A stretch of 64,000 nucleotides of DNA from Mesorhizobium alhagi CCNWXJ12-2. Its GTDB lineage: Bacteria > Pseudomonadota > Alphaproteobacteria > Rhizobiales > Rhizobiaceae. Position 1 is the first letter of the stretch; the number at the start of each line of letters is the position of its first letter. Positions 1 to 64,000 of this stretch are shown one piece after another. Location: the NCBI RefSeq assembly GCF_000236565.1, contig NZ_AHAM01000030.1:1-64000 (forward strand). Direction: 5' to 3'. The notes beneath the pieces are model-generated. The model saw only the letters and a list, made by a program, of their open reading frames with translations, did not search any database and had not been told where the DNA came from. The position numbers and the translations under genes are program-made.

Positions 1-786
1 TACGATTCGGTGCGCGATGTCTGGCTGCGGTCCGGCCTCAATGTAGGGGAGATCGAACGGCTCGCCGAAGCCGACGCATTTCGCTCGATCGGGCTCGATC
101 GGCGTGACGCGCTGTGGGCCGTACGCGCGCTCGACGGGAAGAGCGCTGCCGAAAAGCTGCCGCTGTTCGATCGTCCCGAAATCCGCCTGCGCGACAACGA
201 ACCCGAAACAAGGCTGCCCGTGATGCCTCTTGGCGAGCATGTCATTCACGACTACCGGTCGCTCGGTCTTTCGCTCAAGGCGCATCCGATTTCCTTCTTC
301 CGCGGGTCCCTCGACAAAGCAGGCATAACGCCCAATGCCCGTCTCAAGGACGTGGCGGATGGCAAACGTGTTTCGGTGGCCGGCCTTGTGCTTGTTCGGC
401 AGCGGCCGGGAACGGGAAATGCGATTTTCCTGACGCTCGAGGACGAAGAGGCGGTCGCCAATATCATCGTTTGGCCGAGGATTTTCGACCGTTTCCGCGC
501 GGTCGTCATGGGTTCACGCTTCATCCGCGTCAGCGGCCGGCTGCAATCGGAATCAGGCGTCATCCACATTGTGGCGGAGAAGATCGAGGATCTTTCCCAC
601 TGGCTGGCCGAGCTCTCGGAGGAAGCCCAAATCGCCGCCGCGGCCGGTCCGGGCGGGCCAAATGGTCGGGCAGGGCGCAATTTTCTCACGCAACGGGGAA
701 AAAAGACGCCGTCAGCCGCAAACGATCATGAGGAGCTGTCACGGAAGGCGAGCAGCGTCATGCCCAAAGGGCGCAATTTCCAGTAG
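1..786 (+). CDS. dnaE2: Error-prone DNA polymerase DnaE2 (ImuC), C-terminal part
   Basis: This is the last 261 codons of a gene that enters from the left edge; the frame is open from base 1. The product is the C-terminal part of the alternative C-family polymerase used in damage-induced translesion synthesis. What is visible is the helix-hairpin-helix-like stretch (LNVGEIERLAEADAF) and then an OB-fold region with 'VAGLVLVRQRPGTGNAIFLTLED', characteristic of DnaE/DnaE2 C-termini. The tail is basic and low in complexity. In Rhizobiales dnaE2 usually follows imuA and imuB, which would lie outside the window to the left. The catalytic PHP and palm domains are not in view, so DnaE2 rather than DnaE1 is inferred from the short divergent C-terminus. 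Confidence 0.9.
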   Translation, partial: YDSVRDVWLRSGLNVGEIERLAEADAFRSIGLDRRDALWAVRALDGKSAAEKLPLFDRPEIRLRDNEPETRLPVMPLGEHVIHDYRSLGLSLKAHPISFFRGSLDKAGITPNARLKDVADGKRVSVAGLVLVRQRPGTGNAIFLTLEDEEAVANIIVWPRIFDRFRAVVMGSRFIRVSGRLQSESGVIHIVAEKIEDLSHWLAELSEEAQIAAAAGPGGPNGRAGRNFLTQRGKKTPSAANDHEELSRKASSVMPKGRNFQ

Positions 787-869
787 CTCCGAAGCAGGAG
801 TCCGGACCGGCGCAACCAAGTTTCGGCAAGAATACTTTCGCAAACTGCGACCGGTTCGATCGGAATGGT

Positions 870-1445
870 CTAGGATGGATTGTTCCGCGCCCGGAACCGG
901 CGCTCCGGCATCGAATCCGGGTCTGGATCCGTATCCGAGCCGCCATTCATCGCCAATTGCATGAACACCGTGTCCAGCCAGCGGCCATGTTTGTAGCCGG
1001 AGCCTTCGAGCCTGCCGGAATGGCTAAACCCCATTCTCTCATGCAGTTTCACCGATGGGCTGTCCGGCCTGCCGTCGCCGATCACCGCGATGATCTGGCG
1101 AAAGCCGAGCGCTCTCGTGTCGGCGATCAGCCGCTCCAGCAGGGCCCTGCCAACGCCACGGCCCTTGGCCTCGGGCGCCACATAGATCGAATCCTCGACG
1201 ATGAAGCGATACGCTGGCCGCGGCCTGAAGGCGCTTGCATAGGCGTAACCGACAATGCCGCCATCGGCTTCCGCGATGATGTAGGGATAGCCGGATGAAG
1301 TCAGCGCCGCAAAGCGTGCGCCCATCTCGCTGCGTGTCGGTGGCTCGAGTTCGTAGCTCGCCGTGCCGTGCTCCACCGCGTCGGCGTAGATTTCGGTGAT
1401 CCGGTCGAGGTCAGTCTCCACCGCGTCTCTAATGAAAATGCCCAT
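870..1445 (-). CDS. GNAT N-acetyltransferase, phosphinothricin acetyltransferase (PAT/bar) type
   Basis: This is a 191-residue single-domain GNAT enzyme that would transfer an acetyl group from acetyl-CoA to a small amine. It starts with the typical 'IFIRDAVETDLDRITEIYADAV' strand-helix. It has the PAT-like 'YELEPPT' stretch and the acetyl-CoA loop 'EAKGRGVGRALLERL' (Q/RxxGxG/A type). The C-terminus ends in 'SVKLHERMGF' and 'DTVFMQL', both typical of the PAT subfamily. An upstream in-frame ATG would add 17 residues; the inner ATG was chosen because it aligns with the family start and has a GGAGATAGGGA stretch upstream. It is convergent with dnaE2. The natural substrate cannot be read from sequence; many such proteins act on methionine sulfoximine or sulfone. 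Confidence 0.88.
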   Translation of the reverse strand: MGIFIRDAVETDLDRITEIYADAVEHGTASYELEPPTRSEMGARFAALTSSGYPYIIAEADGGIVGYAYASAFRPRPAYRFIVEDSIYVAPEAKGRGVGRALLERLIADTRALGFRQIIAVIGDGRPDSPSVKLHERMGFSHSGRLEGSGYKHGRWLDTVFMQLAMNGGSDTDPDPDSMPERRFRARNNPS

Positions 1446-1489
1446 AAATTGTGCAATCCCTATCTCCTGCTTCGATTGAAGCAGGGGCG

Positions 1490-1526
1490 GGCGCAAAAGA
1501 AAAGGGCGGCCTTTGGGCCGCCCTTG
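1490..1526 (-). terminator. Intrinsic terminator downstream of the Bax-inhibitor-1 gene
   Basis: A perfect 10-bp inverted repeat (1502-1511 and 1516-1525, GC-rich, 4-nt loop) is followed on the minus strand by a T-rich run (TTCTTTT). It lies 25 bases after the stop of the minus-strand BI-1 family gene, so it most likely ends that transcript before the acetyltransferase gene. Confidence 0.75.
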
Positions 1527-1550
1527 GCTGGTTTGCTGGTCCAGGACGAA

Positions 1551-2330
1551 CTATTCGCGGTTGCCCAGGAACGACAGCAGGAAGGCGAACAGGTTGATGA
1601 AGTCGAGATAGAGCGTCAGCGCGCCCATGGTGGCCTTGCGGCCGGCGACCAGCACGTCGTCGCCCTCGAAATACATCTCCTTGATCTTCTGCGTGTCGTA
1701 GGCGGTCAGGCCCGAAAAGACCAGCACGCCGATAGCCGAGATGGCGAACTGCAGAGCCGAGGACTGCAGGAAGATGTTGACCACCATGGCGATGATCAGG
1801 CCGAACACGCCCATGACGAGGAACGTGCCCATGCCGGACAGATCACGCTTGGTGGTGTAGCCCCACAGCGACAGCGCGCCGAAGGCGGTCGCCGTGATGA
1901 AGAAGGTCTGCACGATGCTTGCCGATGTGTAGACCAGGAAGATCGACGACAGCGACAGGCCCATCAGGCCGGCGAAGATCCAGAACGTGGTCTGGGCGGC
2001 CGAAACGCTCATCGTGTGGACACGGGCGCTCAGGTAGAAGACCATGCCGAGCGGCGCCAGCATGACCACCCAGCGCAACGGCGAGCCATAAAGCAGCGCC
2101 CCTGCATTGGTCAGCATCTTGCCGTTGGCAAGGGTGGCCACCGCGCTCGCGGGATCGTTGGTGGTCGCCACCATGACGGTGCCGAGCGCGGCCAGGCCGG
2201 TGATTGCGAGGCCAAGCGCCATAAGGTTGTAAACCTTGAGCATGTAGGCGCGCAGGCCCTCGTCGATAGCGGCATCGGCGCGGGAGCCCGCTACCCCGAC
2301 GCGTGCCTGATAATTGCGAAGGTCAGCCAT
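1551..2330 (-). CDS. Bax inhibitor-1 / YccA family inner-membrane protein
   Basis: This is a 259-residue polytopic membrane protein of the BI-1 (UPF0005, YbhL/YccA) family, with seven predicted hydrophobic segments. A hydrophilic N-terminus of about 35 residues precedes the first helix. The C-terminal 'GLTAYDTQKIKEMY' segment, with the acidic-residue pair typical of the family's proton/calcium-sensing site, and the following 'GALTLYLDFINLFAFLLSFLG' are hallmark features. The start ATG is preceded by AGAGGAAATC, a good ribosome-binding site; the reading frame stays open upstream for 345 more codons but these are antisense to the neighbouring permease. Family members are linked to calcium leak or control of membrane proteases; the precise role here is unknown. 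Confidence 0.93.
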   Translation of the reverse strand: MADLRNYQARVGVAGSRADAAIDEGLRAYMLKVYNLMALGLAITGLAALGTVMVATTNDPASAVATLANGKMLTNAGALLYGSPLRWVVMLAPLGMVFYLSARVHTMSVSAAQTTFWIFAGLMGLSLSSIFLVYTSASIVQTFFITATAFGALSLWGYTTKRDLSGMGTFLVMGVFGLIIAMVVNIFLQSSALQFAISAIGVLVFSGLTAYDTQKIKEMYFEGDDVLVAGRKATMGALTLYLDFINLFAFLLSFLGNRE

Positions 2331-2542
2331 GATTTCCTCTATTGCTTTGCCCCGTCCGGTGTCGGGTCTCAACGACCCAGGCGCCGCTGGCGGGGACTCC
2401 AGCATGCCTGAGGCGGAATATGATGCTTCTTTCGAGTTAGGACAAGACCCGTTACACGCCGCAACCCCGCGTGAACGTCCAAATCGACAAGCAAAACGCT
2501 GAATCCAGCCAGGCGGTCGCCCCTCTCGCTTGGGTTGCGTCC

Positions 2543-5092
2543 CTACAGATTGCGCAGAACCGGCGCGGCCTTGTGGCCCAACACCCGCCATGTCCCGACC
2601 AGGCCGATGCCGACCGTCAGCACCAGCGCGAACAGGATCGTCGACGCGGCCACCTCCGGCAGGAAACTGGAAGGGAGCGTCATGATCCGCGCCACGATGA
2701 ACCAGGCGGCGATGCCACCGGCGAAAAGCGCGAAGAGCGCGGTTGCGAGCCCGATCAGCAGATATTCGAAGGAGAAGGCCGCGATCAGCGTGCGCCGCGT
2801 CGCGCCCAGCGTCTTCAGCACCACCGCATCGTGTATGCGGGCGCGGTTGCCGGCTGCCAGCGCTCCCGCCAGCACCAGCACCGAGGCGATCAGCGCCACG
2901 CTGGCTGCGGCGCGTATCGCGGTTCCCAGTTGCGCGACGATGCGGTTGACCACGTCCAGCGCGTCCTTGACCCTGACCGTGGTGACGGTGGGGTATGCGC
3001 GCGTCACCACATTGAGGATGCGCGATTCGTCTGCCGCAGTAGCGCCTTCCACCGAAAGCGTAGCCAGCCAGGAATGCGGCGCGCCGGCAAAAGTGTTGGG
3101 CGAGAACACCATGACGAAGTTGATGCCCATCGATTCCCACTGCACCTCGCGGAAATTGGCGATCCTGGCGGTGACGTTGCGGCCAAGCACGTTCACGGTG
3201 ACAGTGCCGCCGATCTCCAGGCCGATTTCGCGAGCCTCGTCCGCCGAGAAGGACACCAGAGGCTCGCCGTCGTAGTCTTCCGGCCACCACTCGCCCTGCG
3301 ACAGCGTCGCGTTTTCGGGAATGGTCGCCGAGTAGGTGAGGCCGCGATCGCCGCGCAGCACCCATGCGCCTTCGGGGGGCACTTGCATCGTCTGCACGTC
3401 GACGCCGTTCAGCGCCATGATGCGCCCGCGCAGCATCGGCACACGCATCAGCTTGCCAGCAGGCGCCGCTTCCTGCACGAGCGCCGCGAAAGCATCGACC
3501 TCGCCGGCCTGGATGTCTACGAAGAAGAAGTTCGGCGCGCGCTCAGGCAGGCTGCCTGCGATCTGCCGCCTGAGATTGCCGTCGATCAGCGCCAGCGTGA
3601 CCAGCAGCGTCAGGCCAAGCCCCAGCGACAGCACGACCGAAGGCGTCAGTGCGCCCGGCCGGTGAATGTTGCCGATAGCCAGACGGAGCGCGGTGGAGCG
3701 CACGCGCGGCGACTTTCTTGCCAGCCACTGCACGGCTACGCCGACGCTGCGCAGCACGATGAAGGCGAAGATCGTGGCGCCGACGAAGATCGCGGCAATC
3801 CGCCTGTCGCCGGAAAACCAGATCGCCAGGAGCGCTAGAATGACGGCAAGGCCGAGCGAGGCGGCGACATAGGCGAGCCTCGGCAGGCCGCGGCCGCCAA
3901 AGCCCATTTCACGAAACAGCGCGGTCGCCGGGACGTCGCGCGCCCGCCCAAGCGGCAGAAGCGCGAAAGCCAGCGTGACCAGCACCCCGAACAGCGCCGC
4001 CATGGCGAGCGCCATCGGATAAAACCCGCCTTCGGCCGGCACCGGGATGATCGAGGACAGGACAGCGCCCGCGGCGAAAGGCATCAGCGCGCCGAGCGCC
4101 AGGCCGGCGATGATGCCGATGCCGGCGATGATCAGGATCTGGACGAGATAGACGGTAAAAACAAATCCACCGGACGCGCCGAGGCTCTTGAAGGTGGCGA
4201 TCACGCCGCGCTTGCCGTCGAGATATGCGCTGACCGCGTTGGCGACGCCGACGCCGCCGACGACCAGAGCCGTCAGCCCGACCAGCGTCAGGAATTGCGA
4301 GAACCGCTCTATGTTGGACGCCAGCGCAGGCGCGGCATTGCTGCGCGTCCTGACGCTCCATCCTGCTTCCGGAAAGCGCTCCGCCGCCACGTCCCGGATC
4401 GCTACGAGATCCGCCTCGGTCGAATTGGGGGGAAGCCGAACCTTGTAGGCATGCTCGACCAGGCTGCCCGGCTGGATCAGGCCGGAAGCGCGCAGCCCTT
4501 CCAGCGACACCATCAGCCGGGGCGCGAAGCCGAACCCGTCCGAGATGGCGTCGGGTTCGGCGACGATCCTGGCGCGCACCTCGAACGTCGCGCTGCCGAG
4601 CTTGATCCGGTCGCCAAGCTCGATGCCCATCCGCTCGAAGAAGATGTCGGGCGCTGCCGCTCCAAAAGCGCCGGCTCTTTCGCCGAACAGCTCTGCCCGG
4701 GACAGCGCCGGCTCGGTCAGCAAGGCGCCGTAGAGCGGATAGGCGTCGTCGACCGCCTTGACCTCGGCGAGAGACTGGTCGGAGCCGTCCTCGAGCCGCG
4801 CCATCGAGCGCATGTTGGCGCTTTCGGCAAGCGTGCCCAGTTGCGCAACGAAGGCGCGCTCTGCATCCGTCATCTCGCGCTGGTTCAGTTCGAAGCGTAT
4901 GTCGCCGCCGAGCAAGGTTTGGCCCTCATTGGCTACGCCCGCCGTGATGGCGCGCGCGACCGAATTGACGCCGCCGATCGCCGCTACACCCAGCGCGATG
5001 CAGGTCAGGAAGATCATGAAGCCGGAAAGCCCGCCGCGCATTTCCCGCAGCGAGAAGCGAATGGCGAGCTTCAGCGTTTGCGAGAGCGGCAT
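2543..5092 (-). CDS. ABC transporter permease, FtsX-like (YbbP type)
   Basis: This is an 849-residue membrane protein with the layout of YbbP/MacB-like permeases. There is one N-terminal helix (about residues 20-42), a large periplasmic domain, a first FtsX block of helices (about 265-385), four more helices in the middle, a second periplasmic domain, and a C-terminal FtsX block (about 730-845) containing the coupling motif 'VVLKTLGATRRTLIAAF'. The start overlaps the stop of the ATPase gene by one base (ATGA), so the two are translationally coupled. The same trio (ATPase, YbbP-like permease, divergent TesA-like esterase) occurs in E. coli as ybbA-ybbP-tesA. The substrate is unknown; export of a hydrophobic compound or lipoprotein-related work is possible. 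Confidence 0.92.
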   Translation of the reverse strand: MPLSQTLKLAIRFSLREMRGGLSGFMIFLTCIALGVAAIGGVNSVARAITAGVANEGQTLLGGDIRFELNQREMTDAERAFVAQLGTLAESANMRSMARLEDGSDQSLAEVKAVDDAYPLYGALLTEPALSRAELFGERAGAFGAAAPDIFFERMGIELGDRIKLGSATFEVRARIVAEPDAISDGFGFAPRLMVSLEGLRASGLIQPGSLVEHAYKVRLPPNSTEADLVAIRDVAAERFPEAGWSVRTRSNAAPALASNIERFSQFLTLVGLTALVVGGVGVANAVSAYLDGKRGVIATFKSLGASGGFVFTVYLVQILIIAGIGIIAGLALGALMPFAAGAVLSSIIPVPAEGGFYPMALAMAALFGVLVTLAFALLPLGRARDVPATALFREMGFGGRGLPRLAYVAASLGLAVILALLAIWFSGDRRIAAIFVGATIFAFIVLRSVGVAVQWLARKSPRVRSTALRLAIGNIHRPGALTPSVVLSLGLGLTLLVTLALIDGNLRRQIAGSLPERAPNFFFVDIQAGEVDAFAALVQEAAPAGKLMRVPMLRGRIMALNGVDVQTMQVPPEGAWVLRGDRGLTYSATIPENATLSQGEWWPEDYDGEPLVSFSADEAREIGLEIGGTVTVNVLGRNVTARIANFREVQWESMGINFVMVFSPNTFAGAPHSWLATLSVEGATAADESRILNVVTRAYPTVTTVRVKDALDVVNRIVAQLGTAIRAAASVALIASVLVLAGALAAGNRARIHDAVVLKTLGATRRTLIAAFSFEYLLIGLATALFALFAGGIAAWFIVARIMTLPSSFLPEVAASTILFALVLTVGIGLVGTWRVLGHKAAPVLRNL

Positions 5093-5787
5093 CAGGCCGA
5101 CACCGCGACCAGCGGAGCAGCTTCGATGCGGCCGGAGCGCATCGACACCTGCCGGGCGCAGCGCGATGCCAGCGCCGGGTCATGCGTCACAAGGACCAGG
5201 GTCATGCCACGCTCGCGCGCCTTGGCGAACAGCAAATCGGCCACCTGCCGGCCGGTCGCCTGGTCGAGGTTTCCGGTGGGTTCGTCGGCGATCAGGATGC
5301 GCGGTTCGGGCGCCAGCGCACGGGCGATCGCCACGCGCTGCTGCTCGCCGCCCGACAATTCGCCGGGATAGTGGGTGACGCGATCGGCAAGGCCGACGGC
5401 CTCTAGTTCGCGTGCGGCGATCTCGAAAGCGTCCATGCGGCCGGCAAGTTCCAGCGGCACAGCGACATTTTCCAGCGCGGTCATGTTGGGAATCAGATGG
5501 AAGGACTGGAAGACGATGCCTATGTTGCGGCCGCGAAACGCCGCTATCTGGTCTTCGCTCCTGCCGTTCAGGACTTCGCCGGCGATGCGAACTATGCCGG
5601 CGTCGACCCGCTCCAGCCCGGCAAGCACCATCAGCAGGGTCGACTTTCCCGAGCCCGACGGCCCGACAATGCCGGTCGCCTCACCGGCGGTGACATCGAG
5701 GCTGACGCCCTTCAGGACATGGACCGAGGAAGCCCCTTCGCCGAGCGTCAGCGACACGTCCTTCAGGTGGATGACGGGTTCTGTCAC
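5092..5787 (-). CDS. ABC transporter ATP-binding protein (YbbA / LolD-like)
   Basis: This is a 231-residue ABC ATPase that energises the permease encoded immediately downstream. All nucleotide-binding motifs are intact: Walker A GPSGSGKST (residues 42-50), signature LSGGEQQRVAIARAL, Walker B ILIADEPTGNLD and an H-loop histidine in 'LVLVTHDPALASRC'. The 'EPTGNLD' form is typical of the MacB/LolD/FtsE group that partners FtsX-fold permeases. The gene is first in a two-gene operon and lies 64 bases from the divergent esterase gene. Confidence 0.94.
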   Translation of the reverse strand: MTEPVIHLKDVSLTLGEGASSVHVLKGVSLDVTAGEATGIVGPSGSGKSTLLMVLAGLERVDAGIVRIAGEVLNGRSEDQIAAFRGRNIGIVFQSFHLIPNMTALENVAVPLELAGRMDAFEIAARELEAVGLADRVTHYPGELSGGEQQRVAIARALAPEPRILIADEPTGNLDQATGRQVADLLFAKARERGMTLVLVTHDPALASRCARQVSMRSGRIEAAPLVAVSA

Positions 5788-5851
5788 GGAAAATCTGTCC
5801 TATATGGAGGAGACGAAGCCGGAAGCGCTTTCGTCATATGGGTTGTTGGTC

Positions 5852-6496
5852 ATGGCATTCAAACGTCCGGCTCCGGCTTTGCTCGCCGCCATTGTCGTCT
5901 GGTTCTCATTTTTATCTCCGGTCATGGCCGAGCCGCACCAGATCGTCGGCTTCGGCGACAGTCTGATGGCCGGTTACGGCCTCAATCCGGGCGAAAGCTT
6001 TCCCGAAAAGCTTGAAAAGGCGCTACGCGCCAGAGGTCACGATGTCGTGATCGGCAATGCCGGGGTTTCGGGCGACACGACCAGCAGCGGGCTCTCGCGG
6101 CTCGACTGGTCTGTGCCGGACGGGACCGACCTGGTCATTCTGGAGCTTGGCGCAAACGACATGCTGCGCGGTGTCTCACCCGAGATCACCGAAAAGAACC
6201 TCGACGAGATGATCGCGCGGCTGAAGGTGCGGAATATCGCGGTTCTCTTGGCCGGCATGCGCGCTGCGCCAAATCTCGGACCGGATTATGCCGCCGCTTT
6301 CGATGGCATCTATTCGCGGCTGGCGGAAAAGCACGGTCTTCCACTCTATCCGTTTTTTCTCGATGGCGTCGCTGCCGATCGCAGCTTTCTGCTGGAAGAC
6401 GGAATGCACCCGAATGCGGCCGGCATCGATCGCATGGTCGAGCGTTTCCTGCCCGCGGTGGAAAAACTGATAGCGGAGCGGCCGGACGGTAGTTGA
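5852..6496 (+). CDS. Arylesterase / lysophospholipase TesA-like, SGNH hydrolase
   Basis: This is a 214-residue secreted GDSL (SGNH) hydrolase. An N-terminal signal peptide (hydrophobic run ending in SPVMA, cleavage before EPHQ) points to the periplasm. Block I is 'GFGDSLMAGYGL' (nucleophile Ser), block II 'GNAGVSGDTT' (Gly), block III 'LGANDML' (Asn) and block V 'DGMHPNAAG' (catalytic Asp and His), so the active site is complete. The ATG was chosen because it gives a normal signal peptide; an in-frame ATG 48 bases upstream would add a charged extension. Divergent pairing with a YbbA/YbbP-type exporter mirrors the E. coli tesA locus. It probably hydrolyses short acyl esters or thioesters. Confidence 0.92.
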   Translation: MAFKRPAPALLAAIVVWFSFLSPVMAEPHQIVGFGDSLMAGYGLNPGESFPEKLEKALRARGHDVVIGNAGVSGDTTSSGLSRLDWSVPDGTDLVILELGANDMLRGVSPEITEKNLDEMIARLKVRNIAVLLAGMRAAPNLGPDYAAAFDGIYSRLAEKHGLPLYPFFLDGVAADRSFLLEDGMHPNAAGIDRMVERFLPAVEKLIAERPDGS

Positions 6497-6623
6497 CGCC
6501 GCGTGCTGGAACACAGCGCCTGCTGAAAATGTTGAGCGAATGTAACCAATAAACAGCTTGCGGCCCGTCCGGATCGGTGATTCGCTGGTCTCGAGATTTC
6601 GATTCGATGAAGGGAGCCTGGCA

Positions 6624-7217
6624 ATGCCGCGACTTTTCACCGCCCTCGAAATTCCCCGCGATGCCGCATTGTCCCTCTCCCTGCTCCGCGGCGGCCTGCC
6701 CGGAGCGCGCTGGGTCGATGTCGAAAATTACCACCTCACGCTTCGGTTCATCGGCGATGTCGAAGGCCATGTCGCCGACGAAATCGCCAATGCGCTGGAC
6801 AGGGTGCGGCGGCCCTCCTTCTCGCTGGCCCTGTCCGGCGTCGGAGCATTCGGCTCGAAAAAGCCGCACGCCGTCTGGGCCGGGGTCACCGCATCGCCCG
6901 ACCTCAACGCCCTGCAGGCGGAAATCGAGCGCATCTGCCAACGTGTCGGCCTAGCCGCTGACCCTCGCAAATTCATGCCGCATGTCACGCTCGCCCGGTT
7001 GAGGAATCCCAACCCGGTCGATGTGGCGCAGTATCTCTCGGCGCGCGGCAATTTTTCGACGATACCGTTCAAGGTCACCCGCTTCGTGCTGATGTCGTCG
7101 CGCGATTCCGTCGGCGGAGGACCCTATGTGGTGGAAGAGGTCTGGCCGCTCATTGGCGCCGACCCGCGCTCCAGTCTGTCGGCCAGCTTTTCCGAAGCCT
7201 GGCGAACCATGCGGTAG
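6624..7217 (+). CDS. thpR: RNA 2',3'-cyclic 3'-phosphodiesterase ThpR (2H family)
   Basis: This is a 197-residue LigT/ThpR enzyme that opens 2',3'-cyclic phosphates to 2'-phosphomonoesters on RNA. Both 2H-family catalytic motifs are present: HLTL at residues 37-40 and HVTL at 120-123. The N-terminus 'PRLFTALEIP' is diagnostic for the family. AAGGGAGCCTGGCA precedes the start, supporting this ATG over an upstream in-frame one that would add 22 residues. Its 3' end overlaps the convergent phosphatase gene by 94 bases. Confidence 0.93.
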   Translation: MPRLFTALEIPRDAALSLSLLRGGLPGARWVDVENYHLTLRFIGDVEGHVADEIANALDRVRRPSFSLALSGVGAFGSKKPHAVWAGVTASPDLNALQAEIERICQRVGLAADPRKFMPHVTLARLRNPNPVDVAQYLSARGNFSTIPFKVTRFVLMSSRDSVGGGPYVVEEVWPLIGADPRSSLSASFSEAWRTMR

Positions 7218-7639
7218 ACCGAGGCGAAGCCGTCGGCCCCGCCGTAATATGGGTCCGGCACCTCGCTTGTGACGCCTTCGGCGAAATCGAGAAACAGCAG
7301 GATCTGGCCTTTGGCATCCGGCGGCGCCAGCGCCTTCAGGTCTTCGACGTTCGAGCTGTCCATCCCGAGGATGAGGTCAAAGCGGTGGAAATCCTCAGGC
7401 ACGACCTTGCGCGCCTGTTGCGCCGAAATGTCGATGCCGTGGCTGGCCGCGATCGCAATCGAGCGTGGATCGGGTGCGGAACCGTGATGCCATCCGCCGG
7501 TTCCGGCGGAATCGACGAGATAGGCGCTTTCGGTGCCGCGCGATGCCGCTACGGCGCGGAACACCCCCTCGGCCAGCGGCGAGCGGCAGATATTGCCGAG
7601 GCAGACGAAAAGTATGCTGGTGTGCGCCTTTGCGATCAT
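7124..7639 (-). CDS. Low-molecular-weight protein-tyrosine phosphatase
   Basis: This is a 171-residue LMW-PTP. The P-loop CLGNICRS (C13 to R19, the CX5R signature) sits right after the first beta strand, and the general-acid loop is 'EVPDPYYGG' near the C-terminus, so the catalytic set is complete. It would dephosphorylate protein tyrosine or act as an arsenate reductase-like enzyme; the aromatic pair after the DP dipeptide favours the tyrosine phosphatase role. The start was chosen at MIAKAHTS because this places the P-loop at the family's usual position. The last 94 bases lie under the thpR coding region on the other strand. Confidence 0.93.
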   Translation of the reverse strand: MIAKAHTSILFVCLGNICRSPLAEGVFRAVAASRGTESAYLVDSAGTGGWHHGSAPDPRSIAIAASHGIDISAQQARKVVPEDFHRFDLILGMDSSNVEDLKALAPPDAKGQILLFLDFAEGVTSEVPDPYYGGADGFASVYRMVRQASEKLADRLERGSAPMSGQTSSTT

Positions 7640-7809
7640 CGATCGTCCGCTGTGATGACAGGACGGAACTCGATTAACACGGTGGCGGAAAATGGCCAGA
7701 GAGAAACTTGCCAGGCTGATGAACCGCTGCGGCGGCGCTCTTGCGCGGCGCGCATCTTGCGAAAGCCCGAGCCATTTACCACATTTCCGCTGTCGAGGAG
7801 GCAAAAGGC

Positions 7810-8175
7810 ATGGCTACGGCAAACAATTTCGGCTTCCGCATGTTCGGCGGGGGCAACGACGATCCCGAGAACGATGTGCGGGCAAGGTTCTGGCAAACCG
7901 CCAAGCGGGCAGCGCGACAGGTGCCGTTCATGGACGAAGTGGTCGCCGCCTACTACTGCGCGCTCGACAGCCGGACGCCGTTGCGCGCAAAGGGCACGCT
8001 GCTCGCCGCGCTTGCCTATTTCGTTCTGCCCGCGGACACCATCCCCGACTTCATCCTAGGCCTCGGCTTCACCGACGACATTGCGGTGTTGACCGCCGCG
8101 ATCGCCACCGTGAAGGCGCATGTCACCCCGGCCCATCGCCAAGCCGCCCGCAAGGCGCTGGCCGAGCTGGATTGA
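7810..8175 (+). CDS. YkvA family protein (DUF1232)
   Basis: This is a 121-residue protein of the DUF1232 (YkvA) family. The core 'AALAYFVLPADTIPDFILGLGFTDD' is the family signature, with the conserved P-x-D-x-x-PD. It is a short hydrophobic hairpin flanked by basic helices, suggesting membrane association. GAGGAGGCAAAAGGC directly precedes the ATG, an excellent ribosome-binding site that rejects the upstream in-frame ATG. The function of the family is not established. Confidence 0.9.
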   Translation: MATANNFGFRMFGGGNDDPENDVRARFWQTAKRAARQVPFMDEVVAAYYCALDSRTPLRAKGTLLAALAYFVLPADTIPDFILGLGFTDDIAVLTAAIATVKAHVTPAHRQAARKALAELD

Positions 8176-8456
8176 GCGATTTTTGCCGTTCCGGTTCTGA
8201 CGCACGGTTTCACTCTGAAACGAAAAGTCAAACTCTTGCCTTTTTTCCCGTCTTGAACAGCACATGGGACGAACGTCGGGCCGTGCAAGCGGTCGTGGCG
8301 TCTGGATGGCGGTAGTGCCAAATGGCCGAAACGGATCCTTTTTTGGAGCACGGTTCACCATTTGGTAACCCAGATTAAATCAAAATGAACCGAACGGCAG
8401 GGCCCGGATCCGGCCTGCCCCCGCATACCATGCGAAAAGACAGGGAAACGGTAGTA
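8176..8456. other. 281-base intergenic stretch, no gene seen
   Basis: No ORF with a plausible start and ribosome-binding site, and no strong hairpin followed by a T run, is visible between the DUF1232 gene and the IalB-like gene. The last 60 bases are AT-richer (ATTAAATCAAAATGAACC) and probably hold the promoter of the IalB-like gene. Confidence 0.5.
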
Positions 8457-8960
8457 ATGCGCGGATTGATTGCGACGATTTCGAGCCTGATCCTGGTTGC
8501 GAGCGCCTTGCCGGCGCTGGCCCAGTCGGCTACCAAGATCGGCCAGCACAGCGCCTGGGGCACCTACAGCTATCAGGCAAACAACGGCAAGGTTTGCTAT
8601 GTGCTGACCGTGCCGACCGACAAGCAGCCTTCCAACCTCGATCATGGCGACATCTTCTTCTTCGTCAGCCAGCGGCCGGGGCAGGATGTCTCCTTCGAGC
8701 CGCAATTCATCGCCTCGTATGATTTCCAGGAAAATTCCAAGGTATCGGTCACCGTCGGCGACAAGTCCTTTTCCATGTTCACTCGCGGAAAATCCGCCTG
8801 GGTGGAGAATGCCGCGGAGGAGCCGCTGCTGATCGCGGCGATGAAGGCCGGCTCCGACATGAAGGTCGCGGCCAAGTCCGGACGCGGCAATCCGACCAAT
8901 TACGCATTCTCATTGAAGGGCATCTCAGCAGCGCTGAGCTCTATCGCCGGCTGCAAATAA
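8457..8960 (+). CDS. Invasion-associated locus B (IalB) family periplasmic protein
   Basis: This is a 167-residue exported protein. It has a signal peptide (MRGLIATISSLILVASALPALAQ, cleaved after ALAQ or ALA) and a compact beta-rich domain with the IalB-type pattern 'GTYSY...KVCYVL', 'DIFFFVSQRP' and the terminal 'LKGISAALSSIAGCK'. The two cysteines (in KVCYV and at the C-terminal AGCK) could form a disulphide. Two upstream in-frame ATGs exist, but only this one begins a clean signal peptide. The family is named from Bartonella; in free-living rhizobia the role is unknown and probably concerns the cell envelope. Confidence 0.8.
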   Translation: MRGLIATISSLILVASALPALAQSATKIGQHSAWGTYSYQANNGKVCYVLTVPTDKQPSNLDHGDIFFFVSQRPGQDVSFEPQFIASYDFQENSKVSVTVGDKSFSMFTRGKSAWVENAAEEPLLIAAMKAGSDMKVAAKSGRGNPTNYAFSLKGISAALSSIAGCK

Positions 8961-9100
8961 CGACTGCCAGTTTGGTTCAGAAGGGCCGGACCATCGTCCG
9001 GCCCTTCGCGTTCCTGCCGCGGCGTGACGCAGCGGCCTCGCCGTGATATGTGCGCGGCAAAGTTAGACAAACCGGCTTCGGCCCACCATATGGCGTCGCC

Positions 9101-10333
9101 ATGACCCTTTCGCTTGATCTCACCGCCAATCCTACGCGCGATATGCTGCGCGCCCGCGCCGTCATGCCGGCAAAAGGGTCGCTGATAGGCCTGTCGCGTG
9201 CCGAACTCGGCGAGGCGTTGATCTCGGCCGGCGTGCCAGAGCGCCAGGCAAAGATGCGCGTCCAGCAGCTTTGGCACTGGCTCTATGTGCGCGGTGTTTC
9301 GGATTTCTCCGAGATGCTCAACATCTCCAAGGATCTGCGCGCGACGCTGGAGCAGCATTTCACCATCGCCCGGCCAGAGATCGTCGAGGAGCAGATCTCC
9401 AACGACGGCACGCGCAAATGGCTGTTTCGTTTTCCGCCGCGCGGAGCAGGCCGTCCGGTCGAGATCGAGACGGTCTACATTCCGGAAGAAGGCCGCGGTA
9501 CGCTGTGCATTTCCAGCCAGGTCGGCTGTACGCTGACGTGCTCCTTCTGCCACACCGGCACGCAGAAGCTGGTGCGCAATCTGACGGCCGAAGAAATCCT
9601 CGCCCAGCTTCTGACGGCGCGCGACCGGCTCGGCGATTTTCCCGAGCGCGGCACGCCCGACGGCGCCATCGTGCCGGCCGAGGGCCGCAAGGTCACCAAT
9701 GTCGTGATGATGGGCATGGGCGAGCCGCTCTACAATTTCGAGGCGGTCAAGAAGGCGCTGCTGATCGCCTCCGACGGCGATGGGCTTTCCCTGTCGAAGC
9801 GCCGCATCACGCTGTCGACCTCCGGCGTCGTGCCCGAAATCTTCCGCACCGGCGACGAGATCGGCGTCATGCTGGCGATCTCGCTGCATGCGACCAATGA
9901 CGACCTGCGCGACCTCCTGGTGCCCATCAACAAGAAGTATCCGCTGAGCGAACTGATCGCCGCCTGCCGCGCCTATCCCGGCCTGTCGAACGCGAAGAGA
10001 ATAACGTTCGAGTATGTGATGCTGAAGGACGTCAACGATTCCATCGAAGACGCCAAGGCGCTGATAAAGCTGCTGCGCGGCATTCCGGCAAAAATCAATC
10101 TGATCCCGTTCAATCCGTGGCCCGGCACCAACTACCAGTGCTCGGACTGGGAAACGATCGAGAAATTCGCCGATTACATCAACAATGCCGGCTATGCCTC
10201 ACCGATCCGCACCCCGCGCGGCCGCGACATCCTCGCCGCCTGCGGCCAGCTCAAATCGGAATCCGAGCGCATGAAGAAGGTCGATCGCCTGGCGCTCGAA
10301 GCCATGATGATCGCCGGTCACGGCGAGGCGTGA
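9101..10333 (+). CDS. rlmN: 23S rRNA (adenine(2503)-C(2))-methyltransferase / tRNA m2A37 methyltransferase
   Basis: This is a 410-residue dual-specificity radical-SAM methyltransferase modifying A2503 of 23S rRNA and A37 of some tRNAs. The cluster-binding motif is CTLTCSFC (C143, C147, C150). The SAM-binding 'MMGMGEPL' follows. The accessory catalytic cysteine lies near the C-terminus in 'ILAACGQL'. The N-terminal RNA-binding helical domain ('[14 protein letters not shown]') is typical. The ATG was chosen by family length; the frame is open 17 codons further upstream. It ends 15 bases from the convergent LysE-family gene. Confidence 0.97.
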
Positions 10334-10348
10334 CCAGGGCCAACTGGG

Positions 10349-10990
10349 CTACTTCGCCTGCGCCGTCAGGATCTTGAGCGCGAAGGCCGAAAACACACCG
10401 GCGAATAGATAGTCCACCACCCGGGTCACCGTCGGGTTCTTCTTCAGAAGCCCGGCGAACTTGTCGGCGGCGATCACCATCGGCGCTGTCACCGGCAGCG
10501 ACAGCGGAATGAACAGCAGGCCGAGGAAAAGCAGTTTTCCCGGTGCGTTCGGATCGTTGGCCGAGACGAATTGCGGCAGGAACGTCATGAAGAACAGGAT
10601 GATTTTCGGGTTCAACAGGTTGATTCCGAGCCCGGTCGCCCAGTTCTGGAACAGGCTGCGGCCCGAGCCCGCCTTCTTTTCAGGCGAGAAGGCCGAGCCG
10701 TTGCGGATCGCCTGATAGGCCAGCCACACCAGATAACCCGCGCCAAAGATTTTCAGCACCAGGAACGCCTGCGGCGAAGCGACGATCAGGGCCGACAGCC
10801 CGAGCGCCACCAGCGCGGTGTGGATTATGACGCCGGTCATCGCGCCGAACATGCAGGCGAAGCCTGCAGCGCGGCCTGCCGAAAGCGCCCGCCCGACGAA
10901 TAGGGTCATGTCCGGCCCGGGCGTGATCGCGATGATGAAGGTCGCGACCGCAAACTGGACTATGATGCTGGCTTCCGGAATGAACGGCAT
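10349..10990 (-). CDS. LysE family amino-acid exporter (RhtB-like)
   Basis: This is a 213-residue inner-membrane protein with the LysE/RhtB signature near the N-terminus ('ITPGPDMTLFVGRALSAGRAAG'; the family form is TPGP) and five to six hydrophobic segments. A central 'NLLNPKIILFFMTFLPQFV' is the other family hallmark. It would export an amino acid or similar metabolite by proton exchange. The specific substrate is not readable. Confidence 0.93.
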   Translation of the reverse strand: MPFIPEASIIVQFAVATFIIAITPGPDMTLFVGRALSAGRAAGFACMFGAMTGVIIHTALVALGLSALIVASPQAFLVLKIFGAGYLVWLAYQAIRNGSAFSPEKKAGSGRSLFQNWATGLGINLLNPKIILFFMTFLPQFVSANDPNAPGKLLFLGLLFIPLSLPVTAPMVIAADKFAGLLKKNPTVTRVVDYLFAGVFSAFALKILTAQAK

Positions 10991-11053
10991 GGTGCGGACC
11001 TCACGCGACGGCGTTCAATATCCGAATCTCGGCAGACACACCAGCGTATTGAT

Positions 11054-12001
11054 CTACTGAACCGCGCCCCGCAGTTCCGCATCCTTCGCGATAGCGGGCT
11101 CGCGGATCTCATAGGCAAGGCCGTTCCACATCCAGTGGCTCGGCTCGGCGCCGCCACCTTGGACCAACGTGACAAGGTCGGGCCAACCGTCGGCCGAGGT
11201 TTTCGGGTCGAGGTAAAGCGCCATGCCTTCGCTGTTGTAGACCTCACGCCAATCTTCGCTCGCGCCCTGGCGTGCAAAGCCGCTCAGCGTGCAGCCCGAC
11301 TCGCCGTAGTAGCGGCTGGACCCGCAAAGCGAGGCAAAGACCATCTCGGCGTCCTGCGCGACTTTGACCGAGGCCGCCGAGAGGAGCGGCTGCTTGCCGG
11401 TGGCCTCGCTGAACAATGCCGCTTCGTCGGCCATGAGCTTTGTCGCGGTTCCGATGGATTGATCCGTTTCCGAGAGAGCGACGCTTTGATAGGCCGACAT
11501 GTCGACTGCGCTGCAACGGGGCGCGATCGCGTCAAGCACCGCGCGCGACCCCCTCAGCGAAAACACTGCAGCTGGCTCTCCGCCGAATGCGAAGGAGAGC
11601 CTGTTGCCTGCCTTCAGGGGTTCAAGCATTTGGAATGGAATGGCGATCGTCACAACGCCGGGACTCAAGCTTGCCTTGGCGGGCAGGTCGACGCCATCTA
11701 CGGTGACCACCACATCGGTTTCATGGAGGAGAGTTGCCGACGTAGCCTCGACGCGCAGGCGAAAGCTCCAGCGCTGTTCGGCACAGGAAAACGACCCGCC
11801 GGTGATATTGGTCGCCTTCAGCGGAACCGGCAATATGGCGACCGCGCCGCTTCCGGCTTCTTCCCAACGGTCGCCTGCCATGGCCGAGAGCGCTCCAGAC
11901 AATAGGAAGGCGGCCGCACAAAAACCCAGCCGCCGACGCCCAGCTACCCGTTTCCCAGCCGGTTCGGCAATCTCTCCAACGATTTCGACAGATTGAGCCA
12001 T
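11054..12001 (-). CDS. Hypothetical exported protein
   Basis: This is a 315-residue protein of no family I recognise. It has a cytoplasmic lead of about 24 residues, a hydrophobic segment (LGFCAAAFLLSGALSAMAG) that is a signal peptide or anchor, and then a beta-rich mature part with several cysteines (CAEQRW, PRCSAV, LCGSS, GCTLSG). The C-terminal part ('ALYLDPKTSADGWPDLVTLVQGG...HWMWNGLAYE') resembles the repeat-like ends of periplasmic proteins that carry FG-GAP-like or 'WNGxxY' motifs. It is divergent from argG with about 155 bases between. The base composition matches its neighbours. Confidence 0.7.
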   Translation of the reverse strand: MAQSVEIVGEIAEPAGKRVAGRRRLGFCAAAFLLSGALSAMAGDRWEEAGSGAVAILPVPLKATNITGGSFSCAEQRWSFRLRVEATSATLLHETDVVVTVDGVDLPAKASLSPGVVTIAIPFQMLEPLKAGNRLSFAFGGEPAAVFSLRGSRAVLDAIAPRCSAVDMSAYQSVALSETDQSIGTATKLMADEAALFSEATGKQPLLSAASVKVAQDAEMVFASLCGSSRYYGESGCTLSGFARQGASEDWREVYNSEGMALYLDPKTSADGWPDLVTLVQGGGAEPSHWMWNGLAYEIREPAIAKDAELRGAVQ

Positions 12002-12156
12002 CGGGCGTGAAGTCTTCGCCAGATTCGTTAAAAGTTTATTGAATGCCGCTTTGACCTGTGTACTGGCCGGGCCTTGTCCGGCCCGGCATTCCTGCTAAAA
12101 GTCCCGCCCGAGACGCGGCCCAACAAAGTGCTGCGCAGCAAAGCCTCGGGGTAAAT

Positions 12157-13380
12157 ATGTCGAAGTGGAAAGACGTGAAAAAGGTCGTGCTCGCCTATTC
12201 CGGCGGTCTCGATACCTCCATCATCCTGAAGTGGCTGCAGACCGAGCTGGGCGCGGAGGTCGTGACCTTCACCGCCGATCTCGGCCAGGGCGGGGAATTG
12301 GAGCCGGCGCGCAAGAAGGCGGAGATGCTCGGCATCAAGGACATCCGCGTCATGGATGTGCGTGAGGAGTTCGTAAGCGATTTCGTTTTCCCGATGTTCC
12401 GCGCCAATGCGGTATATGAAGGCACCTATCTCCTCGGCACGTCGATCGCGCGGCCTCTGATCTCGAAGCACCTGGTCGATATCGCCAGGGAAACCGGCGC
12501 CGACGCCATCGCCCACGGGGCGACCGGTAAGGGCAACGACCAGGTCCGCTTCGAGCTTTCGGCCTACGCCCTCAATCCCGACATCAAGGTCATTGCGCCA
12601 TGGCGCGACTGGTCGTTCAAATCACGGACCGACCTCCTGAATTTTGCCGAGCAGCACCAGATTCCGGTACCCAAGGACAAGAAGGGCGACGCACCGTTTT
12701 CAGTCGACGCCAATCTTCTCCACTCCTCTTCCGAGGGCAAGGTGCTGGAGGATCCGTGGAGCGAGCCGCCGGAATTCGTCCACCAGCGCACCATTTCGCC
12801 GATGGACGCGCCGGACGCCGTGACCGAGATCACCATCGAATTCAAGAATGGCGATCCGGTCGCACTTAACGGCAAGAAGCTGTCGCCGGCGGCGATGCTG
12901 GCTGCGCTCAACGATCTTGGTCGCGACAACGGAATCGGCCGGCTCGACCTCGTCGAAAACCGCTTCGTCGGCATGAAATCACGCGGCGTCTACGAGACGC
13001 CGGGCGGCACTATCCTGATCGCGGCGCACCGGGCCATCGAGTCGATCACGCTCGACCGGGGGGCGGCTCATCTCAAGGACGAGCTGATGCCGCGCTACGC
13101 CGAGCTGATCTATAACGGCTTCTGGTTCTCACCCGAGCGCGAAATGCTGCAGGCGCTGATCGACAAGAGCCAGCAGGATGTCGAGGGCGAAGTGCGGCTG
13201 AAGCTCTACAAGGGCAACGTCATCGTCACCGGCCGCCGCTCGCAGAAATCGCTCTATTCCGATGCGCTGGTCACCTTCGAGGATGACCGCGGCGCCTACG
13301 ACCAGAAGGATGCCGAAGGGTTCATCCGCCTCAATGCGCTGCGTCTCAGGACGCTCGCCGCCCGCGGTCGAAAAGGTTGA
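12157..13380 (+). CDS. argG: Argininosuccinate synthase
   Basis: This is a 407-residue ATP-dependent ligase joining citrulline and aspartate, the penultimate step of arginine synthesis. The N-terminal PP-loop AYSGGLDTS (residues 13-21) binds ATP, and '[15 protein letters not shown]'-type sequence ('[15 protein letters not shown]' here) is the second family signature. Length matches the type I enzyme. The upstream frame is open for 33 more codons, but GGGGTAAAT before this ATG and homologous N-termini ([17 protein letters not shown]) fix the start. A small exported-protein gene follows at 5 bases. Confidence 0.98.
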
Positions 13381-13385
13381 GGTCC

Positions 13386-13904
13386 ATGCGCCTCGGCCGC
13401 TGCCTTGTCGCGCTGATCTGTTCGGCGGGCGCCGCGTCGGCGTCCGAGTTCGACCCCCTCGCCGTCGATCTGGCGTCGCTGATCGAGTGCCGTTCGGATG
13501 CGCGGACCTATAACAGCTTTGCCCTGTGGCTGACCGGCGATCCGGCAGCCGCGAAAGCGCTTGGCTGGCAGGCGATCGTTTCGGATAACCCGTTCCTGAA
13601 GGAATACAGCCTGCCTGCCGCAATCGCCGTTTTCGGCCATGAGATCGACCGTGTCGCCTTCACTGCGTCGGGTCCGATGGCGGTGCTCGACGCTGTGGCT
13701 CCGGACGAATTGGCGAAAAAGCTCGGAATCACGCCCGAGATCGCCACGGCCGGCAAATTCCTGGGCGAGAAAGTGGTCCTGGAGGCGAAGGAGGAGGATC
13801 TCGGGATGGTTTTCGAGACCCGCGTAGCACTCAACGTGTCTACCGTCGATTCCCATCGCGGCAAGACGCTTGCCGGATGCTCCTACAGGATAGAAGTGCG
13901 ATAG
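13386..13904 (+). CDS. Hypothetical exported protein downstream of argG
   Basis: This is a 172-residue protein with a signal peptide (RLGRCLVALICSAGAASA) and no recognised domain. The mature part contains two conserved-looking cysteines (IECRSD and AGCSYR) that bracket it and could form a disulphide. The ATG is 5 bases after the argG stop with AGGTCC upstream, suggesting co-transcription with argG. Nothing ties it to arginine synthesis. Confidence 0.75.
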   Translation: MRLGRCLVALICSAGAASASEFDPLAVDLASLIECRSDARTYNSFALWLTGDPAAAKALGWQAIVSDNPFLKEYSLPAAIAVFGHEIDRVAFTASGPMAVLDAVAPDELAKKLGITPEIATAGKFLGEKVVLEAKEEDLGMVFETRVALNVSTVDSHRGKTLAGCSYRIEVR

Positions 13905-13973
13905 GCCGTTTGGCGGAGCATCGCAAGGCCTGAGCACCGGGCGTGGTGGCCCGGCGCTGCAGCTGTATCGAGC

Positions 13974-14765
13974 TTACCGCCCGTCAATGGCGACGGCGAT
14001 GTGGGCGATGGCCTGCTGATAGACGCTCGCGGAATTCCAGCCCGCGATCGCGCCCATATTGCCCTGAGCGCCCGCGCCGGGATTCCAGCCGTGAGCCCTC
14101 AGGAAATTGGCCGTGGACATCAGCGCAATGCTCTTGTCGCGCAGGTTCTTGTTGCCGACGGCATATTTCAGGACGTTGCCTGGCAGAAACTGGGTGTGAC
14201 CGATCTCACCATGCATGGCGCCGACCGACCCGGCGCTCAGTGCGCCGCTGTCGACCAGCCTGAGCGCTGCAATGGCATGCGGGGTGAAGAATGCCGGACG
14301 GCGGCAATCGTAGGCCAGCGTCACGATCGCCGAGACCGTGTTCTGCTTGCCCATGAAGGAGCCGAAACCGGTTTCCATGCCCCAGATGGCGAGCAGCACG
14401 CCGGGCGACACGCCATAGGAGCTTTCAATCTTATTGAAGAGCGCCGCGTTCGACTTCTTCAGCGAACGGCCCTTGGAGATGATGACATTCGCGCCGCGGC
14501 GCTGCATGAAAGCTTCCAGGGAGCCGCTGAACGCTTTGCGGGCGGCGCGATCAGCCCTGATGGTTGCAGTGGCGTATCTTGCGCCGGCTAGCGCTGCAAG
14601 ACCCCTGCTCCCGACGCCAGCAGCCCTCGCCTCGTTGGCGAACTCCGCCTTCCACTGCTCGAATCCAGCAGCGCTTTCGCCGCACGAGGCCGCCTGCGCG
14701 GCGCCAGTCAGCAGGCTGAGCGCAGCCACAGCAGCAATCAACCTTATCTTGGCAAGAAATGCCAT
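13974..14765 (-). CDS. Lytic murein transglycosylase (MltB / SLT_2 family)
   Basis: This is a 263-residue exported peptidoglycan lytic enzyme that cleaves the MurNAc-GlcNAc bond and forms 1,6-anhydroMurNAc. A signal peptide ends at GAAQAA. The catalytic glutamate is E131 in 'IWGMETGFG', the SLT_2/MltB signature, preceded by 'YGVSPGVLLA'. Downstream are 'AMHGEIGHTQFLPGN' and 'ANFLRAHGW', which line the substrate groove. It lacks the C-terminal PG_binding_1 domain found in longer family members. It is divergent from the amine oxidase gene. Confidence 0.93.
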   Translation of the reverse strand: MAFLAKIRLIAAVAALSLLTGAAQAASCGESAAGFEQWKAEFANEARAAGVGSRGLAALAGARYATATIRADRAARKAFSGSLEAFMQRRGANVIISKGRSLKKSNAALFNKIESSYGVSPGVLLAIWGMETGFGSFMGKQNTVSAIVTLAYDCRRPAFFTPHAIAALRLVDSGALSAGSVGAMHGEIGHTQFLPGNVLKYAVGNKNLRDKSIALMSTANFLRAHGWNPGAGAQGNMGAIAGWNSASVYQQAIAHIAVAIDGR

Positions 14766-14928
14766 GTCATTCTCCTGAACCTGAATCGATCCCCGAAGGG
14801 AGCCTGCCGGCGAATCGCCCGCTTGTGCCTGCCAACGGTCAAAACGTCATTGACATTCGAGCCGCTGGCGAACGCCGAAGAACTTCCCTACGATCAAGTA
14901 TATAATGTGGCAAGGGGCTGAATAAGTC

Positions 14929-16167
14929 ATGAAAGACGTTGATGTCATCGTCGTCGGCGCGGGTTCGGCTGGTTTGGCCGCAGCCAAGACCCTGCGCGCG
15001 GCAGGGTTGAGCTTCACTGTTCTGGAGGCGATGAACCGCGTCGGCGGCCGCGCCTGGACGTCCACCGAGCATTTCGGCATCCCCTTCGACATCGGCTGCG
15101 CCTGGCTCCACGCAGCCGACCGCAATCCATATTTTCCGGAAGCCGAAGCGGCCGGCTGGACCCTTCACCATCACGATATGAATGTCGACCATCTCTACTA
15201 TGGCAAACGCAAGGCCTCGGAAGAAGAAGAGGCGGAGATGAATCGCGCCGACTATGAAATGTCGGCGGCGCTCGAGAATTGGAGCGGGGCGGACGGCAAT
15301 GTCTCGTCGCTGCTCTCCCCCGGTCATGCGCCGCGCGCCGCCGCGACCTTCGCCGGGCCGATGGATTTCGGCCAAGATTACGACGAGGTTTCGATAGAAG
15401 ATTTTCGCGCGGCCGCCGATCTCGAGCCGAATTACTTTACAAAGGAAGGTTTTGGCGCACTGGTCGCGCAATACGCGGCCGATGTGCCTGTCGAACTGTC
15501 GACCCCTGTCCGGAAAATCCTTTGGGACGTGCCGGGTGTCGCCTGCGTCACCGATCGCGGAACGATCCGCGCCAGCGCCGTCATCGTCACCGCCTCGCCG
15601 GCGGTACTGGCATTCGAGGAGATCGAATTCTCACCCGCCCTGCCCGATGACGTCGTGGAGGCTTTCTTCGATCTGCCGATGGGCATGCTCACCAAACTGC
15701 CGATCGAGATCAGGGGCACGCGGCTCGGCCTTGCCCCGTTCGACGACCTGCTGATCGAACGGCCGGCCCGCCACGACATCTATTTCCTGTGCTTTCCGTT
15801 CGACACCGACCTCATGGTTGGCTTCGTCGGCGGAGATTTTGCGTGGGAAATGTCGGCGGCGGGCGAGGCGGCGGGTGTCGATTTCGTCACCGACAGGCTC
15901 TGCGGTATCTTCGGCAACGATGTCAGGAAGCATGTCGGCCGAGCCGCCATGACCAACTGGGGCGGCGAACGCTTCGTGCGCGGCGCCTATGCGGCGGCCC
16001 GTCCGGGCAGAGCGGCTGCACGCGCCACACTCATGGAGCCGGTGGCTGAACGCATCTGGTTCGCCGGCGAGGCTCTGGCTGGATCGCTGATCCAGACCTG
16101 TGGCGGCGCAAGGCTTTCGGGCGAAACGGTGGCCCGGCAGGTGGCGGCGCAACTCGGCGCGAAATAG
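14929..16167 (+). CDS. FAD-dependent amine oxidase family protein
   Basis: This is a 412-residue flavoprotein. The N-terminal Rossmann motif is 'VIVVGAGSAGLAAAKTL' (GxGxxG at 10-15) with a matching acidic residue at the end of beta 2 ('VLEAMNRVGGRAWT', the amine-oxidase GG motif with RVGGR). The C-terminal FAD motif is 'IWFAGEALAGSLIQTCGGARLSGE'. It is cytoplasmic, with no signal peptide. It could oxidise amines or polyamines, or belong to the phytoene-desaturase-like branch; the substrate is not determinable. The ATG is preceded by AAGGGGCTGAATAAGTC. Confidence 0.9.
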   Translation: MKDVDVIVVGAGSAGLAAAKTLRAAGLSFTVLEAMNRVGGRAWTSTEHFGIPFDIGCAWLHAADRNPYFPEAEAAGWTLHHHDMNVDHLYYGKRKASEEEEAEMNRADYEMSAALENWSGADGNVSSLLSPGHAPRAAATFAGPMDFGQDYDEVSIEDFRAAADLEPNYFTKEGFGALVAQYAADVPVELSTPVRKILWDVPGVACVTDRGTIRASAVIVTASPAVLAFEEIEFSPALPDDVVEAFFDLPMGMLTKLPIEIRGTRLGLAPFDDLLIERPARHDIYFLCFPFDTDLMVGFVGGDFAWEMSAAGEAAGVDFVTDRLCGIFGNDVRKHVGRAAMTNWGGERFVRGAYAAARPGRAAARATLMEPVAERIWFAGEALAGSLIQTCGGARLSGETVARQVAAQLGAK

Positions 16168-16426
16168 CTCCTGGAAAGCCTGGAACGAGTTTCCGCGCGA
16201 GGTTTGCCCAGGATCACAAATTTGCCGGCGGCGGTCGCGCATGGCTGAAACCGGAAATCTGGCCGTGGGCCATTCGCGTACAACTCTTGGCTGTCCGGCG
16301 CTGATCCACGGCTTCTGCAAGGCAAATGTAACAAACCGTCGGTCCACTCCACCGCCTTTGGGCGGAACAGAACCGGTTTGGCTCCGTTTATGACCGGACG
16401 GGACAATGAATCCACGGAGCGTTACC

Positions 16427-17101
16427 ATGAAACCCAATCTCCTGATTTCCGCGGCTGCCGGTGCATTGTTTGCAATGACGGCATCGGCACTCGCCCAGAC
16501 ATCTGTCACCGCCACGACGGACCTCAACGTCCGCGCTGGCCCCGGTCCGCAGCATCCTGTCATCGGGGTTCTGAGCGCCGGACAGGCGACGACGCTGCGA
16601 GGCTGCATCGAGGGCAGCAAATGGTGTTCCGTTGCCGAAGCCGGCGGTCAGGGCTGGGTCTATTCAGATTATCTGACAGGCGATTTCGGAGGCCAGCAGG
16701 TGGTGGTTACCGAACGTCCCGCCGGTTCCGTCGAGGTGGTCACTGCCCCCTCGGGTGAAGGCGGTGCGGAAGGCGCTGTTGTAGGCGGCACTACCGGTGC
16801 TGTTGCCGGCGCGATCATCGGCGGACCCGTCGGTGCGGCTGTCGGCGGCGTTGCCGGCGCGACCATAGGCGGCGCTACCGGTGCTGCCGCCGAGCCGCCG
16901 GCCGAAGTACGAACCTTCGTATCGTCCAACCGGGCTGATCCGGTCTTTCTTGAAGGCGAGGTCGTGGTCGGCGCCAGCCTGCCCGAAACCGTCGAACTTC
17001 GCGAAATCCCGAACTACGAGTACCGCTATGTCAACGTGAACAACCAGCCGGTGCTCGTCGAGCCGGAGACCCGCAGGATCGTCTATGTCATGCGGCAGTA
17101 G
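16427..17101 (+). CDS. SH3 and DUF1236 domain exported protein
   Basis: This is a 224-residue secreted protein in three parts. A signal peptide ends at ALAQ. A bacterial SH3 domain follows (about residues 26-85: 'TATTDLNVRAGPGPQHPVIGVL', 'GCIEGSKWCSV', 'GWVYSDYL'). A Gly/Ala/Val-rich linker (about 105-155, repeated 'GAVAGAIIGG/GATIGGATG' units like glycine-zipper segments) leads to the C-terminal DUF1236 module ('ELREIPNYEYRYVNV...VEPETRRIVYV'). This architecture is frequent in Rhizobiales and likely acts at the cell wall. CACGGAGCGTTACC precedes the ATG. A strong terminator follows. Confidence 0.88.
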   Translation: MKPNLLISAAAGALFAMTASALAQTSVTATTDLNVRAGPGPQHPVIGVLSAGQATTLRGCIEGSKWCSVAEAGGQGWVYSDYLTGDFGGQQVVVTERPAGSVEVVTAPSGEGGAEGAVVGGTTGAVAGAIIGGPVGAAVGGVAGATIGGATGAAAEPPAEVRTFVSSNRADPVFLEGEVVVGASLPETVELREIPNYEYRYVNVNNQPVLVEPETRRIVYVMRQ

Positions 17102-17122
17102 CAGCCGAAGACCTTGGTTCTG

Positions 17123-17155
17123 GAACGCCGGGCCCATCGCCCGGCGTTCTTCATT
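17123..17155 (+). terminator. Intrinsic terminator of the SH3/DUF1236 gene
   Basis: A perfect 11-bp inverted repeat (17123-17133 and 17139-17149, loop CCATC) is followed by TTCATTTC, 22 bases after the stop codon. Confidence 0.8.
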
Positions 17156-17189
17156 TCAAGCAGCGCCGGCGCTCGATTCCGCCGCCACC

Positions 17190-17334
17190 TTGACATTTCG
17201 CGCTGCATGATGTTCTTGCGCTGCAAATTCCGCGACGAGTACAGACTCCGAGCAGCCGACCGGGACCCCTAGAGGTATAAATCGATCCCGGAGGCCAACA
17301 CCCGGCAGCGCGATGCGCCCCCGGGTGCTTTTTG
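17190..17334 (+). ncRNA. Candidate small RNA or attenuated leader upstream of ffh
   Basis: A TTGACA -35-like box at 17190-17195 is followed 100 bases later by a strong GC-rich hairpin (CACCCGG 17299-17305 with CCGGGTG 17321-17327, plus an inner GCGC/GCGC stem) and CTTTTTGG. The upstream gene has its own terminator, so this second terminator implies a separate transcript or a premature stop in the ffh leader. The -10 box is poor. The SRP 4.5S RNA was considered and rejected because the conserved GGUCAGG...GGAAG apical loop is absent. Confidence 0.3.
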
Positions 17335-17413
17335 GCTTTGGCTATAGCTTGGCTCTCATGCGCGGAGACATTACCTCTGGGCAGGAAACCGCTCAGAGAC
17401 ACAAGGAAGTGCA

Positions 17414-19003
17414 ATGTTCGAATCGCTGCAAGAGCGACTTGGTTCAATTCTAAACGGCCTCACCGGCCGCGGCGCGCTGTCGGAAGCCGATGTGTCGGCG
17501 GCGCTGCGCGAGGTACGCCGTGCGCTCATCGAAGCCGACGTGGCGCTCGATGTGGTGCGTTCCTTCGTCGACAAGGTTCGCGCCAAGGCCGTGGGAGCGG
17601 CGGTCGTCAAATCGATCAAGCCCGGCCAGATGGTCGTCAAGATCGTCCATGACGAGCTGGTCGAGATGCTGGGCAGCGAAGGCCAGACGATCGATCTCAA
17701 CGCGCCGGCGCCGGTGGTCGTGATGATGGTCGGCCTGCAGGGCTCGGGCAAGACCACGACGTCCGCGAAGATCGCCAAGCGGCTCGTCGAGCGCCAGGGC
17801 AAGAAGGTGCTGATGGCGTCGCTCGACACGCGCCGCCCGGCCGCCCAGGAACAGCTTCGCCAGCTCGGCGAGCAGACGAAGGTGGCGACGCTGCCGATCG
17901 TCGCCGGCCAGTCGCCGGTCGATATCGCCAAGCGCGCCGTGCAGGCGGCTAGGCTCGGCGGCCATGATGTCGTTATCCTCGATACGGCCGGACGGACCCA
18001 TATCGACGAGCCGCTGATGGTCGAAATGGCCGACATCAAACGGGTGTCGTCGCCGCACGAGATATTGCTCGTCGCCGACAGCCTGACCGGTCAGGACGCC
18101 GTCAATCTCGCCAAGAGCTTTGACGAGCGGGTTGGAATAACGGGCCTGATCCTGACGCGCATGGACGGCGACGGGCGCGGCGGCGCCGCACTCTCGATGC
18201 GCGCCGTGACCGGCAAGCCGGTCAAGCTGATCGGCACCGGCGAGAAGATGGATGCGCTGGAGGAATTTCATCCCAAGCGCATCGCCGACCGTATCCTGGG
18301 CATGGGCGACATCGTCTCATTGGTCGAGAAGGCAGCCGAAAACATCGACGCGGAAAAGGCCGCGGCGATGGCCAAGAAGATGCAGTCGGGCAAGTTCGAC
18401 CTGAACGATCTAGCAGACCAGCTCGGCCAGATGCAGAAGATGGGCGGCATGGGCGGCATCATGGGAATGATGCCCGGCATGGGCAAAATGAAGGACCAGA
18501 TGGCCGCCGCCGGGCTCGACGACAAGATGTTTGGGCGGCAGATCGCCATCATCCGCTCGATGACCAAGGCCGAGCGCGCCAACCCGGATATTCTCAAGCA
18601 TTCGCGCAAGAAGCGCATCGCCGCGGGTTCCGGCACGGACGCCGCCGAAATCAACAAGCTCCTGAAGATGCATCGCCAGATGGCCGACATGATGAAAGCC
18701 ATGGGCGGCAAGGGCAAGGGCGGCGGCATGATGCGCGGCATGATGGGCGGGCTGGCTTCGAAGATGGGGCTCGGCGGGCTCGCCGGCGGTATGGGCGGCA
18801 TGGGAGGCATGCCGGATCTTTCCAAGATGGATCCGAAGCAGCTCGAAGCGCTGCAGAAGCAGGCGCAGGCGGCTGGCCTCGGCAAGGGCCTGCCGGGCGG
18901 GCTTCCAGGATTGGGCGGCGGCGGTCTGCCCGGACTGCCGGGCGGCACGAAACTGCCCGGCCTTGGCGGAGGCGGCTTGCCCGGTCTGGGGAAGAAGAAA
19001 TGA
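17414..19003 (+). CDS. ffh: Signal recognition particle protein Ffh (SRP54)
   Basis: This is a 529-residue SRP GTPase that binds signal sequences of nascent membrane proteins and delivers ribosomes to FtsY. The N domain spans residues 1-95 and the G domain starts with GLQGSGKTTT (107-116), then 'DTRRPAAQEQL', 'DTAGR' and 'TRMDGDGRGG'. The methionine-rich M domain begins near 325 and contains 'MPGMGKMKDQ' and 'HSRKKRIAAGSG'. It is followed by a Gly/Met-rich then Gly/Leu/Pro-rich tail (about 430-529) that makes the protein some 75 residues longer than E. coli Ffh; such tails are common in alphaproteobacteria. The stop overlaps the chorismate mutase start by 4 bases. Confidence 0.98.
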   Translation: MFESLQERLGSILNGLTGRGALSEADVSAALREVRRALIEADVALDVVRSFVDKVRAKAVGAAVVKSIKPGQMVVKIVHDELVEMLGSEGQTIDLNAPAPVVVMMVGLQGSGKTTTSAKIAKRLVERQGKKVLMASLDTRRPAAQEQLRQLGEQTKVATLPIVAGQSPVDIAKRAVQAARLGGHDVVILDTAGRTHIDEPLMVEMADIKRVSSPHEILLVADSLTGQDAVNLAKSFDERVGITGLILTRMDGDGRGGAALSMRAVTGKPVKLIGTGEKMDALEEFHPKRIADRILGMGDIVSLVEKAAENIDAEKAAAMAKKMQSGKFDLNDLADQLGQMQKMGGMGGIMGMMPGMGKMKDQMAAAGLDDKMFGRQIAIIRSMTKAERANPDILKHSRKKRIAAGSGTDAAEINKLLKMHRQMADMMKAMGGKGKGGGMMRGMMGGLASKMGLGGLAGGMGGMGGMPDLSKMDPKQLEALQKQAQAAGLGKGLPGGLPGLGGGGLPGLPGGTKLPGLGGGGLPGLGKKK

Positions 19004-19338
19004 GCGCGATGAATGACAATCCTCAGGCGCAGCTCGGAGAGCTGCGCGCCTCGATCGACAATATCGACGCCGCGCTTATCCATATGCTTGCCGAGCGCTT
19101 CCGCTGCACCAAGGCGGTCGGCGTCCTCAAAGCCACACACGGCCTGCCGGCGGCCGATCCGGTACGGGAGCAGACCCAGATAGCAAGGCTGCGCCGGCTT
19201 GCCGACGACGCCCAGCTCGACCCCGATTTCGCGGAGAAGTTTCTGAACTTCATCATCCGTGAGGTCATCCGCCATCATGAAATGCTCGCTGCCAATGGCA
19301 GCGATACCAGAAATTCAGCCGTGAAGATCGGCGAATAG
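19000..19338 (+). CDS. Chorismate mutase, AroQ type
   Basis: This is a 112-residue all-helical AroQ chorismate mutase that converts chorismate to prephenate for phenylalanine and tyrosine synthesis. The active-site pattern is visible: the helix-1 arginine in 'LRASIDNIDAAL', then 'RFRCTKAVGVLKA' (Arg, Lys), 'PVREQTQIARL' and the C-terminal 'FLNFIIREVIRHHE'. It is a stand-alone domain without prephenate dehydratase. The ATG overlaps the ffh stop (ATGA), and the ffh-chorismate mutase-rpsP order is conserved in Rhizobiales. The genes appear co-transcribed. Confidence 0.95.
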   Translation: MSAMNDNPQAQLGELRASIDNIDAALIHMLAERFRCTKAVGVLKATHGLPAADPVREQTQIARLRRLADDAQLDPDFAEKFLNFIIREVIRHHEMLAANGSDTRNSAVKIGE

Positions 19339-19384
19339 AATACCCAAACTCAGAACAAGCGAACTGCACTTTTAGGAGAAGAAA

Positions 19385-19777
19385 ATGTCACTGAAAATTC
19401 GTCTGGCCCGCGCGGGCTCCAAGAAGCGTCCCTACTACCACATCGTCATCGCCGACGTACGCTCGCCGCGTGACGGCCGGTTCATCGAGACCGTGGGCGC
19501 CTGGAACCCGCTGCTGCCGCGTGAAGGCGGCGAGCGCGTCAAGCTCGACGCCGACCGCATCAAGCATTGGCTCGGCCACGGCGCGCTGCCAACCGATCGC
19601 GTCGCCCGCTTTCTCGACGAGGCCGGCCTGTCGAAGCGTGAAGCACGCGTGAACCCGAACAAGGCGCTGCCGGGCAAGAAGGCCCAGGAGCGCATCGACG
19701 CCATCAAGAAGGCGCAGGAAGAGGCTGCCGCCGCCGCGGCCGCGCCGGCTCCCGCCGAGGAAGCCACCGCCAGCTGA
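19385..19777 (+). CDS. rpsP: 30S ribosomal protein S16
   Basis: This is a 130-residue S16. It begins with the signature '[23 protein letters not shown]' and has '[12 protein letters not shown]'. The C-terminus after about residue 85 is a Lys/Glu/Ala-rich extension ('[22 protein letters not shown]') common in alphaproteobacteria. AGGAGAAGAAA lies upstream of the ATG. A strong terminator follows, and the usual partners rimM-trmD-rplS are not next to it but about 32 kb downstream. Confidence 0.98.
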
Positions 19778-19797
19778 TAGGCTCGACAATCTAAACT

Positions 19798-19831
19798 AAA
19801 AACGGCGGGCTTTAGGCCCGCCGTTTTTGTT
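19798..19831 (+). terminator. Intrinsic terminator of ffh-chorismate mutase-rpsP
   Basis: A perfect 13-bp inverted repeat (AAAAACGGCGGGC 19798-19810 with GCCCGCCGTTTTT 19816-19828, 5-nt loop) has A and T runs on the two sides, so it can work in both directions. It ends the operon on the plus strand and faces the minus-strand gene that ends at 19880. Confidence 0.92.
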
Positions 19832-19879
19832 TGGCCGTCGCTGGACGCCGGCTCGGCTTGTTCGGCCGCCTATCATGCA

Positions 19880-20152
19880 TCAACGGAAGTTTGGCACGAC
19901 CCACGGGTCGGTCGCGATCCCGCTGCGCCGGCTCTTCGTCGCATCTGCGGGGTTATCGCCGAGGCGCGGCGCAAACTTGCGCGGAGTCTCCCGCTTGATC
20001 GAATGGGTGACGTCTCGGTCCAGCGCTTTGCTGGTCGGATGCGGTGCGCTGCGAGGCGATTCCGGATAGTGCAGCGTAGCTGCGAAATCATTGGCAAATG
20101 CGGTACCGGACAGAGCCAGAACGGCCGCCATCGTCAGCGCAATCTTTCTCAT
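19880..20152 (-). CDS. Small exported protein
   Basis: This is a 90-residue hypothetical protein with a clear signal peptide (RKIALTMAAVLALSGTAFA, cleaved before NDFA). The mature region of about 70 residues is basic and proline-containing and has no recognised domain. GGAGAACG lies upstream of two adjacent ATGs; the second gives proper spacing. It is downstream of the TetR gene on the same strand, with an 18-bp operator-like palindrome 24 bases upstream of the start, so TetR control is plausible. Confidence 0.6.
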   Translation of the reverse strand: MRKIALTMAAVLALSGTAFANDFAATLHYPESPRSAPHPTSKALDRDVTHSIKRETPRKFAPRLGDNPADATKSRRSGIATDPWVVPNFR

Positions 20153-20170
20153 CATCGTTCTCCGTTGTTC

Positions 20171-20193
20171 GTACATGTACATTACAATGTACA
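20171..20193. promoter_or_regulatory. Operator-like palindrome upstream of the small exported protein gene
   Basis: TGTACAT-TACA-ATGTACA (20176-20193) is a perfect 7-bp inverted repeat with a 4-base spacer, overlapped by GTACATGTAC (20171-20180). A related TACACTGTA element lies at about 20996-21004 in front of the TetR gene itself. Symmetry, size and position fit a TetR-family operator; binding is inferred. Confidence 0.5.
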
Positions 20194-20306
20194 AATACGG
20201 GCACCGGCAGCGCGATTCAAGAGCGACTCGTACGCGTACGAAAAGAAATATGTCGCGGAGCAAGTTGGCGAAGTCGGCAGCTCAGCGATTCGCCCGCGCC
20301 GGCGGA

Positions 20307-20963
20307 TCAGCAGCGTTCTTCCGGCGGCGTCAGCGGACCGACCGGGTGTGCCTTCAATCCCGCCAGTGCGACGTCCATCGACATCTCCAGGAATTTCTGG
20401 CGATCGCCGAAGGGATAGTGCGGAAACGTGATCAGCAGCGACACCGTGCCGTGCCCGAACGACCACAACAGCGTGGCGAAGGCGTGCACGTCACCCTGGA
20501 ATATCCCGGCGTCCATGCAGGCCTGAACACGCTTGAGCAGCAGTTGCAGGGCGGGATTGCGTTTCTCCGGCTCGGCAATGCTCTGGCCGGGATCATGGGT
20601 GTGATCGTCGGTCATGAACACAGTGCGGTATTCGTTCGGGTTTTCCAGCCCGAATGCCGCATATTCCGTCATCATTTTGCGAAGCGCCGCCAACGGCTCT
20701 TTCGGCGCCTGCGCTTCCAGGCGGCGGGCCAGGGACTCGAACGCATCGTCGGCAATGGCATGGAGAATGGCGTGCTTGTCGGCGAAATAGGAGTAGACCG
20801 ACATCGGCGCGTAGCCGACGCGCTTGGCCAATTTGCGGATGGTCAGACCTTCATAGCCCTCTTCCCGCACCAACTCGTGCGCTGCGGCCAAAAGTTCTGC
20901 GCGGACCTCCGCCTTCTGGCGCTCCCGGCGATCTTGCGCGCTCATTGATTTCGGTTTGCTCAT
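20307..20963 (-). CDS. TetR/AcrR family transcriptional regulator
   Basis: This is a 218-residue one-component regulator. The N-terminal helix-turn-helix is 'ELVREEGYEGLTIRKLAKRVGYAPMSVYSYFADKHAIL', a textbook TetR DNA-binding domain. The C-terminal ligand domain is of the type with 'FATLLWSFGHGTVSLLITFPH', similar to TetR_C_33/WHG-like domains. Several starts are possible (a GTG 15 bases upstream, or an ATG 18 bases downstream); none has a strong ribosome-binding site. It probably represses itself and the small exported-protein gene downstream. The ligand is unknown. Confidence 0.9.
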   Translation of the reverse strand: MSKPKSMSAQDRRERQKAEVRAELLAAAHELVREEGYEGLTIRKLAKRVGYAPMSVYSYFADKHAILHAIADDAFESLARRLEAQAPKEPLAALRKMMTEYAAFGLENPNEYRTVFMTDDHTHDPGQSIAEPEKRNPALQLLLKRVQACMDAGIFQGDVHAFATLLWSFGHGTVSLLITFPHYPFGDRQKFLEMSMDVALAGLKAHPVGPLTPPEERC

Positions 20964-21075
20964 CAGTAGCGGGTCCACAGATCGGATGATCTCTATACAC
21001 TGTACGGCAACCCCTCAAGCGACGGTCTGTTCCCGATCCGGGCCGCCGAATCGGGAACCGGACAAAATTCGGAAA

Positions 21076-21462
21076 TCAGGCCTTGACCAGCTTCAGCGCC
21101 TTGTCGAACACGCCGAGCACACGGGCCAGGTCATGGCCACGCTTGAGGATGACGCCGCCTGCCGCCACGACGCTGAAGGTACCCTGCTTTCGGGCGAGCT
21201 TCGGATTTTTCACGATCTGGAAAAGCGCGATTTCACTGGCGCGGCGGAAAACGGAGAAGACCGCGCGGTCGTTGAGATGGTCGATCGCATAATCACGCCA
21301 CTCATTGGCGGCAACCATACGGCCGTAGAGCCGCAGCAACTGGTCGATTTCACGCCGGTCGAAACTTACCGGAAGGTCGAGCCGTTCACGTCTTGCCTCA
21401 TGGAGCGGGATCAGTATGGCGGTGTCTTCCCTACCCTCCGCTCCATTACCGCGATCAGTCAT
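21076..21462 (-). CDS. DUF2794 family protein
   Basis: This is a 128-residue protein of the DUF2794 family, which is restricted to alphaproteobacteria. The recognisable core is 'FDRREIDQLLRLYGRMVAANEWRDYAIDHLNDRAVFSVFRRASE' followed by 'LFQIVKNPKL'. It has no signal peptide or membrane segment. The function is unknown. Confidence 0.88.
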   Translation of the reverse strand: MTDRGNGAEGREDTAILIPLHEARRERLDLPVSFDRREIDQLLRLYGRMVAANEWRDYAIDHLNDRAVFSVFRRASEIALFQIVKNPKLARKQGTFSVVAAGGVILKRGHDLARVLGVFDKALKLVKA

Positions 21463-21686
21463 GCAAACGGCCTTTCGTGACGGTTTTGCGAAGGAAAGGT
21501 CGCGCGTTCACTCAAAAAATGCAAGCCCGACGGCCTGATTCGCTGCTAAATTTGGGGGTCAATCTGTCCAGTCCCGATTTCGTACGAACGGAGTCACAAA
21601 TATGTACAGGCTGAATTGATTGGTGATTCTTCGCCACATTGCTGCCGTTTTTTATCCCAGCTACGGCCCCAATGTCCGACGAACTT

Positions 21687-21788
21687 AGCCTCGTTGCCTG
21701 AGACGGTTCGGTCCGGCACCGGCTCGTAACCCCAAGCCCCCCGCCCACGGGTCTGCGTCGGATCGAACCAACCTCGGCTCTCTTTTTC
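21687..21788 (+). ncRNA. Candidate structured small RNA
   Basis: An 11-bp helix GGTTCGGTCCG (21705-21715) with CGGATCGAACC (21759-21769, one G-U pair) is flanked by GAG/CTC and AGCC/GGCT pairings and encloses a smaller CCCG/CGGG hairpin. T-rich CTCTTTTTC follows the closing stem. No coding gene accounts for this. The strand is inferred from the T-run and from the next terminator. A tRNA was considered and rejected because the T-loop-like TTCGGTC lacks the invariant A58 and no acceptor/CCA arrangement exists. Confidence 0.4.
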
Positions 21789-21816
21789 AAGGCCGGGGGC
21801 GACGATCCCAATATTG

Positions 21817-21851
21817 AACCGGTGTCAGCTCTGGCTGACGCCGGTTTTTTG
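21817..21851 (+). terminator. Strong orphan intrinsic terminator
   Basis: A 12-bp stem (21817-21828 with 21835-21846, one G-U pair, loop CTCTGG) is followed by TTTTTT. The minus orientation lacks a T run, so it serves a plus-strand transcript. The only candidate upstream is the structured RNA above. Confidence 0.8.
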
Positions 21852-21860
21852 TTCCGGCGC

Positions 21861-22616
21861 TCAACTCCCCGGATTGCGGATGATCGCGGCGCCCAGAATT
21901 GGGCCTGGCAGGCCATCCTTGCTGACCGACTGGAGAAGCACGGCGCAGCCGCCCTTCTTGGAAACTTCGCTTGCAGGCAATTCGAACCGGGCCGCCTTGC
22001 CGTGCCACATGCCGGCGGTCTGTATGTCGGACACGGCGTTCCAATAGGTCACCGTTCGCCCTGCATTTTCGCCGCGCTCGATCGTGACCGGCTGCGTAGG
22101 CTCGAAATAGACGACCACCAGGTGAGCTTTCTTCGCTTCACCCTTTGCGGCTTCGGCGTCAATCACGACGCTTTCGCCGGCGCGGGTGATGGTCAGCCCG
22201 ACGGCAAGCCCATCGCCCGATCCTTTCAGGTCTTCGACCGCATCCCATACCTTGGCGCGGCTCGAGCCGTTGACATGGATGCGCCCGTTGATGACGGCCT
22301 GCGGCGTATAGACCGAGCGGATGCCGAACGACTTGCCGTATCCATGCTGGCGAGCCGTGTTTTCAGGGCTGCCGAGCGTGTCGCGCCAGCCGAGATAATC
22401 CCAGTAGTCGACGTGGTAGGCGAGAGCCACGATGTCGTCCCGCGCGGCAAGTTCCGCCAAAAGCGCATCCGCCGGCGGGCACGAGCTGCAGCCCTGGCTG
22501 GTGAAGAGCTCAACCACGCCGGCCGGCCGGGCCGTTTCCTCAGCCAGCGCGACGCCGATCAACGCGGGCAGGGCCAACGCCGCCGCCGCAAGCGTGGAAA
22601 AGAATCGGAATGTCAT
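21861..22616 (-). CDS. DUF1223 thioredoxin-like exported protein
   Basis: This is a 251-residue secreted protein of the DUF1223 family. A signal peptide ends around GVALAEE. The thioredoxin-like core opens with 'VVELFTSQGCSSCPPADALLAEL', with the CSSC redox motif at C43 and C46, followed by 'ALAYHVDYWDYLGWRD' and 'YTPQAVINGR' (cis-proline region). It probably acts in periplasmic thiol-disulphide chemistry. It is divergent from the ceramidase-like gene. Confidence 0.9.
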   Translation of the reverse strand: MTFRFFSTLAAAALALPALIGVALAEETARPAGVVELFTSQGCSSCPPADALLAELAARDDIVALAYHVDYWDYLGWRDTLGSPENTARQHGYGKSFGIRSVYTPQAVINGRIHVNGSSRAKVWDAVEDLKGSGDGLAVGLTITRAGESVVIDAEAAKGEAKKAHLVVVYFEPTQPVTIERGENAGRTVTYWNAVSDIQTAGMWHGKAARFELPASEVSKKGGCAVLLQSVSKDGLPGPILGAAIIRNPGS

Positions 22617-22740
22617 TGCCGTCCAACTTGTTATTGCCGGCGGAACCGGATTTCTTGTGATTGCCGAAAGAATAGGCAGACGGCAGCTTCAACGGGAAGT
22701 CACGTTGCAGTGAAACGATGCAGTGCGAACAGGAAAAATC

Positions 22741-23451
22741 ATGCTCGATACGCTGATGGGCCAGCTCGACCTCTATTGCGAACGGACATCGCCCGCTTTG
22801 TGGGCGGAGCCGGTCAACGCACTGAGCAACCTGGCGTTCGTCGCCGCCGGACTCTGGGGCGTTCGCGAGGTTCGCAGATATGGCGCAGGCACTTTCGCCG
22901 GAGTCCTGGCGTGCTGGGTCGTGGCGATCGGAATCGGCTCGACGCTGTTTCACACATTCGCCAACGAGTTGACCAAATGGGCCGACATTCTGCCCATCGC
23001 CGGCTTCACGCTTGCCTACACGCTGATGAATCTGCGCCGCTTCCTGGCGATGAGCTGGCAAAGGGCCTTGCCGATTTTCGTTGCCTTCTATGCCGCCGCC
23101 GGCCTGATCACCTTCCTCGTGCCCGACTGGCTGCGGGAAGCCACCAATGGCTCGACAGGCTATCTGCCGCCCTTCCTGGCGCTCCTGTTCTTCGGGGCGC
23201 TGGTTACTGCAAGCGGCAGCCGGGCAGGCTGGTACAATTTCGCCGCTGCCGGCATGTTCGTCGCCTCCGTCACCTTCCGGGCAATCGACCTCAGGGTCTG
23301 CGACGCATTTCCGCTCGGCACGCATTTCCTCTGGCACACGCTGAACGGGATGATGTTGGCAATCCTGCTCGCCGCCACGGCGCGCTACGGTGCGCCACGC
23401 CCGCTGGCCCTCAAAGAAAGACCGCCGGAGAGATTATCTCCGGCGGTCTGA
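22741..23451 (+). CDS. Ceramidase domain (alkaline phytoceramidase-like) membrane protein
   Basis: This is a 236-residue protein with about seven hydrophobic segments, related to alkaline ceramidases of the CREST superfamily. The signature parts are the N-terminal 'DLYCERTSPALWAEPVNALSNLAF', the 'IGSTLFHTFANELTKWADILP' stretch (conserved S, H and D) and the C-terminal 'GTHFLWHTLNG' pair of histidines that would bind zinc. It may hydrolyse an amide-linked lipid. AGGAAAAATC precedes the ATG. The 3' end contains the hairpin that probably terminates acnA. Confidence 0.85.
   Translation: MLDTLMGQLDLYCERTSPALWAEPVNALSNLAFVAAGLWGVREVRRYGAGTFAGVLACWVVAIGIGSTLFHTFANELTKWADILPIAGFTLAYTLMNLRRFLAMSWQRALPIFVAFYAAAGLITFLVPDWLREATNGSTGYLPPFLALLFFGALVTASGSRAGWYNFAAAGMFVASVTFRAIDLRVCDAFPLGTHFLWHTLNGMMLAILLAATARYGAPRPLALKERPPERLSPAV
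23412..23448 (-). terminator. acnA terminator embedded in the ceramidase gene
   Basis: A perfect 12-bp inverted repeat (23420-23431 with 23437-23448, 5-nt loop) lies inside the last codons of the plus-strand ceramidase gene. On the minus strand it is followed by TTTCTTTGA, giving an intrinsic terminator 20 bases after the acnA stop. Confidence 0.7.
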
Positions 23452-23467
23452 ATGCGCTCAGGCGGTA

Positions 23468-26158
<2,691 letters not shown>

Positions 26159-26436
26159 GTGCGATCCCATCCTTGGTCTGTTCAGCCGAAACGGGAACGG
26201 ACTCCTGTGGCATGCGAATCACGCGCAAAGGTGCGGGTACGGTCATTTCCGCTGTCCGTCCCCCGCGTCCTGCCGTTCAAGGCGGCGAGTTCGTTGGTTC
26301 GGCGCAAATTCGGTTTCCGGGCCGACCGCTGGCCCGGTTGTCCGGCGTATAGAGAATTTCCTAGAATAGTTCTAGACCGACCTTAGGCAAAATTGCTGCG
26401 ACGCACGCGCGGCGAACAATCGGAGACGGGGGGCAG

Positions 26437-27042
26437 ATGCGGTTGATCGCCGACAATCTGAGCGGCGAGCGCGGCGGCGAGCAGGTCTTCTCCGGCGTCG
26501 GGTTTGCACTCGAAGCCGGCGAGAGCTTGATCGTTACCGGCCCGAACGGTGCCGGGAAATCGACTCTGCTTCGTATTTTGGCGGGTTTGCTGCCGCCTTC
26601 CTCCGGGGCGATAGGGGTCGAGGGCGGCGGCGAGGGCTTTCCTACCGTCTCGGCGGCGAGCCACTATCTCGGCCATGAAAACGCGATGAAAACCGCGCTG
26701 ACCGTGTCCGAGAATCTCGGCTTCTGGCGGGAATTTCTGGGAGAGCCGCATCTGGAATGCAGCGAAGCGCTGGAGATCGTCGGGCTCGGCGACATCGGCC
26801 ATCTGCCCTTCGGCTATCTGTCGACAGGCCAGCGGCGTCGCGCATCCATCGCCCGGCTGCTCGTCAGCTACCGTCCCGTCTGGCTGCTCGACGAGCCGAC
26901 CGCCGGGCTCGACCAGGCCTCCGAACACCAGTTCGCAGCCTTGATGAAGGCGCATCTCGACGATGGCGGGATCATCGTGGCCGCAACGCACCAGCCGCTC
27001 GGGCTGGAAGGGGCGCAGACTTTAGCGATGGAACTGTCGTGA
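26437..27042 (+). CDS. ccmA: Cytochrome c biogenesis heme-export ATP-binding protein CcmA
   Basis: This is a 201-residue ABC ATPase of the System I cytochrome c maturation pathway, which powers release of heme-loaded CcmE by CcmABCD. Walker A is GPNGAGKST (35-43), the signature is 'YLSTGQRRRASIARLL', whose GQRRR is typical for CcmA, and Walker B is 'PVWLLDEPTAGLD'. It is divergent from acnA and first in the ccm operon, 34 bases before ccmB. Confidence 0.96.
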   Translation: MRLIADNLSGERGGEQVFSGVGFALEAGESLIVTGPNGAGKSTLLRILAGLLPPSSGAIGVEGGGEGFPTVSAASHYLGHENAMKTALTVSENLGFWREFLGEPHLECSEALEIVGLGDIGHLPFGYLSTGQRRRASIARLLVSYRPVWLLDEPTAGLDQASEHQFAALMKAHLDDGGIIVAATHQPLGLEGAQTLAMELS

Positions 27043-27076
27043 TTCCTCCTGGCCCGATCCCTCTCCGGAGCGGCTC

Positions 27077-27742
27077 ATGCTAGCCCTTTACATCCGGGAC
27101 CTGAAACTCGGCGTCCGAGCCGGCGGCGGGGCGCTGACCGGCGTCATCTTCTTCCTGGCGGTGATCGCCACCATTCCCTTCGGCGTCGGCCCGGATCTCA
27201 ACCTGCTGGCCCGCATCGGCCCGGCGATCCTTTGGATCGGTGCGCTGCTCGCCAGCCTTCTCGGCCTCGACCGGCTGTTCCAGGCCGATCGCGACGACGG
27301 CTCGCTCGACCTGCTCGTCATGTCGGGCGACCGGCACATGGCCGCGCTGACGGTCTTCGTCAAATGCCTGGCGCACTGGACGGCGAGCGTCCTGCCGCTG
27401 GTCGTTGCCGCCCCGCTTCTCGGACTTTTCATGAACATGCCGCCGACAGGCATAGGCGCAGCCGCGCTGACGCTTCTGGTCGGCACTCCGGCGATCACCT
27501 TCATCGGCGCGGCGGGTGCGGCCGTGGCGGTGGCATTGCCGCGCGGCGGCCTGCTGATCTCGGTGCTGGTACTGCCGCTGACGATACCGGTGCTGATCTT
27601 CGGTGTCTCGGCCAGCTATGGCGCCGTGGCCGAGCCCGACCCGTTCCTGCCGCCCTTTCTCATCCTCTGCGCACTCACCCTGTTTCTCGCCGTGCTCGGG
27701 CCAGTCGCGGCGGCGCTGGCGCTGCGATGGGGGGCAGACTGA
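27077..27742 (+). CDS. ccmB: Heme exporter membrane protein CcmB
   Basis: This is a 221-residue inner-membrane protein with six hydrophobic segments, the membrane partner of CcmA. It shows the CcmB signatures 'YIRDLKLGVRAGGG' at the N-terminus, 'DLNLLARIGPAILWIGALLASLLGLDRLFQAD..DGSLDLL' and 'LPLTIPVLIFG'. The length is normal, so it looks intact. The next base after its stop codon begins the Imm50-like ORF, where ccmC would be expected. Confidence 0.96.
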   Translation: MLALYIRDLKLGVRAGGGALTGVIFFLAVIATIPFGVGPDLNLLARIGPAILWIGALLASLLGLDRLFQADRDDGSLDLLVMSGDRHMAALTVFVKCLAHWTASVLPLVVAAPLLGLFMNMPPTGIGAAALTLLVGTPAITFIGAAGAAVAVALPRGGLLISVLVLPLTIPVLIFGVSASYGAVAEPDPFLPPFLILCALTLFLAVLGPVAAALALRWGAD

Positions 27743-28135
27743 ATGTGGCCCAGGAGAATTGAGAATCCGACGTTCTTGCTTAGTACCTATGGGCATTACC
27801 CAAACTTGGGCGACGTTGCGGTTACAGAATTGAACCTCGACAGGAGCGGTCCGAGGCTTTCCCTGTCACTAATCCTTACCGTATTGCCCTATAATCCGCC
27901 GCCGAAATGGGGCCTGTTTAACCGTGTGTTCCTTAAGCTGGGCTTTCTTGATCTGAGCGTCTGCAACATCCAGCATTTTGGGCGGATCGGGGTTAGTTCG
28001 CTTCGAATGTGGGACAATGTCGACCGTATTCACATCCACTGCGATGGAGCGGTAATCCTTTCGGCGCAATGCGGCTTTCTCTACGTCGAGAAGATGTCCG
28101 GATTGCTTGTCGAGACGCCCAGTAGCGAAAACTAA
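27743..28135 (+). CDS. Immunity protein 50 (Imm50)-like protein inside the ccm operon
   Basis: This is a 130-residue soluble protein whose sequence pattern resembles the Imm50 family of polymorphic-toxin immunity proteins. It starts 'MW..RIENPTFLLSTYGHYPNLGD', then 'ELNLDRSGPRLSLSLIL', 'NPPPKWGLFNRVFLKLGFLDL' and a late 'CGFLYVEKMSGLLVE'. It begins on the first base after the ccmB stop and no cognate toxin is visible. The A+T content is clearly higher than that of flanking genes, which suggests acquisition. It occupies the slot of ccmC. The family assignment is from pattern memory and should be checked by profile search. Confidence 0.6.
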   Translation: MWPRRIENPTFLLSTYGHYPNLGDVAVTELNLDRSGPRLSLSLILTVLPYNPPPKWGLFNRVFLKLGFLDLSVCNIQHFGRIGVSSLRMWDNVDRIHIHCDGAVILSAQCGFLYVEKMSGLLVETPSSEN

Positions 28136-28280
28136 GGCTTGGCCAGAGCCATTGATCTCGGCTCGACCGTAAATCCGCCGCACGGGTGTTCAATTGCGGA
28201 GCCGAGACCGCGCGGCTATGTAAACGGATCATGAAGACACCAACCACACGCGGAACCTGTGCGGCCACGGAGTCCCGGCC

Positions 28281-28451
28281 ATGACGGCGCATGCGCTTTA
28301 TGTCACGGCCGCCTATGCCGTTTCGGCGCTGGCCATCGCCGGCCTGGTGGCGTGGATCTTTCTCGACCAGCGCGCCAGGCGGCGCGAACTGGCCGAGCTT
28401 GAGGCGAGTGGCGCAAGACGCCGCTCCGACCGCGGCGGGAGTTCCGAATGA
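28281..28451 (+). CDS. ccmD: Heme exporter small subunit CcmD
   Basis: This is a 56-residue protein with one transmembrane helix ('AAYAVSALAIAGLVAWIFLD') and a basic, Arg-rich cytoplasmic tail ('QRARRRELAEL'), the classic CcmD form. CcmD releases holo-CcmE from the CcmABC complex. GGAGTCCCGGCC precedes the ATG, and the stop overlaps the ccmG start (ATGA). CcmC, its usual upstream neighbour, is missing. Confidence 0.9.
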   Translation: MTAHALYVTAAYAVSALAIAGLVAWIFLDQRARRRELAELEASGARRRSDRGGSSE

Positions 28452-29029
28452 CGACGGAAATTCAGCCGGAAAAGCGCCCGGTCAGCAAGCTGTTCGTGTT
28501 CCTGCCGTTGGCCATCTTCCTCGCGCTTGCCGGCATTTTCCTGATGCAGCTTCTCTCGGGGCGCGACATTTCCACCGTGCCTTCGGCGCTGCTCGGAGAG
28601 CCGGCGCCTGAGACAAATCTACCGCCGCTGGAAGGCATGTTGCTTCCCGGGCTCGACTCGACGAAATTTTCCGGCAAGGTCACGCTGGTCAATGTCTGGG
28701 GGTCCTGGTGCGCCCCGTGCCGGGAGGAGCATCCTGTGCTGATGGCGCTGGCCCAGGACAAGCGCTTCGAAATTGCCGGGCTGAACTACAAGGACCAGCC
28801 GGAAAACGCCCGCCGCTTTCTGGGCGATCTCGGCAATCCGTTCACGGCTATCGGCGTCGATCCAGTGGGCCGCACCGCGATCGACTGGGGCGTCTACGGC
28901 GTGCCGGAAACCTTCCTTGTCGGCCGCGACGGCAAGATCCTGTTCAAGCATGTGGGGCCGCTGACCGTGGATGCGACCCAACGCGTTCTTCTCCCGGAAA
29001 TCGAGAAGGCGCTCGCCGCCTCGCAATAG
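28448..29029 (+). CDS. ccmG: Thiol:disulfide interchange protein CcmG (DsbE)
   Basis: This is a 193-residue membrane-anchored periplasmic thioredoxin that reduces apocytochrome c or CcmH before heme attachment. An N-terminal helix (residues 14-37) anchors it. The active site is WCAPC (C88 and C91), and 'YGVPETFLVGRDGKI' is the cis-proline loop typical of DsbE. It is translationally coupled to ccmD. Confidence 0.95.
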   Translation: MTTEIQPEKRPVSKLFVFLPLAIFLALAGIFLMQLLSGRDISTVPSALLGEPAPETNLPPLEGMLLPGLDSTKFSGKVTLVNVWGSWCAPCREEHPVLMALAQDKRFEIAGLNYKDQPENARRFLGDLGNPFTAIGVDPVGRTAIDWGVYGVPETFLVGRDGKILFKHVGPLTVDATQRVLLPEIEKALAASQ

Positions 29030-29056
29030 CGGCGGCGGCGCATTAACATCGCCGGC

Positions 29057-30124
29057 ATGAGCGACATCCATCCTTCTCCTCCCGATCCGAACATCATCCG
29101 CCAGCATTTCGTCCACCAGGCAGCGTCCTGCGAAACGCTTGGCTCCCCCTTCACCGCGCGGCTGTGTCGAGCGCTTGCGGAATGCCTCAATGAGACGACA
29201 CGGACCGGGCGAAAGGTTCTGCACTGGGCCGGCAATACCCGCGAGGACGCGCTGGCGCTGCGCTTTTGCGGCGCGCTTCACGCTCTGGTGCTGGCGGGCA
29301 GGGATGCCGAGCTTGCCGCGGTCTATCCGCCGCAGGAGGCCACCGAATCAGACGTTCGCACTGCTCTGCAGAACGCAATCGCCCGGCACGATCTCGAATT
29401 GAGCGCATCGATCGAGAGCGCGCCGCAGACGAACGAGATTGCCCGTTCGGCGATGCTGCTGCCCGGTTTTCTGGAAATCGCGGGGGAGACGGCGTTGCCG
29501 CTGGCGCTGCATGAGATCGGATCGAGCGCCGGGCTTAACCTGTTGTTCGACAGGTTCCACTACCGGTACGGCGACGCGGAATGGGGCGATGCGGCTTCGC
29601 CGGTGCGCCTCGCGCCGGAAGTCCGGGGAAATCCTGTGCCCGTCCATGCCAAGCTTGAAATCTTGGAGCGCGCCGGTTCGGACATCGCTCCGGTCGTTGT
29701 AGCGACCGCCGAGGACCGGCTGAGGCTGAGATCCTATATCTGGGCGGACCAGGCGATGCGGCTTCAACGGCTCGATGCGGCGCTGAGCCTCGCCGCTATC
29801 CAGCCGTTCAAGCTGATAAAGGCCGATGCCGCAGCCTTCGTGCGGCGGAGCCTGGCGTCACGGCAAGGCGCAGCCGCATACGTGCTGTTCCATTCGATCA
29901 TGTGGCAGTACTTGCCCGAAGATACGAAGGCGTCGATCGCAGCCGAGCTGCAGATCGCTGGTGCTTCTGCCCCTGCGGATGCGCCGCTCGCGTGGCTCCG
30001 GATGGAGCCGCTGTCGACCACCGACAAATATGCGACGCTGAGCCTGACGCTGTGGCCGGGTGGCGAGACACGGCGTCTCGCCAGATGCGATTATCATGGC
30101 CGCTGGATTGAGTGGCTCGGGTAG
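29057..30124 (+). CDS. DUF2332 family protein
   Basis: This is a 355-residue cytoplasmic protein of the DUF2332 family. The diagnostic segment is 'LHEIGSSAGLNLLFDRFHYRYG', followed by 'PVVVATAEDRLRLRSYIWADQAMRLQRLDAAL' and a C-terminal 'VLFHSIMWQYL'. The fold is thought to be methyltransferase-like, but the function is not known. It follows ccmG by 27 bases on the same strand. Confidence 0.88.
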   Translation: MSDIHPSPPDPNIIRQHFVHQAASCETLGSPFTARLCRALAECLNETTRTGRKVLHWAGNTREDALALRFCGALHALVLAGRDAELAAVYPPQEATESDVRTALQNAIARHDLELSASIESAPQTNEIARSAMLLPGFLEIAGETALPLALHEIGSSAGLNLLFDRFHYRYGDAEWGDAASPVRLAPEVRGNPVPVHAKLEILERAGSDIAPVVVATAEDRLRLRSYIWADQAMRLQRLDAALSLAAIQPFKLIKADAAAFVRRSLASRQGAAAYVLFHSIMWQYLPEDTKASIAAELQIAGASAPADAPLAWLRMEPLSTTDKYATLSLTLWPGGETRRLARCDYHGRWIEWLG

Positions 30125-30129
30125 AACTG

Positions 30130-30297
30130 TCAGCCGTACACTTCCAGGTAAGCATGCCGAAGCATTTCGCTGCGATTGCCGTTGATGTCGGCGAGGTCGC
30201 GGGACGAGAGGCTTTCGATCTCCGCCACGAGGCGGGTATACCGGCTGCGCTTGGCGATGCGGTCTTTGGTACGGGCAACAATGCTTGAAAAGATCAT
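30130..30297 (-). CDS. DUF1127 (YjiS-like) small protein
   Basis: This is a 55-residue protein with the DUF1127 pattern, an arginine-rich helix followed by 'LSSRDLADINGNRSEM' (family form L..L.DIG..R..I). Such short proteins are widespread in Rhizobiales; some affect RNA turnover or phosphate metabolism. The start ATG has only a weak GGGGCC upstream. It is convergent with the DUF2332 gene with 5 bases between stops. Confidence 0.8.
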   Translation of the reverse strand: MIFSSIVARTKDRIAKRSRYTRLVAEIESLSSRDLADINGNRSEMLRHAYLEVYG

Positions 30298-30378
30298 GGT
30301 GAGGGCCCCACTGATGGGTCGCGTTCAGCGACCTTGGTTGTTCCTCCCGATACTCCAATAGATTGCCATGATTTGTGT

Positions 30379-30409
30379 GCATTGCAACATGGCGTGCTGC
30401 AATGCAGCA
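30379..30409. promoter_or_regulatory. Nested inverted repeats upstream of the DUF1127 gene
   Basis: GCATTGCA (30379-30386) and TGCAATGC (30398-30405) form a perfect 8-bp inverted repeat with 11 bases between. TGCTGCAATGCAGCA (30395-30409) is a perfect palindrome around a central A. They lie 80-115 bases upstream of the minus-strand DUF1127 start and may be a regulator site. The regulator is unknown. Confidence 0.35.
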
Positions 30410-30481
30410 TTGCGCTGGGTGCATGGCTTGGTGTCGTGCTATGCGCCGGTCGCTGAGCTTACGAAAAGGATCGCGGCGTGG

Positions 30482-31096
30482 TCACCACATGGTCTTTTGG
30501 TAGCCCTCGTCCAGCCATTGGTCAGTGGCCTCGGCCGATTGAGCGAGCGCCAGCTGGTCTCGCAGGATTTCGCCGAGCGTGGGCAGGGTCGCGCGATCGA
30601 GCCAGCTTTCCGGCTTCCACAGTTCGGAGCGCATGAAGGCTTTGGCGCAGTGCATGTAGGCGGCTTTCACCGAAACGATCGTCACACTGATCGGCAGCTT
30701 GCCGTCCACGGCCAGCCTTTCGCGCAAGGTTACGTCGGCGGTGATGCGGGCATGGCCGTTGATGCGCAGAGTCTCATTCATGCCGGGGATGAGGAACAGC
30801 AGGCCGACTGCCGGATTGACGACGATGTTCTCCAGCGTGTCGAGGCGGTTGTTGCCGGGGCGATCGGGAATGGCGATGGTGTTGTCATCGAGAATGGCGA
30901 CGAAGCCCGGCCGGTCGCCCTTCGGCGTCACGTCGGCATTGCCGTTGCCGTCCGATGAGCCGATCAGCACGAACGGGCTTTTGGCGATGAAGCTCCGGCA
31001 ATGCCCGTCGAGCCGCGGCAGTTCCTTGCGCACGGCGCCGTCGCCGGGGCTTTTGTAGAGCGTGCGCAGTTCCTCACGGCTCTTGATGAATTGCAT
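30482..31096 (-). CDS. Pyridoxamine 5'-phosphate oxidase-fold FMN-dependent flavoprotein
   Basis: This is a 204-residue PPOX-fold protein of the subgroup often annotated MSMEG_1061-like. It shows 'RSFIAKSPFVLIGSSDGNGNADVTPKGDRPGFV' (flavin-binding strand), 'IPDRPGNNRLDTLENIVVNPAVGLLFLIPGM' and 'ETLRINGHARIT'. It probably binds FMN or F420 and reduces an unidentified compound. It has no signal peptide. Confidence 0.88.
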   Translation of the reverse strand: MQFIKSREELRTLYKSPGDGAVRKELPRLDGHCRSFIAKSPFVLIGSSDGNGNADVTPKGDRPGFVAILDDNTIAIPDRPGNNRLDTLENIVVNPAVGLLFLIPGMNETLRINGHARITADVTLRERLAVDGKLPISVTIVSVKAAYMHCAKAFMRSELWKPESWLDRATLPTLGEILRDQLALAQSAEATDQWLDEGYQKTMW

Positions 31097-31116
31097 GCTC
31101 CCGCTCCCCGTAAAAG

Positions 31117-31764
31117 CTATCGCTTGACCCGCTCGTCCAGCGAGTGGCGCATGATCAGCGGCATCTGGCTGATGGTAAAGATCAGCGTGATCGGCATGAT
31201 GCCCCAGACCTTGAACGCCACCCAGGCGTCGGTCGAAAAAGAGCGCCAGACGATCTCATTGACAAGGGCCAGGAACAGGAAGAACACGCCCCAACGGAAG
31301 GTGAGCTTGCGCCAGCCTTCGGCATCGAGCCTGAAGGCGCTGTCGAACACATAGCCGAGCAGCGACTTGCCGAACCAGAGGCCACCGAGCAGCGTCAGCC
31401 CGAACAGCGAATTGACGATGGTCGGCTTCATCTTGATGAAGATGTCGTCCTGCAGATAGAGCGTCAGCGCGCCGAACACGAACACGACCACGCCTGAAAC
31501 CAGCGGCATCATCGGCAGCGTCCGGGTGAGCAGCCATGAGGCAGTGAGCGCAACCGCGGTGGCGATCATGAACAGGCCGGTGGCCAGGAAGATCGGTCCG
31601 CCGAAATTGCCCAGTGCGGGATAGTTCGCGACCAGCCATTCGCCGCGTGCATTGGCGAAGAAGAACACCATCAGCGGGCCTAGCTCCAACGCCAGCTTGA
31701 GGAGTGGATTGATCTCCTTCTTCTTCGGGTCCGACGGGTCGCGTTCGAGGATGGGTTGGTTCAT
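31117..31764 (-). CDS. yciB: Inner-membrane-spanning septation protein YciB (IspZ)
   Basis: This is a 215-residue membrane protein with five to six helices. Signature segments are '[20 protein letters not shown]' and '[29 protein letters not shown]'. It acts in septum formation or cell-envelope maintenance. The inner ATG was chosen because GAGAAGGACATC precedes it; the upstream ATG has none. It lies 55 bases downstream of ftsY, an order typical of Rhizobiales. Confidence 0.95.
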
Positions 31765-31819
31765 GATGTCCTTCTCAAGCATGGTTTTTTGCGAAAAGTC
31801 TGCAACTTTCGCGCCATGC

Positions 31820-33472
31820 CTACGCTACTCCGGCGATCGCCTTGGCGAAATCGCCTGCGGAAAATGGTTCGAGGTCGTCGACCTGTTCGCCGACGCCAAT
31901 GAAATAGACCGGCAGTTTGTGCTTTGCCGCGATGGCGACAAGTATGCCTCCGCGCGCCGTGCCGTCCAGCTTTGTCATCACCAGCCCGTTGACGCCAGCG
32001 ACGTTGCGGAAGATCTCGACCTGATTGAGCGCGTTCTGGCCGGTCGTGGCATCGACCGTCTGCAACACCGTGTGCGGCGCTTCCGCATCGTGCTTGCCGA
32101 GCACGCGAACAATCTTTTCGAGCTCGGCCATCAGCTCGGTCCTGTTCTGCAGCCGGCCGGCGGTGTCGATGATCAGCACGTCGGAGCCAGACGCCTTGGC
32201 CTTCTCATAGGCGTCCCAGGCGAGCCCGGCTGCATCGGCTCCCAGCTTTGACGCGACTACCGGCGAGTTGGTGCGTTCGCCCCAGATTTTCAGCTGCTCG
32301 ATCGCCGCGGCGCGGAACGTGTCGCCGGCCGCAAGCATCACTGATAGGCCGCCGGCGGTGAGCTTGGCCGCCAGCTTGCCGATGGTGGTAGTCTTTCCCG
32401 TGCCGTTGACGCCGACGACCAGGATGACATGCGGCTTGTGTGACAGGTCGAGCTCGAGCGGCATCGCCACAGGCCCCAGAACCTTTTCGACCTCCTGCGC
32501 CATGACCTGCCGCACATCGGCTTCGGTCGTCTGGCGGCCGTAGCGCCCGGAAGACAACGTGTCGGTGATGCGGATCGCCGTCTCCATGCCGAGGTCGGCG
32601 CGGATCAGCACCTCCTCGAGATCCTCGACGATATCCTCGGTCAGTCGGCTCTTGGTGAAGACGCCGGAGATGTTGTCGCCGAGCTCCCGCGACGAGCGCG
32701 ACAGGCCGGATTTGAGACGCTGGAACCAGCTCAGCTTCGCCACGGGCTGGGCCGCCAAAGGCTCGGCCTTCTGCTCGACCTTTCTCGTCACCACGACCTT
32801 GCCGGCGGCGGGCTTGGGCGTGGCCTCCAACTCGGGCGCGATCTCGGCCAGTACCGGCTCGGTTTCGACAGGCGACGGCTGACGAATAGGCGGCAGGCTT
32901 TCGGCCGGCGGCAATTCCGTGGGCTGCGAAGGGACCGGAATTTCGACGGGCGTGGGCTGCTCGGGCACTTCGGGCGGCGGAGTGCCCGGGGTTTCCGGGG
33001 GCTGCACGGGGATTTCCGGCGGAACCGACGGCTGCGGCTCGTGCACTGGTTCGGCCGGCGGCGGAATCTCCACAGGCGCGGGCTCTGGCTCAACCGGCTG
33101 CGGCGCAGGCGGCTGAGGCGCCGGCGGAGGGACAGGCGTCGGGGCCGGTTCCGGCTCGGCGGGCGTCGGCTGCGGCGCAGGTTCCTCCGGCTTCGCCGGC
33201 GGAGTAGGCTCTTCAGGGGTCGGAGCCGGCGTAGGTCTTTCCGGCGTTGGCGGATGAGCAGGCTCTTCCGGAGTCGGCTGGGGGGCAGGCTTTTCCGGAG
33301 GAGTCGGAACCGGTTCGTCAGGCAGGGCAGAAGATGCGCTCTCCTGTCCTTCCTTTAAGCTCTCGAGCGATTTCCAGTCGATCGGCGGCAAGGGCGCGTC
33401 TTCGGCCGGTCGCTCCTCCACGACCTCCTTCTTGCCGAAGGAAAAAACTTTCTTGATGAAGCCGAATGCCAT
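31820..33472 (-). CDS. ftsY: Signal recognition particle receptor FtsY
   Basis: This is a 550-residue SRP receptor GTPase. Residues 1-20 contain a basic amphipathic membrane-targeting start ('[13 protein letters not shown]'). Residues about 50-220 form a Pro/Glu/Thr-rich low-complexity A domain with repeats such as PTPEEPA. The NG domain follows from about 245, with P-loop GVNGTGKTT from residue 354, '[11 protein letters not shown]', 'DTAGRLQN' and '[10 protein letters not shown]'. The ribosomal SRP partner Ffh is encoded at 17.4 kb. The gene follows mtaB by 12 bases and is co-oriented. Confidence 0.98.
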
Positions 33473-33484
33473 GCGTCCGTCCGT

Positions 33485-34768
33485 CTATGCGGCTTGCCGG
33501 GCAAGCGGCGAGGCGATCAGGCGCGCGCCGTCATGGCCGGTGATTGTCGCGTCGACGATCTCTCCCGGCGTGCCGCATTCGATTGCCGCCAGCGTGAAGC
33601 CTTCCGTGCGGCCAAGCCCGCCGCGCTCGATCAGGATCGACTGGCGTGAACCCGCCAGCCTGTCGAGATGTCGCCGGTAGGCTGCCTCGCCGGCAGCGCG
33701 CAGGCGCGCGGCGCGGCGCTTGACGGCTCCGCCATCGACCTGCGGCATGCGTGCGGCCGGCGTTCCCTCGCGCGGCGAAAACGGGAAGACGTGAAGATGC
33801 GTCAGGCCGCACTCCTCCACGATCTTCTCGGAATTTTTGAACATCTCCTCGGTTTCGGTTGGGAAGCCGGCGATGATGTCGGCCCCGAACACGATGTCCG
33901 GGCGAAGCCGCCGCACATCTTCGCAAAAGCGGATCGAATCGTCGCGAAGATGACGGCGCTTCATGCGCTTCAGGATCATGTCGTCGCCCGACTGCAACGA
34001 CAAATGCAGATGCGGCATCAGCCGGTTTTCGGTGGCGATGGCTTCGAGCAAATCGTCGTCGGCCTCGATCGAATCGATCGAGGACAGGCGTAAACGCGGG
34101 AGATCCGGTACCTGACGCAGGATCGTTTTGACCAGCCGGCCGAGCTTCGGCGCGCCGGGCAGGTCGGCGCCAAAACTGGTCATGTCGACGCCGGTCAGCA
34201 CCACTTCGGCATAGCCGTTGCCGACGAGACGCTTCACCTGCTCGACAACTGCGCCCATCGGCACCGAGCGCGAATTGCCTCGGCCGTATGGGATGATGCA
34301 GAAGGTGCAGCGATGGTCGCAGCCGTTCTGCACCTGCACGAAGGCGCGGGCCCGGCCCTCGATCGCATCGACCATGTGCCCTGCCGTCTCCGTCACCGAC
34401 ATGATGTCGTTGACGCGGGCCTTTTCGGTGTCGTTGACGCCGAAATCCGGCAGTGCACGGTAATTGTGCGCCTTGAGCTTCTCTTCATTGCCGAGCACGA
34501 GGTCGACCTCGCCCATGGCGGTGAAAGCCGCCGGATCGGTCTGGGCGGCACAGCCGGTCACGATGATGCGGGCCTGCGGATTTTCGCGCCGCGCCTTGCG
34601 GATCGACTGCTTGGCCTGGCGCACCGCCTCGGCGGTGACGGCGCAGGTGTTGAAGATCACCGCGCCGTCCTTCAGTTCACCAAGGCCGGCAGCGTTCGCC
34701 TCGCGGCGCATCACCTCGGATTCATAGGTGTTCAGCCGGCAGCCGAATGTGACCACTTCCACCGCCAT
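33485..34768 (-). CDS. mtaB: tRNA t6A37 methylthiotransferase MtaB
   Basis: This is a 427-residue radical-SAM methylthiotransferase that converts t6A37 to ms2t6A37 in tRNAs reading ANN codons. N-terminal auxiliary [4Fe-4S] ligands are C10, C42 and C73; the radical-SAM motif is CDHRCTFC (C150, C154, C157). Further core signatures are '[10 protein letters not shown]', '[10 protein letters not shown]' and '[11 protein letters not shown]'. The C-terminal TRAM-like domain is short. The ATG overlaps the dapF stop (TGATG), so translation is coupled. Confidence 0.96.
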
Positions 34769-35650
34769 CAGGCGACGTCCTGGCGGTCGCGCGTCCATGC
34801 GCCGGTTTCCGGGTCGAAAGCGCCGGAAAACTCCCACTCGGCCGGTCCGGTCATGACGACATGGTCGTCGGCGCGCCATTCGATCGCAAGCGGCCCACCA
34901 GGCACGGTGACCGTGACGTTCCTGCCTGTGCGGCCGGGGCGCGCCGCGCTGACTGCGGCGGGGGCGGCCGGCGGAGCCGCAGGCCTTGGTCAGTCCGGCG
35001 CCGCGCTCCCAGGTGCGCAGCGTCAGCGCATCGGAAGCTGTGACCAGCGCGATGGAGATGTTGGCGCGCTCGGGGAAGATCGGATGGTTTTCGAGCAGCG
35101 GACCGAAACGGTCGAGATCGTATTCCCAAACGTCGCGGTCGACCCAGAAGATGGCATGCGGATTGCCCATCGAGACGACCGAGGGAGAATGCAGGACCGG
35201 AGCGTCGATAGGGCCGATCTGCAGTTCGATCCTGCTCGTATCGCCGAATTCCTCGGCCAGCGGGATCTCCTGCCAATCGAAACGCGGCACGCCCATGTCG
35301 ACCGAGATCATTCCGTCGGCATGTTCTTCCGCGTTCAATATGCCGGCGATGGTCTCGAAGGTGAAAAGCTTCTGCCCGCTCTCTGCAGCCAGCGCCTGCA
35401 CCACGCAGCGCATGCCGTTGCCGCAGGCCTGCGCCATCGTGCCGTCCGAATTGATGATCTCGATGTAGTTGGCGGTGCCCGGCGTCCGCGGGTCGTGGAT
35501 CGCCATGATCTGATCGAATTTCGTCGCAGGGTCGGCGTTGAGTGCGATCGCAGCAGCCGGCGAGACGCGGTCCGCGCGTCCGCGCATGTCGGCAACGATG
35601 ATTTCGTTGCCGAGCCCGTTCATCTTGGCAAAGGGCGCCTCGCGTGCCAT
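34768..35650 (-). pseudogene. dapF: Diaminopimelate epimerase gene with apparent frameshift
   Basis: DapF interconverts LL- and meso-diaminopimelate for lysine and peptidoglycan synthesis. The first 227 codons are normal, including the catalytic Cys76 in 'ACGNGMRC' and '[11 protein letters not shown]'. At 34961-34971 the frame then shifts by one base. The remaining C-terminal part is intact only in another frame ('[22 protein letters not shown]...'), which ends at the TGA overlapping mtaB. In the normal family sequence CGSAACAAAV the second catalytic cysteine follows here; in this window that codon is replaced as well. Either a sequencing or assembly error in a GC-rich run, or true inactivation. 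Because dapF is normally essential, an error or a second gene copy is the likelier explanation. In the current frame it reads through into mtaB as one 721-residue ORF. Confidence 0.8.
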
Positions 35651-35733
35651 CGATCAAAGTCTCGTTCTGTTGGCGCCTATATGGCGGAACCAGCCGGAAA
35701 TTACCAGTGCGCCAGGCAGCGCGGCGCAATTGC

Positions 35734-35895
35734 TCAGGCGATCGCTATCACGCCGAAGATGACCAGCAGAAAGAGAATGAGCACGACGCCGATAAGTATC
35801 TGCGCGGCGGTTGCCGCCGCACCTGCCAAGCGACCGAATCCGAGCAGGCTGGCGACCGCGGCGATCACCAGAAGAATGAGAATCCATTTGATCAT
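35734..35895 (-). CDS. DUF1328 small membrane protein (YtjA-like)
   Basis: This is a 53-residue protein with two hydrophobic helices: 'WILILLVIAAVASLLGFG' and, after 'RLAGAAATAAQ', 'ILIGVVLILFLLVIFGVIAI'. The pattern W-x-(hydrophobic)-F-G-...-A-A-...-A-x-I-L is the DUF1328 signature. The function is unknown; such genes are often induced by envelope or osmotic stress. Confidence 0.88.
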   Translation of the reverse strand: MIKWILILLVIAAVASLLGFGRLAGAAATAAQILIGVVLILFLLVIFGVIAIA

Positions 35896-36018
35896 TTTTG
35901 CAAAAGCCTGTGATTGATCCCAAAGTGCTGAACGCCGGCCCGGAAGATGTGGTTCCCGTCAGGTCAGGAGCACTGGGTGGCTGCCATATCCAGGCTGCGG
36001 CGGAACGGGGGACGATAC

Positions 36019-36462
36019 ATGGCCATGAAGCGCACCAGAACACCCTGGATGAAGGCCGATGATTTCGGGCGCTCGCTGCCGCGCGGCATCGGGCTCAATC
36101 TGCTGGTTTCAGAGATCGCACCAATGGAAACTTTCTGCCGCAATGTTCTCGGCGCTAGAACCGTCTACGCCGACGAGGATTTCGGCGTGATCGAGATTCT
36201 CGGCTCGGTCTTCATGCTGCATGCCGATCATTCCTACTCCGACAATCCGATGAGCGGGGTGATCGCTGGTGCGGAGACACGCGGCGCGGGCATCGAAATA
36301 CGAATTTACGGCGCGGACCCGGACCGAATCGAGGCACGAGCGCGCGACGAGGGCCACATCGTTCTGGCCGGCTCGGTCGACAAGCCGCATGGATTGCGCG
36401 AATGCCATATCGTTGGGCCGGAAGGCTATATCTTCGTGCCGAGCCAGGCGATCGGCGGCTGA
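36019..36462 (+). CDS. Glyoxalase/VOC-superfamily protein
   Basis: This is a 147-residue protein of the vicinal-oxygen-chelate fold. Two beta-alpha-beta modules are seen: 'GIGLNLLVSEIAPMETFCRNVLGARTVYADEDFGVIEI' and 'GIEIRIYGADPDRIEARARDEGH...GLRECHIVGPEGYIFVPSQ'. One histidine and one glutamate (ECHIVGPEGY) sit at the usual metal-binding positions of the second half. The substrate is unknown. GGGGGACGATAC precedes the ATG. Confidence 0.85.
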   Translation: MAMKRTRTPWMKADDFGRSLPRGIGLNLLVSEIAPMETFCRNVLGARTVYADEDFGVIEILGSVFMLHADHSYSDNPMSGVIAGAETRGAGIEIRIYGADPDRIEARARDEGHIVLAGSVDKPHGLRECHIVGPEGYIFVPSQAIGG

Positions 36463-36632
36463 AGGCTGGGCGACGCATGGCCGCCACGCAACATACTGGG
36501 ACATTTCTGCAACATTTTTTGCCGCAAACCGCATTTTAACCATATGCGGTTGAAATTTGGCCACCATCGCCGTTTTTGTGGTGGGGCAGGAAAATGATCG
36601 GACAGCGCGCACTGCGTCCGGCGGAGGTTTTA

Positions 36633-37163
36633 ATGGCATTTTCGAGAACCGGCCTTGTGGCCATATCGCTGATGGCTCTCGCGGCGAGCGGGTGCCAGAG
36701 TTCGCGCATGTCGTCGCTCGACACACGGCCGGCTCCGCTGGAGGCCGCTCCCGCCGGCACAGTGACCTCGGGAGCGCTGCCGCCTCCGGCAACTCCAGGT
36801 ACAGCTACGTCGCAGTTTCCCGCTGCCCCCGGCGCGGGCGAGCAGGTCGCGGCGTTGCCGCCGGAAGCCGCCGCCAACGCGCCTGATCTCACCGCCGGCA
36901 GCGTCGCAGGCGTCTGGAACGCCTCGGTTTCGGGCCAAAGCTGCAAGGTTGCAACGCCGCAGACCAAGTTCGGCCAAGGCTTTCGCGCCGGGCCGCTGCG
37001 CTGCCCGGCTCCGATCGACGGCGTGAAGTCGTGGAATGTCGCAGGCAAACAGCTGACGCTCTATGATGAAAGTGGCGGCACCCTTGCCCGCCTCTACGCC
37101 TCCGGCCCGGAGAAATTCGACGGTCAGACCGAAACCGGCGTGCCGATCTCGCTCAGCCGCTAG
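36633..37163 (+). CDS. Outer-membrane lipoprotein with AprI/Inh (Omp19-like) domain
   Basis: This is a 176-residue lipoprotein. The signal peptide ends in the lipobox LAASGC, so the mature N-terminus would be a lipidated cysteine. A Pro/Ala-rich linker (about residues 30-90) leads to the C-terminal beta-barrel of the AprI/Inh protease-inhibitor family ('LTAGSVAGVWNASVSGQSCKVATPQTKFGQGFRAGPLRCPAPIDGVKSW'), with two cysteines for a disulphide. Brucella Omp19 has the same architecture and inhibits proteases. GGCGGAGGTTTTA precedes the ATG. Confidence 0.85.
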   Translation: MAFSRTGLVAISLMALAASGCQSSRMSSLDTRPAPLEAAPAGTVTSGALPPPATPGTATSQFPAAPGAGEQVAALPPEAAANAPDLTAGSVAGVWNASVSGQSCKVATPQTKFGQGFRAGPLRCPAPIDGVKSWNVAGKQLTLYDESGGTLARLYASGPEKFDGQTETGVPISLSR

Positions 37164-37184
37164 TCGTCATTCACGGCACACGCC

Positions 37185-38399
37185 ATGCACCTGCGCGACG
37201 GCATCCAGACGCATGCCACGGTCGCGCAGCGCTATGCGCATTCCGTCGAAACCGGAGCGATAGAGCGAGATCCGGCGCAGGAAAAAGTGGTCGCCGCGCT
37301 CGACCGGCTGACCGACGAGATCTGCTCCAAGCGGCTGGCTCAGAAGTCGAGCGCGCTCGGCTGGCTGTTCGCCAAGAGGCGGGAAACTCAGGCGCCGGTA
37401 AAAGGCCTCTACATCCATGGCGGCGTCGGTCGCGGCAAGACCATGCTGATGGACATGTTCTTCGAGCTCCTGCCGGCGCGGCGCAAGCGGCGCGTCCATT
37501 TCAACGACTTCATGGCCGATGCGCACGACCGAATCCAGAAGCATCGCCTTGCGCGCAAGAATGGCGAGGCCAGGGAAGACGATCCCATTCCGCCCGTCGC
37601 GCGGCAGCTTGCCGAGGAGGCGTGGGTGCTTTGCTTCGACGAGTTTTCCGTCACCGATATCGCCGACGCCATGATCCTGTCGCGGCTGTTTTCAGCGCTG
37701 TTTTCGCAAGGCGTCGTGCTCGTCGCCACCTCCAACGTGGCGCCCGATGATCTTTATCGCGACGGGCTGAACCGCGGGCTGTTCGAACCCTTCATCGGCT
37801 TGCTGAAGCGTCACGCCGACGTGCTCGCCCTCGATTCCCCGACCGACTACCGGCTGGAAAAGCTGAACCGAATGCCGGTCTACATCACGCCGCTCGGGCC
37901 CGAGGCGGATCGCCTGATGGACGAGGAATGGGAACTCGTGACCCATGGTCAACCGGTTGGCGCGACCACGCTGACGGTAAAAGGCCGGCAGGTTGTCGTG
38001 CCGCTCTCGGCGGGCGATGCGGCGCGCTTTTCGTTTGCCGATCTATGCGAAAATCCGCTTGGTGCGCGCGACTATCTGGAGATCGCAGGACGCTTTTCGA
38101 TCATCTTCATCGATCATGTGCCGGTGCTCGCCGAGGGCAAGCGCAACGAAGCGAAGCGTCTTATTCTTCTCATAGACACGCTCTACGATCATCACGTCCG
38201 GCTGGTGGTCAGTGCGGCGGCGCCGCCGCAGGATCTCTATGGCGGCCGGCGCGGCACGGAAGCGTTCGAGTTCGACCGCACAGCCTCGCGGCTGATCGAG
38301 ATGCAAAGCCGCGACTGGCTGGATGGCTGGGCGGCGCGGCAGGCGGAGAAAACGCCGCCGGCGAAGGCAGTCACCTCCGCCGAGACAGAAAAATTTTGA
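37185..38399 (+). CDS. zapE: Cell division protein ZapE (AFG1-family ATPase)
   Basis: This is a 404-residue AAA-like ATPase. Walker A is 'GGVGRGKTML' (79-88); Walker B is 'VLCFDEFSVTDIADAMIL', and 'VLVATSNVAPDDLYRDGLNRGLFEPFI' contains the sensor and arginine-finger region. All are hallmarks of AFG1/ZapE. In E. coli ZapE modulates FtsZ during constriction; in mitochondria AFG1 handles misassembled oxidase subunits. It lies directly upstream of mdh. Confidence 0.95.
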   Translation: MHLRDGIQTHATVAQRYAHSVETGAIERDPAQEKVVAALDRLTDEICSKRLAQKSSALGWLFAKRRETQAPVKGLYIHGGVGRGKTMLMDMFFELLPARRKRRVHFNDFMADAHDRIQKHRLARKNGEAREDDPIPPVARQLAEEAWVLCFDEFSVTDIADAMILSRLFSALFSQGVVLVATSNVAPDDLYRDGLNRGLFEPFIGLLKRHADVLALDSPTDYRLEKLNRMPVYITPLGPEADRLMDEEWELVTHGQPVGATTLTVKGRQVVVPLSAGDAARFSFADLCENPLGARDYLEIAGRFSIIFIDHVPVLAEGKRNEAKRLILLIDTLYDHHVRLVVSAAAPPQDLYGGRRGTEAFEFDRTASRLIEMQSRDWLDGWAARQAEKTPPAKAVTSAETEKF

Positions 38400-38462
38400 C
38401 GTTTACGTAACTCCGCTTTCGTCTAACCGATTGAAATCTATGGTGCAGAAATAATCGGTTGA

Positions 38463-39557
<1,095 letters not shown>

Positions 39558-39567
39558 GGCCTTCGCG

Positions 39568-40761
39568 ATGAACATCCACGAATACCAGGGCAAGCAACTG
39601 CTGAAGAGCTTTGGCGCGCCGGTCGCCGAGGGCGTGGCGATCATGAATGCAGGCGAGGCCGAGGCGGCGGCGAAGAAACTGCCCGGACCGCTCTATGTGG
39701 TGAAGAGCCAGATCCATGCCGGCGGCCGCGGCAAGGGCAAGTTCAAGGAACTTGGCCCCGACGCCAAGGGCGGCGTCAGGCTGGCTAAGTCGGTCGAAGA
39801 GGTCGTCGCCAACGTCAAGGAGATGCTCGGCAACACGCTCGTCACCAAGCAGACCGGCCCGGCAGGCAAGCAGGTCAACCGCCTCTACATCGAGGACGGC
39901 GCCGACATCGACCGCGAGCTTTATCTGTCGATCCTGGTCGACCGTTCGGTCGGCCGCATCGCCTTCGTCGTGTCGACCGAAGGCGGCATGGATATCGAGG
40001 CAGTCGCGCACGACACGCCGGAGAAGATCGTCACCGTCGCGGTCGACCCGGAAAAGGGCGTCACCGCCGATGATCTGCAAGCGCTGAACGAGGCGCTGAA
40101 ACTCGACGGCGATGCGGCAAAGGACGGCGAAACGCTGTTCCCGCTGCTCTACAAGGCGTTTGTCGAGAAGGACATGAGCCTTCTGGAGGTCAATCCGCTG
40201 ATCGTCATGAAGGACGGCCGGCTGCGCGTGCTCGACGCCAAAGTGTCGTTCGACAACAACGCACTCTTCCGTCACCCCGACATCATGGAACTGCGGGATA
40301 CGACCGAAGAGGACGAGAAGGAGATCGAGGCTTCGAAGCACGATCTCGCCTATGTCGCGCTCGACGGCAATATCGGCTGCATGGTGAACGGCGCCGGGCT
40401 GGCCATGGCGACTATGGACATCATCAAGCTCTACGGCGCCGAGCCCGCCAATTTCCTCGACGTCGGCGGCGGCGCGTCCAAGGAAAAGGTCACCGCGGCG
40501 TTCAAGATCATCACCGCCGACCCGGCGGTCGAAGGCATTCTGGTCAACATCTTCGGCGGCATCATGAAATGCGACGTGATCGCCGAGGGCGTGATCGCTG
40601 CGGTCAAGGAAGTCGGGCTGAAGGTTCCGCTGGTCGTGCGCCTGGAGGGCACCAATGTCGAACTCGGCAAGAGGATCATCAACGAGAGCGGGCTGAACGT
40701 CATTTCCGCCGACGATCTCGACGATGCGGCCAAGAAGATCGTCGCGGCGGTAAAGGGCTGA
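39568..40761 (+). CDS. sucC: Succinate-CoA ligase (ADP-forming) subunit beta
   Basis: This is a 397-residue beta subunit. The ATP-grasp domain covers the N-terminal part ('[22 protein letters not shown]', '[20 protein letters not shown]', '[22 protein letters not shown]'). The C-terminal CoA-binding domain includes '[24 protein letters not shown]' and '[17 protein letters not shown]'. It catalyses succinyl-CoA to succinate with nucleotide synthesis together with SucD. It lies between mdh and a cupin gene rather than directly next to sucD. Confidence 0.97.
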
Positions 40762-40765
40762 TCAA

Positions 40766-41137
40766 ATGCCTCCGCGAAAGATAAATCTCGTCGCCGTGGC
40801 GGATCGGACCATCGCCAATGTGTGGGACCCGCATATCGCCGGCGACATCAACGACTCTCAAGCCAAGGTCGCCAAGTTTGGCGAAGTGTTCGACTGGCAT
40901 GCGCATGAGCAGGAAGACGAGGCCTTCCTCGTCCTGCGCGGAAAAATCGCCGTCGATTTTCGCGACGGCCCTGTCGAACTCGGCGAAGGCGATTTCATCG
41001 TCGTGCCTCGTGGCATCGAACATCGGCCGCGCTCTCTGACCAAGGAGCCAATCGTGCTGATGTTCGAACCGGCGACCACGCTCAACACCGGCAACGCCAA
41101 GAGTGATCTCACGGTCGCAGACCTCAAGCGGCTTTAG
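40766..41137 (+). CDS. Cupin-domain protein between sucC and sucD
   Basis: This is a 123-residue single-domain cupin. Both metal motifs are complete: motif 1 HAHEQEDE (H45, H47, E52) and motif 2 '[14 protein letters not shown]' (H86). It starts 4 bases after sucC and ends 8 bases before sucD, so it must be co-transcribed. The cupin fold commonly acts as a mannose-6-phosphate isomerase-like, dioxygenase or sugar-binding module; the substrate here is unknown. Its own ribosome-binding site is weak, hinting at coupling to sucC. Confidence 0.88.
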
Positions 41138-41145
41138 GAGCCTTC

Positions 41146-42042
41146 ATGTCCATTCTCATCGACAAGAACACCAAGATCTTGGTGCAGGGCCTGACCGGCA
41201 AGACCGGTTCGTTCCATACCGAGCAGGCGCTGGCCTATCACGGCACAAAGATGGTCGGCGGCATCCACCCGAAGAAGGGCGGCGAAAAGTGGGACGGCAG
41301 CGTTCCTCTGCCGATCTTTGCGACGGTCGCCGAAGGCAAGGAAAAGACCGGAGCAAATGCGTCCGTGGTCTATGTGCCGCCGGCGGGTGCGGCGGCGGCA
41401 ATCATCGAGGCGATCGAGGCCGAGATTCCGCTGATCGTCTGCATCACGGAAGGCATCCCGGTGATGGACATGGTCAAGGTCAAGGCGCGGCTCGATCGTT
41501 CGGGTTCGCGGCTGATCGGCCCGAACTGCCCGGGCATCGTGACGCCCGACGAATGCAAGATCGGCATCATGCCCGGCAACATCTTCCGCAAGGGCTCGGT
41601 CGGCGTTGTGTCGCGCTCCGGGACGCTTACATATGAGGCGGTGTTCCAGACGACCAATGCCGGGCTCGGCCAGTCGACCGCTGTCGGCATCGGCGGCGAT
41701 CCGGTCAAGGGAACCGAGTTCATCGACATGCTGGAGATGTTCCTGGCCGATGACGAGACGAAATCGATCATCATGATCGGCGAAATCGGCGGTTCGGCCG
41801 AGGAGGATGCGGCGCAATTCATCATCGACGAAGCCAAGCGCGGCCGCAGGAAGCCGATGGCGGGGTTCATCGCCGGCCGCACGGCGCCGGCGGGACGCAC
41901 CATGGGCCATGCCGGCGCGGTGATTTCCGGCGGCAAGGGCGGCGCCGAGGACAAGATCGCGGCGATGGAGGCGGCGGGTATCCGCGTATCGCCGTCGCCG
42001 GCCCGGCTCGGCACGACGCTGGTCGAGGCGATCAAGGGCTGA
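41146..42042 (+). CDS. sucD: Succinate-CoA ligase (ADP-forming) subunit alpha
   Basis: This is a 298-residue alpha subunit. CoA binding is seen in '[19 protein letters not shown]' and '[17 protein letters not shown]', and the phosphorylated active-site histidine is H255 in '[21 protein letters not shown]'. TAGGAGCCTTC precedes the ATG. The stop codon overlaps the left arm of the imperfect palindrome that separates it from sucA. Confidence 0.97.
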
Positions 42043-42138
42043 GCGAATAGGGAGTAGCGAACAGCGAATAGGGAAGAAGCAATGAATAGGCGCAAATGCG
42101 GGAATCTCTATTCGCTACTCACTATTCGCTATTCGCTC
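42041..42138. repeat. Imperfect inverted repeat of the 'CGAATAG' type between sucD and sucA
   Basis: The left arm (42041-42074) and right arm (42104-42138) are near reverse complements made of tandem copies of AGCGAATAG/CTATTCGCT, with a spacer of about 30 bases. The transcript would fold into a long hairpin. It contains no protein gene. Similar CTATTCGCTATTCGC-type units are remembered as dispersed intergenic elements in rhizobial genomes, but only this one occurs in the window. Confidence 0.75.
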
Positions 42139-42175
42139 TGACAAAGGAGACGGAGCAAAAAACTCCGAAAAGCAC

Positions 42176-45163
42176 ATGGCACGACAAGATCAGGCCAACG
42201 ACCAGTTTTCCCTCACTTCGTTCCTCTATGGCGGCAATGCCGACTACATCGAGCAGTTGCACGCCGCTTATGAGGACGATCCGTCTTCGGTGGACACCGA
42301 ATGGCGCGATTTCTTCGGCGCGCTGAAGGATGACGCCGGCGATGTGAAAAAGAACGCCAGAGGCGCGTCATGGGCGCGGCCGAGCTGGCCGCTGCAGGCT
42401 AATGGCGAACTGGTTTCGGCGCTCGACGGCGATTGGGGCCTGGTCGAGAAACATCTTGAAAAGAAGGTCAAGGACAAGGCGGCGGCCGGCGGTGTGGTGC
42501 TTTCCGATGCCGACGTGCTGCAGGCGACGCGCGATTCCGTCCGCGCCATCATGATGATCCGCGCCTACCGCATGCGTGGCCATCTGCACGCCAATCTCGA
42601 TCCGCTCGGCATTGCCAAGCCGATGGAGGATTACAACGAATTGTCGCCGGAAGCCTACGGCTTCACGGAAGCGGACTACGACCGCAGGATCTTCATCGAC
42701 CGCGTTCTGGGGCTCGAATACGCGACCATCCGCGAGATGCTCGACATATTGAAGCGGACCTACTGCTCGACGCTCGGCGTCGAGTTCATGCACATGTCTG
42801 ATCCCGAAGAGAAAGCATGGGTTCAGGAGCGCATCGAAGGTCCGGACAAGGGTATTGCCTTCACCCCGGCGGGCAAGAAGGCCATCCTGCAGAAGCTGGT
42901 CGAGGCGGAAGGCTTCGAGCAGTTCATCGACGTCAAATACAAGGGCACCAAGCGTTTTGGCCTCGACGGAGGCGAATCGCTGATCCCGGCGCTGGAGCAG
43001 ATCGTCAAGCGCGGCGGCTCGCTCGGCATGCAGGACATCGTGCTGGGCATGGCGCATCGCGGCCGTCTCAATGTGCTTTCGCAAGTGATGGCCAAGCCGC
43101 ACCGTGCGATTTTCCACGAGTTCAAGGGCGGCTCCTACGCCCCCGACGATGTCGAGGGCTCGGGTGACGTGAAGTATCACCTTGGGGCGTCGTCCGACCG
43201 TGAGTTCGACGGCAACAAGGTGCACCTGTCGCTGACCGCGAATCCCTCGCATCTGGAGATCGTCGACCCCGTCGTCATGGGGAAGGCGCGCGCAAAGCAG
43301 GATCTGCTCTACGGTCGCGGCCGGGACGAGATCATCCCGCTGGAAGATCGCGCCAAGGTGCTGCCGCTGCTGCTGCACGGCGACGCCGCTTTCGCCGGCC
43401 AGGGCGTGATCGCGGAAATCCTCGGGCTTTCGGGGCTGCGCGGCCATCGCGTCGCGGGCACGCTGCATTTCATCATCAACAACCAGATCGGTTTCACGAC
43501 CAATCCGCGCTTCTCGCGCTCCTCGCCCTATCCGTCGGACGTGGCCAAGATGATCGAGGCGCCGATCTTTCACGTCAACGGCGATGATCCGGAGGCAGTG
43601 GTCTACGCGGCCAAGGTGGCGATCGAATTCCGGATGAAATTCCACAAGCCGGTCGTCATCGACATGTTCTGCTACCGGCGCTTCGGCCACAATGAGGGCG
43701 ACGAGCCCGCATTCACGCAGCCGGTCATGTATCGAGCCATCCGCTCGCACAAGACAACGGTGCAGATCTACGCCGACAAGCTCATCGCCGAAGGGCATCT
43801 GACCCAAGACGAGTTCGAGAAGATGAAGGCCGACTGGCGCGCCCATCTCGAAAGCGAGTGGGAGGTTGGGCAGTCCTACAAGCCCAACAAGGCCGATTGG
43901 CTGGACGGCGCCTGGTCGGGTCTCCGAACCGCCGACAATCAGGACGAACAGCGGCGTGGCAAGACCGCCATGCCGCTCAAGACGCTCAAGGAAATCGGCA
44001 AGAAGCTGACCGAAGTCCCCGAGGGCTTCGAGGCGCACCGGACGATCAGCCGCTTCCTCGAGACGCGGCGCAAGATGATCGATTCGGGCGAAGGCATCGA
44101 CTGGTCGACCGCGGAGGCGCTGGCTTTTGGCTCCATACTGCTCGACGGCAACCCAGTCCGTCTTTCAGGACAGGATTCGGAGCGCGGCACCTTCTCCCAG
44201 CGCCATTCGGTGCTCTACGACCAGAGGGACGAGAGCCGTTACATCCCGCTCAACAATCTGAGCGCGGCGCAGGCGAAATACGAAGTCGTCAATTCGATGC
44301 TTTCGGAAGAGGCGGTGCTCGGCTTCGAATACGGCTATTCGCTGGCCGATCCGAAGGCGCTGACACTCTGGGAAGCGCAGTTCGGCGACTTCGCCAATGG
44401 CGCGCAGGTGGTGTTCGACCAGTTCATCTCGTCGGGCGAGCGCAAGTGGCTGCGCATGTCGGGGCTCGTCTGCCTGCTTCCGCACGGCTATGAAGGCCAG
44501 GGACCTGAACATTCGTCGGCGCGCCTGGAGCGCTTCCTGCAGCTCTGCGCCGAAGACAATATGCAGGTCGCCTACTGCACTACGCCGGCAAACTATTTCC
44601 ACATTCTGCGCCGGCAATTGAAGCGAGACTTCCGCAAGCCGCTTATCCTGATGACGCCGAAATCGCTGCTTCGCCACAAGCGCGCAGTGTCGACGCTGGC
44701 CGAGATGTCGGGCGAAAGCGCCTTCCACCGGTTGCTGTGGGACGACGCGCAGCTTCTGCCCGACCAGCCGATCAAGCTGGTCAAGGATTCGAAGATCCGC
44801 CGCGTCGTGCTCTGCTCCGGCAAGGTTTATTACGATCTTTACGAGGAGCGCGAGAAGCGCGGCATCAATGACATCTACCTTTTGCGGGTCGAGCAGCTCT
44901 ATCCCTTCCCGGCCAAGGCGCTGATCAACGAGCTGTCGCGCTTCCGCAATGCGGAAATGACCTGGTGCCAGGAAGAGCCCAAGAACATGGGTGCGTGGTC
45001 GTTCATCGATCCCTATCTGGAGTGGGTGCTTGCGCATATCGATGCCAAGCATCAGCGCGTGCGCTACACGGGACGGCCGGCTGCGGCGTCGCCGGCGACC
45101 GGCATGATGTCGAAGCATCTGGCGCAGCTGCAGGCATTCCTCGACGACGCGCTCGGCGAGTAG
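42176..45163 (+). CDS. sucA: 2-Oxoglutarate dehydrogenase E1 component
   Basis: This is a 995-residue thiamine-diphosphate-dependent decarboxylase that starts the 2-oxoglutarate to succinyl-CoA conversion. The N-terminal E2-binding part includes 'SFLYGGNADYIEQLHAAYEDDPSSVDTEWRDFF'. ThDP and Mg sites are in 'MAHRGRLNVL', 'GDAAFAGQGVIAE...INNQIGFTT' (GD...NN type) and 'DMFCYRRFGHNEGDEP'. The transketolase-like pyrimidine domain ('SEEAVLGFEYGYSLADPKALTLWEAQFGDFANGAQV') and the C-terminal domain follow. The length is normal. The start is preceded by AAAGGAGACGG at some distance. Confidence 0.98.
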   Translation: MARQDQANDQFSLTSFLYGGNADYIEQLHAAYEDDPSSVDTEWRDFFGALKDDAGDVKKNARGASWARPSWPLQANGELVSALDGDWGLVEKHLEKKVKDKAAAGGVVLSDADVLQATRDSVRAIMMIRAYRMRGHLHANLDPLGIAKPMEDYNELSPEAYGFTEADYDRRIFIDRVLGLEYATIREMLDILKRTYCSTLGVEFMHMSDPEEKAWVQERIEGPDKGIAFTPAGKKAILQKLVEAEGFEQFIDVKYKGTKRFGLDGGESLIPALEQIVKRGGSLGMQDIVLGMAHRGRLNVLSQVMAKPHRAIFHEFKGGSYAPDDVEGSGDVKYHLGASSDREFDGNKVHLSLTANPSHLEIVDPVVMGKARAKQDLLYGRGRDEIIPLEDRAKVLPLLLHGDAAFAGQGVIAEILGLSGLRGHRVAGTLHFIINNQIGFTTNPRFSRSSPYPSDVAKMIEAPIFHVNGDDPEAVVYAAKVAIEFRMKFHKPVVIDMFCYRRFGHNEGDEPAFTQPVMYRAIRSHKTTVQIYADKLIAEGHLTQDEFEKMKADWRAHLESEWEVGQSYKPNKADWLDGAWSGLRTADNQDEQRRGKTAMPLKTLKEIGKKLTEVPEGFEAHRTISRFLETRRKMIDSGEGIDWSTAEALAFGSILLDGNPVRLSGQDSERGTFSQRHSVLYDQRDESRYIPLNNLSAAQAKYEVVNSMLSEEAVLGFEYGYSLADPKALTLWEAQFGDFANGAQVVFDQFISSGERKWLRMSGLVCLLPHGYEGQGPEHSSARLERFLQLCAEDNMQVAYCTTPANYFHILRRQLKRDFRKPLILMTPKSLLRHKRAVSTLAEMSGESAFHRLLWDDAQLLPDQPIKLVKDSKIRRVVLCSGKVYYDLYEEREKRGINDIYLLRVEQLYPFPAKALINELSRFRNAEMTWCQEEPKNMGAWSFIDPYLEWVLAHIDAKHQRVRYTGRPAAASPATGMMSKHLAQLQAFLDDALGE

Positions 45164-45220
45164 CGAAGTAGTTTCGGACGACCATGGCAACCAAGACATT
45201 CAGAAACGGACAGGCATAAA

Positions 45221-46534
45221 ATGGCTACCGAAATCCGCGTTCCCACGCTCGGCGAATCCGTCACCGAGGCGACCATCGGCAAATGGTTTAAAAAGGCAGG
45301 CGACGCAATCGCAGTCGACGAGCCGCTGGTCGAACTCGAAACCGACAAGGTGACGATCGAGGTGCCCGCGCCCACCGCCGGCACGCTGGCTGAAATCGCG
45401 GTGAAAGACGGCGAGACGGTCGGCGTCGGCGCGCTGCTCGGCACGATCTCGGAAGGCGCCGGCGCGAAGCCCGCGGCAGCCAGGGAAGAGGCCAAACCGG
45501 AGACGAACGGCAAGACCAAGTCGGAAGGAGAACCGGTAGCGCAGGCTTCGGGACCCGCCGCGGCTTCGACCACCGGGGAGGCCGCCACCAAAGCCGATAG
45601 GCTCGCCGGACAGGAGCAGATCACCGAGCGCAAGGGCGCGGTACCGCCGGCGCCGGCCGCGGCCAAGCTTTTGTCCGAGAACAAGATCGCCGCGGACGAG
45701 ATCGAGGGTTCGGGCAAACGCGGCCAGGTGCTGAAGGGCGATGTGCTCGAAGCGCTGGCCAAGGGGATTTCGGCCCCGCAAGCTGCACCAGCCGCCCCGG
45801 CCGCTGCCCGCACACCATCTTCGGCCGGCGACGAAGCGCGTGAAGAGCGCGTTCGCATGACCAAGCTGCGCCAGACCATCGCCCGCCGCCTCAAGGAAGC
45901 GCAGTCCGCCGCCGCCATGCTGACGACCTTCAACGAGGTCGACATGAAGGCGATCATGGACATGCGCACGAAATACAAGGATGTTTTTGAAAAGAAGCAC
46001 GGCGTGAAGCTCGGCTTCATGGGCTTCTTCACCAAGGCCATCGTTCATGCTCTGAAGGAGATTCCCGCTGTCAACGCCGAGATCGACGGCGCCGACATAA
46101 TCTACAAGAACTACGCCCATATCGGCGTGGCCGTAGGCACCGAAAAAGGCCTCGTCGTGCCGGTGGTGCGCGACGCCGACCAGATGAGCATCGCCGAGAT
46201 CGAGAAGGAGATCGGCCGGCTGGGACTCGCCGCGCGCGACGGAAAGCTGTCGGTGGCCGACATGCAAGGCGGCACCTTCACCATCTCGAACGGCGGCGTC
46301 TATGGCTCGCTGATGTCGACGCCGATCCTCAACGCCCCGCAATCGGGCATTCTCGGCATGCACAAGATCCAGGAGCGGCCGGTCGTGGTCGGCGGCCAGA
46401 TCGTCATCCGGCCGATGATGTATCTGGCGCTCAGCTACGACCATCGCATCGTCGACGGCAAGGAAGCGGTGACCTTCCTGGTGCGGGTCAAAGAGAGCCT
46501 GGAGGATCCGGAACGGCTGGTGCTGGATCTTTAG
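45221..46534 (+). CDS. sucB: Dihydrolipoyllysine-residue succinyltransferase E2 of 2-oxoglutarate dehydrogenase
   Basis: This is a 437-residue E2 subunit. The lipoyl domain carries lipoyl-Lys43 in ETDKVTIEV. An Ala/Pro/Glu-rich linker follows (about 85-140), then the E1/E3-binding domain ('[30 protein letters not shown]') and the catalytic domain (about 205-437) with '[16 protein letters not shown]', '[21 protein letters not shown]' and the active-site '[13 protein letters not shown]'. It forms the oligomeric core of the complex. Confidence 0.98.
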
Positions 46535-46578
46535 ACGCGACTTCGCCGATCCTGTAGCCGTGAGTTTGTGATAGCGCC

Positions 46579-46604
46579 TTCCGGAAGCAATCTCGCTTCC
46601 GGAA
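46579..46604. terminator. Perfect hairpin after sucB
   Basis: TTCCGGAAGC (46579-46588) and GCTTCCGGAA (46595-46604) form a 10-bp inverted repeat in the sucB-MAPEG spacer. There is no T run after it, so it is more likely an mRNA-stabilising or attenuating hairpin than an efficient terminator. Confidence 0.35.
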
Positions 46605-46626
46605 CATGCGACCGGGGAGATTTTCC

Positions 46627-47031
46627 ATGGAAGCCGCTGCTGCATCGACCGAAATTGCCGTTCTTGCGTGGAGCGTCGTGCTCCTGCTGTTGCAGATCGT
46701 CATTCAGGGGATCGCGACGGCTGACCTCGGGCCGAAATATCTGCTCGGCCCTCGCGATGAAAAACTCGAATCGAGGAATGTGCTCGCCGGTCGGCTCGGC
46801 CGGGCGCTGCAGAACCTGCTTGAAACCTATCCGGCTTTCATCGCCCTGGCACTGGCGCTGGTGGTCACGGGAAAAGCGGGCGGCATCGGCGCAACCGGAG
46901 CCTGGCTGTGGCTGATCGCCCGTGTGCTTTACCTCGTGCTTTACGCCATGGGCATTCCGGTCGCCCGGACGATAGCCTGGTTCGCATCGATCGTTGGTAT
47001 TCTGCTGATGCTGATCAGGCTGATGTCTTGA
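46627..47031 (+). CDS. MAPEG family membrane protein
   Basis: This is a 134-residue protein with four hydrophobic helices and the MAPEG pattern: 'GPRDEKLESRNVLAGRLGRALQNLLETYPAFIALAL' (the E..N..E.ypaF signature) and a C-terminal 'RVLYLVLYAMGIPVARTIAWFASIVG'. The superfamily covers microsomal glutathione transferase-like enzymes. It sits between sucB and lpd. GGGGAGATTTTCC precedes the ATG. Confidence 0.88.
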   Translation: MEAAAASTEIAVLAWSVVLLLLQIVIQGIATADLGPKYLLGPRDEKLESRNVLAGRLGRALQNLLETYPAFIALALALVVTGKAGGIGATGAWLWLIARVLYLVLYAMGIPVARTIAWFASIVGILLMLIRLMS

Positions 47032-47090
47032 CCCGTCTGCTCAATAAAAAAACCTTCAGAGCTGGAGGCGAAGCTTGGGTTGCGCGGACC

Positions 47091-47564
47091 ATGGCTGCGC
47101 TTGGCATTTTGGCGTCGTCGTCCGCGCCGGCGTTCGCCGCCTGCCCGATGGAACTGGCCGTCTATGGCGAACGCGACGGGGTCGCCGAGATCAACTTTAC
47201 GCCTACGCTTAACCGGGCGGTCGTTACCAACACATTCCGCATGCTTCTCGATGACGTGGTGCTCGACGGCATTGTGATGTGGACGGCAGTCGAGCCGCGG
47301 CCAAACGGCATGCTGATGTACAAATGCCCGCAGGGCGACGTAACCGGGGCCGAGCTTGCAATTTGCACGGTCTGGCAGGGCGTCATCTACACGTCCGACG
47401 ACCAAGGCAATATCGACCTTTTGCCGGCCGAGGGCGCCGATGCTCCCGCCAAACTGATTTTTCCGGATCTCGGCCATTCGCTGGAGAGATCAGCGGCTTT
47501 TGGCGAGGATGGGTTTTCGAAGGTGCCGTGGGATGTTTTTGCATTGAAGGGTTGCCAGGAGTGA
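47091..47564 (+). CDS. Hypothetical exported protein between sucB and lpd
   Basis: This is a 157-residue protein of no recognised family. A short hydrophobic export signal (MAALGILASSSAPAFA) is followed by a beta-rich mature part with three cysteines (AACPMEL, YKCPQGD, LAICTVW). A TTG at 47028 overlapping the MAPEG stop would give a longer, more basic signal peptide and translational coupling, and is a real alternative. It is probably periplasmic. Confidence 0.65.
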   Translation: MAALGILASSSAPAFAACPMELAVYGERDGVAEINFTPTLNRAVVTNTFRMLLDDVVLDGIVMWTAVEPRPNGMLMYKCPQGDVTGAELAICTVWQGVIYTSDDQGNIDLLPAEGADAPAKLIFPDLGHSLERSAAFGEDGFSKVPWDVFALKGCQE

Positions 47565-47647
47565 AGGGCTCCGCCGTGGTAAAGCGCCACGCCGGATCAT
47601 AATTTCAGTGAGCGGGCGAGGCCGCTCAAACCGTATAAGGATGGAAA

Positions 47648-49054
47648 ATGGCTTACGATGTCGTGGTGATTGGAACCGGCCCGGGCGGCTATGTCTGCGC
47701 GATCAAGGCGGCGCAACTCGGGCTAAAGACCGCGGTGGTCGAAAAGCGCCCCACCCATGGCGGCACCTGCGTCAATGTCGGCTGCATCCCATCCAAGGCC
47801 CTCCTTCACGCCTCCGAGATGTTCATGGAGGCGGGGCATTCCTTCGCCACGCTGGGCGTCGAAGTCGGCAAGCCGAAGCTCAATTTGAAGAACATGCTGG
47901 CTCACAAGGACCAGACGGTCGAGCAGAACGTCAAGGGCCTCGATTTCCTGATGAAGAAGAACAAGATCGACGTGTTCCGCGGGACCGGCAAGGTGCTCGG
48001 CGCAGGCAAGGTCTCGGTCGCCGGCGAGGACGGCAAGAGCGAAGAGATCGAGACGAAGAACATCGTCATCGCCACCGGGTCCGACGTTGCCGGCATTCCG
48101 GGCATCGAGGTCGATTTCGACGAGAAGGTGATCGTTTCGTCGACCGGCGCACTGGAGTTCGCAGAGGTTCCCGGCCATCTGGTGGTGGTCGGCGGCGGCG
48201 TCATCGGGCTTGAGCTCGGCTCGGTCTGGGCGCGGCTCGGCGCGAAGGTAACCGTGGTGGAATACCTCGACACGATCCTCGGCGGTATGGACGGCGAAGT
48301 CGCAAAGCAGTTCCAGCGCATGCTGGCCAAGCAGGGCTTCGACATAAAGCTGAGCTCGAAAGTCACGGCCGTCGCGAAAACGAAGAAGGGCGCTTCGGTG
48401 ACGTTCGAGCCGGTCAAGGGCGGCGATGCCGAAACGATCGAGGCGGATGTCGTGCTGATCTCGACCGGACGCCGGCCCTATACGGATGGGCTCGGGCTGG
48501 CAGAGGCAGGCGTCGAACTCGACGAGCGCGGCCGGGTCAAGACCGACGGGCATTTGAGGACCAACGTCGCTGGCATCTACGCGATCGGCGATGTCATCGC
48601 CGGTCCGATGCTCGCCCACAAGGCCGAGGAAGAGGGCGTGGCGGTGGCCGAGATCATCGCCGGGCAGGCCGGCCACGTGAATTACGACGTCATCCCGGGC
48701 GTCGTCTACACGACCCCCGAAATCGCAGCGGTCGGCAAGACCGAGGAAGAGCTGAAGAAAGCCGGGATCGAATACAAGGCCGGGAAATTCCCGTTCAGCG
48801 CCAACGGCCGGGCACGGGCGAGCCTGCATACCGACGGTTTCGTGAAAGTCCTCGCCGACAAGGCATCGGACCGGGTGCTCGGCGTTCACATCGTCGGCTT
48901 TGGCGCCGGCGAGATGATCCACGAAGCCGCCGTGCTGATGGAATTCAGCGGCTCGTCGGAGGACCTCGCCCGAACCTGCCACGCGCATCCGACCATGTCG
49001 GAAGCGGTCAAGGAGGCGGCGCTCGCAACCTTCTTCAAGCCGATCCACATGTGA
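47648..49054 (+). CDS. lpdA: Dihydrolipoyl dehydrogenase (E3)
   Basis: This is a 468-residue FAD enzyme that reoxidises dihydrolipoamide in the 2-oxoglutarate dehydrogenase complex. FAD binding is '[21 protein letters not shown]', the redox disulphide is C41-V-N-V-G-C46 in '[13 protein letters not shown]', the NAD domain is '[27 protein letters not shown]', and the C-terminal interface has the active-site '[16 protein letters not shown]'. The cluster sucA-sucB-...-lpdA makes this the dedicated OGDH E3. Confidence 0.98.
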
Positions 49055-49091
49055 GCGGCTCGCTCGCTGTCTCTGGCGAGCAGACATGGCA

Positions 49092-49120
49092 AAACGGCCC
49101 GCTCGAAAGCGGGCCGTTTC
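49092..49120. terminator. Bidirectional terminator between lpdA and the Pro/Ala-rich gene
   Basis: A perfect 12-bp inverted repeat (49092-49103 with 49108-49119, CGAA loop) lies between two convergent genes, followed by TTTCTCATT on the plus strand and GTTTTGCC on the minus strand. Confidence 0.85.
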
Positions 49121-49132
49121 TCATTCAAAACC

Positions 49133-49588
49133 TTACTGCGCGGGGGCCGGAGCAGGCTCGGCAGGCGCCGGAGCCGGTTCAGCCGGAGCGGTCGCATCAG
49201 GGGCCGGCGTTGCCGGATCGGCCGGAGCAGTCGCGTCAGGCGCAGGAGCGGCTGCGTCCGGAGCGGGCGTCTCAGGGGCCGTTCCCTCAGGCGCCGGCGT
49301 TGCCGGTTCGGTCGTCGTCGTATCGGCTCCCGGCGTCATGGCAGTATCGGTGCCCGGCGCGAAGACGAAATAGGCGATGACGGCGAGTACAAGGACGACG
49401 GCGGCGATCAGGACGCCGCTGCCGGCGCCTCTGGACTGGACGACATTGCGGTTGTCGACGACGCGCGGATCTTGCGAATTGGCTGGATTAAGCCGCGGAT
49501 CGGAGCTTAGCGGATCGGCTCCGACGGGCGTAGACGGGTTGTCCGGATCGTTCTGGCGCGGATCCGGTATGCGTGAGGGGTTGGCCAT
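49133..49588 (-). CDS. Single-pass membrane protein with Pro/Ala-rich repeat tail
   Basis: This is a 151-residue protein with a hydrophilic N-terminus rich in D, P and N (residues 1-53), one transmembrane helix ('VLIAAVVLVLAVIAYFVFA', 59-77) and a periplasmic tail of tandem 'APDATAPA', 'PATPAP' and 'APAEPAPAPAEP' units. The repeats are encoded by GC-rich, near-identical codons. No domain is recognised. It is likely a surface-facing spacer or structural protein. Confidence 0.75.
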   Translation of the reverse strand: MANPSRIPDPRQNDPDNPSTPVGADPLSSDPRLNPANSQDPRVVDNRNVVQSRGAGSGVLIAAVVLVLAVIAYFVFAPGTDTAMTPGADTTTTEPATPAPEGTAPETPAPDAAAPAPDATAPADPATPAPDATAPAEPAPAPAEPAPAPAQ

Positions 49589-49731
49589 AGTCGGTACTCC
49601 GTCTGGTTAAGCTGACGGGACAACGCGCAATGGCCGATTCGGTTTCATTTCAATGGAAAGCCGCCAAAAAGACCCCCGGAATCCGGGTGTCGATTCATGG
49701 CGAATGCCGGGTGAGCCGACCTGTTTTGGCG

Positions 49732-49929
49732 CTACTCGGCCCCTTGCTCGATAGCCGGCTGTTCCGGCACGACCACCGGTGCCGGCGTCGACATGGACTG
49801 CTCGGGAGCAGGCGTTGCGACGCTTGCAACGACCGTCTTGTCGACCTTGGCCGATCTTTGGAATTCGCAGGCGAAAGCCCCGGAAGTCGACAGGCCAAGA
49901 ACAGCGGCCAGCAGGAGCGATTTTGTCAT
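49732..49929 (-). CDS. Small exported protein
   Basis: This is a 65-residue hypothetical protein with a clear signal peptide (TKSLLLAAVLGLSTSGAFA, cleaved before CEFQ). The mature part is short, contains one cysteine and ends in a Pro/Glu/Val-rich tail. AAGGATGACGATC precedes the chosen ATG. No family is recognised. Confidence 0.6.
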   Translation of the reverse strand: MTKSLLLAAVLGLSTSGAFACEFQRSAKVDKTVVASVATPAPEQSMSTPAPVVVPEQPAIEQGAE

Positions 49930-50014
49930 GATCGTCATCCTTCGCAATCGATTGGACGGATGAAGACTACCAGAAGTGGCGCGCGGGACAAATCACGCTT
50001 TGCGTGAACGCGTT

Positions 50015-51082
50015 TCAGTTAACGGCGGAAACGGTATAGCCTTCCTTGCGCAGCAATTCGACCAACCCGTTGGGGCCGGGAAGGTGCAGCGCGCCTACAG
50101 CGATGAAGGCGTCGCCCTCGTCGAGAATCGGGGCGGCCTTCTCCGCCATGTTCCGGTTGCGGGCCGTGACCATGGTTTCCTCGAAGGCGGCGTAGCCTGC
50201 TTCATCTTCATCGCTGCCCGGCAGGACCGCCCGGAACAACGGCCAGTACATGCCGGTCTGGCCGCTCTGATAAAGCACGATCATGGTTTCGATCACATCG
50301 TCGGTCTTGTCGCCAAGCTTCAGCGTGTCGATCAAGCCCTGCATGTGGAATTCAATCGGCAGCGACGCCATGGCTTCGAGCTGATCAGTTATCGTTTCCA
50401 GGCCTTCGAGCCTTTTGCCGGCGGCCTTCGCATCTTCCGCCAGCTTGACGTCGAGAACCGGCGCGCCGGCCGCCTTGCGCGCCAGTTCACAGGCGGGAAG
50501 CGCCAGCATCGCCGACAGCATCCACGGCTTCATCTTGGCGACGGTGGCCGGCGGAATGCCGCGCTCGTCGAGCGCCTTCTCCACCGCTTCGGCGTCTTCC
50601 GGCGACATATGCGATGCCAGCGTCGTGCCATCGATGAACATGGTCAGTTCGGGCCTCTTCATCATGCCGGCGAGCATTTTTGCTGGGTCGAGGACATCGG
50701 TTGTCTCGATCACCACGGTCCGCGATGCGTCGAAAGCCCGTTCGGCGGCAGGTGTAAGGCTGGTGACGCGCGGATCGGTCATGTGCATCGTGCCGAACAG
50801 GAACGACGGCTCCTGGCCCGCTTTCTCCAGTTTCCACAGCAGGGAATCGCCGTTCGGCGTTGCCGCGGCCTCTGCCCTGATCCTGGCCAATAGCGCCGGG
50901 TCGTCCCGCTCGAGGGCGGCGAGCATGTCAATACCCTTGCAGGCCGGAATTTCGCCGCGCGCTTCGCCGGTCGCGAGCGCGAGCATGACCGCGAAAGAGA
51001 TCAGGAACAGCACATTGGCCGCGGCAAGCAACTTCAAGGCCGGCATTGCGCTTCGGTCGGCGAGGGCGATCACGCGTTTCAT
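50015..51082 (-). CDS. TraB/GumN family protein
   Basis: This is a 355-residue exported or membrane-anchored protein. There is one N-terminal hydrophobic segment ('LLAAANVLFLISFAVMLALA') and then the TraB/GumN core: 'SLLWKLEKAGQEPSFLFGTMHMTDPRV' (the GT-H motif), 'VVIETTDVLD' and the C-terminal 'DEGDAFIAVGALHLPGPNGLVELLRKEGYTV' with its GALHL motif. These histidine and glutamate residues suggest a metal-dependent hydrolase. The start is the ATG in front of KRVIAL; upstream codons belong to an antisense frame. Confidence 0.88.
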   Translation of the reverse strand: MKRVIALADRSAMPALKLLAAANVLFLISFAVMLALATGEARGEIPACKGIDMLAALERDDPALLARIRAEAAATPNGDSLLWKLEKAGQEPSFLFGTMHMTDPRVTSLTPAAERAFDASRTVVIETTDVLDPAKMLAGMMKRPELTMFIDGTTLASHMSPEDAEAVEKALDERGIPPATVAKMKPWMLSAMLALPACELARKAAGAPVLDVKLAEDAKAAGKRLEGLETITDQLEAMASLPIEFHMQGLIDTLKLGDKTDDVIETMIVLYQSGQTGMYWPLFRAVLPGSDEDEAGYAAFEETMVTARNRNMAEKAAPILDEGDAFIAVGALHLPGPNGLVELLRKEGYTVSAVN

Positions 51083-51156
51083 CGGCGCATCGTTAGCCGC
51101 TAAATGAGGCGAAACGGTTAACCGGCGCTCGAAAATTGTCCAATCGATGGCACGCT

Positions 51157-52095
51157 CTAAGCGCGGGGGTGCGCGGCCTCGTAGACTTCCAGCAGGCGCG
51201 CCGTATCGACACCGGTATAAACCTGCGTGGTCGACAGGCTGGCATGCCCCAGCAATTCTTGGATGGTGCGGAGATCGCCGCCCCTGCCGAGCAGATGCGT
51301 GGCGAAGGAGTGGCGCAGCGCATGCGGCGTCGCCGTGTCGGGAAGGTTCAGCGCGCCGCGCAATTTCTGCATTTCGCGCTGGACGATAGCCGGGTTCAGC
51401 GGACCGCCCCGCGCGCCGCGAAACAGCAGCGCCTTCGGATCGAGATTGTAGGGGCACAGCCTGCGATACTCCGCCACCGCCTGTAGGGCGATCGGCAGCA
51501 CCGGAACCAGCCGGGTCTTGCCGCCCTTTCCGGTGATGCGGAGAACTGTGTCGCCTTCGCCCGAAAGCTCGCCGCCGCAAAGGCCGAGCGCCTCGGAGAT
51601 GCGCAGGCCGGACCCGTAGAGCAGGGTCAGCACGGCTGCGTTGCGGGCGGCGATCCAGGGTTCTTCCGCGAGCTGCTCGCCGCTCGATACGACGCGTCTT
51701 GCATCCGACGCCGTCAGTGGCTTGGGCAGCGATTTCGGCTGCCTCGGCGCGCGAAGGGCCGCCGCCCCCGCGGCGTTGACGAGGCCGCGGCGTTCCAGGA
51801 AGCGCAGGAACGAGCGGATGGCGGCGAGCCCGCGGCCGAGGGTACGGGCGCCGGCTCCCCCAGAGCGCCGTGACGCCATGAAGGCCCGCAGATCGGCCGG
51901 CCGAAGTTCGCTTATATCCGAAATGCCGGGCGGACCCGCGCAATGTCCGGTCAGGAACTGGAAGAACTGCCGTGTATCGCGTTCATAGGCCTCGACCGTC
52001 AGCGCCGACAGCCGCCGCTCCCTGGCCAGCATCTTCAGCCAGGCTTCGCGCGCCGCCTGGAGGTCGGGCTTGGCCGAGATGAGAAATTCCTGCAT
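51157..52095 (-). CDS. xerC: Tyrosine recombinase XerC
   Basis: This is a 312-residue site-specific recombinase acting with XerD at dif to resolve chromosome dimers. The N-terminal SAM-like core-binding domain ('WLKMLARERRLSALTVEAYERDTRQFFQFL') is followed by the catalytic domain: the first Arg in 'YGSGLRISEAL', Lys in 'ITGKGGKTRLVPV', 'HALRHSFATHLLGRGGDLRTIQELLGHASLSTTQVYTGV' (H-x-x-R, H, catalytic Tyr). All catalytic residues are present. It is divergent from rimM. Confidence 0.95.
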   Translation of the reverse strand: MQEFLISAKPDLQAAREAWLKMLARERRLSALTVEAYERDTRQFFQFLTGHCAGPPGISDISELRPADLRAFMASRRSGGAGARTLGRGLAAIRSFLRFLERRGLVNAAGAAALRAPRQPKSLPKPLTASDARRVVSSGEQLAEEPWIAARNAAVLTLLYGSGLRISEALGLCGGELSGEGDTVLRITGKGGKTRLVPVLPIALQAVAEYRRLCPYNLDPKALLFRGARGGPLNPAIVQREMQKLRGALNLPDTATPHALRHSFATHLLGRGGDLRTIQELLGHASLSTTQVYTGVDTARLLEVYEAAHPRA

Positions 52096-52197
52096 GGCGA
52101 GCTTCCGGCGATTCGACGCATGCTGATGCGCCAAGGTTAGCAAGCGGTGAAGAATGGCGCGATTGAAATGCAGTGACGCGGCGAGTAGGGAATGAAA

Positions 52198-52797
52198 ATG
52201 TCCAAGCTCAACAACCCCGTCCAGATGGCCGTCATCGGCGCGCCTCACGGCATCAAGGGCGAGTTGCGCGTCAAGGCGTTCACCGCCGACCCGCTTGCTC
52301 TGGGCGATTACGGTCCGCTTTTCACCAAGGACGGGCGATCCTTCGAGATCATTGACATCAGGCCGGCAAACACGGTCGTCGTGGTGCGCTTCAAGCAAGT
52401 CAAGGACCGCAATGCAGCCGAGGCGCTGACCGGCACGGAGCTTTTTGTCGATCGCTCCGCTCTGCCCGACGACGAGGGCGACGACAGCGAATTCTACCAT
52501 GCGGATCTGGTCGGGCTGACGGTGAGGGACGAGACGGGAGCCGAGATCGGCAAGGTAGCGGCGGTGCAGAATTTCGGCGGCGGCGACATTTTGGAGCTTA
52601 CGCTTGGCGGCAGGAAGCAGGTTCTGATCCCGTTCACGCAGGCAGCCGTGCCGGTGATCGACATCGAAGGCGGCTTCATCGGCATCGACACCCTCGCCGC
52701 AGGGCTGGTCGAAGGCGAGGATGATGATCCGGACGGCGAAGATTTCGATTCGGAAAGGCGTCCGCGCGGGCCACGGAATGCGGGAGGCAGCCGGTGA
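52198..52797 (+). CDS. rimM: 16S rRNA processing / ribosome maturation factor RimM
   Basis: This is a 199-residue 30S maturation factor that binds S19 and helps 16S processing. The N-terminal RimM domain contains '[21 protein letters not shown]', and the PRC-barrel C-domain has '[31 protein letters not shown]' and '[20 protein letters not shown]'. An upstream ATG two codons earlier is possible; this start has better spacing from GGGA. The stop overlaps the trmD start. Confidence 0.96.
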
Positions 52798-53483
52798 GTT
52801 TTCGCGCGACGGTGCTGACCCTCTACCCCGAAATGTTTCCCGGTCACCTCGGCCTGTCGCTCGCTGGCCGGGCGATGGAAGCCGGAACCTGGGCGCTCGA
52901 AGCCGTGCAGATACGCGACTTCGCCGCCGACCGGCACCGGACGGTGGACGACACGCCGGCCGGCGGCGGCGCGGGCATGGTGATGCGCGCCGACATTCTA
53001 GCGAGAGCGATCGATCACGCTTCGCCTGAGGGCGATCCGCGCCCGCGCATCCTGATGAGCCCGCGCGGAAAGCCGCTGACGCAGGAGCGCGTGCGCGAAC
53101 TCGCGGCCGGGCCGGGAGCGGTGATCCTGTGCGGACGCTTCGAAGGCGTCGACCAGCGCGTCATCGACGCGCGCGCGCTGGAGGAAGTGTCGATCGGCGA
53201 CTTCATCCTGTCCGGCGGCGAACCGGCGGCCCTTGTGCTGCTCGACGCGGTGGTGCGGCTGCTGCCGGGCGTCATGGGCAATGAGGTTTCGGGTGACGAG
53301 GAGAGCTTCGAGAACGGACTGCTCGAGCATCCGCATTATACGAGGCCGCAGGAGTTCGAGGGCCGGGCGATCCCCGAAGTGCTGACGTCCGGCAACCACG
53401 CGAAGATCGCGGCTTGGCGACGTGAGCAGGCCGAGCGACTGACCAGGGCGCGTCGCCCCGATCTGCTCGGAGCGAAGGATTAG
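52794..53483 (+). CDS. trmD: tRNA (guanine(37)-N1)-methyltransferase
   Basis: This is a 229-residue SPOUT (trefoil-knot) methyltransferase making m1G37. Signature segments are '[23 protein letters not shown]', '[14 protein letters not shown]', '[41 protein letters not shown]' and '[12 protein letters not shown]'. The start is GTG overlapping the rimM stop by 4 bases. It is followed by a long leader before rplS. Confidence 0.97.
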
Positions 53484-53756
53484 CCTTTGGTCAAAGCAGA
53501 AGGCTAGGAAATAGTCGGACCGCCCCGCATTTGCGCCATGCGGCAAAAAAGACCGGCGTAAGAGGTGACAAATACGCTGGAAGCGTGTATGCGCGCAGCC
53601 CAACCGGCAACTTTCGACCGGGACCCGTCAACAAGGACGGTGAATTCGCCCCTGCCTCGCTTCCTTCGGGAAGAAGGGCATAGCTGAGCGGTCAATGGGA
53701 CTGCAAGGCAAGCGCCGGGCGCTCTGGCTGTTGAGAACCAAGAAGAGGTAATGGCG
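53484..53756 (+). promoter_or_regulatory. Long leader upstream of rplS
   Basis: A gap of 273 bases separates trmD from rplS, although these genes are usually close. Small hairpins are visible: CCGCAT/ATGCGG at 53533-53551 and CTTCC-TTCG-GGAAG at 53661-53674. No CDS is present. It may hold a separate rplS promoter or an autoregulatory leader; neither is proven. Confidence 0.35.
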
Positions 53757-54311
53757 ATGGACATCATCCGTCAGCTCGAGGCCGAACAGGCCGCAAAAAT
53801 CGAAGCGAAACGCAAGCTTCCCGAATTCCAGCCAGGCGACACCGTGCGCGTTCAGGTGCGCGTGACCGAAGGCAGCCGCACCCGCGTGCAGGCCTATGAG
53901 GGCGTGGTGATCGCACGCTCGGGCGCCGGCTTCCAGGAAAGCTTCACCGTGCGCAAGATCTCCTACGGCGAAGGCGTGGAGCGCGTGTTCCCCGTGTACT
54001 CGCCGATGGTCGAAGGCGTCGAAATTGTTCGTCGCGGCAAGGTTCGCCGCGCCAAGCTCTATTATCTGCGTGATCGCCGCGGCAAGTCGGCCCGCATCTC
54101 GGAAAACACCGGCGTTCGCGCCCGCAAGCTCAACGATGCCGAGCGCGATGCGCTGAACGCCGAAAAGGCGCGCATCGAGGCCGAGAAGATCGCCGCCGCC
54201 GAGGCGCTGGCAGCCGAGAAGGCCGCCCAGGAAGCCGCAGAAAAGAAGGCCGCCGCCGAGGCTGCAGCCGCTGCGGAAGCCGAAAAGCCGGCCGAGACCG
54301 CCGCCGAATAA
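53757..54311 (+). CDS. rplS: 50S ribosomal protein L19
   Basis: This is a 184-residue L19. The conserved core (residues 1-118) contains '[33 protein letters not shown]' and '[36 protein letters not shown]'. Residues from about 120 form a Lys/Glu/Ala-rich coiled extension common in Rhizobiales. The second of two in-frame ATGs was chosen: AGAGGTAATGGCG gives proper spacing, and homologues start with DIIRQLE. Confidence 0.98.
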
Positions 54312-54329
54312 GTCTGGCGGAAATGCTTC

Positions 54330-54355
54330 AAAGGCGGCTTCGGCCGCCTTTTTTG
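54330..54355 (+). terminator. Intrinsic terminator after rplS
   Basis: A perfect 9-bp inverted repeat with a TTCG tetraloop (AAAGGCGGC 54330-54338, GCCGCCTTT 54343-54351) followed by TTTTG. Confidence 0.92.
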
Positions 54356-54367
54356 TTGGGGAGAGAG

Positions 54368-55183
54368 ATGAACGAGTTTTCAGCGGCGAATTTGCGCAAT
54401 TGGGACAATCGCGCTGAACTGCATTCGAGCGACACCACCGGCAGCTACCGCATAGCCAAGGTGCTGGCCGGCGGCTCCTCGCTGCACGCACTGGAAGCCG
54501 GCGAGATCGGCGACATTTCCGGCAAGGATATCGTCCATCTGCAATGCCATATCGGCCTCGACACGATCAGCCTGAAGCATCTCGGCGCGAAGAGCGTGAC
54601 CGGGCTCGACTTTTCGCCGAAGGCTATCGAGGCGGCGCGCGGATTCGCCGCCAGAGCCGGCGCCGATGTCCGCTTTGTGGAGGCGTCGGTGTTCGATGCC
54701 GCCGAGGCGCTCGGCCAGACCTACGACATGGTGTTCGTCACCTGGGGCGCTATCAACTGGCTCGACGACATCTTTGCCTGGGCCCGTGTAGTTGCGGCGC
54801 TGCTGCGACCCAACGGCAAGCTCTATCTGCTGGAGGGGCATCCGGTGATGAATCAGTTCGAGGGGCGCGAAGGCAGGCTGGAACTGGAGTTCGTCTGGCG
54901 CACGCCACTGACGGAGCCTCTGATCTTCGACGAGGCGCAGACCTATACGGGGGACGCGCGCGCGCTCACGAGCACGCGCTGCTATGAATGGATCCACCCG
55001 CTCTCCGACATCGTCAACGCGCTGATCGCTGCCGGGCTCTCCATCGATTTTCTGCGCGAGCACGAGATCGTCGTCTGGAAGGCGTTTCCCTTCGTGGTCG
55101 AAGCTGGAGAGGACCAGTTCGTGCTTCCCGAAGGCATGCCGAAAATCCCGATGTCGTTTTCGATCGGCGCGACGAAGAGGTAA
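54368..55183 (+). CDS. Class I SAM-dependent methyltransferase
   Basis: This is a 271-residue methyltransferase. SAM motif I is degenerate at 'IVHLQCHIGLDTISLKHLGAKSVTGLDFSPKAIEAAR' (motif GxGxG replaced by CHIGLDT, as in the MTS-like group), followed by 'DVRFVEASVFDA', 'YDMVFVTWGAINWLDDIFAWARVVAALLRPNGKLYLLEG'. The C-terminal half carries 'SDIVNALIAAGLSIDFLREHE'. The substrate is unknown. It starts just after the rplS terminator and leads a small operon with a GNAT gene. Confidence 0.9.
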   Translation: MNEFSAANLRNWDNRAELHSSDTTGSYRIAKVLAGGSSLHALEAGEIGDISGKDIVHLQCHIGLDTISLKHLGAKSVTGLDFSPKAIEAARGFAARAGADVRFVEASVFDAAEALGQTYDMVFVTWGAINWLDDIFAWARVVAALLRPNGKLYLLEGHPVMNQFEGREGRLELEFVWRTPLTEPLIFDEAQTYTGDARALTSTRCYEWIHPLSDIVNALIAAGLSIDFLREHEIVVWKAFPFVVEAGEDQFVLPEGMPKIPMSFSIGATKR

Positions 55184-55189
55184 CCGGGC

Positions 55190-55720
55190 GTGGTCACACT
55201 GCCTTCCGATATTGTTATCAGGCCGCTGGTCGAAGCCGATGCCGGTCAGTATCGCGCGCTGAGGCTGGAGGCCCTGCGCGACAGCCCGCAATCCTTCGGT
55301 GCAAGCATTGCGGAGGAGGAAGTGCTGTCCGATGAGGAGATGGTGAGGCGCGCCGTGCCGGAGGCCCCGAGCGTTACGTTCGGCGCTTTCGCAGGCGAAA
55401 GACTCGTCGGCACGGCGACCTACATCCAGAACAACCGTGAGAAGACCCGGCACAAGGGCACGATGGTGGCGGTCTATGTCTCGCCCGACTGGCGCGCTGC
55501 CAGGCTGGGGCGAAAGCTCATCGAAAGGATCATCGCGCATGCGCAAGCGCTGGGCGTGATGCTTCAATGCACGGTGACGGCCGAGAATGCCGCCGCGCGC
55601 CGGCTCTATCATTCGCTGGGTTTTCAGCCCTACGGCCTCGAGCGGGATGCATTGTGTGTGGACGGACGCTTTCTCGACGAGGAATTGCTGGTGCTGGATA
55701 TGCGGCGTCCGGCAAAATAG
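55190..55720 (+). CDS. GNAT family N-acetyltransferase
   Basis: This is a 176-residue acetyltransferase starting with GTG. It has 'IVIRPLVEADAGQYRALRLEALRDSPQSFGAS' and the acetyl-CoA loop 'VAVYVSPDWRAARLGRKLIERII' (R-x-x-R-L-G), then 'TVTAENAAARRLYHSLGFQPYGLERDAL'. This is the branch often found near ribosomal-protein-type enzymes. The substrate is unknown. It follows the methyltransferase by 6 bases. Confidence 0.9.
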   Translation: MVTLPSDIVIRPLVEADAGQYRALRLEALRDSPQSFGASIAEEEVLSDEEMVRRAVPEAPSVTFGAFAGERLVGTATYIQNNREKTRHKGTMVAVYVSPDWRAARLGRKLIERIIAHAQALGVMLQCTVTAENAAARRLYHSLGFQPYGLERDALCVDGRFLDEELLVLDMRRPAK

Positions 55721-55803
55721 CTGGCTGCATGGCTTGTTTGCCGCAGGACGGCGGCTAAACTCCGGCAAACCAATTCTGTTTCTGCAAAGCTTGGGAGCGA
55801 AAC

Positions 55804-56598
55804 ATGACCTCCAAATTGTCTCTGGCCGGATTGCTGGCCTTGCTTCTGATGCCGGCCTTGGCTTTCGCCCAGGCATTGCCCGATCTCGGTGGGAAAGCGG
55901 TGGTGGTGGTGACGGAAAACGCCTATCCGCCGCTGCAGTTCGTCGATCCCAAGACCGGGGAGCAGATCGGCTGGGAATATGATGCGATGAACGAGATCGC
56001 AAAGCGGCTGAACTTCAAGGCCGAGTACCAGAACACCTCGTGGGACGCGATGATACAGGCGGTCTCCGACGGCCAGTACCAGATCGGCATGACCGGCATC
56101 ACCATCAAGGACGAGCGCAAGGAGAAGGTCGACTTCTCCGATCCCTACATGCGTTCGGAAATGCGCATGCTGGTGCGCGCCGACGAGGACCGCTTCACCG
56201 ATCCGAAAAGCTTCGCGGCGATGACCGACGGCCTGATCGCCACGCAGGCCGGCACCACTCCGTTCTATGTCGCCGTCTACGAGGTGCTGGACGGCAACGA
56301 GCAGAACCCACGTATCAAGCTGTTCGAGACCTTCGGCGCTTCAGTGCAGGCGCTGAAATCGGGCGACGTCGATCTGGTGCTGACCGACGGGGTTGCGGCC
56401 AACGGCTATGTCGAGGCGTCGGAAGGCAAGCTCAAGGTGATCAGCGGGCCGCTCGGCACCGAGGATTTCGGCTTCATCTTCACCAAGGGTTCCGACCTCG
56501 TCGCGCCGGTCAACGCAGCGATCGCGGCGATGAAGGAAGACGGCACAATCGACGCGCTCAACAAGAAGTGGTTCCTCGACTACAAGATGGGTCAGTGA
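55804..56598 (+). CDS. Amino-acid ABC transporter substrate-binding protein
   Basis: This is a 264-residue periplasmic binding protein (SBP_bac_3 family). The signal peptide ends in ALAFAQA. The signature is '[45 protein letters not shown]' with '[22 protein letters not shown]' and '[16 protein letters not shown]'. The ligand is probably a polar amino acid. The permease gene follows, but no ATP-binding gene is found nearby. Confidence 0.93.
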
Positions 56599-56691
56599 GC
56601 CCGGCCCTTTGAGATGCATGGCTGCCGGGATTTGCTGCTTCGCAACGGGCGGAGAACGGTCGCACGCACCGATGCCGCGCAGTCCTGACTG

Positions 56692-57501
56692 ATGCCCCCT
56701 TCCGCCAAGCCTGAGAAGGAATTTCCCTGGTGGCTGGCTGCCGCCGGGGCGCTTGCCGTTGCGGCGGCGCTGTTCGTCGCGGCCAGCGATCTCTATTCGC
56801 AAGTGTTTTCCATCGTCGCCAAGGGCATCGGCGTAACCGTGTTCGTCACGCTGGTCGGCTACACGCTCGCTTCCGCGCTCGGCCTCGCCATCGCGCTTCT
56901 GGGGCTATCCGGCTCGGTCTGGCTGCGTCAGGCCGCGCGCTTCTATGTCGAGATCATCCGCGGCATTCCGATCCTTGTGCTCTTGTTCTGGATCGCCTTC
57001 GTCGGCGCGCCGGGCTTCGTCATCCTGTGGAACTGGCTTTCCTATCCGCTGCAGGCAGTTGGGATAACCGAGCCGATGCAGGTGCGCGACGTTTCGCTGA
57101 TGTGGCGCGCGGTCATCGCACTCACCATCGCCTATTCGTCCTTCATCGCGGAGATTTTCAGGGCCGGCATCCAGGCCGTCGATGCAGGCCAGATCGAGGC
57201 TGCCAAGGCGCTCGGCCTGTCGCGCTACCGGCGCTTCCGCCACATTATCTGGCCGCAGGCTTTCCGCACCATTCTGCCGCCCTACGGCAATGATTTCATC
57301 GCCATGGTCAAGGACAGCTCGCTGGTTTCGGTGCTTGGCGTCGCCGACATTACCCAGATGGGAAAAGTCTATGCTTCCGGCTCGTTCCGCTTTTTCGAGA
57401 CCTACTCCATAGTAGCCTACATCTACCTGGTGCTGACGGTAGGCCTTTCGCTCGGGCTGAGAGGGCTGGAACAGCGCCTGCGAAGAGGACGCACCGCATG
57501 A
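56692..57501 (+). CDS. Amino-acid ABC transporter permease (His/Glu/Gln/Arg/opine family)
   Basis: This is a 269-residue inner-membrane permease with at least five helices. The HEQRO signature is 'VEIIRGIPILVLLFWIAFVGAPGF' and the EAA motif is 'IEAAKALGLSRYRRFRHIIWPQAFRTILPPYGNDF'. It pairs with the binding protein 93 bases upstream. The stop overlaps the following methyltransferase start by 4 bases. Confidence 0.93.
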   Translation: MPPSAKPEKEFPWWLAAAGALAVAAALFVAASDLYSQVFSIVAKGIGVTVFVTLVGYTLASALGLAIALLGLSGSVWLRQAARFYVEIIRGIPILVLLFWIAFVGAPGFVILWNWLSYPLQAVGITEPMQVRDVSLMWRAVIALTIAYSSFIAEIFRAGIQAVDAGQIEAAKALGLSRYRRFRHIIWPQAFRTILPPYGNDFIAMVKDSSLVSVLGVADITQMGKVYASGSFRFFETYSIVAYIYLVLTVGLSLGLRGLEQRLRRGRTA

Positions 57502-58133
57502 CCGGCAACCACGACAAATCGGCGCTCGAACAGGTCTATGCGGCGCGAAGTGCGGATGAACTGGCGCAGGCTTATGCCGCCTGGTCGAACGCCTATGACC
57601 GAGAGACCGCGGCCTCCGGCTACTGCCTGCCCTTCATGACCACAAGCTGGGTCGCGCGCTATGTCCCTCGGGACGCGGGCGCGCTGCTCGATGCCGGCTG
57701 CGGCACGGGCCTGTCGGGCCCCTATCTGTGGGCGCTGGGATACACGAATATCGACGGGCTCGATTTTTCCGAAGAGATGCTGGCCCTTGCAGCCGCGCGC
57801 GGCGCGTATCGAGAACTTCGGCGCGCGACGCTCGGCGAGACGCTGCCCTGGCCGGATAACCATTACGCCGCGTTCTTCTCGACCGGCGTCTTCACCGAAG
57901 GTCACGCCCCGGCGTCGAGCCTCGATGAACTGGTGCGGATAACCCGGCCTGGCGGCCATGCGATCTTCACGGTTCGCGACACCGTATTGGACAGCGGAGA
58001 ATTCCGCGAGCAGTTCTCGGCCTTGGAAAAGGCGGGCCGCTGGCGGCCGGTCGAGGAGAGCCCACCCTTCCGTGCCTTCGCGGTCGCCGAGCCGGAGGTG
58101 CTGGTGCAGGCGTTCGTGTTCGAGGTGATCTGA
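57498..58133 (+). CDS. Class I SAM-dependent methyltransferase coupled to the ABC permease
   Basis: This is a 211-residue methyltransferase (Methyltransf_11/25-like). SAM motif I is 'GALLDAGCGTGLSGPYLWALGYTNIDGLDFSEEMLALAAARG' (GCGTG) and motif II 'YAAFFSTGVFTEGHAPASSLDELVRITRPGGHAIFTVRDTV'. The N-terminal 'YAAWSNAYDRE' resembles Williams-Beuren syndrome chromosome region 27-type methyltransferases. It overlaps the permease stop (ATGA), so it may be translated together with the transporter. The substrate is unknown. Confidence 0.88.
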   Translation: MTGNHDKSALEQVYAARSADELAQAYAAWSNAYDRETAASGYCLPFMTTSWVARYVPRDAGALLDAGCGTGLSGPYLWALGYTNIDGLDFSEEMLALAAARGAYRELRRATLGETLPWPDNHYAAFFSTGVFTEGHAPASSLDELVRITRPGGHAIFTVRDTVLDSGEFREQFSALEKAGRWRPVEESPPFRAFAVAEPEVLVQAFVFEVI

Positions 58134-58205
58134 TCGGAAAGACAGGGCGGCGGAACAGACCACGGACTCCATGCGTTGTCAGCCGGTTATCTCTGATGGG
58201 ATTCC

Positions 58206-58805
58206 ATGGAAGCACTCGTCGAGGAATTCGGACACCCGACCTATACATCGTTCCCGGTTATAGTGGCGCGGTTGCTTCTGGCGACCGTCTTCGGCGCTGT
58301 AATCGGCTTCGAGCGCGAGTGGCGCAACCGGCCGGCGGGGCTGAGAACACATATCCTGGTCTGCGTGGCCGCCGCGACGGTAGGAATCCTGACCATCGAA
58401 ATCATCCACGCGCCGATGTTTTCTACCGATGCCGTCACGCTCGATCCGATCCGTGCGGTCGAGGCGGTGACTGCCGGCGTCGCCTTTCTTGCCGCCGGCA
58501 CAATCCTGTTCGCGCGCGGCCAGGTGCACGGGCTGACCACCGGCGCGGGAATGTGGCTGGCGGGCGCCATAGGGCTTTCCGCGGGGCTTGGCTTCTGGCA
58601 GATCGCCACCTTCGGCACATTGCTGGCCTTGATCGTGCTTGGCCTGTTGAAAACGCTCGAGAGCCGGCTCGACCTGGACGAAGGGCCCGATTTCAAAAAT
58701 TCGGCGGCGGGCGGCAAGGATGCCGAGCGGAGGATCGAACCCAAGCCGGACGATCCCTCCCATATGCAGCCATCGGAGCGATTTCCGGAGGGCCGATCGG
58801 ATTGA
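58206..58805 (+). CDS. MgtC/SapB family inner-membrane protein
   Basis: This is a 199-residue protein with the MgtC pattern: 'RLLLATVFGAVIGFEREWRNRPAGLRTHILVCVAAA' (conserved E-R-E and G-L-R-T-H), then 'RAVEAVTAGVAFLAAGTILF' and 'GLTTGAGMWLAGAIGLSAGLGFW'. About five helices are followed by a short hydrophilic tail rather than an ACT-like domain. The family is involved in magnesium homeostasis and low-pH survival, often by modulating the F1Fo ATPase. Confidence 0.93.
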   Translation: MEALVEEFGHPTYTSFPVIVARLLLATVFGAVIGFEREWRNRPAGLRTHILVCVAAATVGILTIEIIHAPMFSTDAVTLDPIRAVEAVTAGVAFLAAGTILFARGQVHGLTTGAGMWLAGAIGLSAGLGFWQIATFGTLLALIVLGLLKTLESRLDLDEGPDFKNSAAGGKDAERRIEPKPDDPSHMQPSERFPEGRSD

Positions 58806-58873
58806 GGCCGGGTGTTTCGCTGCCGCCGGCGGAGGCAATTGCCCAATTCCCAAAACATTGGTAAGAGCGCGGC

Positions 58874-58990
58874 ATGGAAGAGCTGTTCGGAAATCCGGCC
58901 TACAAGGGTTTCGTGCTGCAGGATAAGAAGCGCCTGCCGGCACGGTTCTTTGCGCGGATTTCCGGCGCACTGACCAGCCGACTTATCTGA
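58874..58990 (+). CDS. Small ORF upstream of leuC
   Basis: This is a 38-codon ORF ([20 protein letters not shown]...) between mgtC and leuC. Its basic, amphipathic composition and plausible codon use suggest it may be translated, and the ATG has AAGAGCGCGGC upstream, a weak site. There is no leucine-codon run that would make it an attenuator peptide. It is reported with low confidence. Confidence 0.35.
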
Positions 58991-59063
58991 GCCTGTCACT
59001 CGGGCCGGCGGCTTACGGCTTCGGCTGAAGTCCCTTTCTCTTCCCAATCGACGGATTTACGCA

Positions 59064-60473
59064 ATGAGCGCACCGCGCACCCTCTACGACAAGATATTCG
59101 ACGACCATGTCGTCGACCGCCAGGACGACGGCACCTGCCTGCTCTATATCGACCGCCACCTGGTCCATGAGGTGACCAGCCCGCAGGCGTTTGAAGGCCT
59201 GCGCCTGACCGGCCGAACCGTACGGCATCCGGAAAAGACGCTCGCCGTGGTCGACCACAATGTGCCGACCTCGCCCGACCGCAAGCTCGGCATCAAGAAC
59301 GAGGAAAGCCGCATCCAGGTGGAGGCGCTGGCGAAGAATGCCGCCGATTTCGGCGTCGAGTATTATTCCGAGACCGATCGCCGCCAAGGCATCGTTCACA
59401 TCATCGGTCCGGAGCAGGGCTTCACGCTGCCGGGCATGACCATTGTCTGCGGCGACAGCCACACTTCGACGCACGGCGCTTTCGGTGCGCTGGCGCACGG
59501 CATCGGCACGTCGGAAGTCGAGCACGTGCTGGCCACCCAGACCTTGATCCAGCGCAAGGCCAGGAACATGCTTGTCCGCGTTGACGGGAAGCTGCCGCAG
59601 GGCGTTACCGCCAAGGACATCATCCTCGCCATCATCGGCGAGATCGGCACGGCCGGCGGCACGGGCTATGTCATCGAATATGCAGGCGAAGCCATCCGCG
59701 CGCTTTCTATGGAAGGGCGCATGACGATCTGCAACATGTCGATCGAAGGCGGCGCCCGCGCCGGCCTGATCGCGCCGGACGAAACAACCTACGCCTACGT
59801 CAAGGACAAGCCACGCGCGCCCAAGGGCAAGGCGTGGGACATGGCGCTCGAATACTGGAAGACACTGAAATCCGACGAGGGCGCGCATTTCGACAAGGTC
59901 GTGGTGCTCGACGCAGCAAACCTGCCGCCGATCGTGTCATGGGGCTCGTCGCCGGAGGATGTCGTCTCTGTCCAGGGCGTCGTGCCCGATCCGGCGGAAA
60001 TCGCCGACGAGAACAAGCGGACGTCGAAGCAGCGGGCGCTGGACTATATGGGCCTGAAGGCCGGAACGAAGATCACCGATATCGAACTCGACCGGGTCTT
60101 CATCGGCTCCTGCACCAATGGCCGCATCGAGGATCTGCGCGAAGTCGCCAAGGTCGTCGAGGGAAAGACGGTAAATCCGCGCGTCAACGCCATGATCGTG
60201 CCCGGATCGGGCCTCGTGAAGGAGCAGGCGGAGGCCGAAGGACTCGACAAGATCTTCATCGCCGCCGGTTTCGACTGGCGCGAACCGGGCTGCTCCATGT
60301 GCCTGGCGATGAACGACGATCGGCTGAAGCCGCACGAACGCTGCGCCTCGACCTCGAACCGCAATTTCGAGGGGCGCCAGGGGTTCAAAGGCCGTACCCA
60401 CCTGGTTTCGCCCGCAATGGCGGCGGCGGCGGCTATCGCCGGTCACTTCGTCGATATCCGCGACTGGAAGTAG
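59064..60473 (+). CDS. leuC: 3-Isopropylmalate dehydratase large subunit
   Basis: This is a 469-residue isopropylmalate isomerase subunit for leucine synthesis. Iron-sulphur ligands are in '[19 protein letters not shown]' and '[14 protein letters not shown]'. Substrate-binding features include '[34 protein letters not shown]'. The gene for the small subunit (leuD) is not in the window. A terminator follows about 20 bases downstream. Confidence 0.97.
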
Positions 60474-60489
60474 CGGCATTGTGACAATC

Positions 60490-60533
60490 GCCCGATCTGC
60501 CGGAGCGAAAATCCGTTCGGCAGGTCGGGCTTA
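60490..60533 (+). terminator. Hairpin terminator after leuC
   Basis: A 13-bp stem with one G-U pair (60490-60502 with 60518-60530, loop of 15 bases) begins 17 bases after the leuC stop. The downstream run is short (TTAACC), so efficiency may be partial. Confidence 0.55.
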
Positions 60534-60593
60534 ACCGCTTGTTTGCGCCTTGCCCGTAGATATTCCGCAAGGGAAGACGGGCAGGAAAGCGGT

Positions 60594-61787
60594 TTGGACA
60601 CTCGCCTATTCATAGCACTGCTGAATCCTGGGATTGCCCTTGTTCTCGCATCGGCGTTTCTTACGCTTTGGGTTCACCAGCGGCACAGGCTCTATCTGGC
60701 GGTGCTGGTGCTGGCTTATTCCGCCTCCGCGGTCGGTTTCCTGCTGCAGTATTTTCCCCTGCCGGTTGGGCAGGAGTTGACCAAACTGCTCTCGAACCTG
60801 TGTTTCATGCTTACAGGCACCTGTCTCGCCGGAGCCGTCGTTGCACGCTATGGCAGGCGGGTGCCTTATACCGCACTCGGCATCCTGGGCGTCGGCGGCA
60901 TGACCGCTTTTTGCTGGTTCCTGTTCGTCCAGCCCGACCTCACATGGAGAATCTACGCGATCAATTTTGCTATCGGCGGCATCAGCCTCGTCGTGGCGGC
61001 GGAATTGCGTGCGGTTCGACGAAACGGTCCCACGGAAGCGATTCTGTTCGTGCTGTCGCTGCTTTCCGCGCTGAATTTCTTCGTCCGCACAATCATCGCT
61101 TTGAAAATCAATGGGCCTTTCAACGCCGAAGTGGGACTTCACGACTCGCTCTATTGGACCACCTCTCTTCTGGCACATGCGCTCCTGTCGCTTCTGATCG
61201 CGCTCAGCCTGTTCACCGCGGCAGCGCTGGACGTTCTCAAAGCACTCAAAGCGGAATCGCATACCGACCCGCTGTCGGGCCTGCTCAACCGGCGCGGCTT
61301 CGAGGAGCGGGCATCCGCGATGCTGAAGCGCTCGCACGATAGCGGCTTGCCTTCCGCGCTGGTGATCGCGGACCTCGACCATTTCAAGGCTGTGAACGAC
61401 ACTTTCGGCCATGCTGTCGGCGACCAGGTCATAGCGGCGTTCGCATCGCAGTTGCGCTCGGAGGCTGGAAAGAGCGGCGTCGTCGGCCGGCTCGGTGGCG
61501 AGGAATTCGCGGTCCTGCTTCCGGCAAGCGATCTGGCGGCAGCGCAGATGTTCGCCGAAGGCGTCAGAACCTCGTTTTCACAGGGCGGCTCACGCGGACT
61601 GCCGGCGAAGGCAAGGGTCACCGCAAGCTTCGGCGTCGCGGCGGGCGAGGGAGCCCTCCCGGCGCTTCTGCGCCAGGCGGACGAGGCGCTTTACCAGGCC
61701 AAGCGGAACGGCCGCGACAGCGTCCGGATTTCCTATCGCCGCCCGCAACAAGAGCCGGTCGCGCCCGCCGGCATTCGCTTCGCCTGA
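60594..61787 (+). CDS. Membrane-anchored diguanylate cyclase (GGDEF protein)
   Basis: This is a 397-residue protein that would make cyclic di-GMP from two GTP. The N-terminal 200 residues hold about seven hydrophobic helices of an uncharacterised sensor module. The GGDEF domain starts at 'SHTDPLSGLLNRRGFEERA', has 'VIADLDHFKAVNDTFGHAVGDQVI' and the active site GGEEF (301-305), so it is catalytically complete. The inhibitory I-site RxxD is absent (GKSG at that position). TTG is chosen as start because AGGAAAGCGGT precedes it and the helix begins right after; a GTG/ATG-type upstream frame is open without a ribosome-binding site. Confidence 0.88.
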   Translation: MDTRLFIALLNPGIALVLASAFLTLWVHQRHRLYLAVLVLAYSASAVGFLLQYFPLPVGQELTKLLSNLCFMLTGTCLAGAVVARYGRRVPYTALGILGVGGMTAFCWFLFVQPDLTWRIYAINFAIGGISLVVAAELRAVRRNGPTEAILFVLSLLSALNFFVRTIIALKINGPFNAEVGLHDSLYWTTSLLAHALLSLLIALSLFTAAALDVLKALKAESHTDPLSGLLNRRGFEERASAMLKRSHDSGLPSALVIADLDHFKAVNDTFGHAVGDQVIAAFASQLRSEAGKSGVVGRLGGEEFAVLLPASDLAAAQMFAEGVRTSFSQGGSRGLPAKARVTASFGVAAGEGALPALLRQADEALYQAKRNGRDSVRISYRRPQQEPVAPAGIRFA

Positions 61788-61798
61788 CCGGCCAAAGA

Positions 61799-62119
61799 TC
61801 AGTCGCCGGGCGAGAAGCGCCGCACCAGTTCGTGGAATTCGTCGCGCAAACCCGGTATGTCCTCCGCAACGATGAGCGCCAGCTCGTGCTCCTCGAACAG
61901 CTTGAACCATTCGTCCCATTCGACCAGCTCAAGGCCGCCGGCATTGACCGGACGTTCGGCCTGGTCCTGGTCCTCATAGGCATTCTGGCCGAAAACGATC
62001 CGCAGCATCGGCTGTGTGCCGGCCGCCGGAGAGACATCCACGATGGCCGGTGCGCCGGCGCGGGCGGCGGCCCAGTCGCGGATTGCTTCGTGATCGGTCA
62101 GCATGATCGTATTGGCCAT
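61799..62119 (-). CDS. Hypothetical acidic cytoplasmic protein
   Basis: This is a 106-residue acidic protein without signal peptide or membrane segment and with no family I recognise. It shows 'TIMLTDHEAIRDWAAARAGAPAIVDVSPAAGTQPMLRIVFGQNAY' and an acidic C-terminal helix ('EEHELALIVAEDIPGLRDEFHELVRRF'). GGAGAGATGAC precedes the ATG, an excellent ribosome-binding site. It sits convergent to one GGDEF gene and divergent from the other. Confidence 0.7.
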   Translation of the reverse strand: MANTIMLTDHEAIRDWAAARAGAPAIVDVSPAAGTQPMLRIVFGQNAYEDQDQAERPVNAGGLELVEWDEWFKLFEEHELALIVAEDIPGLRDEFHELVRRFSPGD

Positions 62120-62310
62120 GTCATCTCTCCGTGTCGCTGATCCGAAACGAAGACTCCGGGCCGGCGGTTCCAAGCCGCTCCAGTAGTCTATGCGTCAAAA
62201 TCGCCCTCGCAATTTCGCGGCTGGACTGACGCTGCGGAATCCGCGCTCGCGTTAACGCCTTTTTGGCTTGATCGTGGTTGAGTCCGCACCGATCGGAGCA
62301 TGCAGTCGAA

Positions 62311-63495
62311 ATGAGCGGGGCGGGATTCATCCTGGCGATAAACATGGCCGTCGCAGGCCTGCTGGCGGCTGCGTTTCTCATGGTCGCGGTCTACGACAAG
62401 AAGAACGATGCCGCGCGCTGGATGGCGTTCGGCTTTGCGCTCGCAATGTCGAATTTCGGTCTCGAATTCGCCATCGCCTCGCTCGGAACATCCCGGCCCG
62501 CCGTGGTCGCGTCCTTCGCCGCCTTCCTCGCAGCCATGGCTGTATTCAACGCCGGCATCGCCCGGAAATACGAAGTCGCCGTGCCGTGGCGGCTGATGGG
62601 CGCGGTTTTCGTTGTCTCGATCGCGACCTGCTATCTGATCCAGGACATGCCGCGGGATTCATTCAGCCGGATGCTGCTCTACCAATTGCCCTATTTCCTG
62701 ATGCAGGCAGTCGGCGTCGGCATCGTTTGGTTAGCCAGGTCGAGGCGTCCGCTCGACAATCTGTTCATGGCGGTGATGTCGGCGAGCGCCCTGCAGTTTC
62801 TGAGCAAGGCATTTCTGTTCCAGATATTCGGCGGCACCGGCGCGACTGCCCAGGACTATCTGAAGACCAACTACGCATTGTTCTCCCAATCGATGGGAAC
62901 TGTATTCGCAATGGCCATCGCCTTGCTGATGCTCGTCATACTGGTGCGCGACATCTTCGCCGACGTCACAGCGAAATCGGAAACCGACGCATTGTCGGGG
63001 TTGCTGAACCGGGGCGGCTTTGAGCGCCACGCCGAGGCGGCGCTGCGCGACTCCGCACGCACCGGCCTGCCGGTGACGCTGGTGATTTCGGACCTCGACC
63101 ACTTCAAGGCCGTCAACGACACGTTCGGGCACGCTGCCGGTGACCGCGTCATCGAAGCGTTTGCGGGTTTCCTGCGGAACTCCACAAGCGGTCATCAGAT
63201 CGCCGGACGCATAGGCGGCGAAGAATTCGCCGTCGCTCTGCCAGGAACCAACCTTTCCGGCGCCAGGCTCTTTGCAGAAGGGGCCCGCAGCGCCTTTGCC
63301 GGCCTTCCGATCGATGGCCTGCCGGACGACAGGCGCTTCACCGCAAGCTTCGGCGTTGCCGAACTGCGTGGCGGAGAGGGTATTTCGGACCTCATGCGAA
63401 GGGCGGACGAGGCGCTCTACGATGCCAAGAAAGGCGGCCGCGACTGCGTCCGCGTATTCGAGGCGCAGGAGCGTGATCTGTCGAGCGCGGGCTGA
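62311..63495 (+). CDS. Membrane-anchored diguanylate cyclase (GGDEF protein), paralogue
   Basis: This is a 394-residue protein of the same architecture as the gene at 60.6 kb: about seven N-terminal helices, then a GGDEF domain ('SETDALSGLLNRGGFERHA', 'VISDLDHFKAVNDTFGHAAGDRVIEAF', GGEEF at 302-306). It also lacks the RxxD I-site (SGHQ). The domain is nearly collinear with its neighbour, and the shared arrangement points to duplication. GGAG lies 13 bases upstream of the ATG, a loose site. Confidence 0.88.
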   Translation: MSGAGFILAINMAVAGLLAAAFLMVAVYDKKNDAARWMAFGFALAMSNFGLEFAIASLGTSRPAVVASFAAFLAAMAVFNAGIARKYEVAVPWRLMGAVFVVSIATCYLIQDMPRDSFSRMLLYQLPYFLMQAVGVGIVWLARSRRPLDNLFMAVMSASALQFLSKAFLFQIFGGTGATAQDYLKTNYALFSQSMGTVFAMAIALLMLVILVRDIFADVTAKSETDALSGLLNRGGFERHAEAALRDSARTGLPVTLVISDLDHFKAVNDTFGHAAGDRVIEAFAGFLRNSTSGHQIAGRIGGEEFAVALPGTNLSGARLFAEGARSAFAGLPIDGLPDDRRFTASFGVAELRGGEGISDLMRRADEALYDAKKGGRDCVRVFEAQERDLSSAG

Positions 63496-63509
63496 GAACA
63501 CCCGAGCGG

Positions 63510-64000
63510 CTATTTGCTCGCCACGGACGAAACCTTGGTGACGAGCTTGTATTCGGCAAGTTCGTCCGGCGACAGATAGTAGAGCGCCCGCGGCGGCGTA
63601 TCGAGCGCATGCAGCCAGAGAGCCGGATCTATGCCCATCTCGCTGAGATGCCGCGAGATGCGGGCCGTCGTCGCCTGCGCATCGGCCATCGCCTGCTCGG
63701 GCGCGGTTTCGCTCAGCGTGGCCGCGTAGAACTGATGCACGCCGATTGCCGCCTTTTCCCCGGCGCTGCGCGTCTTGCCGCCCGCGAAGAACAGCGGGCA
63801 CGACGAGGCGCAGAGCGCACCGTCTACGACCACCGTTGCGATGCCGAGTTCGCGCACGGTCTTGGCCATGGCCATGGCGTCGTCGAGCGCGCCGCCGGGC
63901 GAGTTCAGCGAGACGGTCTTCACGTATTCGCCGCGCTCAGCGATCTCGGCCGCGAAGCGCGCCGCCGAGCCGGGCTCGATGCTGCCTTCGGCGGTCATCA
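63510..64000 (-). CDS. ClpP/crotonase-fold exported-type protein (COG3904-like), partial
   Basis: The gene runs off the right edge, so the N-terminus (probably a signal peptide or membrane segment) is missing; the frame is open to the last base and an internal ATG at 63998 need not be the start. The visible 163 residues have 'VKTVSLNSPGGALDDAMAMAKTVRELGIATVVVDGALCASSCPLFFAGGKTRSAG' (ClpP-like Ser in CASSC) and 'IGVHQFYA'. This is the pattern of COG3904 periplasmic proteins. No cognate partner is visible. Confidence 0.8.
   Translation of the reverse strand, partial: MTAEGSIEPGSAARFAAEIAERGEYVKTVSLNSPGGALDDAMAMAKTVRELGIATVVVDGALCASSCPLFFAGGKTRSAGEKAAIGVHQFYAATLSETAPEQAMADAQATTARISRHLSEMGIDPALWLHALDTPPRALYYLSPDELAEYKLVTKVSSVASK

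Follow-up and report, generated by a model that had tools for sequence, protein, structure and literature searches.

A frame break at the second catalytic cysteine codon of dapF in a 375-contig draft genome is very probably a local consensus error

In the 64,000-nucleotide window (the whole stretch of DNA that was analysed), dapF, a gene of cell-wall and lysine synthesis, loses its reading frame at the second catalytic cysteine. We conclude that this frame break is very probably a local error of the consensus, arising in sequencing or assembly, and that dapF is probably intact in this Mesorhizobium-like organism. An error is the most likely explanation because the lesion coincides with the GC maximum of the window and the remainder of the gene still bears signs of selection. 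The original prediction had named a sequencing error in a GC-rich run as the simplest explanation, and this reading is the best supported, not proven, on the extreme local GC content, the privacy of the lesion among the genomes inspected and the purifying selection that shows past the break when the original frame is read.

The whole gene occupies 35650 to 34768 on the minus strand, with an ATG at 35650. The features of the locus are as follows:

34970 to 35650, minus strand: 5' part of dapF, 227 codons in the usual frame, retaining the first catalytic cysteine and matching TIGR00652
34962 to 34973, minus strand: lesion; against either same-genus genome, one base is extra and three or four are substituted
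34768 to 34956, minus strand: 3' remainder of dapF, conserved in another frame up to the stop
33485 to 34768, minus strand: mtaB (tRNA t6A37 methylthiotransferase), TIGR01579, 458.4 bits, read in one frame with the broken dapF and with no stop between them
34953 to 34982: inverted repeat around the lesion, with 7-base perfect arms at 34953-34959 and 34976-34982
34921 to 34989: most GC-rich stretch of the window, containing all five 60-mers of maximal GC (88.3%)

Alignment with G001 and G002, the only same-genus genomes compared, showed that the dapF frame is unbroken in both. It confirmed that the gene here is normal up to the second active site and then normal one frame over, as originally predicted, and that its stop overlaps the start of mtaB (TGATG). 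The piece shared with the two relatives has its 3' limit at 34970. The amino-acid identity to them is 95-96% in the 5' part and 96% in the 3' part, and the remainder at 34935-34771, read in the other frame, is 96% identical to G001. In translation, ACGNG, the region of the first catalytic cysteine, is preserved. The second active-site region reads CGSAACAAAV in both relatives, and the alignment gives ACGSAGRP here instead of ACGSAAC. No codon for the second catalytic cysteine is left in any frame, a loss that the original prediction had already recognised. Its further claim, a difference of one base from CGSAACAAAV, held for the extra base and failed for a lone change: three or four substitutions lie beside it in 34962-34973, the count depending on the position assigned to the extra base. 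Because the extra base comes with these substitutions, the lesion is a cluster of changes and more than a one-base homopolymer slip.

After the break, the dapF frame reads GRPRRSQRG and runs on into mtaB without a stop, and the broken dapF and mtaB form a single open reading frame of 721 aa (33485-35650). This ORF scored 150.3 bits against TIGR00652 (cut-off 114.65), with the match confined to model positions 3-216 of 270, and 458.4 bits against the MtaB model TIGR01579. No uninterrupted frame passes through the DapF C-terminal domain; two pieces match in different frames. The gene resembles the DapF family (TIGR00652 / PF01678) in that both halves match and the first catalytic cysteine is present, but differs from it in being frame-broken, in lacking the second catalytic cysteine at 34962-34973 and in being open into mtaB.

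All 112 relatives inspected have Cys at the second catalytic position (76 TGC, 36 TGT), and in every one of these loci the frame that contains the motif region is open for 287 codons or more. The 112 loci comprise the two same-genus genomes, the 30 best-scoring of 151 family genomes and the top 80 among 581 named relatives (Mesorhizobium, Aminobacter and Phyllobacterium among them), a selection biased to well-matching genes in which some genomes are possibly counted twice. Among the genomes inspected, the lesion is private to one assembly, the one assembly of the species seen, in a gene under selection.

The 3' part of dapF still carries the mark of that selection. Its last 56 codons, compared with G001 in the original frame, contain 10 synonymous and 2 nonsynonymous changes (pS 0.244, pN 0.016), and the 223 codons before the break give a pS of 0.235 and a pN of 0.016. 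Nine changes in the last 56 codons are private to the present genome, eight of them synonymous and one amino-acid changing. On the assumption that about three quarters of random changes alter the protein, the chance of at most one altering change in nine is about 1 in 10,000 by our own arithmetic. One extra private amino-acid change, at 34938, sits past the lesion, ahead of these codons, and was taken as part of the damaged stretch; with it included, two of ten changes are altering and the chance becomes about 4 in 10,000. With or without 34938, selection acted on the original frame until very recently, and no relaxation of selection was detected in this part of the gene.

The lesion also occupies an extreme of base composition. 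All five 60-mers with the highest GC content in the window (88.3% each, against a window mean of 63.1%) cover it. The homologous place has 81% GC in G001 and 78% in G002, which puts it in the top 0.3% and the top 1.3% of the compared 80 kb, respectively, and the GC peak here is in part due to the lesion itself. A genome-wide search for the 24-base lesion sequence found a single occurrence, also when up to 3 mismatches were tolerated. Between 34938 and 34965, four private substitutions are listed, and three of them yield a plus-strand G; this bias was noticed post hoc and departs from the spectrum of the window, in whose 2370 private substitutions C>G makes up 10.0% and T>G 3.7%.

In the portion of PMC4872057 drawn on here, errors and coverage drops are reported at GGCNG and CCNGCC, with a coverage dip in the absence of excess secondary structure. 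The corresponding portion of PMC4787001 cites Nakamura et al. on sequence-specific errors at GGC motifs and inverted repeats, and itself doubts inverted repeats as their cause. A context of the kind described as error-prone is found at the lesion, namely the GC maximum, an inverted repeat and GGCNG motifs, the last present but common. As far as these portions go, the likeness to sequence-specific Illumina errors lies in the extreme GC content, GGCGG, the inverted repeat and private substitutions mostly to G; the difference is that the lesion is known from assembled sequence alone and that its motifs are common in the window. The lesion holds GGCGG motifs, one of which is also found in G001 at the homologous place, and none is found there in G002. 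Because such motifs are common (the window contains 235 GGCNGG and 190 CCNGCC) and GGCGG is absent from G002 at this place, the GGC motif by itself is little evidence. In a draft of 375 contigs, reads across an 88%-GC stretch with inverted repeats would probably have been few and biased, which may have left wrong G/C calls and one extra base in the consensus. The reads would be expected to disagree with the assembly at this place, and the platform was presumably a short-read one.

An assembly that is error-prone in general was considered and rejected. Open frames of at least 100 aa, raw rather than checked genes, were compared between genomes. When the ORFs of G002 were compared with the present genome, 4 of 150 (141,966 bp) were flagged, and dapF was the sole coding break; the ORFs of G001 gave 2 of 96, dapF not being among the two. 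The ORFs of the present genome gave 3 of 148 against G002 and 3 of 96 against G001, and the control comparisons gave 0 of 82 (G001 against G002) and 0 of 85 (G002 against G001). At a looser identity threshold, the counts, mostly of raw flags, were 2/137, 6/104, 4/133 and 2/106, with 4/105 and 4/109 in the controls, which were flagged as often as the tests. The other flagged frame breaks that were inspected proved not to be coding breaks. The first falls within the ybhL leader (RF00520) that precedes a YccA/Bax-inhibitor-1-like gene, the second ahead of the probable start of ribosomal protein L28 (identified by eye) and the third just beyond a stop, in an ORF that looks spurious by eye; in a fourth, upstream of ffh, the extra base belongs to G001 and not to the present genome. 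The flags in C192_253 and C346_155 resemble start regions. An elevated rate of coding frameshifts was thus not found elsewhere in the assembly. Because dapF is the only coding break in 150 ORFs, the assembly is good overall and the error, if any, is therefore local.

Clusters of private substitutions were uninformative, with ordinary divergence dominating. A search for clusters of private amino-acid changes (102 ORFs, 29,169 codons) listed five ORFs, which by eye show ordinary divergence. Since only a single aligned piece per ORF enters this test, it is blind to frame breaks, and the dapF lesion was not listed. Two RNA elements were seen in the window. The ybhL leader at 2345-2410 on the minus strand (56.2 bits) carries a hairpin-loop change private to the present genome, and an ffh sRNA element (RF01793, 61.8 bits) lies upstream of ffh at 17284-17335 on the plus strand.

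The original prediction had proposed looking through the genome for a second dapF, ddh or dapL. Searches with TIGR00652 and PF01678 found only one dapF locus genome-wide, at an estimated completeness of 97.5%. The genome search gave no match for ddh, and the best match for dapL reached 135.5 bits, far under the cut-off of 364.7. An intact lysA, whose product uses meso-DAP, is present on another contig (479.6 bits). DapL had been offered as another DAP route, but its product is LL-DAP, which still needs epimerisation, and DapL is thus not a bypass of DapF. To our knowledge, meso-DAP is made directly only by Ddh. The sole dapF, the lack of a ddh match and the intact lysA were also counted for a consensus error. 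Counted against it were the lack of a general error excess, the commonness of the motifs, the clustered nature of the lesion and the tolerance of dapF loss by E. coli.

That tolerance bears on the next explanation, a real and very recent mutation in which a complex change in the GC-rich inverted-repeat stretch inactivated dapF and the strain survives through residual epimerisation or LL-DAP. A true loss had been called remarkable, and it is less so because E. coli without dapF is viable: a dapF deletion strain was used in experimental evolution according to the part of PMC5892946 considered here, and a relevant part of PMC6254735 cites an enlarged LL-DAP pool in a dapF mutant. Both observations would favour a real mutation, as does the finding of no other coding frame break in the sampled assembly, and a clustered change between inverted repeats is a possible place for template switching. 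Template switching itself was unsupported, however, since nothing within about 300 bases on either strand accounted for the new bases better than the flanks did after shuffling (between 69 and 99 of every 100 shuffles were as good). By analogy with the C221A variant of C. glutamicum DapF, which almost completely lost activity in the results of PMC5296763 that we drew on, a near-complete loss of activity would be expected here. The break, if real, must moreover be very recent because the 3' part of dapF is unrelaxed. We therefore regard a real mutation as unlikely. The fuller picture, a strain with a very recently inactivated dapF, a DapF-MtaB read-through protein and no dedicated DAP epimerase, which would carry LL-DAP in its wall or rely on a moonlighting epimerase, is more doubtful again. 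If the break were real, a rhizobium-like bacterium would be living without a known source of meso-diaminopimelate.

It is very improbable that the broken gene is a copy in decay and that a second, intact dapF exists at another locus. At least five of the 151 family genomes (G031, G048, G069, G097 and G109) have two full-length dapF matches, which lends this idea some plausibility, but the single locus found at the estimated completeness and the selection on the 3' part of dapF argue against it. A functional arrangement, either programmed frameshifting or a DapF-MtaB fusion with changed function, has the 721-aa open frame from dapF into mtaB in its favour and can practically be dismissed, since none of the relatives inspected shares it (G001 and G002 are unbroken and G059 is broken elsewhere), the cysteine codon is lost in every reading frame, and the five long frames examined out of several above 400 aa (in G148, G103, G025, G094 and G026) end with dapF, so that no natural dapF-mtaB fusion was found among them.

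As a likely artefact, the dapF break is a matter of curation: a GC-rich active-site stretch can yield a false pseudogene in a draft genome. All 151 family genomes have a DapF match above the cut-off, and the match is broken in at least two of them, the present genome and G059. In G059, a family member of about 5.7 Mb in 2 contigs, the dapF frame is lost some 35 bases ahead of this cysteine codon, which makes it a second family case relevant to curation. This break lies at about 2120-2175 of locus L184 on contig C1, likewise in a GC-rich run. From these two genomes, the dapF region near the second cysteine may be especially prone to consensus errors. In another genome, of about 2.0 Mb (G007, locus L183), DapF has, as judged by eye, some 35-40 extra residues past the second catalytic region, in an open frame.
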